Positions 1 through 33,895 of a stretch of DNA of 33,895 nt are shown one piece after another (the stretch's first letter is position 1; each line of letters opens with the position of its first letter). The notes below the pieces were generated by a model, which saw nothing but the letters and a program-made list of their open reading frames with translations, ran no database searches and was not told the DNA's origin. This DNA is from Treponemataceae bacterium (lineage in GTDB: Bacteria; Spirochaetota; Spirochaetia; Treponematales; Treponemataceae). The stretch covers positions 1 to 33,895 of the forward strand of contig JAILBN010000009.1 of assembly GCA_024680915.1 (NCBI GenBank), read 5' to 3'. Position numbers and translations under genes: made by a program.

Positions 1-212
1 CTTTTCTTGAGAAAAAATCAGGTAAGGTGGTTGCTGTTGATACGGATCAGGCTTGTAAAAAGCTGGGCAGCAGCAAGGTCGTGAATATGGTGCTTCTTGG
101 GGCGGCATGCCGTTCGGGACTTATCTCAAAAGAAGAGCTGAAGGGAGCACTCAAGATGCTGGTAAAGCCAGAGTTTTACGAGCTTAACGTCCGTGCAGTG
201 GAGTATTATTGA
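1..212 (+). CDS. iorB: Indolepyruvate:ferredoxin oxidoreductase beta subunit, C-terminal end (partial)
   Basis: The gene runs in from the left edge; the first complete codon is at base 3, so about 69 C-terminal residues are visible. The pattern KVVNMVLLGAACRSGLI followed by a KPEFYELNVRAVEYY tail fits the end of the IOR beta (gamma-type) subunit. In that family the conserved end reads roughly VVN.VLLGAL...(V/P).KF.E.NLKAFE. IOR interconverts arylpyruvates and arylacetyl-CoA with ferredoxin in the cytoplasm, and in some anaerobes it runs reductively to make aromatic amino acids from arylacetates. Neighbouring pheA, DAHP synthase and phenylacetate-CoA ligase genes support an aromatic substrate. 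The stop is followed after one base by the next ATG, so the two are co-transcribed. The gamma subunit of another 2-oxoacid oxidoreductase is the main alternative. Confidence 0.7.
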   Translation, partial: FLEKKSGKVVAVDTDQACKKLGSSKVVNMVLLGAACRSGLISKEELKGALKMLVKPEFYELNVRAVEYY

Positions 213-213
213 T

Positions 214-612
214 ATGACAGATTTAGAAAAAGCCAGAGAATTTTTTGGTGGTGATTTGTATGCCACAAAAATGACTGGAATACAGATTGATGAAATAGGG
301 GAGCATTACGCTTGCTGTTCTTTGGAAATTACAAGAAACCATCAGAACGCTTATGGCGGGGTGATGGGAGGTGTGGTCTTTACTCTGGCTGATTACACTT
401 TCGCAGTATCTTCAAACTTTAATCAGCCAAAAACCGTATCTGTCACAAGCCAGATAAATTTTATTGGTATGGCAAAAGGAAAAAGACTTATCTCCAAATC
501 AACGCTGATAAAAGATGGTCGCTCCACATGTCTTTATGGTATAGATATAAGTGACGAGCTGGGGACAAAAGTCGCTTTCATAACAATTACCGGCATGAAG
601 CTTAATAAATAG
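214..612 (+). CDS. Hotdog-fold thioesterase, PaaI/YdiI-like
   Basis: A 132-residue protein, the usual size for a single hotdog domain. The diagnostic stretch is HQNAYGGVMGGVVFTLADYT, matching the PaaI-family pattern HxNxxGxxxGGxxFTLAD; the Asp near its end is the usual catalytic acid. These enzymes hydrolyse acyl-CoA thioesters, and PaaI itself works on phenylacetyl-CoA derivatives. I take the ATG at 214. An upstream GTG at 193 would overlap the end of iorB by 20 bases, whereas 214 leaves one base between the genes and removes a non-conserved N-terminal extension. Linkage to IOR and to PaaK at 6098 suggests the substrate is an arylacetyl-CoA, with the enzyme recycling CoA. That substrate is inference from context only. 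Confidence 0.8.
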   Translation: MTDLEKAREFFGGDLYATKMTGIQIDEIGEHYACCSLEITRNHQNAYGGVMGGVVFTLADYTFAVSSNFNQPKTVSVTSQINFIGMAKGKRLISKSTLIKDGRSTCLYGIDISDELGTKVAFITITGMKLNK

Positions 613-634
613 CAAAAAACTATATACATTCTCG

Positions 635-1426
635 CTATATAAGCACATTCAGGACAATAGCTCCTGCAAGAATACCCAGGCCAATAAGAGTAAAAACATA
701 ATCACGTAAATGGTGCTTGTAAACTTTAGTGCAGCTTTGTCGTGTCCTGAAATAAAAGCCCCTTAGTTCGGCGGCTTTTGCTGTGAACTCAATCTTTCGC
801 ACCGCACTCATAAGAAGAGGAAAGCAAAGGGGAAGTATCATTCCCAGTTTTTTGAAAGGATTTTTTATTTCAAAGTCAACACCACGGGCTTTCTGACTTT
901 CTATAATCCCGGACATTTCTGAAGAAAAAACAGGAATAAAGCGGATAGCAGAAGTAAAGGTAAAGGCATATTTATATGGAATATGTAGTTCTTTGACCAT
1001 TGTGTTCGAAAGATCATTCAGGTTGATTACAGAAATCAAAACGGAAAGGGGTAAGGTGGCAGCGGTTAGTCTCATAACAAGCAGCAAGCCGTTACGGATT
1101 CCTGTATCAGTGATACCGAAGCTTTTCCCAAGTGGAATAACAATATTGCCAGTCTGGATAACAAGAATCTGAAGCACAAAGAGGAAAATAGACATTTTGA
1201 AAAGACCTCTGAAAATACCAAGAGTTCTTTTAAATAGACCGGAGCCTTTTTTTCCTTCTCCAATAAATCCAAGAAGAACATCAATAACAATTATTCCAAA
1301 CAGATAGAAAAAATTGGAAGTAACGAATGCTGAAGCACAAAGCAATGCCGCCACGAATATCTTTGTAAGCGGATGCATTTTATGAAGAATGGAATCGCCC
1401 TCTAAATAATCTAAAAAGCCTTTCAT
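635..1426 (-). CDS. ecfT: ECF transporter transmembrane scaffold EcfT
   Basis: A 263-residue CbiQ/EcfT family membrane protein. Several hydrophobic segments occupy roughly residues 22-55, 75-95, 110-135 and 240-262. The two cytoplasmic coupling motifs of the family are visible: KARG at about 179-182 and AELRG at about 219-223. These bind grooves in the two ATPases. EcfT joins the substrate-binding S component to the ATPase pair in the inner membrane. It is the last gene of the minus-strand unit S-A-A'-T; its ATG lies one base after the EcfA' stop. It ends 22 bases from the convergent thioesterase gene, with no clear terminator between them. Its dedicated S gene in the same operon makes this a group I-type ECF system. 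Confidence 0.92.
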   Translation of the reverse strand: MKGFLDYLEGDSILHKMHPLTKIFVAALLCASAFVTSNFFYLFGIIVIDVLLGFIGEGKKGSGLFKRTLGIFRGLFKMSIFLFVLQILVIQTGNIVIPLGKSFGITDTGIRNGLLLVMRLTAATLPLSVLISVINLNDLSNTMVKELHIPYKYAFTFTSAIRFIPVFSSEMSGIIESQKARGVDFEIKNPFKKLGMILPLCFPLLMSAVRKIEFTAKAAELRGFYFRTRQSCTKVYKHHLRDYVFTLIGLGILAGAIVLNVLI

Positions 1427-1427
1427 T

Positions 1428-2252
1428 TTATTCTACCGCCTTTTTTAGCTCTTTTATTTTATTTACCATCTCGTCAACAGTAAAAATATCCTTGTATTCA
1501 TCGCCTAAAAGAGAACAGGTTGCCGCAATCTGAGGTTGAAGCAGACGTGCTTTTTGAAGAAGTTCTTTGTCTGAAAGAAGCTCCCGTGTTTTTCCCTGGG
1601 CAAGAATTTCTCCCCGGTTCATTACGATAACGGATTTCGCAAAATCCAGTACTACTTCCATGTCATGGCAAACCATTATTACTGTGGTTCCCTTTTCGTT
1701 CAGTTTTTGGATTCTGCCCATAATCTCCATGCATTCCCGGTAATCAAGACCGGTGGTCGGTTCGTCAAGAATCAGGATTTCTGGATCAAGTGCTATAAGA
1801 CAGGCAAGACAAAGGCGTTGACGCTGCCCCCGGCTCATGTTATAAGGCTCAACTTTCGGGTCAAAGCCGAATTCTTTTATAGTCGCTTGTACTTTCTTTT
1901 CAATCTCCGATTTTTCAAATCCGTTATTCTTAAGGCTGAAAGCAATCTCTTCTTCTACTGTATTGCAGCATATCTGTCGGTCAGGGTTTTGGAACAAAAA
2001 ACCTATATGCTTTGCAAGGTCACTTACTTTTTTACGCCGGGTGTTCTCACCGAGGACAAAAACATCTCCTTCACTTGGTTGTAAAAGACCGTTGCATAGC
2101 TTTGAGAAAGTCGATTTCCCCGCACCATTCGAACCGATGATAGCCCTGAAATCACCTTTTTCGATATTTACATTAAGATTATGAACGTTTGCAGTTTCGT
2201 TGTAAGAAAAAGAGACGTTATGTAATTCAAGGACAGTCATTTCCTCTTTCAT
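1428..2252 (-). CDS. ECF transporter ATPase EcfA' (canonical switch His, altered signature)
   Basis: A 274-residue ABC ATPase. The chosen ATG at 2252 has GGAGG six bases upstream and overlaps the previous stop as ATGA; an ATG at 2270 lies inside the upstream gene and is less likely. Walker A GSNGAGKST is at 40-48, the Q-loop Gln at 88, Walker B LILDE at 160-164, and the switch His in VCHD at 196. The signature reads MSRGQ (139-143) instead of LSGGQ. The C-terminal 60 residues after the nucleotide-binding domain fit the extra dimerisation domain of ECF ATPases. It should form a heterodimer with the product of the upstream gene and power uptake through EcfT. The Arg in the signature matters when paired with the partner's missing switch His (see findings). 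Confidence 0.9.
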   Translation of the reverse strand: MKEEMTVLELHNVSFSYNETANVHNLNVNIEKGDFRAIIGSNGAGKSTFSKLCNGLLQPSEGDVFVLGENTRRKKVSDLAKHIGFLFQNPDRQICCNTVEEEIAFSLKNNGFEKSEIEKKVQATIKEFGFDPKVEPYNMSRGQRQRLCLACLIALDPEILILDEPTTGLDYRECMEIMGRIQKLNEKGTTVIMVCHDMEVVLDFAKSVIVMNRGEILAQGKTRELLSDKELLQKARLLQPQIAATCSLLGDEYKDIFTVDEMVNKIKELKKAVE

Positions 2253-3115
2253 TTCACGCCTCCGATGCATTTCTTCACAAAATCCGCAGCTTCCTGTGTG
2301 TTAAGGCAAATCCTCTCTTCCTTTTTCATTCCAACAGGAGTAAGCCCTTCATCCATCATTTTTCCTGTCAAAGTAAGCACTCTCGGACAGTTTATTCCTG
2401 CCTCCTCCATTTCTTTTTGATGGGTCAGAGTACTTCTTATTTCGCCGTAATGAACAATCTGCCCTTTTTCAAGAACGATCAGCTTTTTTACAAACTCGCA
2501 CAAAAGCATAATTTTTTGTTCTGCAATAATGATTGTTATTCCCTTTTCTTCATTCAACTTTTTAAGGAGCTTGAATATCTGAAGAGAGGAAGCCGGATCA
2601 AGCTCACCTGTAGGTTCATCCAAGACAAGATAATCTGGTTGAAGGGCTAGTATGGCCGCAAATACAACCTTTTGTTTCTGTCCTCCGCTTAAAGTGTTTA
2701 TTTCGCGGTGGCGAAGCTCACTGATATCCAAAGCTTCAAGAGCATTTGTTATGCGGCCTTCTATTTGTTCTGCCGGAATACCAAAGTTCTCAAGGCCAAA
2801 AAGAATTTCGTCCTCTACAAAGTAACTTACAATCTGGCTTTCAATATCCTGAAATACAGAACCGACCTTAAGTGCGAGTTTATCGGGTTTAATTTCAAAA
2901 GTATCCTGACCTTCGATTTTTACTGAGCCGTAAAAATCACCGGTATGATGATGTGGAATGAGTCCGTTCAAACAATTGCAGAAGGTGGTTTTTCCAGCCC
3001 CCGATTCACCGATTATTCCGACAAAATCACCCTTTTGAATTTCAAGTGAAATATTCTCAAGAGCATTTTGTTGGGAATCTGTATACTTAAAAGTCAGTTC
3101 TTGTATTTCAATCAT
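2249..3115 (-). CDS. ECF transporter ATPase EcfA (switch His replaced by Gln)
   Basis: A 288-residue ABC ATPase. The start at 3115 is chosen because AGAGGTG lies just upstream and the protein then begins MIEIQELTFKY, the usual first strand of the fold. The longer in-frame start at 3202 adds 29 residues unlike the family. Walker A GESGAGKTT is at 36-44, the Q-loop Gln at 89, signature LSGGQ at 142-146, and Walker B LVLDE at 163-167. Where the switch His is expected the sequence is IIIAEQK, so Gln200 occupies that position. The first ATPase gene of the ECF unit, it starts 61 bases after the S-component stop and overlaps the next gene by four bases. Pairing with the product of 1428-2252 is expected. 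Confidence 0.9.
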   Translation of the reverse strand: MIEIQELTFKYTDSQQNALENISLEIQKGDFVGIIGESGAGKTTFCNCLNGLIPHHHTGDFYGSVKIEGQDTFEIKPDKLALKVGSVFQDIESQIVSYFVEDEILFGLENFGIPAEQIEGRITNALEALDISELRHREINTLSGGQKQKVVFAAILALQPDYLVLDEPTGELDPASSLQIFKLLKKLNEEKGITIIIAEQKIMLLCEFVKKLIVLEKGQIVHYGEIRSTLTHQKEMEEAGINCPRVLTLTGKMMDEGLTPVGMKKEERICLNTQEAADFVKKCIGGVK

Positions 3116-3176
3116 TTTCACCTCTGTAAAACTTTGCGGCAATAATACTCCTATTCCAGAGTATGCCGAAGTTTCA

Positions 3177-3743
3177 TCATGCCTTTGCTGCTTCACAGAC
3201 AAAGGGTTTTTTAATTGCTTTCATCAAAGGTACGTACAAAAGTGCCACGATAACCGCGTTCAAGGCAGCTGTTCCAAGTACGATAGGCACATAAGCCGCC
3301 ATTGCACTTGGGTCGGATTGGATTACGACAAAAAGCAAGACTGTGAAAAGTCCGCCTGAGACTACGGTGCTTATGAATGTATTTACAGCAGCAAGGCCAA
3401 TTTCCATTGGTCTGTTTTTTGCTGGAATCAATATCAAAAGTCCCATACAAAGGGCTCCAGCAAACTCAGAAGCAAAATTGAGTCCGGCAGTTCCTGGAAA
3501 AAACTGACAGATAGCTCCAGCCAGAATTCCAACTATAAGGCTATACCAAAGCTTTGGACGAAGAAGTACGATAACCAGACAATACATCGCGATAATGAAA
3601 TTCGGTTTCATCCCAAATAAATTGATGAAAGTTCCCACAAAGAACTTTAATACTGCACCTGCTGCAAGAAGGACTGCTGTAAGTAGAAGATCACGAAGTT
3701 GAAGTCCTTTTTTTTCTTTCTGTACAATTTCTCTCTTTTCCAT
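3177..3743 (-). CDS. ECF transporter S component, possibly tryptophan/aromatic (TrpP-like)
   Basis: A 188-residue integral membrane protein with about six hydrophobic segments after a charged N-terminus. The ATG at 3743 has AGGAG seven bases upstream; the open frame continues upstream but that part covers the promoter and operators. The motif FGMKPNFIIAM (43-53), followed by a hydrophobic segment and QFFPGTAG, resembles my recollection of the tryptophan transporter TrpP family. This is not a confirmed hit. S components give substrate specificity to the shared EcfAA'T module and are usually this size. The operon diverges from a phenylalanine-attenuated pheA unit and shares operator-like dyads with paaK, which also points to an aromatic substrate. 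Family membership (ECF S component) is firm; tryptophan as substrate is inference. Confidence 0.72.
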   Translation of the reverse strand: MEKREIVQKEKKGLQLRDLLLTAVLLAAGAVLKFFVGTFINLFGMKPNFIIAMYCLVIVLLRPKLWYSLIVGILAGAICQFFPGTAGLNFASEFAGALCMGLLILIPAKNRPMEIGLAAVNTFISTVVSGGLFTVLLFVVIQSDPSAMAAYVPIVLGTAALNAVIVALLYVPLMKAIKKPFVCEAAKA

Positions 3744-3786
3744 AGTATTACTCCTAGTACTTTGAATGTTCTGAGTTATTCCTGGC

Positions 3787-3904
3787 GATTCTGTTAATAG
3801 AAACGCAACGTTACTACGGATAGTAACATATAGAGTTGTTACTGTCAATAGAAACACGAAAAAAAATTAGAAAAAATCATTCTTTTGTTTCTATTGACAA
3901 AATC
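3787..3904. promoter_or_regulatory. Cluster of four 18-bp dyads in the ecf/pheA divergent control region
   Basis: Four copies of a dyad with consensus GWTWCT-N6-AGWAWC lie here: 3787-3804 (GATTCTGTTAATAGAAAC), 3810-3827 (GTTACTACGGATAGTAAC), 3838-3855 (GTTACTGTCAATAGAAAC) and 3887-3904 (GTTTCTATTGACAAAATC, one mismatch). The second covers the -10 box and the third the -35 box of the ECF promoter; the fourth covers a -35 box facing pheA. Two further copies flank the paaK promoter at 6001-6059. The 6+6+6 layout is like that of TyrR boxes and TrpR operators, but the half-site differs from both. A repressor sensing an aromatic amino acid is the simplest reading. Confidence 0.65.
3820..3848 (-). 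promoter_or_regulatory. Promoter of the ECF transporter operon
   Basis: On the minus strand TTGACA (3848-3843) is followed after 17 bases by TACTAT (3825-3820). Transcription would start near 3813, giving a leader of about 70 bases before the ATG at 3743. Both boxes are embedded in the 18-bp dyads described for this region. Confidence 0.7.
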
Positions 3905-3936
3905 CTATTGACGCGATAATTACAAGTCGCTATTAT
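3894..3936 (+). promoter_or_regulatory. Overlapping promoters for the leader peptide and pheA unit
   Basis: Two phased promoters can be read. TTGACA (3894-3899), 17 bases, TAATTA (3917-3922) would start near 3929. TTGACG (3908-3913), 17 bases, TATTAT (3931-3936) would start at about 3943, at the leader ATG itself. The first has its -35 inside an 18-bp dyad. Both read into the leader peptide and attenuator. Confidence 0.6.
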
Positions 3937-3943
3937 TCACTCA

Positions 3944-4036
3944 ATGATTTTTGCATATTCTTTTTTTACATTTGCTTTCTTTTCATTTTTTGCCTTTTAC
4001 TTTTGGGGCAAGGGACGAATTTTTCTGAAAGCGTAG
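3944..4036 (+). CDS. Phenylalanine-rich leader peptide of the pheA attenuator
   Basis: A 30-codon open frame, ATG at 3944 and TAG at 4034-4036, translating as MIFAYSFFTFAFFSFFAFYF, then WGKGRIFLKA. Eleven of 30 residues are Phe, ten of them in the first 20, with two Tyr and one Trp. This is what a ribosome-sensing leader for a Phe biosynthetic operon looks like (compare E. coli PheL). Its stop codon falls inside a segment that can pair with the 5' arm of the terminator at 4062-4098. No Shine-Dalgarno sequence precedes it; the -10 box TATTAT ends seven bases before the ATG, so it may be read from a leaderless or very short-leader transcript. The peptide probably has no function once made. Confidence 0.85.
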   Translation: MIFAYSFFTFAFFSFFAFYFWGKGRIFLKA

Positions 4037-4098
4037 AATGTAAGAAATGCGGCTTATAAAGAGCGGTTCTATCCTTTCGGATAGGACCGTTTTTTTTT
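4028..4098 (+). terminator. Attenuator: antiterminator segment and intrinsic terminator upstream of pheA
   Basis: The terminator stem is CGGTTCTATCC (4064-4074) with GGATAGGACCG (4079-4089), loop TTTC, one G-U pair, then nine T (4090-4098). An alternative pairing is visible: 4028-4038 (AAAGCGTAGAA) with 4067-4077 (TTCTATCCTTT), nine Watson-Crick pairs, one G-U and one mismatch. That would destroy the terminator's 5' arm. The leader stop codon at 4034-4036 lies in 4028-4038. A ribosome finishing the leader therefore masks the antiterminator, while one stalled on Phe codons leaves it free. pheA begins 60 bases after the T run. Confidence 0.85.
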
Positions 4099-4158
4099 GC
4101 TGTCATGCTTATTTGCTCGATTTCTTGCTGACAAGATAAGAGATAAGAGGAGTTTCAT

Positions 4159-4962
4159 ATGAAAATAGCCTATAGTGGAATTGAAGGAGCATTCGCGAAT
4201 ATTGCCGCAAAAAGGGTTTTTCCTAATGATAAGTTGATTTCTTTCCCGGACTTTCGTTCTGCTTATGAAGCCGTTGAAGTGGGCGAATGCGATTACGCTG
4301 TTCTTCCTATAGAAAATAGTTATGCAGGGGAAGTAGGGCAGGTTACAGATCTGATGTTTCAGGGTTCGCTTTGGGTAAACAGTGTTTATACCCTTAATGT
4401 GGTCCAGAACCTTCTGGGAGTGAAAGGTGCTTCCTTGGAAAACATAAAAAAGGTAATCAGTCATCCCCAGGCATTGGAGCAGAGTGCAGATTTTATACAG
4501 AGATATGGTTTTAAGACGGAGGAGGCTATGAATACGGCCCGGGCGGCTAAGCAGGTTTCGGAAATGGGGGATATTACTACTGCTGCAATCGCCAGTGAAG
4601 AAACAGCTTCTTTGTATGGTCTGGAAATTCTTGCTTCTGGAATCAATGGTAAACAGGATAATTCCACACGTTTTGCCATTCTTTCTAAGAATGAAGAGAG
4701 TCTGGGCTTATCAGACGACAGGACCTTCATTCTTATGTTTGCGGTGAAGAATGAGGCCGGAGCTCTTGTTAAGGTCCTGAATAAACTGGGTGAGTTCGGT
4801 TTCAATATGAGCGTAATCCACAGCCGGCCTTTGAAGGGCTTGGCATGGACATATTATTTCTATGTGGAAGCAGAAGGTGAATACGGAACACCTGCTTGTG
4901 AGCAGATGCTTTTGGAAATGAAATATAGATGTGACAAACTAAAGGTTTTAGGGAGGTTCTAG
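4159..4962 (+). CDS. pheA: Prephenate dehydratase with C-terminal ACT domain
   Basis: A 267-residue monofunctional enzyme that decarboxylates and dehydrates prephenate to phenylpyruvate, the committed step to phenylalanine. The N-terminal catalytic part begins MKIAYSGIEGAFA and carries IENS (51-54) and the TRF motif (170-172), whose Thr is essential in the family. The ACT regulatory domain (about 190-265) has EAGALVKVLNKL and HSRP (221-224), where most homologues have ESRP. The domain normally gives feedback inhibition by Phe, and the Glu-to-His change could alter it. No chorismate mutase domain is present. GAGGAG precedes the ATG. Expression is probably set by the attenuator just upstream. 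The DAHP synthase gene follows after one base, so one transcript supplies the entry and branch steps. Confidence 0.95.
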   Translation: MKIAYSGIEGAFANIAAKRVFPNDKLISFPDFRSAYEAVEVGECDYAVLPIENSYAGEVGQVTDLMFQGSLWVNSVYTLNVVQNLLGVKGASLENIKKVISHPQALEQSADFIQRYGFKTEEAMNTARAAKQVSEMGDITTAAIASEETASLYGLEILASGINGKQDNSTRFAILSKNEESLGLSDDRTFILMFAVKNEAGALVKVLNKLGEFGFNMSVIHSRPLKGLAWTYYFYVEAEGEYGTPACEQMLLEMKYRCDKLKVLGRF

Positions 4963-4963
4963 G

Positions 4964-5992
4964 ATGAATATGGAATTCGAAAGACGGTTGGCAATTCCTG
5001 CAGAGGTGAAGGAGCAATTTCCACTTACAGGTAAAGTAAGCAAAATAGTTGAAGAAAAAAGAGCGGAGCTTAAAGCAGTTTTTGAAGGTCGGCAGGACAA
5101 GCTTCTCCTTATAATAGGACCTTGTTCCGCTGACAGGGAGGATGCCGTGCTTGACTATATGAACAGGCTGGCTCCTATTCAGGAAAAAGTCCGCGATAAA
5201 ATCCTCATGGTACCAAGAATCTATACGAACAAACCCCGTACGACAGGAGAAGGCTATAAAGGAATGCTCCATCAGCCTGATCCTAACGCAAAACCAGATT
5301 TATACAAGGGAATTGTAGCCTGCCGCCATATGCACATGAGGGCAGTGGCGGAAACGGGATTTATTTTTGCGGATGAGATGCTTTATCCAGAAAATTACCA
5401 GTATCTTGATGATATTCTGGGCTATGTGGCCGTAGGAGCCCGATCTGTAGAGGACCAGCAGCACAGACTTACAGCAAGCGGAATAGAAGTTCCAGTAGGA
5501 ATGAAAAACCCCACCAGTGGTGACTATGCCGTTATGATGAATGCTATTCTTGCAGCACAACATCCTCATACCTTCATTTACCGGGGCTGGGAAGTCCATT
5601 CCGAAGGAAACAAGCATTGTCATGCGATACTCCGGGGCTCAACCAACAAGCACGGAAATAATCAGCAGAATTACCATTATGAGGATTTAATAAGATTATG
5701 TGATGCCTATGATGAGATGGAATTGAAAAACCCCGCAGTGATTATTGATACGAATCATTCCAATTCAAAGAAGAATCCTTTTGAGCAGCCTCGTATTGTC
5801 ATGGATGTGCTAAATTCCTGCCGTCACAATGAGCGGATAAATAAGCTTGTGAAAGGCTTTATGATTGAAAGTTATATTGAGGATGGATGTCAGAAGACGG
5901 ATGGAAATATATATGGAAAGTCTATAACAGATCCATGTCTTGGTTGGGAAAAAACCGAAAAATTGATTTATGATATAGCAGAAAAATGTTAA
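4964..5992 (+). CDS. 3-deoxy-7-phosphoheptulonate (DAHP) synthase, class I (AroF/AroG/AroH type)
   Basis: A 342-residue enzyme condensing phosphoenolpyruvate with erythrose 4-phosphate, the first step of the shikimate pathway. Length and N-terminus fit the E. coli-type class I-alpha family. Seen are IGPCSAD (51-57; the Cys is a metal ligand), KPRTT (90-94), DEMLYPENYQYLDD, GARSVEDQQHR, GMKNPTSGD, and the C-terminal DTNHSNSKKNPFEQ. A GGGAGG precedes the ATG, and it starts one base after pheA. Placement behind pheA under the Phe attenuator suggests it is the Phe-responsive isozyme, although allosteric specificity cannot be read from sequence alone. A paaK-directed promoter and operators begin right after its stop. 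Confidence 0.95.
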   Translation: MNMEFERRLAIPAEVKEQFPLTGKVSKIVEEKRAELKAVFEGRQDKLLLIIGPCSADREDAVLDYMNRLAPIQEKVRDKILMVPRIYTNKPRTTGEGYKGMLHQPDPNAKPDLYKGIVACRHMHMRAVAETGFIFADEMLYPENYQYLDDILGYVAVGARSVEDQQHRLTASGIEVPVGMKNPTSGDYAVMMNAILAAQHPHTFIYRGWEVHSEGNKHCHAILRGSTNKHGNNQQNYHYEDLIRLCDAYDEMELKNPAVIIDTNHSNSKKNPFEQPRIVMDVLNSCRHNERINKLVKGFMIESYIEDGCQKTDGNIYGKSITDPCLGWEKTEKLIYDIAEKC

Positions 5993-6000
5993 AAAAAAGC

Positions 6001-6059
6001 GATTCTATAAAAAGAAACAGTTGACAAGGTTCTCTCGTGTTGTTACTATATATAGTATC
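6001..6059 (+). promoter_or_regulatory. paaK promoter with two 18-bp dyads
   Basis: TTGACA (6021-6026), 17 bases, TACTAT (6044-6049). The dyad GTTACTATATATAGTATC (6042-6059) covers the -10 box and contains the perfect palindrome TACTATATATAGTA. A second dyad, GATTCTATAAAAAGAAAC (6001-6018), lies just upstream of the -35 box. Both fit GWTWCT-N6-AGWAWC, as do the sites at 3787-3904, and the -10 overlap is at the same position as in the ECF promoter. This suggests a common repressor. Confidence 0.7.
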
Positions 6060-6097
6060 AATGTGAGAGGACAACTTTTGTCTTCCTGGAGGATTTT

Positions 6098-7339
6098 ATG
6101 AAACTTACAGAATTACAGCTTGAGCAGATACGTAATCAAATATGTCGTGTCAAGAAATGTGGAAACCCTTTTTATACTGAGCGTTTTAAGAATATTAATC
6201 CAGAAGATATAAAGACTCAGGAAGATTTTGAAAAATTAGTGCCATTCTGTTCAAAACAGGATCTTCGTGATGCATATCCCCTAGGACTAGCTGCTGTTCC
6301 TGAAGAAGAAATCGTGCGTATACATTCTTCCAGCGGAACGACAGGTTCTCCTGTAATTATACCTTATACACAGAAAGATGTTGATGATTGGGCTACTATG
6401 TTTGCGCGCTGCTATGAAATGGCGGGTATAACAAAAAAAGACAGACTTCATATAACTCCAGGATATGGTTTGTGGACTGCAGGTATTGGTTTTCAAGCTG
6501 GCTGTGAAAAGCTTGGTGCCATGGCAATTCCTATGGGTCCGGGAAATACTGAGAAACAGCTCCAGATGATGCAGGATTTAAAATCCACGGTAATCTGCGC
6601 GACTTCTTCTTATGCATTGCTTCTTGCCGAACAGGTTGAAGCTCGTAACTTAAAGGACAAGATTTTTCTTACAAAAGGAATTATCGGTTCTGAAAGATGG
6701 GGCGAGAAAATGCGTAACCGAATAAAGAATATTCTTGGTATAGAACTCTTTGATATTTATGGGCTTACGGAATGCTATGGTCCAGGAATCGGTATAAATT
6801 GTCCAGGAGAAGAGGGAATCCATATTTTTGATGATTATGTCTACATCGAGATTCTTGATCCTCTTACAGGAGAACCTGTTCCAGAAGGTCAGTTGGGAGA
6901 GGTGACACTCACGACTCTCGTTAAGGAAGGAGCTCCCTTGTTCCGTTTCCGTACCCATGACCTTGCCGCTTTTGTTCCTGGTGAATGCAAGTGTGGTTCT
7001 AAGTATCCTCGTATTACCCCGATTATGGGTCGTAGTGATGATATGGTTAAAGTAAAAGGGAATATTATTTTCCCCAGTACGATAGAAGATGTTATTCGTT
7101 CTGTCCCTGGAACTTCCAGCGAGTACAGGGCTGTAATAGAACATGTTGACGGTAAGGACAAGATGACGATTTTCGTAGAGGTTGAAGGTGGTACGGATAG
7201 GACGGAAGCTGCCCTAACGATGACTTATAATTTCAAGCAGAAATACAACATGACACCTGAAGTAAAAGTTGTGGGAGAAGGGGAACTTCCCCGCAGCGAG
7301 AAAAAAACAAAACGAATAGAAGACCGCCGTTTTGAATAG
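6098..7339 (+). CDS. paaK: Phenylacetate-CoA ligase family protein (PaaK-like)
   Basis: A 413-residue AMP-forming ligase that activates phenylacetate (or another arylacetate) to its CoA thioester in the cytoplasm. The P-loop-like SSSGTTGSP is at 77-85, YGLTE at 221-225, followed by the PaaK-type TTLVKEGAPLFRFRTHD segment and a C-terminal lid domain ending KKTKRIEDRRF. It is slightly shorter than the usual 430-440 residues. GGAGG lies seven bases before the ATG. It has its own promoter with two operator-like dyads and ends at a good terminator. With IOR it can form a two-step salvage route arylacetate to arylacetyl-CoA to arylpyruvate, known in anaerobes; in the other direction it conserves energy from arylpyruvate oxidation. 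Which direction runs here is inference. Confidence 0.88.
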   Translation: MKLTELQLEQIRNQICRVKKCGNPFYTERFKNINPEDIKTQEDFEKLVPFCSKQDLRDAYPLGLAAVPEEEIVRIHSSSGTTGSPVIIPYTQKDVDDWATMFARCYEMAGITKKDRLHITPGYGLWTAGIGFQAGCEKLGAMAIPMGPGNTEKQLQMMQDLKSTVICATSSYALLLAEQVEARNLKDKIFLTKGIIGSERWGEKMRNRIKNILGIELFDIYGLTECYGPGIGINCPGEEGIHIFDDYVYIEILDPLTGEPVPEGQLGEVTLTTLVKEGAPLFRFRTHDLAAFVPGECKCGSKYPRITPIMGRSDDMVKVKGNIIFPSTIEDVIRSVPGTSSEYRAVIEHVDGKDKMTIFVEVEGGTDRTEAALTMTYNFKQKYNMTPEVKVVGEGELPRSEKKTKRIEDRRFE

Positions 7340-7374
7340 GTTTTTCCTCCGAAAGATTTAATAATATTTTAGAA

Positions 7375-7427
7375 CTGGCAACCTTCTTGCAGCGCATTAT
7401 TTCTGAAAAAGGTTGTCAGTTTTTTTA
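7375..7427 (+). terminator. Intrinsic terminator after paaK
   Basis: CTGGCAACCTT (7375-7385) pairs with AAGGTTGTCAG (7409-7419), one G-U pair, followed by eight T. The loop is long (23 bases) but the stem and T tract are clear. It ends just before the convergent membrane-protein gene. Confidence 0.75.
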
Positions 7428-7431
7428 AGTC

Positions 7432-7827
7432 TCAGGCTATCTTTAATTTTTTTTCTAATTTTATAAACCCGAATTTTTTATAAAACCGATCTACCAGTTT
7501 TTTGTACAATGGAAGAGCTCCTGCAATCATAGCAAGAGAGAGTGGCAGACAAAAAATCGTGGAAAGTATAGTGTTCGATATAAAGTCAATGCCGAAAAAG
7601 TCCGTTCCTGCGCATGGAAGGGACAGGCAGAATCCAATAATAGCCGGCAAAAAGAAGCCTGTAGCCGATAATCCGATAGAAGCAATAAAAGCATGATTCC
7701 TTGCAGCTTTGAATTCCGGGGTTTCTTTCAGTTCCTCAACAGTAAGAATGTAGGAAAAGGGTTTTAATATTTTCCCGTGTAATACCTCAAAATCCGATTT
7801 CTTTTTTGTTTCGCCTGAAAAACTCAT
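7432..7827 (-). CDS. Small two-helix membrane protein, function unknown
   Basis: A 131-residue protein I do not recognise. The N-terminal 45 residues are polar and charged. Two hydrophobic segments at about 47-70 and 84-107 are separated by a short stretch PCAGTDFFGID, and the C-terminus is Lys-rich (YKK, KLEKKLK). It is probably an inner-membrane protein with both ends in the cytoplasm. AGGAGG lies seven bases before the ATG. That Shine-Dalgarno sequence is inside an inverted repeat (see 7836-7874). It stands alone between the paaK terminator and rmlB. Codon use looks ordinary for the window, so it is probably a real gene, but nothing here indicates its role. Confidence 0.7.
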   Translation of the reverse strand: MSFSGETKKKSDFEVLHGKILKPFSYILTVEELKETPEFKAARNHAFIASIGLSATGFFLPAIIGFCLSLPCAGTDFFGIDFISNTILSTIFCLPLSLAMIAGALPLYKKLVDRFYKKFGFIKLEKKLKIA

Positions 7828-7835
7828 ATAGTGCC

Positions 7836-7874
7836 TCCTGTGGTTTCACTTTATAAAAGGAGGATACCACAGGA
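7836..7874 (-). promoter_or_regulatory. Hairpin enclosing the ribosome-binding site of the small membrane protein gene
   Basis: TCCTGTGGT (7836-7844) and ACCACAGGA (7866-7874) form a perfect 9-bp inverted repeat with a 21-base spacer. In the minus-strand transcript the second arm, ACCACAGGA followed by GG, contains the AGGAGG ribosome-binding site. The folded state would hide it. Confidence 0.5.
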
Positions 7875-7895
7875 AGAGTGACACAGAGCGTCCCT

Positions 7896-9050
7896 TTATG
7901 TCCTGTTGCTATAATTTTTTTCAATCCAGTTTTTATAGTCTCCGCTTTTTATACCTTCAATCCATTTTGTGTTGCCCAAATACCATTTGACAGTGGATAA
8001 AAGACCTTCCTCAAAGGTCATTTTCCTTTCCCAACCAAGCTCTTTCTTTATTTTGGAGCAATCAATGGCGTAACGTCTATCGTGACCGGGTCTGTCTTTT
8101 ACATAGGTTATGCTCTTTTTTATATCAGCAGGAGTTCTATCTTTTACATTTGCTAGAGTCAATTCATTCCCCACAAGTTCTATCAGCTTATTCAGGATAA
8201 GAATATTCTCCCATTCATTCTCTCCTCCGATATTATATTTCTCTCCAATACGACCGGAGTTGATAATTTGCCATACAGCTCTGTTATGATCTTCCACATA
8301 AATCCAGTCACGGATATTTTTCCCATCGCCGTATACAGGGAGGGCTTTTCCATCGCTCATATTTGATATCATCAAGGGTATGAGCTTTTCTGGAAACTGA
8401 CATGGGCCATAGTTATTGGAACAGTTTGAAAGGGTTATGGGTAATCCGAATGTATGAAAATAAGCCATTACAAGATGATCACTTGAAGCTTTGCTGGCGG
8501 AATAAGGACTTCTTGGGTCATAGGGGGTTGTTTCTGTGAAATAGCCGGTCTCGCCTAAAGAACCGTATACTTCATCTGTGGAAATATGGTGGAATAATAC
8601 ATCCTCCCGTATTTTTCCTTCTGAGTCTTTCCAGAAGTTTCTGGCTGCATCGAGGAGTGTAAAGGTTCCGGTTATGTTTGTCCTTACGAATTCTCCAGGC
8701 CCGAGGACAGAACGGTCTACATGGGATTCGGCGGCGAAATGGATGACAGTATCTATATCATATTGGCGGAAAATACGATCAATTTCACTTTTGTCACATA
8801 TATCGACCTTTTCAAAAAAATAACGGCGATTATTTTCTTCGCTGCCACTACCAAATTTTTCATCTATGTCTTTCAAGGATTCCAAATTACCTGCATATGT
8901 CAGGCAGTCAACGTTCACGATTTTTCCTTGGAAATTCGAATCCATAAAAGCCTTGTTCCCAGAACATGGCATGTTAAAAAGATAGTGGATAAAATTACTT
9001 CCGATAAAACCTGCTCCACCCGTAACTAAAATATTATGTAAACTTCGCAT
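7896..9050 (-). CDS. rmlB: dTDP-glucose 4,6-dehydratase
   Basis: A 384-residue extended SDR that converts dTDP-glucose to dTDP-4-keto-6-deoxyglucose, a precursor of rhamnose and other deoxy sugars for surface glycans. The NAD-binding motif GGAGFIGS is at 11-18, the catalytic STDEVYG at 157-163 (Thr158, Asp159, Glu160), and the YSASK active site has Tyr183 and Lys187. It is some 30 residues longer than typical RmlB. The surplus is visible as two loops, at about 25-41 (CSGNKAFMDSNF region) and 60-78 (a Gly/Ser/Glu-rich stretch). A clear AGGAG precedes the ATG. No other dTDP-rhamnose genes are adjacent, so it is an isolated pathway gene here. A close relative acting on UDP- or CDP-glucose is possible but less likely. 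Confidence 0.9.
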   Translation of the reverse strand: MRSLHNILVTGGAGFIGSNFIHYLFNMPCSGNKAFMDSNFQGKIVNVDCLTYAGNLESLKDIDEKFGSGSEENNRRYFFEKVDICDKSEIDRIFRQYDIDTVIHFAAESHVDRSVLGPGEFVRTNITGTFTLLDAARNFWKDSEGKIREDVLFHHISTDEVYGSLGETGYFTETTPYDPRSPYSASKASSDHLVMAYFHTFGLPITLSNCSNNYGPCQFPEKLIPLMISNMSDGKALPVYGDGKNIRDWIYVEDHNRAVWQIINSGRIGEKYNIGGENEWENILILNKLIELVGNELTLANVKDRTPADIKKSITYVKDRPGHDRRYAIDCSKIKKELGWERKMTFEEGLLSTVKWYLGNTKWIEGIKSGDYKNWIEKNYSNRT

Positions 9051-9106
9051 TTTATTCTCCTGCTAAAACATTTATACTATTTTTGTTCAGATAACATACT
9101 AAGGCT

Positions 9107-9135
9107 ATTATGCAAAAAACTATTATTCTTGTAAA
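9107..9135 (-). promoter_or_regulatory. Probable rmlB promoter
   Basis: On the minus strand TTTACA (9135-9130), 17 bases, CATAAT (9112-9107), about 50 bases before the likely transcript reaches the rmlB ATG. Confidence 0.4.
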
Positions 9136-9168
9136 GGAAAGTTTTTGTGTCTTATCTTTTTATGATTA

Positions 9169-9197
9169 TTGAAAACATATTCTATCTACTATATAAT
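9169..9197 (+). promoter_or_regulatory. Promoter giving a leaderless transcript for the ABC ATPase
   Basis: TTGAAA (9169-9174), 17 bases, TATAAT (9192-9197). The ATG is at 9205, seven bases after the -10 box, so transcription should start on or next to the initiation codon. No Shine-Dalgarno sequence is present. Confidence 0.7.
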
Positions 9198-9204
9198 TTT
9201 AAAT

Positions 9205-9942
9205 ATGGCTTTAGTTGAATTCAGGAATATCAGTAAAATATATAAAATGGAAGAGGTTCAGGTTCGCGCGGTGGATGACGTGAGTCTTTCGATCGAAGAA
9301 GGTGAATTTGCAGCGATATCTGGACCCTCCGGTTCTGGAAAATCCACAATGCTCAATATAATGGGGCTTATTGATTTACCGTCAGAAGGAACAGTGGTTC
9401 TTGATGGAAAGGATATTTATAAAGATGTCAAGCTTTCTGCAAGGCATACGATTCCTTTAAGACTGGATGGCCGACTTACGGATTTACGCCGTAACCTTAT
9501 AGGTTTTGTATTTCAGACATTTAATTTGATCCCTGTTCTTAATGTTCGTGAAAACATAGAAATCCCCCTGCATTTAGGTAATTCTCCAGCCAGTGTTTCC
9601 CTTAAAGGCAAGGAGAAGAGTGAATGGATAGATTATCTTATAGATACGGTAGGCCTTTCTGAATGGAAAAAGCATAAGCCCGCAGAGCTTTCGGGAGGTC
9701 AGAGGCAAAGAGTGGCGATAGCAAGGGCTCTTGCCACCAAATGTCCTGTGATTCTTGCGGATGAGCCTACGGCGAATCTTGATTCAAAAAACGGTGATCA
9801 GATTCTTGAGCTTATGCAAAAATTGAATAAAGAGTTGAAAACCACTTTTGTTTTTTCTACTCATGACCAAAAGATTGTCAGCATGGCTAATCATGTCATA
9901 AAGATATCTGATGGCCATATAATTCAAGAGATAAAAAACTAG
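9205..9942 (+). CDS. ABC transporter ATP-binding protein, LolD/MacB type
   Basis: A 245-residue ATPase starting MALVEFRNISKIYK. A TTG 36 bases upstream stays open but coincides with the -35 box, so the ATG at 9205 is preferred. Seen in order are Walker A GPSGSGKST, a Q-loop in GFVFQTFNLIP, signature LSGGQRQRVAIARAL, Walker B VILADEPTANLD, and the switch His in FSTHD. GFVFQTFNL(I/L)P is typical of the LolD/MacB/FtsE group, which works with FtsX-type permeases. Two such permeases are encoded convergently at 11912-14616, and no permease accompanies this gene on its own strand, so they are the likely partners. It would power mechanotransmission from the inner membrane. The gene ends overlapping the outer-membrane protein gene by four bases, stop to stop. 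Confidence 0.88.
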   Translation: MALVEFRNISKIYKMEEVQVRAVDDVSLSIEEGEFAAISGPSGSGKSTMLNIMGLIDLPSEGTVVLDGKDIYKDVKLSARHTIPLRLDGRLTDLRRNLIGFVFQTFNLIPVLNVRENIEIPLHLGNSPASVSLKGKEKSEWIDYLIDTVGLSEWKKHKPAELSGGQRQRVAIARALATKCPVILADEPTANLDSKNGDQILELMQKLNKELKTTFVFSTHDQKIVSMANHVIKISDGHIIQEIKN

Positions 9943-11111
9943 TAGCTTAAACTGAAAGAAAGCGCTGTTCCGAAGTCAAATTTTGGGCTCTCTCTGTCAC
10001 CACCATAAGTGATTTTCAATCCGTTAGTCCACTCTGTATATGGAATAATCGAAGATATTATATAAGCCACATCAACATTGCCGCTTTCTTTTAAGAAGTC
10101 ATGGCTCCATTTTATGCCTGTTTTCATATTTTGGGACGGACCTATTTTTTTGATACCAAAATCAACTTTGATAAAATGATCATGCTGGTTTTCAGTTTTT
10201 GCAGGTTCCATCCTGAATACATATTGATATTCAATATTTATACCTATATTCGGAGTGATACTATCCCATAATTTATAGAAACCACCGGTTGCTGTGACTT
10301 TGGAAAATTCATCCTTGAAAAGAACTACGCCTTGAGCATAGGTGTCGAATCCTAAAATAGTACGTTTTAACTCAAGTCCGGTTATAATATCTGCTTTTTC
10401 TTGTTTTGTTTTTGGATCCGGTTCTGGATATTTTCTTACGAAAGCGTTTATGTTTGTATTAAAAATCGTAATATCACAGGCTCCGGCAAAATTCATATTC
10501 CTCCAGGTAAAATTAGAGGCTGAAGTTCCATATGTGTTGTAATTATACAGCATAACACCTGTTATTGTTCCAAGCTTCCATGGGTATCGTATTTCACAGG
10601 AAACACCAGATCCTGAATCAGATAAGACTGTATTCGGGAAAATCTTCAGGTTTCCCCAGGAAATACCCTTTTTTCCTGCGGATAAAAAAACAGAATCAAA
10701 AAGAAGTGAGTTGAAATATAGTGAAGATACAGACAAGGAGAATTTACTTGAAAAAGCTGTATTGACAGATCCATAAAGACCGAAGGCAGCAGAAGGATTT
10801 ACGCTTAGAGACAGAGTGTTGCTTAAATCTATCAATCCGCCAGGAGTGAATTTAGATTCTGTTTCTGTTTCTTCAATCGTATCATCATATACACACGCCG
10901 CTCCGACTTTTCCTGAGAAGCTTCCTGTTAACTTCAAAAGGGACTTTGTTTCTTCTTTTACTACAGTAGGGACAGGAGCTTCTTCAACGACAATATCCTC
11001 AGCTGCTTCCTCAAAGAGAGCATCAAAATCATCATATTCTTCCTCTTCTTCTGAAAAAAGAGGTGAGAATAACAAGGTAACCACAAATACTGATAAAATA
11101 AACTTTCTCAT
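9939..11111 (-). CDS. Predicted outer-membrane beta-barrel protein with acidic N-terminal linker
   Basis: A 390-residue protein with a type I signal peptide (residues 1-20, cleavage likely before EEEEEY). A very acidic linker (about 21-45, including DDFDALFEEAAED at 27-39) comes next. From about residue 58 it has many alternating hydrophobic/polar strands rich in Ser, Gly, Thr and aromatic residues, ending in LSFSLSY with a terminal aromatic residue, as in outer-membrane barrels. No named family is recognised. It is the last gene of a four-gene operon (permease, permease, LolA-like, this) and overlaps the LolA-like stop as ATGA. Context suggests the outer-membrane acceptor or channel for whatever the permeases and LolA-like protein move. 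Its acidic motif recurs in one permease (see findings). Confidence 0.72.
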   Translation of the reverse strand: MRKFILSVFVVTLLFSPLFSEEEEEYDDFDALFEEAAEDIVVEEAPVPTVVKEETKSLLKLTGSFSGKVGAACVYDDTIEETETESKFTPGGLIDLSNTLSLSVNPSAAFGLYGSVNTAFSSKFSLSVSSLYFNSLLFDSVFLSAGKKGISWGNLKIFPNTVLSDSGSGVSCEIRYPWKLGTITGVMLYNYNTYGTSASNFTWRNMNFAGACDITIFNTNINAFVRKYPEPDPKTKQEKADIITGLELKRTILGFDTYAQGVVLFKDEFSKVTATGGFYKLWDSITPNIGINIEYQYVFRMEPAKTENQHDHFIKVDFGIKKIGPSQNMKTGIKWSHDFLKESGNVDVAYIISSIIPYTEWTNGLKITYGGDRESPKFDFGTALSFSLSY

Positions 11112-11890
11112 TTTTTCCCCATAAGTTCCAAGTATGGTTTTGTATATACAGAATCGCTTACACTTTGGAAGGAAGCGTTCTTTATAGTTATCTGTGTTTT
11201 TTCATACTGCATTTCATTCCCTATCTTTTTACCCCTCAGATTGTCTTGAATAAGCATACTCACAGGAATGGAATATTTTTTTCCGTTGCTTTGGACCAGC
11301 TGATAGGAAGGAACCGCTGTCGTTCTCATTTTTCTTCCGCTAAGGGAATAATCTTCTTTTTTTCTTACAAGGCCATCTGCTTTTGTGACCCACAGCTTTA
11401 ACATGGGATACTCCACATCATCCACCTTTGCTTTCAAAGTGAAACGGACACAATCCAGTTTACCCAATTTCACTTCAACAGCTTCATCTATTGAGTAGTT
11501 CTGATAATATTTCTGAGGAGCAAAATCAGCATTTGTCGCATTCGTGTTCTGGAATTTATCTTTTGCGCTTGTGAAGGTGAAGCAGTTATCGGCAGGATCA
11601 TAAAACCATATGTTATTATCGTATTGTAAATATCCTTTGCCTTTTTCTCCTGCTGGACCTGTAACTAATATTGTCCATTTCCCTTCATTATCACGGCGAT
11701 ACATAATAGCTTCCGTTATGGATTTTCCCTCTCCTGGCTTATCTTGTACCAATGTGTAGTTGGCACTGAAATCCGTTCCATAAAATGCTGTGGTATCCTC
11801 TGCTTTCTTCAAAAGCTCAGAGTAATTCAATGCTGAAAGGTATGAGAGAGAAACTAACAATAAAAGACCGCATAAAAATATCTTTTTCAT
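11108..11890 (-). CDS. LolA-like outer-membrane lipoprotein-sorting family protein
   Basis: A 260-residue periplasmic protein. The signal peptide covers residues 1-20 (MKK, then a Leu-rich core, cleavage near LSA). The rest fits the COG2834 / LolA-like family: repeated long strands such as TILVTGPAGEKGKGYLQYDN, then NIWFYDPADNCFTF, then KLDCVRFTLKAK and LKLWVTKADGLVRKKEDYS. Family members are open half-barrels that carry lipids or lipoproteins. AGGA lies nine bases before the ATG. It sits 21 bases downstream of an FtsX-type permease gene and overlaps the barrel gene, so an inner-membrane extraction, periplasmic carrier, outer-membrane delivery route is the natural model. This longer LolA_like type is distinct from classical LolA, and its cargo is unknown. 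Confidence 0.82.
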   Translation of the reverse strand: MKKIFLCGLLLLVSLSYLSALNYSELLKKAEDTTAFYGTDFSANYTLVQDKPGEGKSITEAIMYRRDNEGKWTILVTGPAGEKGKGYLQYDNNIWFYDPADNCFTFTSAKDKFQNTNATNADFAPQKYYQNYSIDEAVEVKLGKLDCVRFTLKAKVDDVEYPMLKLWVTKADGLVRKKEDYSLSGRKMRTTAVPSYQLVQSNGKKYSIPVSMLIQDNLRGKKIGNEMQYEKTQITIKNASFQSVSDSVYTKPYLELMGKK

Positions 11891-11911
11891 TCAGTAGTCC
11901 TTAATAATTAT

Positions 11912-13195
11912 TTATTCTGTAGTAGCAAGCGCTTCACATGGAGGAATTGCAACTGATTTTCTAATTCTAAAAAACACTGCTATCAATGTGGTTACAATTA
12001 TTGCAGCTGAAAGGATTAAAAAATAAAAAATATTAATACTGGGAGCGAGTACCCCGTTGGTAAGGAAAATATCGAAAGCCGGAATGAAAGACAGCTTTAT
12101 AAAGCGGGCAAAAAAACATAGAATTAATGCGAAAATTAAGCCGCTGATACAGCCGACAGCAAGAAGAATCCCTGTTTCGGTAAGTAAGGTTCCCATTATC
12201 TTTCCGTATCGCATACCTATTGCTTTATATATGCCGATTTCATTTATCCTTTTTATTACAATAACCCTGAAGGTACTGCTTACACCTATTATAACAATCA
12301 GCATAAGAATTATAATCACGAAGCTGGATATAAGATTCATGGCGTTTATAAGAATTTGAACGTCATTCAAGTTTGCTTCCAATGTGATCAGGCCATAATT
12401 AGGGAATCCCAAATCTGCTCTGTGGTCATAAAAAAGCTGTTTATTGTTCACTTGCTTATACATGGGGTATTTGCTTTCCAAAAGGGACTGATAGTGGGGT
12501 GTCATTTTTTCCACGTCGTATTCCTTTGGAAGGGTTATACATATACGATTTATGCAATTTTCTGGAAATCTGTATGCGTTTTTTAGACAATCTATATCCA
12601 TATAAGATGTATACATACCAAACAGTGATGAGTCAGTGAAAATTCCTTTTACTACAAGCTCTGCTGTGTTTATCCCTTCTTTTTTTGTACGGATCATCAT
12701 TGTTATTGAATCACCTGTACTTACCTCAAGAATATCTGCAATGGCCGCAGAAAGAAGTATCCCGTCAGAACCAGCCATATCCTCTATAGAACCTGACTTA
12801 AAATTCAAGTTGCTGAAAAGCTCTTTCTCTAGGTTGAAATCAACGCCCTTGATTACACGTTGCCTTACCCCTACGCCCTCAAAATAAAGTGAGACATAGC
12901 CTTCATTATAGTCAAAGCGGGGGGCTATTATAGTATCTTCTGGAAAAATTCCTTTCAGATCATCTATGTATTTTTGGTAATCAAAAAGTTCGTAGTCATA
13001 AGTGCCGCCCATAAACTGATAATCACCACCGTAATATATCTTTGCTTTGTTCTTAAGGGACGCTAACATACCATTTATAGTGAAAATCGAAAAAATCGAA
13101 ACCCCTATACCAAATAAGCAAACCAAGAAAAGAGAAACATATTGTTTTTTCCGGTATATGATTGAGCGCATACTCATTTTCAATGTATCGTTCAT
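11912..13195 (-). CDS. ABC transporter permease, FtsX/LolC-E type (second of pair)
   Basis: A 427-residue inner-membrane protein with the MacB/LolC/E layout. There is a first transmembrane helix at about 20-45, a large periplasmic domain (about 46-285), and three C-terminal helices at roughly 288-312, 335-365 and 385-410. The FtsX-domain signature is present as RINEIGIYKAIGMR. These proteins do not form a conventional pore; with a LolD-type ATPase they transmit force to periplasmic substrates. It overlaps the upstream permease gene by four bases (ATGA), so the two should be made in equal amounts and form the heterodimer. The 9205-9942 ATPase is the likely partner. Confidence 0.88.
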   Translation of the reverse strand: MNDTLKMSMRSIIYRKKQYVSLFLVCLFGIGVSIFSIFTINGMLASLKNKAKIYYGGDYQFMGGTYDYELFDYQKYIDDLKGIFPEDTIIAPRFDYNEGYVSLYFEGVGVRQRVIKGVDFNLEKELFSNLNFKSGSIEDMAGSDGILLSAAIADILEVSTGDSITMMIRTKKEGINTAELVVKGIFTDSSLFGMYTSYMDIDCLKNAYRFPENCINRICITLPKEYDVEKMTPHYQSLLESKYPMYKQVNNKQLFYDHRADLGFPNYGLITLEANLNDVQILINAMNLISSFVIIILMLIVIIGVSSTFRVIVIKRINEIGIYKAIGMRYGKIMGTLLTETGILLAVGCISGLIFALILCFFARFIKLSFIPAFDIFLTNGVLAPSINIFYFLILSAAIIVTTLIAVFFRIRKSVAIPPCEALATTE

Positions 13196-14616
13196 TTTTC
13201 ACCTGCCATTGCTTTCACAGGATAAATTTTAAGAGCCGTTATTACTGGATACAGCCAACCTATAAGCCCCAATACGATGGAAAGCAGGAAAAGGGACATG
13301 ATATTACTTTTGGTGACTGTCAGAGTCAAGGCATCTGATCCGAAAAGCTGTATAAGAAAGGAATTCGTAAAGGTTATATGAGCTTTTGTTATGAACTTTG
13401 AGCATATGATGCCGGCGATGGAACCTAAAACACCGCTTGTGATAGTCATAGTAAAGGTCTCTATCATATATTGTAAGGAAATAAAACGTTTTTTTGCGCC
13501 TATAGCCCGTAATGTCCCGATTTCTTTCGTTTGGTCAAGAATGTTTATTATCAAGGTGTTGTTTATAATTATAAAGCCGGCCACAAGTATTATTATAATA
13601 CCTATATTGAAAATTACACGCATCCAGTATAAATATAAAGATGTGCTTCCTGCCGCATGACGCCAGTCTGTGGCTTCCACAGGCCAGCCTTTGTCCTTAA
13701 AAATCCTGTTAAGTCTTTTTATAACGGAAGGTGCGTCGGAAGCTTTTTCTAACTTGGTGATTATAAAATGCCAGGACAGGTTTTCTCCGACAGATTCTTG
13801 ATCGGTAAACACGGAGTCATCAATGACAGCTTCCGTAGTCTCAATATCCTCCCACACAGCGTCCACATCAGCTGCATCATCAAAAAGAGAATCAATATCC
13901 ATGTCTATCTCAAGAAGGTCTGTCTTGTCTTCTGAAATATCAATTTCTGAATAATCGATTCCGCTGTCTATTTCCATGACGTCTCTTACCACTTCAGGAT
14001 CGACGAGAACGAAAGTCTCAAATACACTGTTGTATGTGTCATAATCAATGATAGCAGTTACAGTTGCTGACCTTATACGAAAAGAAACTCCTGTAGGTAC
14101 AGTAAACTGAAGTTTGCTGCCCAGCTTCAGTCCCAGGGTTTTCGCAAGGCTACTGCAGACCATGGCTCCCTTTTCCCCAGGATTGTATATCGCTCCTTCT
14201 GTTACATGTGCGGCATCCATCAGCTTCATGTATTCATCTGCGTCTACGCCGAAAAGGTATAAAAGCCGGGAATTCGTAAGAGCCGCGCCTGTTACCTGGC
14301 TGACAGCTCCTTTGAATTCAGGAAGAGCCTCGACTGTTTTCTTTATTTCATCGTATGGGATTAAGGTGTCAATTCTCGTCATTTGTCCTGTAACAGGAGT
14401 ATCATCTCCGAACAGGCTTATCTGAGTATCTGCTTTCGCCCGTATCAATACATCACCTGTAAAGCTCGATATATAACAGCTTTGTATACCTTGTTCTGTA
14501 CTGTCAAAAACAGCGTTGGCAATACAAAACAACATAATTGCCAATGTTATGAAAAAAACTATTGCGTAGGAACTTTTCCGCGAGATCACATTCTTCAAGG
14601 CAAGTTTAAGAAGCAT
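13192..14616 (-). CDS. ABC transporter permease, FtsX/LolC-E type, with acidic periplasmic insert
   Basis: A 474-residue permease with the same topology: an N-terminal helix at about 17-36, a periplasmic domain to about 335, then three helices, with the FtsX-domain motif TKEIGTLRAIGAKKR. It is about 50 residues longer than its partner because of a strongly acidic stretch at about 216-276, which includes EIDMDIDSLFDDAADVDAVW. That stretch is predicted to lie in the periplasm and has few hydrophobic residues. It is the first gene of the operon. The ATG at 14616 has only a weak ribosome-binding site, and I see no clear promoter in the 170 bases upstream. Substrate is unknown; lipoprotein or lipid extraction is inferred from the LolA-like and outer-membrane genes behind it. 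Confidence 0.88.
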   Translation of the reverse strand: MLLKLALKNVISRKSSYAIVFFITLAIMLFCIANAVFDSTEQGIQSCYISSFTGDVLIRAKADTQISLFGDDTPVTGQMTRIDTLIPYDEIKKTVEALPEFKGAVSQVTGAALTNSRLLYLFGVDADEYMKLMDAAHVTEGAIYNPGEKGAMVCSSLAKTLGLKLGSKLQFTVPTGVSFRIRSATVTAIIDYDTYNSVFETFVLVDPEVVRDVMEIDSGIDYSEIDISEDKTDLLEIDMDIDSLFDDAADVDAVWEDIETTEAVIDDSVFTDQESVGENLSWHFIITKLEKASDAPSVIKRLNRIFKDKGWPVEATDWRHAAGSTSLYLYWMRVIFNIGIIIILVAGFIIINNTLIINILDQTKEIGTLRAIGAKKRFISLQYMIETFTMTITSGVLGSIAGIICSKFITKAHITFTNSFLIQLFGSDALTLTVTKSNIMSLFLLSIVLGLIGWLYPVITALKIYPVKAMAGEK

Positions 14617-14790
14617 TGTTTTTACCGTGATATTTTTCAGGCATCCTATTTTCTATTTTAGAGATATAAACTGACTTAGAGCTCTCTGCCTGTATGCTCG
14701 GTCGTTTTTTATCCTAAACTCTTTACATATCAGATATCCTCTGAATTAATGAAAACTTCAGGGACTATGGATTTTTGATCTGCAACTTTA

Positions 14791-15441
14791 TCATCTAGAA
14801 AGAAATGGAATCATCACCGGTGGTTTTGAGCCGGGTTTTAACCAATGGGATGCATATTTCGCATTTAATGATGCCTTTTGTGCTCCTGGTTGCATAAGAT
14901 ATTGGAATAACCAGTCCGAAGATTCTTGAAAGGAGTTTGTCTCACTTTTTACTAGAACTATACCCATAGGTTTGCCTGCATGCAGGGTCGCTGTTTTTTT
15001 TGCCAAAGCACAGAAAGAAGCTGCTGCAGAAGATGTAAGTATACCTTTGTCCTTCCCTGGGTCATCATTGTAAAAGAAAACAAGGTTTCCTTCCCCATAT
15101 TTCTCAAATCGTGTTAAAAGCTCTGAGACTATATAGAAATATCCGAGGAACATATTATCAACACCCTTTGAGATTGTCTCTACTGACAGTTTTGCATAAT
15201 AATCCTCGTAGGAATCGGCATCAAAAGGTAATAAAACAGTTCCTATCGTCTCAAAAGTATTCTCTGCCTGAAGGATCAAAGACCGTGCGGATATAGGAGA
15301 CGGAGGGTTCCATGCGAAAGAGGAATTCTTGGAACGGGAGCTATCGGCACAAAGGACTTTATTATCGGTCCGTTCTCCAGCTTCTGCTAAAGATGTATTT
15401 ATAGGGGAAGATCCTCCCACGATAAGGACAGTATTATTCAT
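14791..15441 (-). CDS. Degenerate short-chain dehydrogenase-like protein
   Basis: A 216-residue cytoplasmic protein that I do not assign to a named family. The start NNTVLIVGGSSPIN resembles the first strand and nucleotide loop of a Rossmann-fold SDR, although the usual TGxxxGIG is not kept. The segment LTSSAAASFCALAKKTATL (about 135-153) lines up with the SDR active-site helix YxxxKxA, but the catalytic Tyr is absent. It may be a non-catalytic or redox-independent relative. The gene is monocistronic, with a consensus promoter whose -10 box ends six bases before the ATG. A bidirectional terminator lies behind that promoter. Confidence 0.65.
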   Translation of the reverse strand: MNNTVLIVGGSSPINTSLAEAGERTDNKVLCADSSRSKNSSFAWNPPSPISARSLILQAENTFETIGTVLLPFDADSYEDYYAKLSVETISKGVDNMFLGYFYIVSELLTRFEKYGEGNLVFFYNDDPGKDKGILTSSAAASFCALAKKTATLHAGKPMGIVLVKSETNSFQESSDWLFQYLMQPGAQKASLNAKYASHWLKPGSKPPVMIPFLSR

Positions 15442-15447
15442 CGCTTC

Positions 15448-15476
15448 ATTATAGCACTCTATCAGCTCTTTCTCAA
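15448..15476 (-). promoter_or_regulatory. Promoter giving a leaderless transcript for the SDR-like gene
   Basis: On the minus strand TTGAGA (15476-15471), 17 bases, TATAAT (15453-15448), then GAAGCG and the ATG at 15441-15439. The six-base gap places the transcript start at the ATG. Confidence 0.7.
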
Positions 15477-15499
15477 TAAGGTTTATGACTATAGAAAAT

Positions 15500-15570
15500 A
15501 AAAAGCCTCCGAAAAACTGAAGTTTATCTGCTCTGCTTTAGAAGTCCTCTTCAGTTTTCAAAGGCTTTTT
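15500..15570. terminator. Long bidirectional terminator
   Basis: AAAAAGCCT (15500-15508) pairs with AGGCTTTTT (15562-15570), and inside it AAAACTGAAG (15513-15522) pairs with CTTCAGTTTT (15549-15558). A and T runs at the two ends let it work on either strand. On the minus strand it ends the GH51 operon. Confidence 0.8.
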
Positions 15571-15582
15571 ATTGAACTATAG

Positions 15583-15609
15583 AATCATAGCAAGGCTCCT
15601 GCTATGATT
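15583..15609 (-). repeat. Perfect 10-bp hairpin just after the GH51 stop
   Basis: AATCATAGCA (15583-15592) and TGCTATGATT (15600-15609) pair perfectly around a seven-base loop. No T run follows on either strand, so it is more likely a 3' stabilising stem than a terminator. Confidence 0.6.
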
Positions 15610-15651
15610 TCATATACCTCATAGGCAATCCCTGGGTAATAGTCTCCTACA

Positions 15652-17151
15652 TTAGATTTTGAAACGTATTACGTTCCAGGATGCTGCTTTTAATGCGACA
15701 GAGAATACTCCTCCATCACTATCCGTAGTTTCTACTGGAGCAGGATGGACAGCGTCAGGTTCTGCGAAAGAATTTTTCAGATTAAGATCACTTCCGCACA
15801 ACTCTGTCCGAGAAATCATAGTAGTTTTTCCGAATGATGCCATATCAAGCTGAATCTCTTCCGCAGAAGAAAGATTCGTATTGAGTATGAAAGCTGTGAT
15901 CTCTCCTTTCTCCTCGTTGTAGACCACGGATGAAACTATATCAGGTGCGTCACCGTAGACAGTTTCCTTGAAGGTAGTCTTATTTACGGTTGAAAGAACA
16001 GTACCCCGTCCATAAAGCGATATATCCTGGAATGGATAGTAAATAGTCTGGCAGAAGGCTTTCCCTCCTGGTTCTGTAAAAATAGGAGCTATTACGTTAA
16101 CGAGCTGAGCAAGACACGCAATTTTTATTCTGTCAGAATTGTTGAGCAATGTAATCGCAAGACCACCGAAAACAAGAGCATCAAGAAGAGAGTAATTATC
16201 CTCAAGAATCCTAGGAGCCGTCTGCCAAGGATGGGGCTCTTGCTTTGACTGATACCATACGTTCCACTCATCGAAAGACAAGTACATGGTTTTCTTGCTT
16301 CGCTTCAAGGCTTTTACATAATCAGCAGTGCCACAGACTGTCTTGATGAAACGATTCATGTCTACATGGGAAGCAAGGAAATCATCTTTGTTTCCTTTGT
16401 CCTCATAGTAGCGGTGCAGAGATATGAAATCCACGTTTTCATAGGTATACTCAAGGACTGTTCTGTCCCAGGAAGGATAGGTCGGCTGGTTTGAAGTTGC
16501 GCTTCCGCAAACTACAAGCTCAATCTCGGGATCTATCCATTTCATCATCTTTGCAGTTTCCCGTGCTTTTTTACCATAATCATCAGCATCAAGATGGCAG
16601 ATCTGCCAATTTCCGTCCATTTCGTTTCCGACACACCATGTTTTTATTGCGAATGGGTCAGAATGACCATTTTTCTTGCGAAGATCGCTCCAGTATGTTC
16701 CGCCAGGGAAGTTACTGTATTCAACAAGATCCGCCGCTTCCTGAGGTGTGCCTGTTCCCATGTTTACGGCACCCATGATTCCTGTTCCTGCTTTCTTTGC
16801 CCAATCGTAGAATTCATGAATCCCAATGGTGTTTGGTTCGATTGAGTGCCATGCAAGATCTAGTCTTGTGGGTCTGTCTTTTACAGGACCTATTCCGTCT
16901 GTCCATCTGTATCCGGAAAGATAATTTCCACCCGGATAACGGACAAGCGGTATATTAAGATTACGCACCAGCTTTATGACATCTTTCCGGAATCCCTGCT
17001 CATCAGCATCGGGATGATCCGGTTCATAGATGCCTGTATAAACAGCTCTCCCCAAATGTTCTATAAATGAACTGAAAAGTCGTTTATCTACTTGTGCAAG
17101 TGTGAAATCTTTTTCAACGACGATTTTCGTTTTTTTCACAAATTCCCCCAT
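15652..17151 (-). CDS. abfA: Alpha-L-arabinofuranosidase, GH51 (second of pair)
   Basis: A 499-residue glycoside hydrolase of family GH51, retaining, releasing terminal arabinofuranosyl residues from arabino-oligosaccharides. The (beta/alpha)8 barrel has the acid/base Glu177 in CVGNEMDG and the nucleophile Glu295 in SFDEWNVW. RYPGGNYLSGYRWTDGIGP is a family hallmark. A C-terminal beta domain follows from about residue 385. There is no signal peptide, so it acts in the cytoplasm on imported oligomers. It is the last gene of a three-gene minus-strand operon, and its start lies 16 bases inside the end of the small zinc-ribbon gene. It has no strong ribosome-binding site of its own and probably depends on coupling. 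Confidence 0.95.
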   Translation of the reverse strand: MGEFVKKTKIVVEKDFTLAQVDKRLFSSFIEHLGRAVYTGIYEPDHPDADEQGFRKDVIKLVRNLNIPLVRYPGGNYLSGYRWTDGIGPVKDRPTRLDLAWHSIEPNTIGIHEFYDWAKKAGTGIMGAVNMGTGTPQEAADLVEYSNFPGGTYWSDLRKKNGHSDPFAIKTWCVGNEMDGNWQICHLDADDYGKKARETAKMMKWIDPEIELVVCGSATSNQPTYPSWDRTVLEYTYENVDFISLHRYYEDKGNKDDFLASHVDMNRFIKTVCGTADYVKALKRSKKTMYLSFDEWNVWYQSKQEPHPWQTAPRILEDNYSLLDALVFGGLAITLLNNSDRIKIACLAQLVNVIAPIFTEPGGKAFCQTIYYPFQDISLYGRGTVLSTVNKTTFKETVYGDAPDIVSSVVYNEEKGEITAFILNTNLSSAEEIQLDMASFGKTTMISRTELCGSDLNLKNSFAEPDAVHPAPVETTDSDGGVFSVALKAASWNVIRFKI

Positions 17152-17420
17152 TTATTATTGCCCGGATAGGGACAATAGCTTTTTTGAGGTCGTGCTCTCA
17201 GTGCTACATAACAACCACACCAAGAACACAAAACCCCTTCCCGAAGAGCATCGCAGCCCGAACAAATTTTTATCCGAGCTTCGTATTTCGTAGCGTTGAC
17301 CAGCGTGCTGGCATCTCCGGGCAACTCTGCGACAATTTGTGCGATACGTTCAGGGGTCATTTCCGCGGCCTGTCTTTCTCGCTCGCAACGCGGACAGGGC
17401 CGCATTTTATTTTCAGGCAT
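17136..17420 (-). CDS. Small zinc-ribbon protein (DUF6171-like) between the GH51 genes
   Basis: A 94-residue cysteine-rich protein: CPRC at 9-12, CSGC at 53-56, CSWCGC at 65-70, and a final Cys at 83 in the tail CPYPGNNKW. The paired CxxC motifs suggest two bound metal ions. The overall pattern matches my recollection of the small DUF6171 family, whose function is not known. Its ATG overlaps the upstream GH51 stop by eight bases (ATGCCTGA), and its stop lies inside the downstream GH51 gene. It is therefore translationally locked between two arabinofuranosidases. No Shine-Dalgarno sequence is present. The tight overlaps at both ends and the conserved Cys spacing make a real gene likely. Confidence 0.78.
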
Positions 17421-18903
17421 TTACTGTTACAGATAAGACAGACGCAGCAGGGAGAATTACTTCCAGACTGTCTTTTCCTGTGATTTTAACAGTTATGTCT
17501 TTAGCGACAACTTTTTCCGGATTCTCGAAAGAGTTATATGAATTCATGCTTTCACCTGCGAGGATTTTTCCCTCGGCCTTTTTCACAGAACCCTTCAAAT
17601 TATCAAAAGTCATTACTATCGTTTTTTCCTGATGTAAATCAGGATTACATACAGTTACCGTATAGTCCTGAGTTCCTTGAGCAACGGAAGCGGATACGCT
17701 CAGACCTGGGATAGAGAATCCTTCAGCATCTAGGGTAGAGGATGTGTACGAAGTCTCAAGCAGATCTGCTCCCTGGTGATCCTTATACATATCAAGGACA
17801 TGCCAAGTAGGAGTAAGAACGATTTTATCTCCTTCCGTAAGGACAGGGGACATAAGAACGTTGACAGCCTGAGCAAGGTTAGCTCCCTGTACACGGTCAC
17901 TATGATTATTGAATATATTGAGGACAATACCGGCAACAAGCGCATCACGTACCGTATTCTGCTGATATAGGAAGCCTGGATTTGTTCCTGGCTCAACCTT
18001 ATGCCAGGTACCCCATTCATCCACGATAAGACCGACACGTTTGGCAGGGTCATATTTATCCATTATCTCTGCATGGCGTCTTACGAGCTCGTCCATTCCG
18101 AATGCATTCTTCAAGGTGCTGTACCAAGCTTTCTCGTCGAATTCTGTGGCTGCCCCCTTGTGATCCCAATCATATTCGAATGTATAATTATGTACGCTCA
18201 GACCATCCATGAAACGGGCTGCTTCACGCATAAGGACTTCTGTCCAATTGTAATCATTTGAGTTTGCTCCTCCGGCAATCTTGTATATTTTATCTTTTCC
18301 ATACTGGCGGACGAAGGTCTGATAACGACGGTATTGGTCAGCGTAGAATTCTGCCCTCATGTTTCCGCCGCAACCCCAGTTTTCATTTCCTACACCGAAC
18401 ATAGGAAGCTTCCATGCCTCTTTGTGCCCGTTTTCCTCACGGAGCTTGGACATGGGAGATTCTCCTGAAAAGGTGATATACTCCACCCATTCAGACATTT
18501 CCTGTACAGTTCCACTACCTACGTTACCGCAGATATAAGGCTTACAGTCAAGTATCTCACACAGACGCATGAATTCATGCGTTCCGAAGCTGTTGTCTTC
18601 TACGACACCACCCCAGTTCGTGTTGATCATTCTTTTTCTTTGGGCCTGAGGACCGATTCCGTCTTTCCAATGATATTCATCGGCGAAACATCCTCCTGGC
18701 CAACGAAGGTTAGGTATGCGAATTTTTTTGAATGCTTCCACGACATCTTTTCTATAACCTTCGATATTTTCGATGGGGGAATCTTTTCCTACCCAAAATC
18801 CTCCATAAATACAACGGCCAAGGTGTTCGGCGAAATGTCCATAAATATCTCTATTTATGGTAGATAAGAATTTATTGGTATTGATTTTGATTGATTCTAA
18901 CAT
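17413..18903 (-). CDS. Alpha-L-arabinofuranosidase, GH51 (first of pair)
   Basis: A 496-residue GH51 enzyme, clearly divergent from the one at 15652-17151. The acid/base is Glu174 in [11 protein letters not shown] and the nucleophile Glu296 in [29 protein letters not shown] is the matching family hallmark. It has no signal peptide and is cytoplasmic. GAGAGG lies seven bases before the ATG. It is the first gene of the operon, with a good promoter (18936-18964) facing away from the transporter genes. Having two GH51 types together suggests different linkages, for example 1,5-linked backbone versus 1,3/1,2 side branches. That split is inference. Confidence 0.95.
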
Positions 18904-18935
18904 AAAAACCTCTCTTTAATTAAACTCCTTTATCG

Positions 18936-18964
18936 AATATAGCACTAGATTTGTATATTTGCAA
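18936..18964 (-). promoter_or_regulatory. Promoter of the GH51 operon
   Basis: On the minus strand TTGCAA (18964-18959), 17 bases, TATATT (18941-18936), about 30 bases upstream of the GH51 ATG. A weak match to the ATATCA dyad of this locus starts at 18971, between this promoter and the divergent one. Confidence 0.6.
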
Positions 18965-19003
18965 GTAACTGTATCAATTTTTTTCGTTTATTATCAAAAA
19001 AAC

Positions 19004-19072
19004 TTGACAGGTTTGATTTTTGGAGTTACCCTCTAAAATGAGTACCGGAAAAAAGGGAGAAACACCGGTACT
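19004..19072 (+). promoter_or_regulatory. Promoter and 5' hairpin of the sugar transporter operon
   Basis: TTGACA (19004-19009), 17 bases, then a poor -10 TACCCT (19027-19032); an alternative -10 is TAAAAT (19034-19039). AGTACCGG (19041-19048) and CCGGTACT (19065-19072) form a perfect inverted repeat around a 16-base purine-rich loop, at the start of the transcript. AGGAGG then precedes the ATG at 19097. Confidence 0.5.
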
Positions 19073-19096
19073 TGAAAGATTAAACAGGAGGAAATT

Positions 19097-20461
19097 ATGA
19101 GTCTTTCAAAAAAAGTACTAATGGTATGTCTTTTTGCAGTTCTCGCTTGTGGCATGATTTTTGCCGGCGGAAAAAAAGAAGAGCCAGCAGCAACAGCTGA
19201 AGAGAACACCTATGACGGTGCAGATGGTATCTCTACTGTAGGACCAGATTCTGGTGCAAAAATGGAAATGTGGACATTCGTTGATCTGCATGCACAGTTC
19301 TATGCTGAAATGCTTAACAAATGGAATGCAAATCATCCTGACAAGCAGATTCAGATTACATTCGTCAACTATCCTTATGCTGACATGCATAACAAGATGA
19401 CAATGGCCGTTCAGACAGGAAAAGGTGCTCCTGACCTGTGTGACATCGAGATCGGACAGTTCCCCAACTTCATGAAGGGTGTTGTTCCTTTCGTTGAGAT
19501 GAACAAATATGTTGAGCCATACAAGAATGAAATTGTTCCTGCTCGTCTTGATATCTATGGAAAAGACGGAAAGTACTATGGTATGCCTACACACGTAGGT
19601 GCCACTACAATGTTCTATAATGATGAGCTTCTTTCTTCTTATGGTATTGATTATCGTACAATCAAGACATGGGACGATTTCGAGAAAGCTGGTCTTAAGC
19701 TTAAGGAAGCATCAGGCGGAACAGTTTACATCACATCTGTTGATACAGGTGGAACAGACTGGCTCTGGCTTGCTATGTCAGAATACGGTGAGGACTGGAC
19801 AAACGTAAACGGAAAAGCAAATATTGAGCTTGATTCTGTAAAGAAGATGATCAAAATGCAGCAGAAATGGCTGGATGAGGGTATTGCTATCGTATCTCCA
19901 GATGGACACGTTGACCTTGAAGCTGGTTTTGCCAACATCACAGCTGGTAAGATTGCAGCTTTCCCGAAAGCAATGTGGTACATGAGCCGCTTCCTTAACT
20001 ATATGCCTGATATGGCTGGTAAGATTGCTATCACAGCATGTCCTGTTTTCGAGCAGGGACAGCCTAGATCAGTAGGTATTGGTGGAACAGGAACAGTTGT
20101 TTCTAATCAGTCAAAGAATCCTGAACTTGCTGCTGAATTCATTTCTTGGGCAAAGCTTTCATATGAAGGAAACGTAAAGATTTGGGAGATTCTCGGATTC
20201 GATACATGTAATACAACAATTTGGTCAGATCCAAAAATCACTGGGGATACGACAAATAAATACATAGCATTCTTCAGAACTAATCCTTTCGAAGCATTGA
20301 ACGAGATTAAGAATGAGATCGGTAAGATTGGTGTTACATCAATGTCACCAGTAATCAACGAGCAGGTTAACCTTAACGTTCTTGTTAACTGTCTTGAGTC
20401 TAACGCTGATGTTGATGAAGAACTTGCTGCTGCTCAGGCAGAAATTGATCTTGAACAATAA
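19097..20461 (+). CDS. ABC transporter sugar-binding lipoprotein (CUT1 family)
   Basis: A 454-residue extracytoplasmic solute-binding protein of the MalE/UgpB-like class. The N-terminus MSLSKKVLMVCLFAVLAC has a KK pair, a hydrophobic core and a likely lipidation Cys at 18 (VLAC), with FAGGKKEEP just after, as in many Treponema binding proteins. The mature part has typical features such as WTFVDLHAQFYAEMLNKWN, then GAPDLCDIEIG and KTWDDFEKAG. It should capture arabino-oligosaccharides outside the inner membrane and deliver them to the two permeases that follow. The coding sequence uses a narrow set of preferred codons, which suggests high expression. A terminator between it and the permease genes would keep it in excess. 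No ATPase gene is present; a shared MsmX-type ATPase elsewhere is expected. Confidence 0.92.
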   Translation: MSLSKKVLMVCLFAVLACGMIFAGGKKEEPAATAEENTYDGADGISTVGPDSGAKMEMWTFVDLHAQFYAEMLNKWNANHPDKQIQITFVNYPYADMHNKMTMAVQTGKGAPDLCDIEIGQFPNFMKGVVPFVEMNKYVEPYKNEIVPARLDIYGKDGKYYGMPTHVGATTMFYNDELLSSYGIDYRTIKTWDDFEKAGLKLKEASGGTVYITSVDTGGTDWLWLAMSEYGEDWTNVNGKANIELDSVKKMIKMQQKWLDEGIAIVSPDGHVDLEAGFANITAGKIAAFPKAMWYMSRFLNYMPDMAGKIAITACPVFEQGQPRSVGIGGTGTVVSNQSKNPELAAEFISWAKLSYEGNVKIWEILGFDTCNTTIWSDPKITGDTTNKYIAFFRTNPFEALNEIKNEIGKIGVTSMSPVINEQVNLNVLVNCLESNADVDEELAAAQAEIDLEQ

Positions 20462-20471
20462 GAATCTATGA

Positions 20472-20497
20472 ATGATATCATGTTTTATTGATATCAT
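20472..20497 (+). repeat. Hairpin after the binding-protein gene, containing the ATATCA-N8-TGATAT dyad
   Basis: ATGATATCA (20472-20480) pairs with TGATATCAT (20489-20497), loop of eight. The inner 20 bases (20475-20494) match the dyad on the ArsR-type regulator's promoter (25095-25114) at 18 of 20 positions. It may be a regulator site, a 3' stabilising stem, or both. Confidence 0.6.
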
Positions 20498-20518
20498 CCG
20501 TGAAAAATGCTGGCAGAA

Positions 20519-20558
20519 CTGCCCGGATTCGTAAACACGGGTTCGGGCAGTTTTTTTT
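20519..20558 (+). terminator. Internal terminator between binding protein and permease genes
   Basis: CTGCCCG (20519-20525) pairs with CGGGCAG (20544-20550), with a small inner CGT/ACG stem, followed by eight T. Partial read-through would give more binding protein than permease. It also argues against the longer open start at 20488 for the permease. Confidence 0.8.
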
Positions 20559-20571
20559 AGGGAGAAAAAAA

Positions 20572-21477
20572 ATGAAAAAAAAGAAAACAGGTAGTTTTCT
20601 GTATTCATGGAAAGTTGCGCCTTATGTTTTTATCCTTCCCCTTTTAATCAGTTTTCTTGTTTTTTGGGTTTATCCTCTTGTAAGTACTGTTGTTATGAGC
20701 TTTCAGAATATTCAACCGGGAATTACTACGTGGGTCGGACTAGCAAATTACACGAAGTTACTGAAGGATAAGACCTTTCATATAGCTATAAAAAATAGTT
20801 TTACTTATATGGTACTTACATGTGCCTTGCTTATTCCTTTTCCTATGGCTTTCGCTTGTATTATGAACAGCAACATGATGAAGGCTAAGGGGTTTTTCAA
20901 GGCCATTCTTTATCTTCCGGCTCTTACTTCTGTAGTAGTAGCAGGTACCATTTTCCGTATGATGTTCAGTGAGATCGATGGTTCTCTTATGAACCAATTC
21001 ATGGTCTCTTTGGGCTTTGAGCCTTATGCATGGCTTAAGAACGCAGGAACTGCTATGGCGACAATGGTTATTCTTTGTTGTTGGCGCTGGACAGGCGTTA
21101 ATATGCTTTATTTCTTAGCGGGATTAAAGTCAATTGATACAGAATTATATGAAGCGGCAGAAATTGACGGGGCATCTCGGTGGCAAAGATTTACGAGAAT
21201 TACGTTTCCTTTGCTCAAGCCCACAACGATTTATGTTCTTACAATAAGTATATATGCTGGTTTGGCGATGTTCCTTGAAAGTTATATGCTGTGGAACGGA
21301 AATTCATCTCCGAGAAATATTGGACTCACAATTATCGGATATTTGTATCGCCGTGGTATCGAGAAAAATGAAATGGGTTATGCTTCTGCCGTTGGACTTG
21401 TTCTTCTTGTTATAGCTTTGATCATCAATTTTACCCAGCTTGGTCTGACCGGAACATTCAAGAGGAAGGAGGACTAA
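20572..21477 (+). CDS. Sugar ABC transporter permease 1 (CUT1, MalF/UgpA-like)
   Basis: A 301-residue inner-membrane permease starting MKKKKTGSFLYSWKVAPYVF. The ATG at 20572 has AGGGAG upstream; an earlier in-frame start at 20488 would run through the terminator. About six transmembrane helices are visible, starting with a long one at about 18-40. The ATPase-contact EAA loop reads YEAAEIDGASRWQRFTRITF followed by PLLKP. The start of the second permease directly abuts its TAA. Together with the 19097 and 21478 genes it imports oligosaccharides, by context arabinan fragments. No substrate-specific residue can be read. Confidence 0.92.
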   Translation: MKKKKTGSFLYSWKVAPYVFILPLLISFLVFWVYPLVSTVVMSFQNIQPGITTWVGLANYTKLLKDKTFHIAIKNSFTYMVLTCALLIPFPMAFACIMNSNMMKAKGFFKAILYLPALTSVVVAGTIFRMMFSEIDGSLMNQFMVSLGFEPYAWLKNAGTAMATMVILCCWRWTGVNMLYFLAGLKSIDTELYEAAEIDGASRWQRFTRITFPLLKPTTIYVLTISIYAGLAMFLESYMLWNGNSSPRNIGLTIIGYLYRRGIEKNEMGYASAVGLVLLVIALIINFTQLGLTGTFKRKED

Positions 21478-22356
21478 ATGGAAAAAATGACAAAAGCTCT
21501 GCATTTTCATGGACAAAAAAGTATACGTCGACAGAATATAACATTAAGCAGTCTGTCAATTTTATTCTTTATTTGTTTAGGAACTCTTGTGTTTATTCCT
21601 TTCCTTGCTGTTTTCCTGGCGTCTTTCAGACCAGGTCTGTTACTGATCAGGCAGGGAATGAATCTGAAGATAGAGCCGGATGTAATGACCTTTCAGAATT
21701 ACATACATTTGTTCCAGGACAGCCGTTATTTCATGTGGTTCAGAAATAGTATATTCCTTACGGTAGTTTCTGTCGTATCAACGCTTTTTGTGTGTTATAT
21801 CGTGGCATATGGTATCTCTATGTACGATTTCAAGCTGAAGAATATAGCTTTCTTCCTTGTAATCGCGACAATGATGGTTCCTTTTGAAATACTTCTCTTG
21901 CCTCTTTATAAGGAAATAATCGCGTTGAATCTTACTAACACAACCACAGGTGTTATTCTGCCAGGTCTTTGCGGTGCATCTACGATATTTTTCTTCCGGC
22001 AATATATGAGAGGTCTTCCTCGTTCTCTGCTTGATGCAGGACGAATAGATGGAGCTAATGAATATCGTATATGTTTTACGATAATGCTCCCCCTCACTAA
22101 ACCAGCTTTTGCAGCGATGTCTATCCTCTGTGCGATGGGTGCTTGGAATAATATGTTGTGGCCTATGCTCATCTACAGGGAAGCATCTAAGTTTACACTT
22201 CCTATAGGATTGAACACACTGCTTACTCCTTATGGAAACGATTATGATGTTCTTATCGCAGGTTCTGTTTTCTCAATTCTGCCGATATTCATACTTTTCA
22301 TATTTTTCCAGAGGTACTTCATTGATGGTTTGACAGCAGGAGCTGTAAAAGGTTGA
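21478..22356 (+). CDS. Sugar ABC transporter permease 2 (CUT1, MalG/UgpE-like)
   Basis: A 292-residue partner permease. Its ATG at 21478 directly abuts the previous stop, with GGAGG in the end of the preceding gene. It has six hydrophobic segments, the first at about 23-45. The EAA loop is LLDAGRIDGANEYRICFTIM followed by LPLTKPA. The C-terminus FFQRYFIDGLTAGAVKG is the usual MalG-type ending. It pairs with the product of 20572-21477. A 13-bp hairpin (22395-22428) follows, and then the endo-arabinanase gene, which may be read from the same transcript or from a weak start of its own. Confidence 0.92.
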   Translation: MEKMTKALHFHGQKSIRRQNITLSSLSILFFICLGTLVFIPFLAVFLASFRPGLLLIRQGMNLKIEPDVMTFQNYIHLFQDSRYFMWFRNSIFLTVVSVVSTLFVCYIVAYGISMYDFKLKNIAFFLVIATMMVPFEILLLPLYKEIIALNLTNTTTGVILPGLCGASTIFFFRQYMRGLPRSLLDAGRIDGANEYRICFTIMLPLTKPAFAAMSILCAMGAWNNMLWPMLIYREASKFTLPIGLNTLLTPYGNDYDVLIAGSVFSILPIFILFIFFQRYFIDGLTAGAVKG

Positions 22357-22394
22357 TTTTGTAACAACGAAATTTTCAATTGCAATATTACGGG

Positions 22395-22428
22395 GATATA
22401 TTCCTGAGGTGGTGTTCAGGGATATATC
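22395..22428 (+). repeat. 13-bp hairpin between permease and endo-arabinanase genes
   Basis: GATATATTCCTGA (22395-22407) pairs with TCAGGGATATATC (22416-22428) with one G-U pair and an eight-base loop. Only a weak T-rich stretch follows. The 3' arm overlaps the 12-bp palindrome ATATCATGATAT (22424-22435), the same half-sites as the ArsR-linked dyad but without a spacer. Confidence 0.6.
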
Positions 22429-22455
22429 ATGATATTCTTTCCTTCCTTCTCTTTT

Positions 22456-22550
22456 TCAGGCTGTCCAAAAAAAAGCCTGTTATATTGCAAAGAAAAATTA
22501 CCGGGTTCCGGTAGTAAGAATCTATTTTCATTTTTTTTTGGACAGCCTGA
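22456..22550. repeat. 95-bp element with 19-bp perfect terminal inverted repeats
   Basis: TCAGGCTGTCCAAAAAAAA (22456-22474) is repeated exactly inverted at 22532-22550, separated by 57 bases. The interior has a small TACCGG-GTT-CCGGTA hairpin (22499-22513). Flanks are T runs on both sides, which could be a target duplication but are too simple to prove it. No open frame of note is inside. It could be a miniature inverted-repeat element or a long intergenic stem. Confidence 0.7.
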
Positions 22551-22617
22551 TTTTTCATATTCATATAAATTGAGTAATACGCTTGCGTATAGTTTAAAGC
22601 TTTTAGGAGAAATAACA

Positions 22618-24162
22618 ATGAAACACATAAAAGGTGTTTTTTTTCTATTATGTATAGGATTTATAACAGTATTTTTGTTCGGCTGCACAACAGCCGCTGT
22701 AAAACCGGAATTAACCCCTGAATTACTAGCTGCACTTAAAGATGATTACACAAAATCAGTTTCAGATACAAATCCGGAGAATTGGAAAAAAGCTAATACC
22801 CATGATCCTTCCATTATACATGCGGAAGATGGGTATTATTATTCCTATTCCACAGATGCACAAAAAGGAAGTCTTGTCGAAAAGGGTGTTCATGTTCGTA
22901 AATCTCCAGACCTTGTCAACTGGACTTTTGTTGGGAAAGCTCTTTCTGAGGTACCAGAGGAAGCTATTGCCATAAATAAGGCTGACTATGTCTGGGCACC
23001 TCAGGTAATTTATCTAAATGGAAAATATTACATGTATTACTGTACCTCTGCCTTCGGAAAAAAGCTGTCATATATAGGACTCGCTATTGCTGATAAGCCG
23101 GAAGGACCTTTCGTTCCTGCGGGGAAGATACTTTCATGTAGTCCCTCTGATCCTGTAAATACTATAGACCCTAACGTAATGTATGATAACAATGGGGAGC
23201 TTTGGATGGTATATGGTTCCTTTTTCGGTGGTATTTATATAATAAAGTTAGATCCTAAAACAGGACTTAGACTGGAAGGTGACACCGGCTGGGGGAAGAA
23301 GCTTGCCGGAGGAGGACATGCTGCTATAGAAGGTCCTTGTATCATACAGCATGAAGACTATTATTACCTTTTCATTTCTATGGGTGATTTGAATTATGAT
23401 TACTCAGTTCGTGTTGCTAGATGCCCTGTCTCCGAGGGAATAGACGGTACTTATCGAGATTATGCTGGAAAGGACATGAATGATGTTCTTGTTAATCCTG
23501 TTCGCCTTTTGGGTAATAAGATATTAGGCTCCTTTGCCTTTGATGGAGAATTCGGTATCAGAAGTCCAGGAGGCCAGCATGTATACCAGGATAAAGACGG
23601 TAGATATTACATGGCCAGCCATACACGTACAAACTTCAGGGAAAGCTATTATTTCTATCTTCAGGTAAGACAAATGTACTTCAATGAAGAAGGCTGGCCG
23701 GTGCTTAATCCTAACGAATTTGCCGGAGAGTCTCTTTACAGGGAAGATGGAAGTCTTATCCTTAAAGAGAGTGATGTGGCGGGAGAATGGCAGTTTATAC
23801 AAACAGAAAGATCAGCTAGAAAGGGTGCCTTCAAGAATTTTGAGAAAAAACGTGTGAATGGAATTTATCTCGCTGACGCACAAGAGGCTATTTCTAAAGC
23901 CTGTACGCTGACAGAGGATGGAAAGGTCATTTCTCCTTATGGTGATGGTACATGGAGTCTTGAGGGAAGCAACATAACTATTGTACTGAATCTAGATGAT
24001 GAAGAGACTGGAACAGCGGAGACGTGGACTTATTATGGAATAATCACCCCAGGACATGATATGTTCGCTAATAAGGACGTAATAACGATAACAACTATGG
24101 GAACAAACGGAGAGTATCTGTTCGGTAATAAAGCAAGTGACTCTTATGTTGATATGAATTAA
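22618..24162 (+). CDS. Arabinan endo-1,5-alpha-L-arabinanase, GH43 lipoprotein
   Basis: A 514-residue enzyme. The ATG at 22618 has AGGAG and starts a lipoprotein signal (lipobox LFGC, Cys23); the reading frame is open upstream but crosses the 95-bp repeat. The five-bladed propeller of GH43 shows the general base Asp63 in THDPSI, Asp184 in TIDPNVMYD, the acid Glu238 in IEGPC, and His321 in SPGGQHVYQD, which fits the metal-binding His. The C-terminal part from about 395 is a separate beta domain (WQFIQ..., GTWSLEG..., TWTYYGI) as in two-domain AbnB-type arabinanases. It should cut 1,5-linked arabinan outside the inner membrane and feed the ABC importer. Its stop overlaps the convergent regulator gene by four bases. 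Confidence 0.92.
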   Translation: MKHIKGVFFLLCIGFITVFLFGCTTAAVKPELTPELLAALKDDYTKSVSDTNPENWKKANTHDPSIIHAEDGYYYSYSTDAQKGSLVEKGVHVRKSPDLVNWTFVGKALSEVPEEAIAINKADYVWAPQVIYLNGKYYMYYCTSAFGKKLSYIGLAIADKPEGPFVPAGKILSCSPSDPVNTIDPNVMYDNNGELWMVYGSFFGGIYIIKLDPKTGLRLEGDTGWGKKLAGGGHAAIEGPCIIQHEDYYYLFISMGDLNYDYSVRVARCPVSEGIDGTYRDYAGKDMNDVLVNPVRLLGNKILGSFAFDGEFGIRSPGGQHVYQDKDGRYYMASHTRTNFRESYYFYLQVRQMYFNEEGWPVLNPNEFAGESLYREDGSLILKESDVAGEWQFIQTERSARKGAFKNFEKKRVNGIYLADAQEAISKACTLTEDGKVISPYGDGTWSLEGSNITIVLNLDDEETGTAETWTYYGIITPGHDMFANKDVITITTMGTNGEYLFGNKASDSYVDMN

Positions 24163-25082
24163 AAATATGTCCGTAGAATAATTCCTTGGTCGTAGTTTCC
24201 AAAATTACGACCAAAGATATTCATTCCTCCAAGATGTTCTGCATCTTCCTTTACACCTATTTTCATCCTGATAGAATGATGCTTTGAAATGTTCAGATCT
24301 GAAAGTTTGACATCAGATATTTTAACCCCGTCAATGAAGCTGCCTGTGTCTGTAATGCTCCAATGCTTAAGCAAGCCATACTGAGAACCTTCAAGCTTCC
24401 ACCAGGATGGAGTGAATTTTCCCCGCTTATCACCGAAATCCCCGGGAGAGACCCAAGTTCCTATTTCGACATTATTAATCCACATGGTAATATCAGAAGG
24501 CCAGTTCTTGTTTGTTCCTGGTGTTTCAGAACTCAATTCAAGCGATATCTCCAGTTTTTTTACCTTTCTGGCTTCAGATTTTGCGTTATTGGGAAATTTA
24601 TATTCGAACCAGCCTGTTCCGCACCAAAGGAGTCCGGCTTTCATTCTTTCTGGATTAAGGAAGGAATCCGCTATATCGAGGTATCCTATGATATGCTCCG
24701 GGGAACACATTCCGCACGGAGCTGTGGCGTAACAATCATTGAAAATACCAATAGGCATTTCCACGTCAATGAAATTGTCTTCCTGTTTATGTTTTTCAGG
24801 AAACTGAATAAGTATTTCTCTGAATGCAGGATAGCAGATTTTCTGGTTTCCTTTTTTTGCTTTTATTGTTTCTGTGGCGATTAGCTCAGCCTTCTCAAGT
24901 ATTGAAATATGTGTAGCTGCCGTGGATTGGGGAATATTAAGTGTCTCGGCTATTTCGTTCACATTCATTTTATGCTGCCTAAGGAGATTGAGGATATCTA
25001 CCCTGGTTTCCGATGACAAAGCTTTAATTTTATCTATTTCCCTAATGGGGTCAATTATAAGTATTTTCTCAATTTCTTGCAT
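24159..25082 (-). CDS. ArsR-family regulator with C-terminal ligand-binding-like domain
   Basis: A 307-residue transcription factor. Residues about 12-85 form a winged helix: KIKALSSETRVDILNLL, then VNEIAETLNIPQSTAATHIS as recognition helix. Unlike classic 100-residue ArsR proteins, it continues for over 200 residues with strand-rich sequence (GTGWFEYKF, SDITMWINNVEIGTWVSPGD, KISDVKLSDLNI), possibly a sugar-binding beta-sandwich. A CGMC pair lies at 123-126. Position next to the arabinan genes suggests it senses arabinose or oligosaccharides. Its promoter carries the dyad ATATCA-N8-TGATAT, suggesting autoregulation. No Shine-Dalgarno sequence precedes the ATG, and the -10 box is nine bases away. 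Confidence 0.85.
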   Translation of the reverse strand: MQEIEKILIIDPIREIDKIKALSSETRVDILNLLRQHKMNVNEIAETLNIPQSTAATHISILEKAELIATETIKAKKGNQKICYPAFREILIQFPEKHKQEDNFIDVEMPIGIFNDCYATAPCGMCSPEHIIGYLDIADSFLNPERMKAGLLWCGTGWFEYKFPNNAKSEARKVKKLEISLELSSETPGTNKNWPSDITMWINNVEIGTWVSPGDFGDKRGKFTPSWWKLEGSQYGLLKHWSITDTGSFIDGVKISDVKLSDLNISKHHSIRMKIGVKEDAEHLGGMNIFGRNFGNYDQGIILRTYF

Positions 25083-25091
25083 AGCGTACTT

Positions 25092-25120
25092 ACTATATCA
25101 TTTTTTTTTGATATTGTACA
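25092..25120 (-). promoter_or_regulatory. Regulator promoter covered by the ATATCA-N8-TGATAT dyad
   Basis: On the minus strand TGTACA (25120-25115), 17 bases, TATAGT (25097-25092), then nine bases to the ATG. The dyad ATATCATTTTTTTTTGATAT (25095-25114) covers most of the -10 box and the whole spacer, so a bound protein would block the promoter. Confidence 0.6.
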
Positions 25121-25179
25121 GGTTATTTTGAAAAACAAAAGAAAAATAAGATTTTTTTTTCATGAAGATGTAGAGTTTT

Positions 25180-25208
25180 TTGCTATCCATTTATCAGCTC
25201 CCTATAGT
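25180..25208 (+). promoter_or_regulatory. Promoter of the DUF362 gene
   Basis: TTGCTA (25180-25185), 17 bases, TATAGT (25203-25208), about 80 bases before the ATG at 25290. Confidence 0.5.
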
Positions 25209-25289
25209 ATAATTTTTTAATGAGTTTTATGAGCAGCCGTTTTTTTTGCTTGGGTTCTTGTTTTAAAAAGACTGTTCAAAGGGGTATTT

Positions 25290-26417
25290 ATGGAATCGTC
25301 TAAGGTATATTTCATTAACTTCAGGACGTCTATGACAGAAAACATTCTGCAGAAAATGAGACGGCTTTTGATTAATGCGGGCATGAAGAAAATCGACTTC
25401 ACTGATAAATTCACGGCAATTAAAATTCATTTCGGAGAGCCTGGGAACATTGCCTTTCTTCGTCCTAACTTTGCGAAAGTAGTCGCTGATATGGTCAAGG
25501 AATGTGGAGGCCGGCCTTTCCTTACTGACTGTAATACCCTGTACGTGGGGGGCAGAAAGAATGGTCTTGATCACCTTGATGCTGCATTCACAAATGGGTT
25601 CAGTCATTTTTCCACAGGTTGTCATATAATCATTGCGGATGGGTTAAAAGGATTGGATGAAGCTTATATTCCTGTGAAAAACGGAGAATTGGTAAAAGAG
25701 GCGAAGATCGGTCATGCTATTGCTGATGCAGATATCATAATTTCCTTGAACCATTTTAAGGGCCATGAATCTACTGGTTTTGGCGGTGCGCTGAAGAATT
25801 TGGGAATGGGAGGAGGTTCAAGAGCTGGAAAAATGGAGATGCATAGCGAAGGTAAACCTAATGCCCGCCCAGACCTATGTATTGCATGTGGAGCCTGCCA
25901 AAGGAATTGTGCCCACAGCGCGATCTCGATAATTCCCTGTACAGGTAACAAAAAAGGCAAGACAGCTTCTGTAAATCATTTGAAATGCGTAGGATGTGGC
26001 CGTTGTATAGGTGCATGTCCTACAGATGCTATGGAAGCTGGATTTGATAACTCAAACGAAGTCCTTAATAAGAAAATTGCTGAATATGCGGCGGCTGTCG
26101 TTCAAGACAAGCCTTCTTTTCATATTTCAGTCGTAATGGACTTGTCTCCGAACTGTGACTGTCACTCCGAGAATGATGCTCCCTTTGCACCGGATGTAGG
26201 AATATTCGCCTCTTTTGATCCAGTTGCCCTTGATCAGGCCTGTGCTGATGCAGTGAACGAACAGCCGGTGCTAAAAGGCTCATGTCTTGATGGAGTACAG
26301 GACTCTTTCCATGATCATTTCAAGAACATACATCCTGAGACGGACTGGCACAGCCAGGTGGAGCATGCGGAGAAAATCGGACTGGGTACTATGCGGTATG
26401 AACTGGTAAAGCTTTGA
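25290..26417 (+). CDS. DUF362 iron-sulfur protein with two [4Fe-4S] ferredoxin motifs
   Basis: A 375-residue cytoplasmic protein of the DUF362 / COG2768 group. The N-terminal and C-terminal DUF362 parts (about 1-190 and 255-375) surround a 2x[4Fe-4S] ferredoxin insert. Its Cys are at 197, 200, 203 and 207 (CIACGACQRNC) and at 233, 236, 239 and 243 (CVGCGRCIGAC, followed by Pro). Family hallmarks include KIHFGEPGN, NHFKGHESTGFGGALKNLGMG and FASFDPVALDQACADAV. The family is common in anaerobes and is thought to carry out electron transfer, but the reaction is not established. AAAGGGG precedes the ATG. The hydrolase gene overlaps its stop, so the two form a small operon. Confidence 0.9.
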   Translation: MESSKVYFINFRTSMTENILQKMRRLLINAGMKKIDFTDKFTAIKIHFGEPGNIAFLRPNFAKVVADMVKECGGRPFLTDCNTLYVGGRKNGLDHLDAAFTNGFSHFSTGCHIIIADGLKGLDEAYIPVKNGELVKEAKIGHAIADADIIISLNHFKGHESTGFGGALKNLGMGGGSRAGKMEMHSEGKPNARPDLCIACGACQRNCAHSAISIIPCTGNKKGKTASVNHLKCVGCGRCIGACPTDAMEAGFDNSNEVLNKKIAEYAAAVVQDKPSFHISVVMDLSPNCDCHSENDAPFAPDVGIFASFDPVALDQACADAVNEQPVLKGSCLDGVQDSFHDHFKNIHPETDWHSQVEHAEKIGLGTMRYELVKL

Positions 26418-27373
26418 TATATTTCACCTTTCTCGCCGCTGCAGGAATCCTTCTGGTCTTCTTTTCATCTGCGCTTTTTTTATTCAGGAGTTATTTTTCC
26501 AGGAATAGTTCTTTTTTTGCTTATACAAAATATATAGAAGATTTCAAACAATGTGACCTAGATTTTGTAGCTGAAGAACATACAATTTTCTGCAGTGGCG
26601 GAAAACTGCTTAAAGCTGAGTATTATCCAGGCTCTTTTCCTCAGATAGTCCTTCTTGTGCCTGGCTACGCCGATAGCTTGAATACCCTTTATGGACCCGC
26701 CTCAGAATATTTAAGGCAAGGTTTTGGAGTTTTCATAGTTCATCCGCAAGGGGTAGGAAAAAGTGACGGAAAGTATTATGGGCTAGGCTGTAAAGACAGC
26801 AAGGCTTTGCTTTTGTGGCTAAAGTATTTGTCAATCAGCTTTCCAGAAAATAGATTTATCCTTCACGGTTTTTCCTTCGGGGCTTCTGCGCTTCTTATGT
26901 GTATTTCATCCAGAAGCTTCTATAAATCCGGACTTTTCAAAAAAGTAGAGGCTGTCATTGTAGATAGTCCTTATTCTTCACTATCAAAGCTCTTTTCTGA
27001 TTATTATGGTAATTTCACGAAGAAAAGCCGATTCCAAGGCCTATATTTTAAGGGTCTTGCTCATTGTATGTCTTTTTTGTCCTTTCTTTCTGGCCGGCAT
27101 TTCTTCATGAATAATTCACCTTTGATGGCACTTAGAAAAGGAAACTCCTATATAAAAAAATTCAAAGGAAGCTCTGTGCCTATCCTTTTCGCCCATGGAA
27201 AAAAAGATTCCATCTGCCGCTATGAAATGTCAAATGAGCTGTTTGAGGCTGCAGGAGGTGAAGAAAGAGGTAACAAAAAAGCGCTTTATTCAGAAGCCTC
27301 TCATGGGGGAGCTTTTTATTCTTCTCCGGAGACATATATGAAAAGCATTTTCTGTTTTATCAACAAAGGATAA
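26414..27373 (+). CDS. Membrane-anchored alpha/beta hydrolase
   Basis: A 319-residue serine hydrolase of the COG1073 type. It appears to start with TTG at 26414, overlapping the upstream stop (TTGA); I see no in-frame ATG near the N-terminus that would keep the first helix. Residues about 3-27 form a single membrane helix. The nucleophile elbow GFSFG (152-156) has Ser154, and the other triad members are likely Asp265 (HGKKDS) and His297 (ASHGG). The oxyanion region is VPGYADS. Substrate is unknown; esters or lipids near the membrane are possible. Translation is probably coupled to the DUF362 gene. Confidence 0.83.
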   Translation: MIYFTFLAAAGILLVFFSSALFLFRSYFSRNSSFFAYTKYIEDFKQCDLDFVAEEHTIFCSGGKLLKAEYYPGSFPQIVLLVPGYADSLNTLYGPASEYLRQGFGVFIVHPQGVGKSDGKYYGLGCKDSKALLLWLKYLSISFPENRFILHGFSFGASALLMCISSRSFYKSGLFKKVEAVIVDSPYSSLSKLFSDYYGNFTKKSRFQGLYFKGLAHCMSFLSFLSGRHFFMNNSPLMALRKGNSYIKKFKGSSVPILFAHGKKDSICRYEMSNELFEAAGGEERGNKKALYSEASHGGAFYSSPETYMKSIFCFINKG

Positions 27374-27416
27374 AACAAGATGTGGATTTATTCAGTGATG
27401 ATCGATTTAAAAATAA

Positions 27417-27451
27417 AAAAGACCGCCAAAGGAGGAGAAAAGCGGTCTTTT
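27417..27451 (+). terminator. Hairpin terminator after the hydrolase gene
   Basis: AAAAGACCGC (27417-27426) pairs perfectly with GCGGTCTTTT (27442-27451), 15-base loop. The T run is short and partly in the stem, so efficiency may be modest; the A-rich left side would serve the other strand. Confidence 0.65.
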
Positions 27452-27501
27452 CTGTGCGTTGCTGCTATGCTGTAAATATAATTCTATCGAAAGAAAAAGT
27501 C

Positions 27502-27539
27502 AATGCATTTTTTCGCATATAATGCATTTTTTCGCATTA
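27502..27539. repeat. Two tandem 19-bp repeats upstream of mtnN
   Basis: AATGCATTTTTTCGCAT occurs at 27502-27518 and again at 27521-27537, period 19 bases. Each copy has an internal ATGC-N8-GCAT dyad. They lie about 85 bases before the mtnN promoter. Confidence 0.7.
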
Positions 27540-27701
27540 TTTTTCTTTTCTTTTCATTTTTGGGAAGTCTGTAGTATTATTTTACAAAGAATGATAATTT
27601 TTTACGTTGAATGAATCTGGATTGTTTTTTTCTTGCTATATGATAGAATAACATGTGTTCGCAATACAGCCAAAAGAATAACTTAGTACAAGGATAAAAA
27701 T

Positions 27702-28400
27702 ATGAAAATAGGTATAATCGGTGCGATGGATATAGAGGTCGCTGAAATCGTCAATAATATGGCCGGAAAGAAAGTAACAGAAACCGGGCATCTGAAATTT
27801 GTGGAAGGACTTATCTCAGGAATCCCTGTAGTTGTAGTAAAATGTGGGGTGGGAAAGGTAAATGCAGGAATATGTACTCAGACGCTTATATTAAACTTTA
27901 ATGTGACACATGTGATTAATACAGGAATCGCAGGTGGGTTAGCTAAGGAACTCTCTGTAATGGATACTGTCGTCTCAACGGATGCCATTTACCATGACTT
28001 TGATGCTTCAGATTTCGGTTATAAGCGCAGCGAAGTCCCTGGTTTGGGAACAGTATCTTTTCCTGCTGATGATAATCTTATAAGTGTAGCAGAGCAGGCT
28101 TATGCAGAAGGAATTGAAACAGGAAAGCTTCATTATAAGATTGTAAGAGGACGTGTCGCAACAGGGGATATTTTTGTGAACAGCAGCAGCAAAAAGGCAG
28201 AAATAAAGAGCATATGTAATCCTGCTTGTGTTGAGATGGAAGGTGCGGCAATAGCACAGGTATGTTACTTGAACAAGGTTCCCTGCGTCATTCTTAGAAG
28301 CATTTCAGATCTTGCGGAGAATACGGACCAAGTATACCTTGAAAAAGAAGCTGCCCTAGAGAATGCGTATATAGTCATGAATATGGTCAGTAAACTATAA
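27702..28400 (+). CDS. mtnN: 5'-methylthioadenosine/S-adenosylhomocysteine nucleosidase
   Basis: A 232-residue enzyme that removes adenine from methylthioadenosine, S-adenosylhomocysteine and often 5'-deoxyadenosine, in the cytoplasm. The length is as usual for MtnN/Pfs. Seen are the start MKIGIIGAMDIEV with the catalytic-site Glu12, GVGKVNAG, NTGIAGGL, the nucleoside-binding VEMEGAA and the catalytic Asp in SISDLAE. AAGGA precedes the ATG. It is a single gene with its own promoter, behind tandem repeats that may be regulatory. Confidence 0.95.
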   Translation: MKIGIIGAMDIEVAEIVNNMAGKKVTETGHLKFVEGLISGIPVVVVKCGVGKVNAGICTQTLILNFNVTHVINTGIAGGLAKELSVMDTVVSTDAIYHDFDASDFGYKRSEVPGLGTVSFPADDNLISVAEQAYAEGIETGKLHYKIVRGRVATGDIFVNSSSKKAEIKSICNPACVEMEGAAIAQVCYLNKVPCVILRSISDLAENTDQVYLEKEAALENAYIVMNMVSKL

Positions 28401-28445
28401 CTTTTCGCTGCAAGCCGTCCTGCCGACCAGAATACGGGTAGAAAA

Positions 28446-29177
28446 TCAAAGGGTTGCTTGTGGAAGTTCTGCTTTTATTACTTCGAAAACCTTATCAATG
28501 ACACCATTCTGTTCTTCTTTCGTAAGTCCTGCAGTGGCTACTGCAGGATGGAAGGTTATATTTACGTTTCCGGGCATTGGTTTTTTATTTTCTTCATATA
28601 AATGGTAAGATCCGTCTATAGTAACAGGAATGATAGGTACTTCTGACCTGAAGGCAAGCTTGAAGCTGCCAGGATGAAAGGCTTTTATCTCATTACATTT
28701 GCTTCTGTGCCCTTCCGGGAATATTACAAGCGAATAACCCTTTTTTATTGTCTCAACTGCTTTGCTCATTGCCTGAACTGATTGTCTAGGACTCTGTCTT
28801 TTTAGGAAAACACATTGCATCAGCTTCATCCAGTCCGAAAGAAGCGGAATCTTAAGTATCTCGTATTTTGCGATAAAACCCACGGGTTTTTTCGAGGTCG
28901 ATATAAGGAGAGGAATGTCAAGGTAACTCTGGTGGTTTGCGACAAAAACAACAGAACCGTCCTGAGGTATGTTTTCTTTGCCCTTTACATTGATGACATT
29001 CTGCTTGTTTCCTACCATATCAATCATGTAAGTTGCCCAGGCTGGAACATGTTTTTCTACAAGTGCATCTCTTTCTGCAATTTTTCCTTCTTTTTCAAGT
29101 CGGAAGCAATGCCTTTTTTCTTTTTGATGTTTTAAAAGATATATCGCTGTTTTTAAAAGTGCTATTGTAAGAGTCAT
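28446..29177 (-). CDS. plsC: 1-acyl-sn-glycerol-3-phosphate acyltransferase
   Basis: A 243-residue membrane-associated acyltransferase that acylates lysophosphatidic acid to phosphatidic acid. Motif I is NHQSYLD (NHxxxxD), motif II GFIAKYEILKIPL, motif III FPEGHRSK, and motif IV the VPIIPVTIDG region. The N-terminal 15 residues are hydrophobic and probably touch the membrane. CAGGA lies just before the ATG. It is convergent with mtnN, 45 bases apart, with no obvious terminator between them, and divergent from the hydrogenase operon. Confidence 0.92.
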   Translation of the reverse strand: MTLTIALLKTAIYLLKHQKEKRHCFRLEKEGKIAERDALVEKHVPAWATYMIDMVGNKQNVINVKGKENIPQDGSVVFVANHQSYLDIPLLISTSKKPVGFIAKYEILKIPLLSDWMKLMQCVFLKRQSPRQSVQAMSKAVETIKKGYSLVIFPEGHRSKCNEIKAFHPGSFKLAFRSEVPIIPVTIDGSYHLYEENKKPMPGNVNITFHPAVATAGLTKEEQNGVIDKVFEVIKAELPQATL

Positions 29178-29342
29178 TTCCTGAATCCTTTAAGATTTAA
29201 GCAGCCTTTGAAGTCATGTCTAGACAAAAAAACTGTATTTGTCTTTCTAAAAAATTATATCAATGAATTTATCCTGTCGCAAGCGGACTTTTCAAATTTA
29301 AAAGCAAATATGGATTTCTTGCGTTTTGAAATAAAGATATCC

Positions 29343-29379
29343 TTGTATTTTTTACTAATAAAAGATATACTAATTAGTA
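29343..29379 (+). promoter_or_regulatory. Hydrogenase operon promoter with a 12-bp palindrome
   Basis: TTGTAT (29343-29348), 17 bases, TATACT (29366-29371). The perfect palindrome TACTAATTAGTA (29368-29379) overlaps the -10 box and the probable start point, as an operator would. It has two bases between half-sites, unlike the 18-bp dyads upstream of paaK. The spacer region shows nothing else. Confidence 0.55.
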
Positions 29380-29409
29380 CAAAATTTATAGATAGACTTG
29401 GGGGTCTAC

Positions 29410-29889
29410 ATGGCTAGTGTTACGAATGCAGGGTTCTCTAAAGAACTTGAAGCATTTATTGACGAATGGAAGAATAAGCCAGGCAATCTTATAATGATCC
29501 TTCATAAGGTTCAGGAAGAGCAGGGCTACATTTCCAAAGAAGCTGCTGCAGCAGTAGCAGAACGGACAGGATCTCATCTTGCCCGCGTATATGGTGTTAT
29601 GACGTTCTATCATTTCTTCAAGACTCAGCGTCCTGGAAAAAACAAGATAAGCGTCTGTCTTGGTACCGCCTGTTATTTGAAAGGTGGTCAGGATCTTATT
29701 GATGAGGCCAGAAGTATTCTTGGGCTTACAGCAGATAAGATTTCTACAGATGATGGTCTTTTCTCAGTGGAGCCGGTCCGCTGTATCGGTTGTTGTGGTC
29801 TTGCGCCAGTTATGTCCGTTAACGGAGATGTTTACGGAAAACTTACTAAAGCGCAGATTTCTGGCATCCTTGATAAATACAGAGGCTAA
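29410..29889 (+). CDS. hydC: NAD-linked [FeFe]-hydrogenase subunit C (NuoE-like)
   Basis: A 159-residue NuoE-family protein. The ATG at 29410 follows GGGGGT; a TTG 12 bases upstream is less likely. The thioredoxin-like domain binds one [2Fe-2S] cluster with Cys83, Cys88, Cys125 and Cys129 (CLGTAC and CIGCC). The N-terminal helical part has GYISKEAAAAVAE and YGVMTFYHFF. In HydABC enzymes this subunit passes electrons between the flavin subunit HydB and HydA. It is the first gene of a five-gene operon. Confidence 0.92.
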   Translation: MASVTNAGFSKELEAFIDEWKNKPGNLIMILHKVQEEQGYISKEAAAAVAERTGSHLARVYGVMTFYHFFKTQRPGKNKISVCLGTACYLKGGQDLIDEARSILGLTADKISTDDGLFSVEPVRCIGCCGLAPVMSVNGDVYGKLTKAQISGILDKYRG

Positions 29890-29894
29890 GACTC

Positions 29895-30452
29895 ATGCAT
29901 TACACGCTTTGCGACATGGTAGCTGATATTACCCAGAACGGAATAGAAGCCGCTGCTGCGAAAGTTTGTGTAGATTTTGCTGAGACTGAAAAAAAACTTA
30001 CGGTGTATGTCCGTGACAACGGAAAAGGCATGAGTCCTGAGACCCTGAAAAAAATACAGGATCCCTTCTACACCGATGGAGTCAAGCATCCGAAAAGAAA
30101 AGTCGGGTTAGGAATTCCCTTCCTTATTCAGACGATTTCGGAAACAGGCGGTACATGGAATATCAATTCCGAGCTTGGAAAAGGTACCACTGTTTATATG
30201 CAGTTTGACCTTACGAATATTGATACGCCTCCGGTTGGAGACGTACCCGGGTTATTCCGGCAGATACTGTTGTTGCAAAACACAGTTCCCGGCTATGAGA
30301 TGGAAATCAACAGGAAAAAAGAGACAACTTCAGTTTCTCTTGATTATTCGATTTTACGCTCTGAGCTGGTAGACGCCCTCGGCGATTTAGAGAACGGAAA
30401 ATCCCTTGCTCTGCTTGGAGATTTTCTTTATAGCCAGGAAACCACGGATTAA
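29895..30452 (+). CDS. Histidine-kinase-like ATPase domain protein of the hydrogenase operon
   Basis: A 185-residue protein with a GHKL ATPase fold and no kinase dimerisation/phospho-His domain, no sensor and no membrane segment. The N box is DITQNGIEAAA near the start, the G1 box RDNGKGM, and the G2 region KVGLGIPFL followed by LGKGTTVYMQF. The last 60 residues are extra. It starts five bases after hydC. I recall similar stand-alone ATPases in hydrogenase operons of Thermotogae and clostridia, with no settled role. It might be an anti-sigma-like regulator or an assembly factor. Confidence 0.85.
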   Translation: MHYTLCDMVADITQNGIEAAAAKVCVDFAETEKKLTVYVRDNGKGMSPETLKKIQDPFYTDGVKHPKRKVGLGIPFLIQTISETGGTWNINSELGKGTTVYMQFDLTNIDTPPVGDVPGLFRQILLLQNTVPGYEMEINRKKETTSVSLDYSILRSELVDALGDLENGKSLALLGDFLYSQETTD

Positions 30453-30480
30453 CAATTTTTGCTATAAGGAGACCACATTT

Positions 30481-30873
30481 ATGGCTAAGATGTCCCTTGA
30501 AGAACTGCGGAAACTCCGCAATAACGTCAAAAGCGATCTTACAAGACGCGATACAGACGGAAAAAGCATTCAGATTATCGTTGGTATGGGTACATGCGGT
30601 ATAGCTGCCGGTGCCAAAGAAACTCTCGATGCTTTCATAAAGATCCTTGATGAGAAGAAGCTGTCAGACAATGCTATCATCCGTCAGACAGGATGCATGG
30701 GTATGTGTGCGAACGAGCCGACTGTTGAAGTTGTCGTTCCTGATATGCCGAAAGTTATTTACGGTAATGTAAAAGCAGACGTTGTTCAGTCTATTGTCAA
30801 TGACCACATCATCGGCAAGAAATTACTGGACAACCTTATCCTCGACCGCCCGTCGATTGATATAACAAAGTAA
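30481..30873 (+). CDS. [2Fe-2S] thioredoxin-like ferredoxin protein of the hydrogenase operon
   Basis: A 130-residue protein, ATG at 30481 with GGAG upstream; an open frame extends 75 bases further into the previous gene but lacks family features. The sequence VGMGTCGIAAGAKETLDAF and, later, TGCMGMCANEP are typical of the small thioredoxin-like [2Fe-2S] proteins encoded between the ATPase and hydB in these operons. Three Cys are visible in the expected cluster region, not the four seen in the N-terminal domain of HydB. The fourth ligand is not clear. It probably takes part in electron transfer in, or assembly of, the HydABC complex. Confidence 0.88.
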   Translation: MAKMSLEELRKLRNNVKSDLTRRDTDGKSIQIIVGMGTCGIAAGAKETLDAFIKILDEKKLSDNAIIRQTGCMGMCANEPTVEVVVPDMPKVIYGNVKADVVQSIVNDHIIGKKLLDNLILDRPSIDITK

Positions 30874-30888
30874 TTTCAGGAGAAAACA

Positions 30889-32700
30889 ATGGCATATACC
30901 CATTATATTCTTGTCTGCGGCGGAACAGGCTGCGAATCAAGTAATTCAGACCTTATATTCAAGAACCTGCTGGAGGAAGCTAAGAACTTCGGCGTAGCAG
31001 ATAAGGTTCAGATAGTAAAGACAGGTTGTTTCGGTTTCTGTGAGAAGGGACCGATTGTTAAGGTTCTTCCGGAAGATTCCTTCTATGTTGAAGTAAAACC
31101 GGAAGATGCGAAAGAAATCATCGCAGAACAGGTTGTAAAAGGTCGTGAGGTAAAGCGCCTTCTTTACAACAAGGAAAAGAAGAGCATGGATTCTGTAGAG
31201 GACATTCAGTTCTACCAGAAACAGCTCCGTATCGTTCTGCGTAACTGCGGTGTTATCAACCCTGAGAACATCGAAGAATACATAGCCCGCGATGGTTATC
31301 TGGCTCTCGAAAAAGCTCTTTTCGACATGAAGCCTGAAGAAATCATTGAGGAAATCAAAAAATCCGGACTCCGTGGCCGCGGTGGTGCAGGATTCCCCAC
31401 AGGTTTCAAGTGGGAAGCTGGTATGAAGGCTGTCGGCGATGAGAAATTCGTCGTTTGTAACGCTGACGAAGGTGACCCTGGAGCTTACATGGACCGCTCC
31501 ACAATCGAAGGTGACCCTCACTCAGTTCTTGAGGCAATGACAATATGCGGTAAAGCTATCGGAGCTCACAAAGGCTTCATCTACATCCGCGCAGAGTATC
31601 CTCTTGCAGTTGACCGTCTTAAGATTGCTATGGCTCAGTCCCGTGAGGCAGGTCTTCTTGGTAAAGACATCCTGGGTTCCGGATTCGATTTTGATATTGA
31701 GATTCGTCTTGGTGCAGGTGCTTTCGTATGTGGTGAGGAGACAGCTCTTCTGCGTTCTATCGAAGGAAAACGCGGTATGCCTACTCCTAAGCCTCCGTTC
31801 CCAGCCCAGTGCGGTCTTTGGAACAAGCCTACTGTAATCAACAATGTTGAGACATGGGCAAACATTCCTGTTATCCTTACAAAGGGTGCAGACTGGTTCA
31901 ACAAAATCGGTACAGATGATTCAAAGGGAACAAAGGTTTTTGCCCTTACAGGTAAAGTTCAGAACTCTGGTCTTGTTGAAGTTCCTATGGGAACAACACT
32001 TCGCGAAATCATCTTTGAGATTGGTGGCGGAATCAAGAACGGAAAGAAATTCAAGGGTGTTCAGACAGGTGGACCTTCCGGTGGTATCATCACAGAAGAA
32101 AACCTGGATACTCCTATAGACTTCGGTGCTCTTACCCGCCTCGGCTCAATGATGGGTTCTGGTGGTATGATCGTTATGGACGAAGATGACTGTGTTGTTG
32201 ACGTCGCTAAGTTCTACATGGAATTCTGTGTTGATGAATCTTGTGGTAAGTGTTCTCCATGTCGTATCGGAACACGTCAGATGTACACAATCCTTGATAA
32301 GATTGCTTCTGGAAACGGAGAGATGGCTGATCTTCAGAAACTCGAGGACATTGGACAGGCTATGAAGTCTTGCTCTCTTTGTGCTCTTGGACAGTCAGCT
32401 CCTAACCCGACCCTTTCTACAATCAAGAAGTTCCGCCAGGAATACATTGATCATATTGAAAGCAAGAAGTGTGCCGCTGGTAAGTGTAAGAAACTGATGC
32501 AGTTCATCATCGATGAGAATAAGTGTATCGGTTGTGGTCTTTGTGTTAAAAATTGTCCTGCAAATGCTATCGTCAATAATCCGAAGAACGAGATTAAGGA
32601 AGGCAGGAAGCTGGCATGGAAGACAATTGACCAGAGCAAGTGTGTTAAGTGCGGTGCATGTATGACTAACTGTAAGTTTAAAGCAATTTACAAGAATTAA
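30889..32700 (+). CDS. hydB: NAD-linked [FeFe]-hydrogenase flavin subunit B (NuoF-like)
   Basis: A 603-residue subunit that binds FMN and NAD(H). In order: an N-terminal [2Fe-2S] thioredoxin-like domain (Cys10, Cys15, Cys47, Cys51); the FMN/NADH 51-kDa domain with GRGGAGFPTG (163-172) and the GAGAFVCGEETALL, EGKRGMPTPKPP region (275-302); an SLBB domain; the [4Fe-4S] site Cys452, Cys455, Cys458 and Cys498; and a C-terminal 2x[4Fe-4S] ferredoxin domain (Cys546-556 and Cys585-595). This layout is that of HydB in trimeric, electron-bifurcating hydrogenases. AGGAG precedes the ATG. Codon use is strongly biased, suggesting high expression. Confidence 0.96.
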   Translation: MAYTHYILVCGGTGCESSNSDLIFKNLLEEAKNFGVADKVQIVKTGCFGFCEKGPIVKVLPEDSFYVEVKPEDAKEIIAEQVVKGREVKRLLYNKEKKSMDSVEDIQFYQKQLRIVLRNCGVINPENIEEYIARDGYLALEKALFDMKPEEIIEEIKKSGLRGRGGAGFPTGFKWEAGMKAVGDEKFVVCNADEGDPGAYMDRSTIEGDPHSVLEAMTICGKAIGAHKGFIYIRAEYPLAVDRLKIAMAQSREAGLLGKDILGSGFDFDIEIRLGAGAFVCGEETALLRSIEGKRGMPTPKPPFPAQCGLWNKPTVINNVETWANIPVILTKGADWFNKIGTDDSKGTKVFALTGKVQNSGLVEVPMGTTLREIIFEIGGGIKNGKKFKGVQTGGPSGGIITEENLDTPIDFGALTRLGSMMGSGGMIVMDEDDCVVDVAKFYMEFCVDESCGKCSPCRIGTRQMYTILDKIASGNGEMADLQKLEDIGQAMKSCSLCALGQSAPNPTLSTIKKFRQEYIDHIESKKCAAGKCKKLMQFIIDENKCIGCGLCVKNCPANAIVNNPKNEIKEGRKLAWKTIDQSKCVKCGACMTNCKFKAIYKN

Positions 32701-32713
32701 CGAGGTGCAGAGA

Positions 32714-33895
32714 ATGATTACTCTAACAATAAATGGAAAAGAAGTATCTGTAGAACCAGGTACCACCATTCTGCAGGCTGCACAGCAGATGAATATTAAG
32801 ATTCCTTCTCTGTGCTATAACAAAGACCTGCCGGCCTGGGCTTCATGCGGTATTTGCGTTATAAAGAACGTGGATCCGCGTACTGGTCGTGCTCGTATGG
32901 CACGTGCTTGCTGTACAGAATGTACGCCAGGCATGAACATCGTTACAAACGATCTTGACCTTACCAAGGCACGCCGTACAGTTCTTGAGCTGATTCTTTC
33001 AAATCACCCTGCAGACTGTCTGCAGTGTAACAGAAGCGGCCAGTGTGAGCTTCAGGACCTTGCTGCTGATTTCGGCCTCCGCCAGGCTCCTCGCTTCAAG
33101 AGAATCCTTAAGAACCAGCCAGTAGACGAATCATATGAAGAAATAGTTCTTGACCGCGACAAGTGTATTAACTGTGGTCGTTGTGTTGAGGCTTGTCAGA
33201 TTATGCAGAACGTATGGGCTCTTGAGTACACAGGACGCGGTGACAAAACAGTTATCGGACCAGTTGCTGGTGTAGATCTTGCACATAGCCCATGTATCCG
33301 CTGTGGTCAGTGCGCTGCTCACTGTCCTACAGGAGCTATCACAACCCACAATAAGCTTGAGGAAGTTTTCGAGAAGATCGCAGATCCAGAGCTTACTCCT
33401 GTTGTATCAATTGCTCCTTCTGTACGTGCCGCTATCGGCGAGGAATTCGGTCTTCCAGCCGGAACACTCTGCACAGGAAAGCTTTACACAGCTCTCCGTA
33501 TGCTTGGCTTCAAGTATATCTTCGATACCAACTTTGCAGCTGACCTCACCATCATGGAAGAGGGAACAGAGCTTGTTACCCGCCTTACAAAGGGCGGTGC
33601 ACTCCCGATGTTCACAAGCTGCTGCCCTGGTTGGGTAGACTATGCAGAGAAGAACTATCACGACTTCCTGCCTAACCTTTCATCAGCTAAGTCACCTCAG
33701 CAGATGCAAGGTGCTATCACCAAGACTTACTGGGCAGAGAAGGTCAACACAAAGGCTGACAAAATCTACCATGTTTCAATAATGCCATGTACAGCAAAGG
33801 CTTACGAGGCACGCCGCGATGAGCACATGAAATCATCCGGGGCACAGGACATAGACAAGGTTCTTACAACAAGAGAGCTTGCTGCTGTCCTTCGC
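32714..33895 (+). CDS. hydA: [FeFe]-hydrogenase catalytic subunit A (3' end beyond window)
   Basis: The ATG at 32714 has GAGGTG upstream and starts MITLTINGKEVSVEPG; 394 residues are visible and the frame is open at the window end. N-terminal [2Fe-2S] domain: Cys34, Cys45, Cys48 and Cys66 or 67. His-Cys3 [4Fe-4S] site: His98, Cys102, Cys105, Cys111 (HPADCLQCNRSGQCELQ). Two [4Fe-4S] motifs: Cys151-161 and Cys194-204. H-cluster motif L1 is TSCCPGW (301-307) and L2 begins MPCTAKAYE (357-365); the last two H-cluster cysteines lie past the end. It reduces protons with electrons from ferredoxin and, through HydB/C, NADH. It starts 14 bases after hydB. Confidence 0.97.
   Translation, partial: MITLTINGKEVSVEPGTTILQAAQQMNIKIPSLCYNKDLPAWASCGICVIKNVDPRTGRARMARACCTECTPGMNIVTNDLDLTKARRTVLELILSNHPADCLQCNRSGQCELQDLAADFGLRQAPRFKRILKNQPVDESYEEIVLDRDKCINCGRCVEACQIMQNVWALEYTGRGDKTVIGPVAGVDLAHSPCIRCGQCAAHCPTGAITTHNKLEEVFEKIADPELTPVVSIAPSVRAAIGEEFGLPAGTLCTGKLYTALRMLGFKYIFDTNFAADLTIMEEGTELVTRLTKGGALPMFTSCCPGWVDYAEKNYHDFLPNLSSAKSPQQMQGAITKTYWAEKVNTKADKIYHVSIMPCTAKAYEARRDEHMKSSGAQDIDKVLTTRELAAVLR

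Follow-up and report, generated by a model that had tools for sequence, protein, structure and literature searches.

The region 5' of the pheA-aroF operon in the window (the whole stretch of 33,895 nucleotides from a Treponemataceae bacterium that was analysed, contig JAILBN010000009.1) is predicted to form a classical ribosome-mediated transcription attenuator, a reading to which a probability of about 0.9 is given. A Phe-rich leader ORF is placed 5' of a strong terminator (4063-4098), which is followed by pheA-aroF: the elements, their order, their conservation, the compensatory changes in one helix and the spacing of the promoter are established by comparison with related loci. This switch would very likely let a rumen spirochaete make its Phe-synthesis enzymes only under Phe shortage. 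The features of the region are as follows.

3887-3904, no strand assigned: operator-like near-palindrome GTTWCTATnnATAGWAAC, just 5' of the -35 hexamer, with 3 mismatches; further copies at 3810-3827 and 3838-3855
3908-3913, forward strand: -35 hexamer TTGACG; TTGA(C) with a 17-nt spacer is found 5' of every leader
3931-3936, forward strand: -10 hexamer TATTAT, from which transcription is predicted to start at about 3943-3944, the leader AUG
3944-4036, forward strand: Phe-rich leader peptide ORF, 30 codons, 11 of them Phe, UAG stop at 4034-4036; kept in 19 other loci
3963-3980, forward strand: RNA segment 1, inside the Phe codons; its partner is segment 2, with compensatory changes
4026-4046, forward strand: RNA segment 2, which holds the leader UAG and pairs with segment 1 (protector) or, via 4027-4039, with segment 3 (antiterminator)
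4063-4078, forward strand: RNA segment 3, which forms the 5' arm and the loop of the terminator; its core, GCGGUUCUAUC, is identical in 19/19 aligned loci
4079-4098, forward strand: RNA segment 4, the 3' arm of the terminator, followed by nine T; hairpin 4063-4089, T run 4090-4098
4159-4962, forward strand: pheA, prephenate dehydratase, the regulated gene (PF00800, 1.3e-50)
4964-5992, forward strand: aroF-type DAHP synthase gene of the same operon (PF00793; NF009395)

Leader peptide and its conservation

Translation of the window gives the leader peptide as MIFAYSFFTFAFFSFFAFYFWGKGRIFLKA, ending at a stop codon, and bears out the coordinates and codon counts of a preliminary description of this DNA. 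A search with PheA as the query yielded 24 loci. Among these, a Phe-rich leader was identified 5' of pheA in 15 Treponema loci, including Treponema bryantii isolates, and was absent from L015-L017 (Treponema, with pheA located after an ECF transporter gene) and from the non-Treponema loci. Of 274 genomes in the family, 20 matched a leader-peptide profile, namely nineteen in genus g17 and the genome of the window itself. With L032, L039, L043 and L045 added, the Phe-leader loci total 20, window included, and the gene 3' of the leader in the 19 further Treponemataceae loci is pheA or, in one case, aroF alone. This one case, L045, has a leader with seven Phe, four Tyr and two Trp codons, a mixture that fits the role of aroF in serving all three aromatic amino acids.

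Thirteen distinct leader peptides share the invariant residues F12, F13, S14, F16 and F18, with F7, F8, F10, F15 and F20 nearly so, and the Phe codons are maintained across loci despite non-conserved flanking DNA. In L009, the locus of the isolate T. bryantii NK4A124, the leader (at 2825) possesses an extra T in the Phe run, which shifts the frame such that the ORF stops before segment 2. This is either a true mutation, with constitutive read-through predicted, or a homopolymer sequencing error; it is a point against the attenuator reading.

Promoter and leaderless start

Upstream of the AUG, the Phe loci are conserved mostly in the two promoter hexamers and at base -1, which is A in 95% of loci. 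Every Phe locus has a promoter of the form TTGA(C)-17-TAnnnT that ends 6-9 nt 5' of the AUG (assigned by eye in L005 and L043), and no second conserved promoter was found within 60 bases upstream of the Phe leaders. The base rate of such a layout is 2.1% of 671 first-ATG starts, taken from ORFs of 100 aa or longer in the loci retrieved, even when a loose threshold is used. As the usual distance from -10 to +1 was applied to the promoter position, transcription is predicted to start at the AUG or 1-3 bases before it in all Phe loci. Such a start leaves no room for a Shine-Dalgarno sequence and would therefore explain its absence from the leader, which had been recorded from the outset as making ribosome loading unusual; a leaderless start from the promoter at 3908-3936 accounts for it best. 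It is considered highly probable that the Phe leader mRNA is leaderless, and we infer both its transcript start site and leaderless translation of the peptide.

It is unlikely that attenuation is real and the leader not leaderless, with transcription starting further upstream and ribosomes loading independently of a Shine-Dalgarno sequence. Such an arrangement would be in keeping with the status of the Phe-leader start site as a prediction and with the Shine-Dalgarno sequence and short 5' UTR of some Tyr leaders in the family, among them L084 in the genome of the window, but it has to contend with the position of the 17-nt-spaced -35/-10 pair in every Phe locus, with the 2% base rate of that layout and with the lack of any other conserved promoter in those 60 bases.

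RNA structure

RNA spanning 3930-4105 folds with -58.3 kcal/mol compared with a mean of -31.2 for dinucleotide shuffles (z = -7.1). It contains a three-way architecture of mutually exclusive helices, the 1:2 protector, the 2:3 antiterminator and the 3:4 terminator, with the leader stop codon within segment 2. It had been claimed from the window alone that all parts of an attenuator are present in the right order, that the terminator is strong and followed by nine T, and that the terminator 5' arm is a possible pairing partner for the end of the leader. The hairpin and its T run were recovered, bases 4027-4039 (including the UAG) can pair with 4066-4078 in a duplex of -16.8 kcal/mol, and all three pairings are kept across loci. 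The 1:2 protector helix, the promoter and the operator-like repeats are additions to that description. The refuting condition named with it, a lack of conservation of the Phe codons or of either stem in relatives, was put to the test and the reading survived: the codons and both stems are kept, and compensatory changes are present in helix 1:2 and absent from the near-invariant helix 2:3.

For helix 1:2, 93% of cells are paired on alignment A5, against at most 63% when the segments are slid by 1-3 columns, and four pairs are changed on both sides (14 such cells). None of 500 shuffles was as high for cells and score and 30 reached the number of two-sided pairs, counts to be taken as support and not as a probability, as related sequences may exceed such shuffles without structure. 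The covarying pair C36-G90/U36-A90 (alignment columns) falls on synonymous third positions, those of codon 12 (TTC/TTT) and codon 28 (mostly CGG/CGA). The block GCUUUC:GAAAGC of this helix is replaced by UCAUUC:GAAUGA in L014 and in L039, and by ACAUUC:GAAUGU in L045; in L043, GCUUUC is preserved though displaced by 2 nt, and hence is carried by different codons and other residues.

Helix 2:3 is paired in 89.5% of cells (at most 63% when slid) and is conserved yet nearly invariant; this is weaker evidence, because near invariance yields no covariation for or against it. Taken on its own, the window has a 2:3 pairing that is not exceptional compared with shuffles when segments are chosen automatically (p = 0.14), with such shuffle tests of 1:2 and 2:3 being uneven per sequence, partly as the script sometimes included the preceding hairpin; they were not counted in favour of the Tyr, His or branched-chain leaders described below. 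The significance of the RNA pairing in the window is carried by its conservation in 19 other loci and by the compensatory changes in helix 1:2. Variation in the terminator pairs is confined to the 3' side: segment 4 toggles between A-U and G-U pairs and segment 3 is constant, the pattern expected of a strand that pairs with two others. Segments swapped between loci pair worse on average than cognate ones, both for 1:2 and for 2:3. When the Phe region was masked and the RNA cut before segment 4, helix 2:3 was predicted in 20/20 loci with the shortest mask and in 19/20 with the two longer masks (the exception being L039). Stability favours the terminator (about -21 kcal/mol) over the antiterminator fold (about -12 to -19 kcal/mol with the longest mask), and the switch must therefore be kinetic; we infer such a kinetic choice between structures and its response to Phe.

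It is very unlikely that the leader is instead a functional small hydrophobic (membrane) protein whose terminator merely ends its own short transcript. The good conservation, hydrophobic character and basic tail of the peptide would suit such a protein, but the conserved features track RNA pairing (the paired synonymous third-position changes and the GCUUUC kept in another codon phase), and leader codon content matches the downstream gene, with Phe codons before pheA, Phe, Tyr and Trp codons before aroF alone, Tyr codons before stand-alone DAHP synthase genes and His codons before hisG; the frameshifted copy of L009 likewise argues against it. An attenuator bound by a protein or a tRNA (T-box-like or repressor-bound), with an incidental Phe-rich frame, is more improbable still: the operator-like repeats upstream suggest a DNA-binding regulator that also acts on the promoter, but there is no Rfam match to a T-box or riboswitch in the window at the gathering threshold, and the Phe frame, its start, its stop position and the spacing of the promoter are maintained in every locus.

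Proposed mechanism

In the attenuation mechanism proposed, RNA polymerase would start at the AUG at 3944 or one base before it, and a ribosome would load straight onto this 5' AUG. When Phe-tRNA is scarce, the ribosome would stall at the Phe run (codons 7-20) and mask segment 1, leaving segment 2 free to pair with segment 3: no terminator would form and pheA-aroF would be transcribed. When Phe-tRNA is plentiful, the ribosome would get to the UAG and cover segment 2, allowing the 3:4 terminator to form. If no ribosome has loaded, helix 1:2 would form and the terminator with it.

Operon, operator-like repeats and history of the locus

The pheA gene starts 60 bases past the T run, a distance given correctly at the outset, and possesses its own Shine-Dalgarno sequence, AGAGGAG, at 4146-4152. 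The motif GTTWCTATnnATAGWAAC has eight matches in the window compared with 1.25 expected, six of which are located in the intergenic regions either side of pheA-aroF (3787-3904 and 6001-6059), and most Phe leaders have a similar site close to their -35 or overlapping it. This near-palindrome is probably the operator of a regulator common to pheA, the divergent trpP/ECF operon and the ligase gene. The flanks of pheA in the window hold an operon for a TrpP-like ECF transporter (635-3743) and a phenylacetate-CoA ligase-like gene (6098-7339), which may serve to import aromatic acids or amino acids.

The pheA copies of other genomes of genus g1 are distant (30-39% identity). The hydB gene of the window (30889-32700) has 85-96% identity in four other g1 genomes and only fragments in g17, and the contig is therefore placed in g1. 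In G003 the same neighbours (the trpP/ECF operon and the phenylacetate-CoA ligase gene) flank an empty site corresponding to 3864-6023 of the window (comparison with L206), and in a g17 genome (L207) the leader and pheA adjoin the same ECF-trpP-ligase block on its opposite side. The simplest reading is that leader, pheA and aroF were gained as a single cassette in the lineage of the window, the alternative being loss of the cassette in G003. The empty site suggests that attenuator and operon were acquired horizontally as a unit, and the attenuator seems to have moved between genera along with its operon.

A fusion protein of about 650-690 aa holding a DAHP synthase domain was identified in many relatives (L052 and L054-L083); the scan of these loci found no Phe leader. 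In G002, the fusion frame holds a DAHP synthase domain and a prephenate dehydratase domain together.

Tyr, His and branched-chain leaders in Treponemataceae

Stand-alone DAHP synthase genes in genera g1, g5, g16 and g17 are preceded by Tyr-rich leaders, such as MKNITYAYYYYWYSHKACRVLAK and MKHTYYAYYYYYYSHD, and the genome of the window has the Tyr leader MTFNFYYDTFYFYSFYYYSDSGF before its second DAHP synthase gene (L084, about 370-441). Candidate His leaders precede hisG in several genera (g1, g5, g13, g18 and g20), including MNLVLFHAHHHYSHGKSA in the genome of the window (L125, 1099-1155), and the ilvB gene of one genome (L156) has the branched-chain leader MNTVFAVLVVVLVSVVVLKCGLVQEDLYMQRNY. 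In the examples that were inspected, a terminator lies 5' of the gene. A promoter 6-10 nt 5' of the AUG is present in most leaders; the Tyr leaders L084, L088, L089, L091 and L101 possess a Shine-Dalgarno-like site, so not all are leaderless. An automatic scan of nine trpE loci found no Trp leaders, and no convincing His leader was found among the 30 hisG loci that scored best in a search across the phylum, nor in most of the further loci taken. One possible His leader with a GTG start was seen in a sister family (L191). In L103, the Rfam TD-1 RNA (RF03155; 1073-1193, reverse strand) is located between the terminator of a Tyr leader and the DAHP synthase gene, and is possibly a second layer of RNA control.

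The occurrence of Tyr, His and branched-chain leaders before matching genes in this family also speaks for attenuation at pheA-aroF. It is likely that Treponemataceae use recurrent, mostly leaderless Phe, Tyr, His and branched-chain leaders for attenuation, including Tyr-codon attenuators of DAHP synthase. We know of no described leader peptide with Tyr-codon specificity for DAHP synthase, and no open-access paper was found to combine the terms 'tyrosine codons', 'leader peptide' and 'attenuation'.

Comparison with known systems

No described case of ribosome-mediated attenuation in spirochaetes was known at the outset, in agreement with the open-access literature, where no description for Treponema or spirochaetes was found; subscription journals may differ. 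The mechanism itself is already known, and it is the clade, the leaderless loading and the Tyr leaders that are apparently new. Textbook ribosome-mediated attenuation is thereby placed in a phylum for which no description was found, with candidates there for several amino acids, and functional assignments are offered for overlooked small ORFs of rumen Treponema.

The Rfam family Phe_leader (RF01859), the attenuator of E. coli pheA and pheST, likewise has a leader of Phe codons, alternative hairpins, a terminator and a Phe gene (prephenate dehydratase or other) downstream. The leader of the window is not a member (18.5 bits compared with a gathering score of 55, E = 1.1), and it differs in its predicted leaderless start, its sequence, its phylum and its pheA-aroF operon. 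A match to a snoRNA family (RF02412) had a low E-value but scored 30 bits compared with a gathering score of 100, and was dismissed as chance. To our knowledge, the Phe leader has no sequence relation to the trpL and ilvBNC leaders discussed below.

A candidate uORF with a ribosome binding site and at least one Phe codon has been described for aroF of Acholeplasma (uORFC-13-1 motif, PMC8632094). It resembles the present system in combining a candidate Phe-codon uORF with a terminator 5' of a DAHP synthase gene, and differs in the ribosome binding site and the minimum of one Phe codon of its description and in its phylum. A leaderless leader peptide is documented for the trpL attenuator of Sinorhizobium meliloti (PMC7298713) and discussed for the ilvBNC attenuator of Corynebacterium glutamicum (PMC11857589). 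In these two, ribosome-mediated attenuation acts on an mRNA whose 5' end is at the leader AUG or adjacent to it, as is predicted for the Phe leader; the amino acid and the clade differ: Phe and Treponemataceae here, other amino acids and other phyla there. With loading needed within the first few dozen transcribed bases, the Phe leader would provide a test bed for how a ribosome keeps pace with the polymerase on an mRNA that has no 5' UTR.
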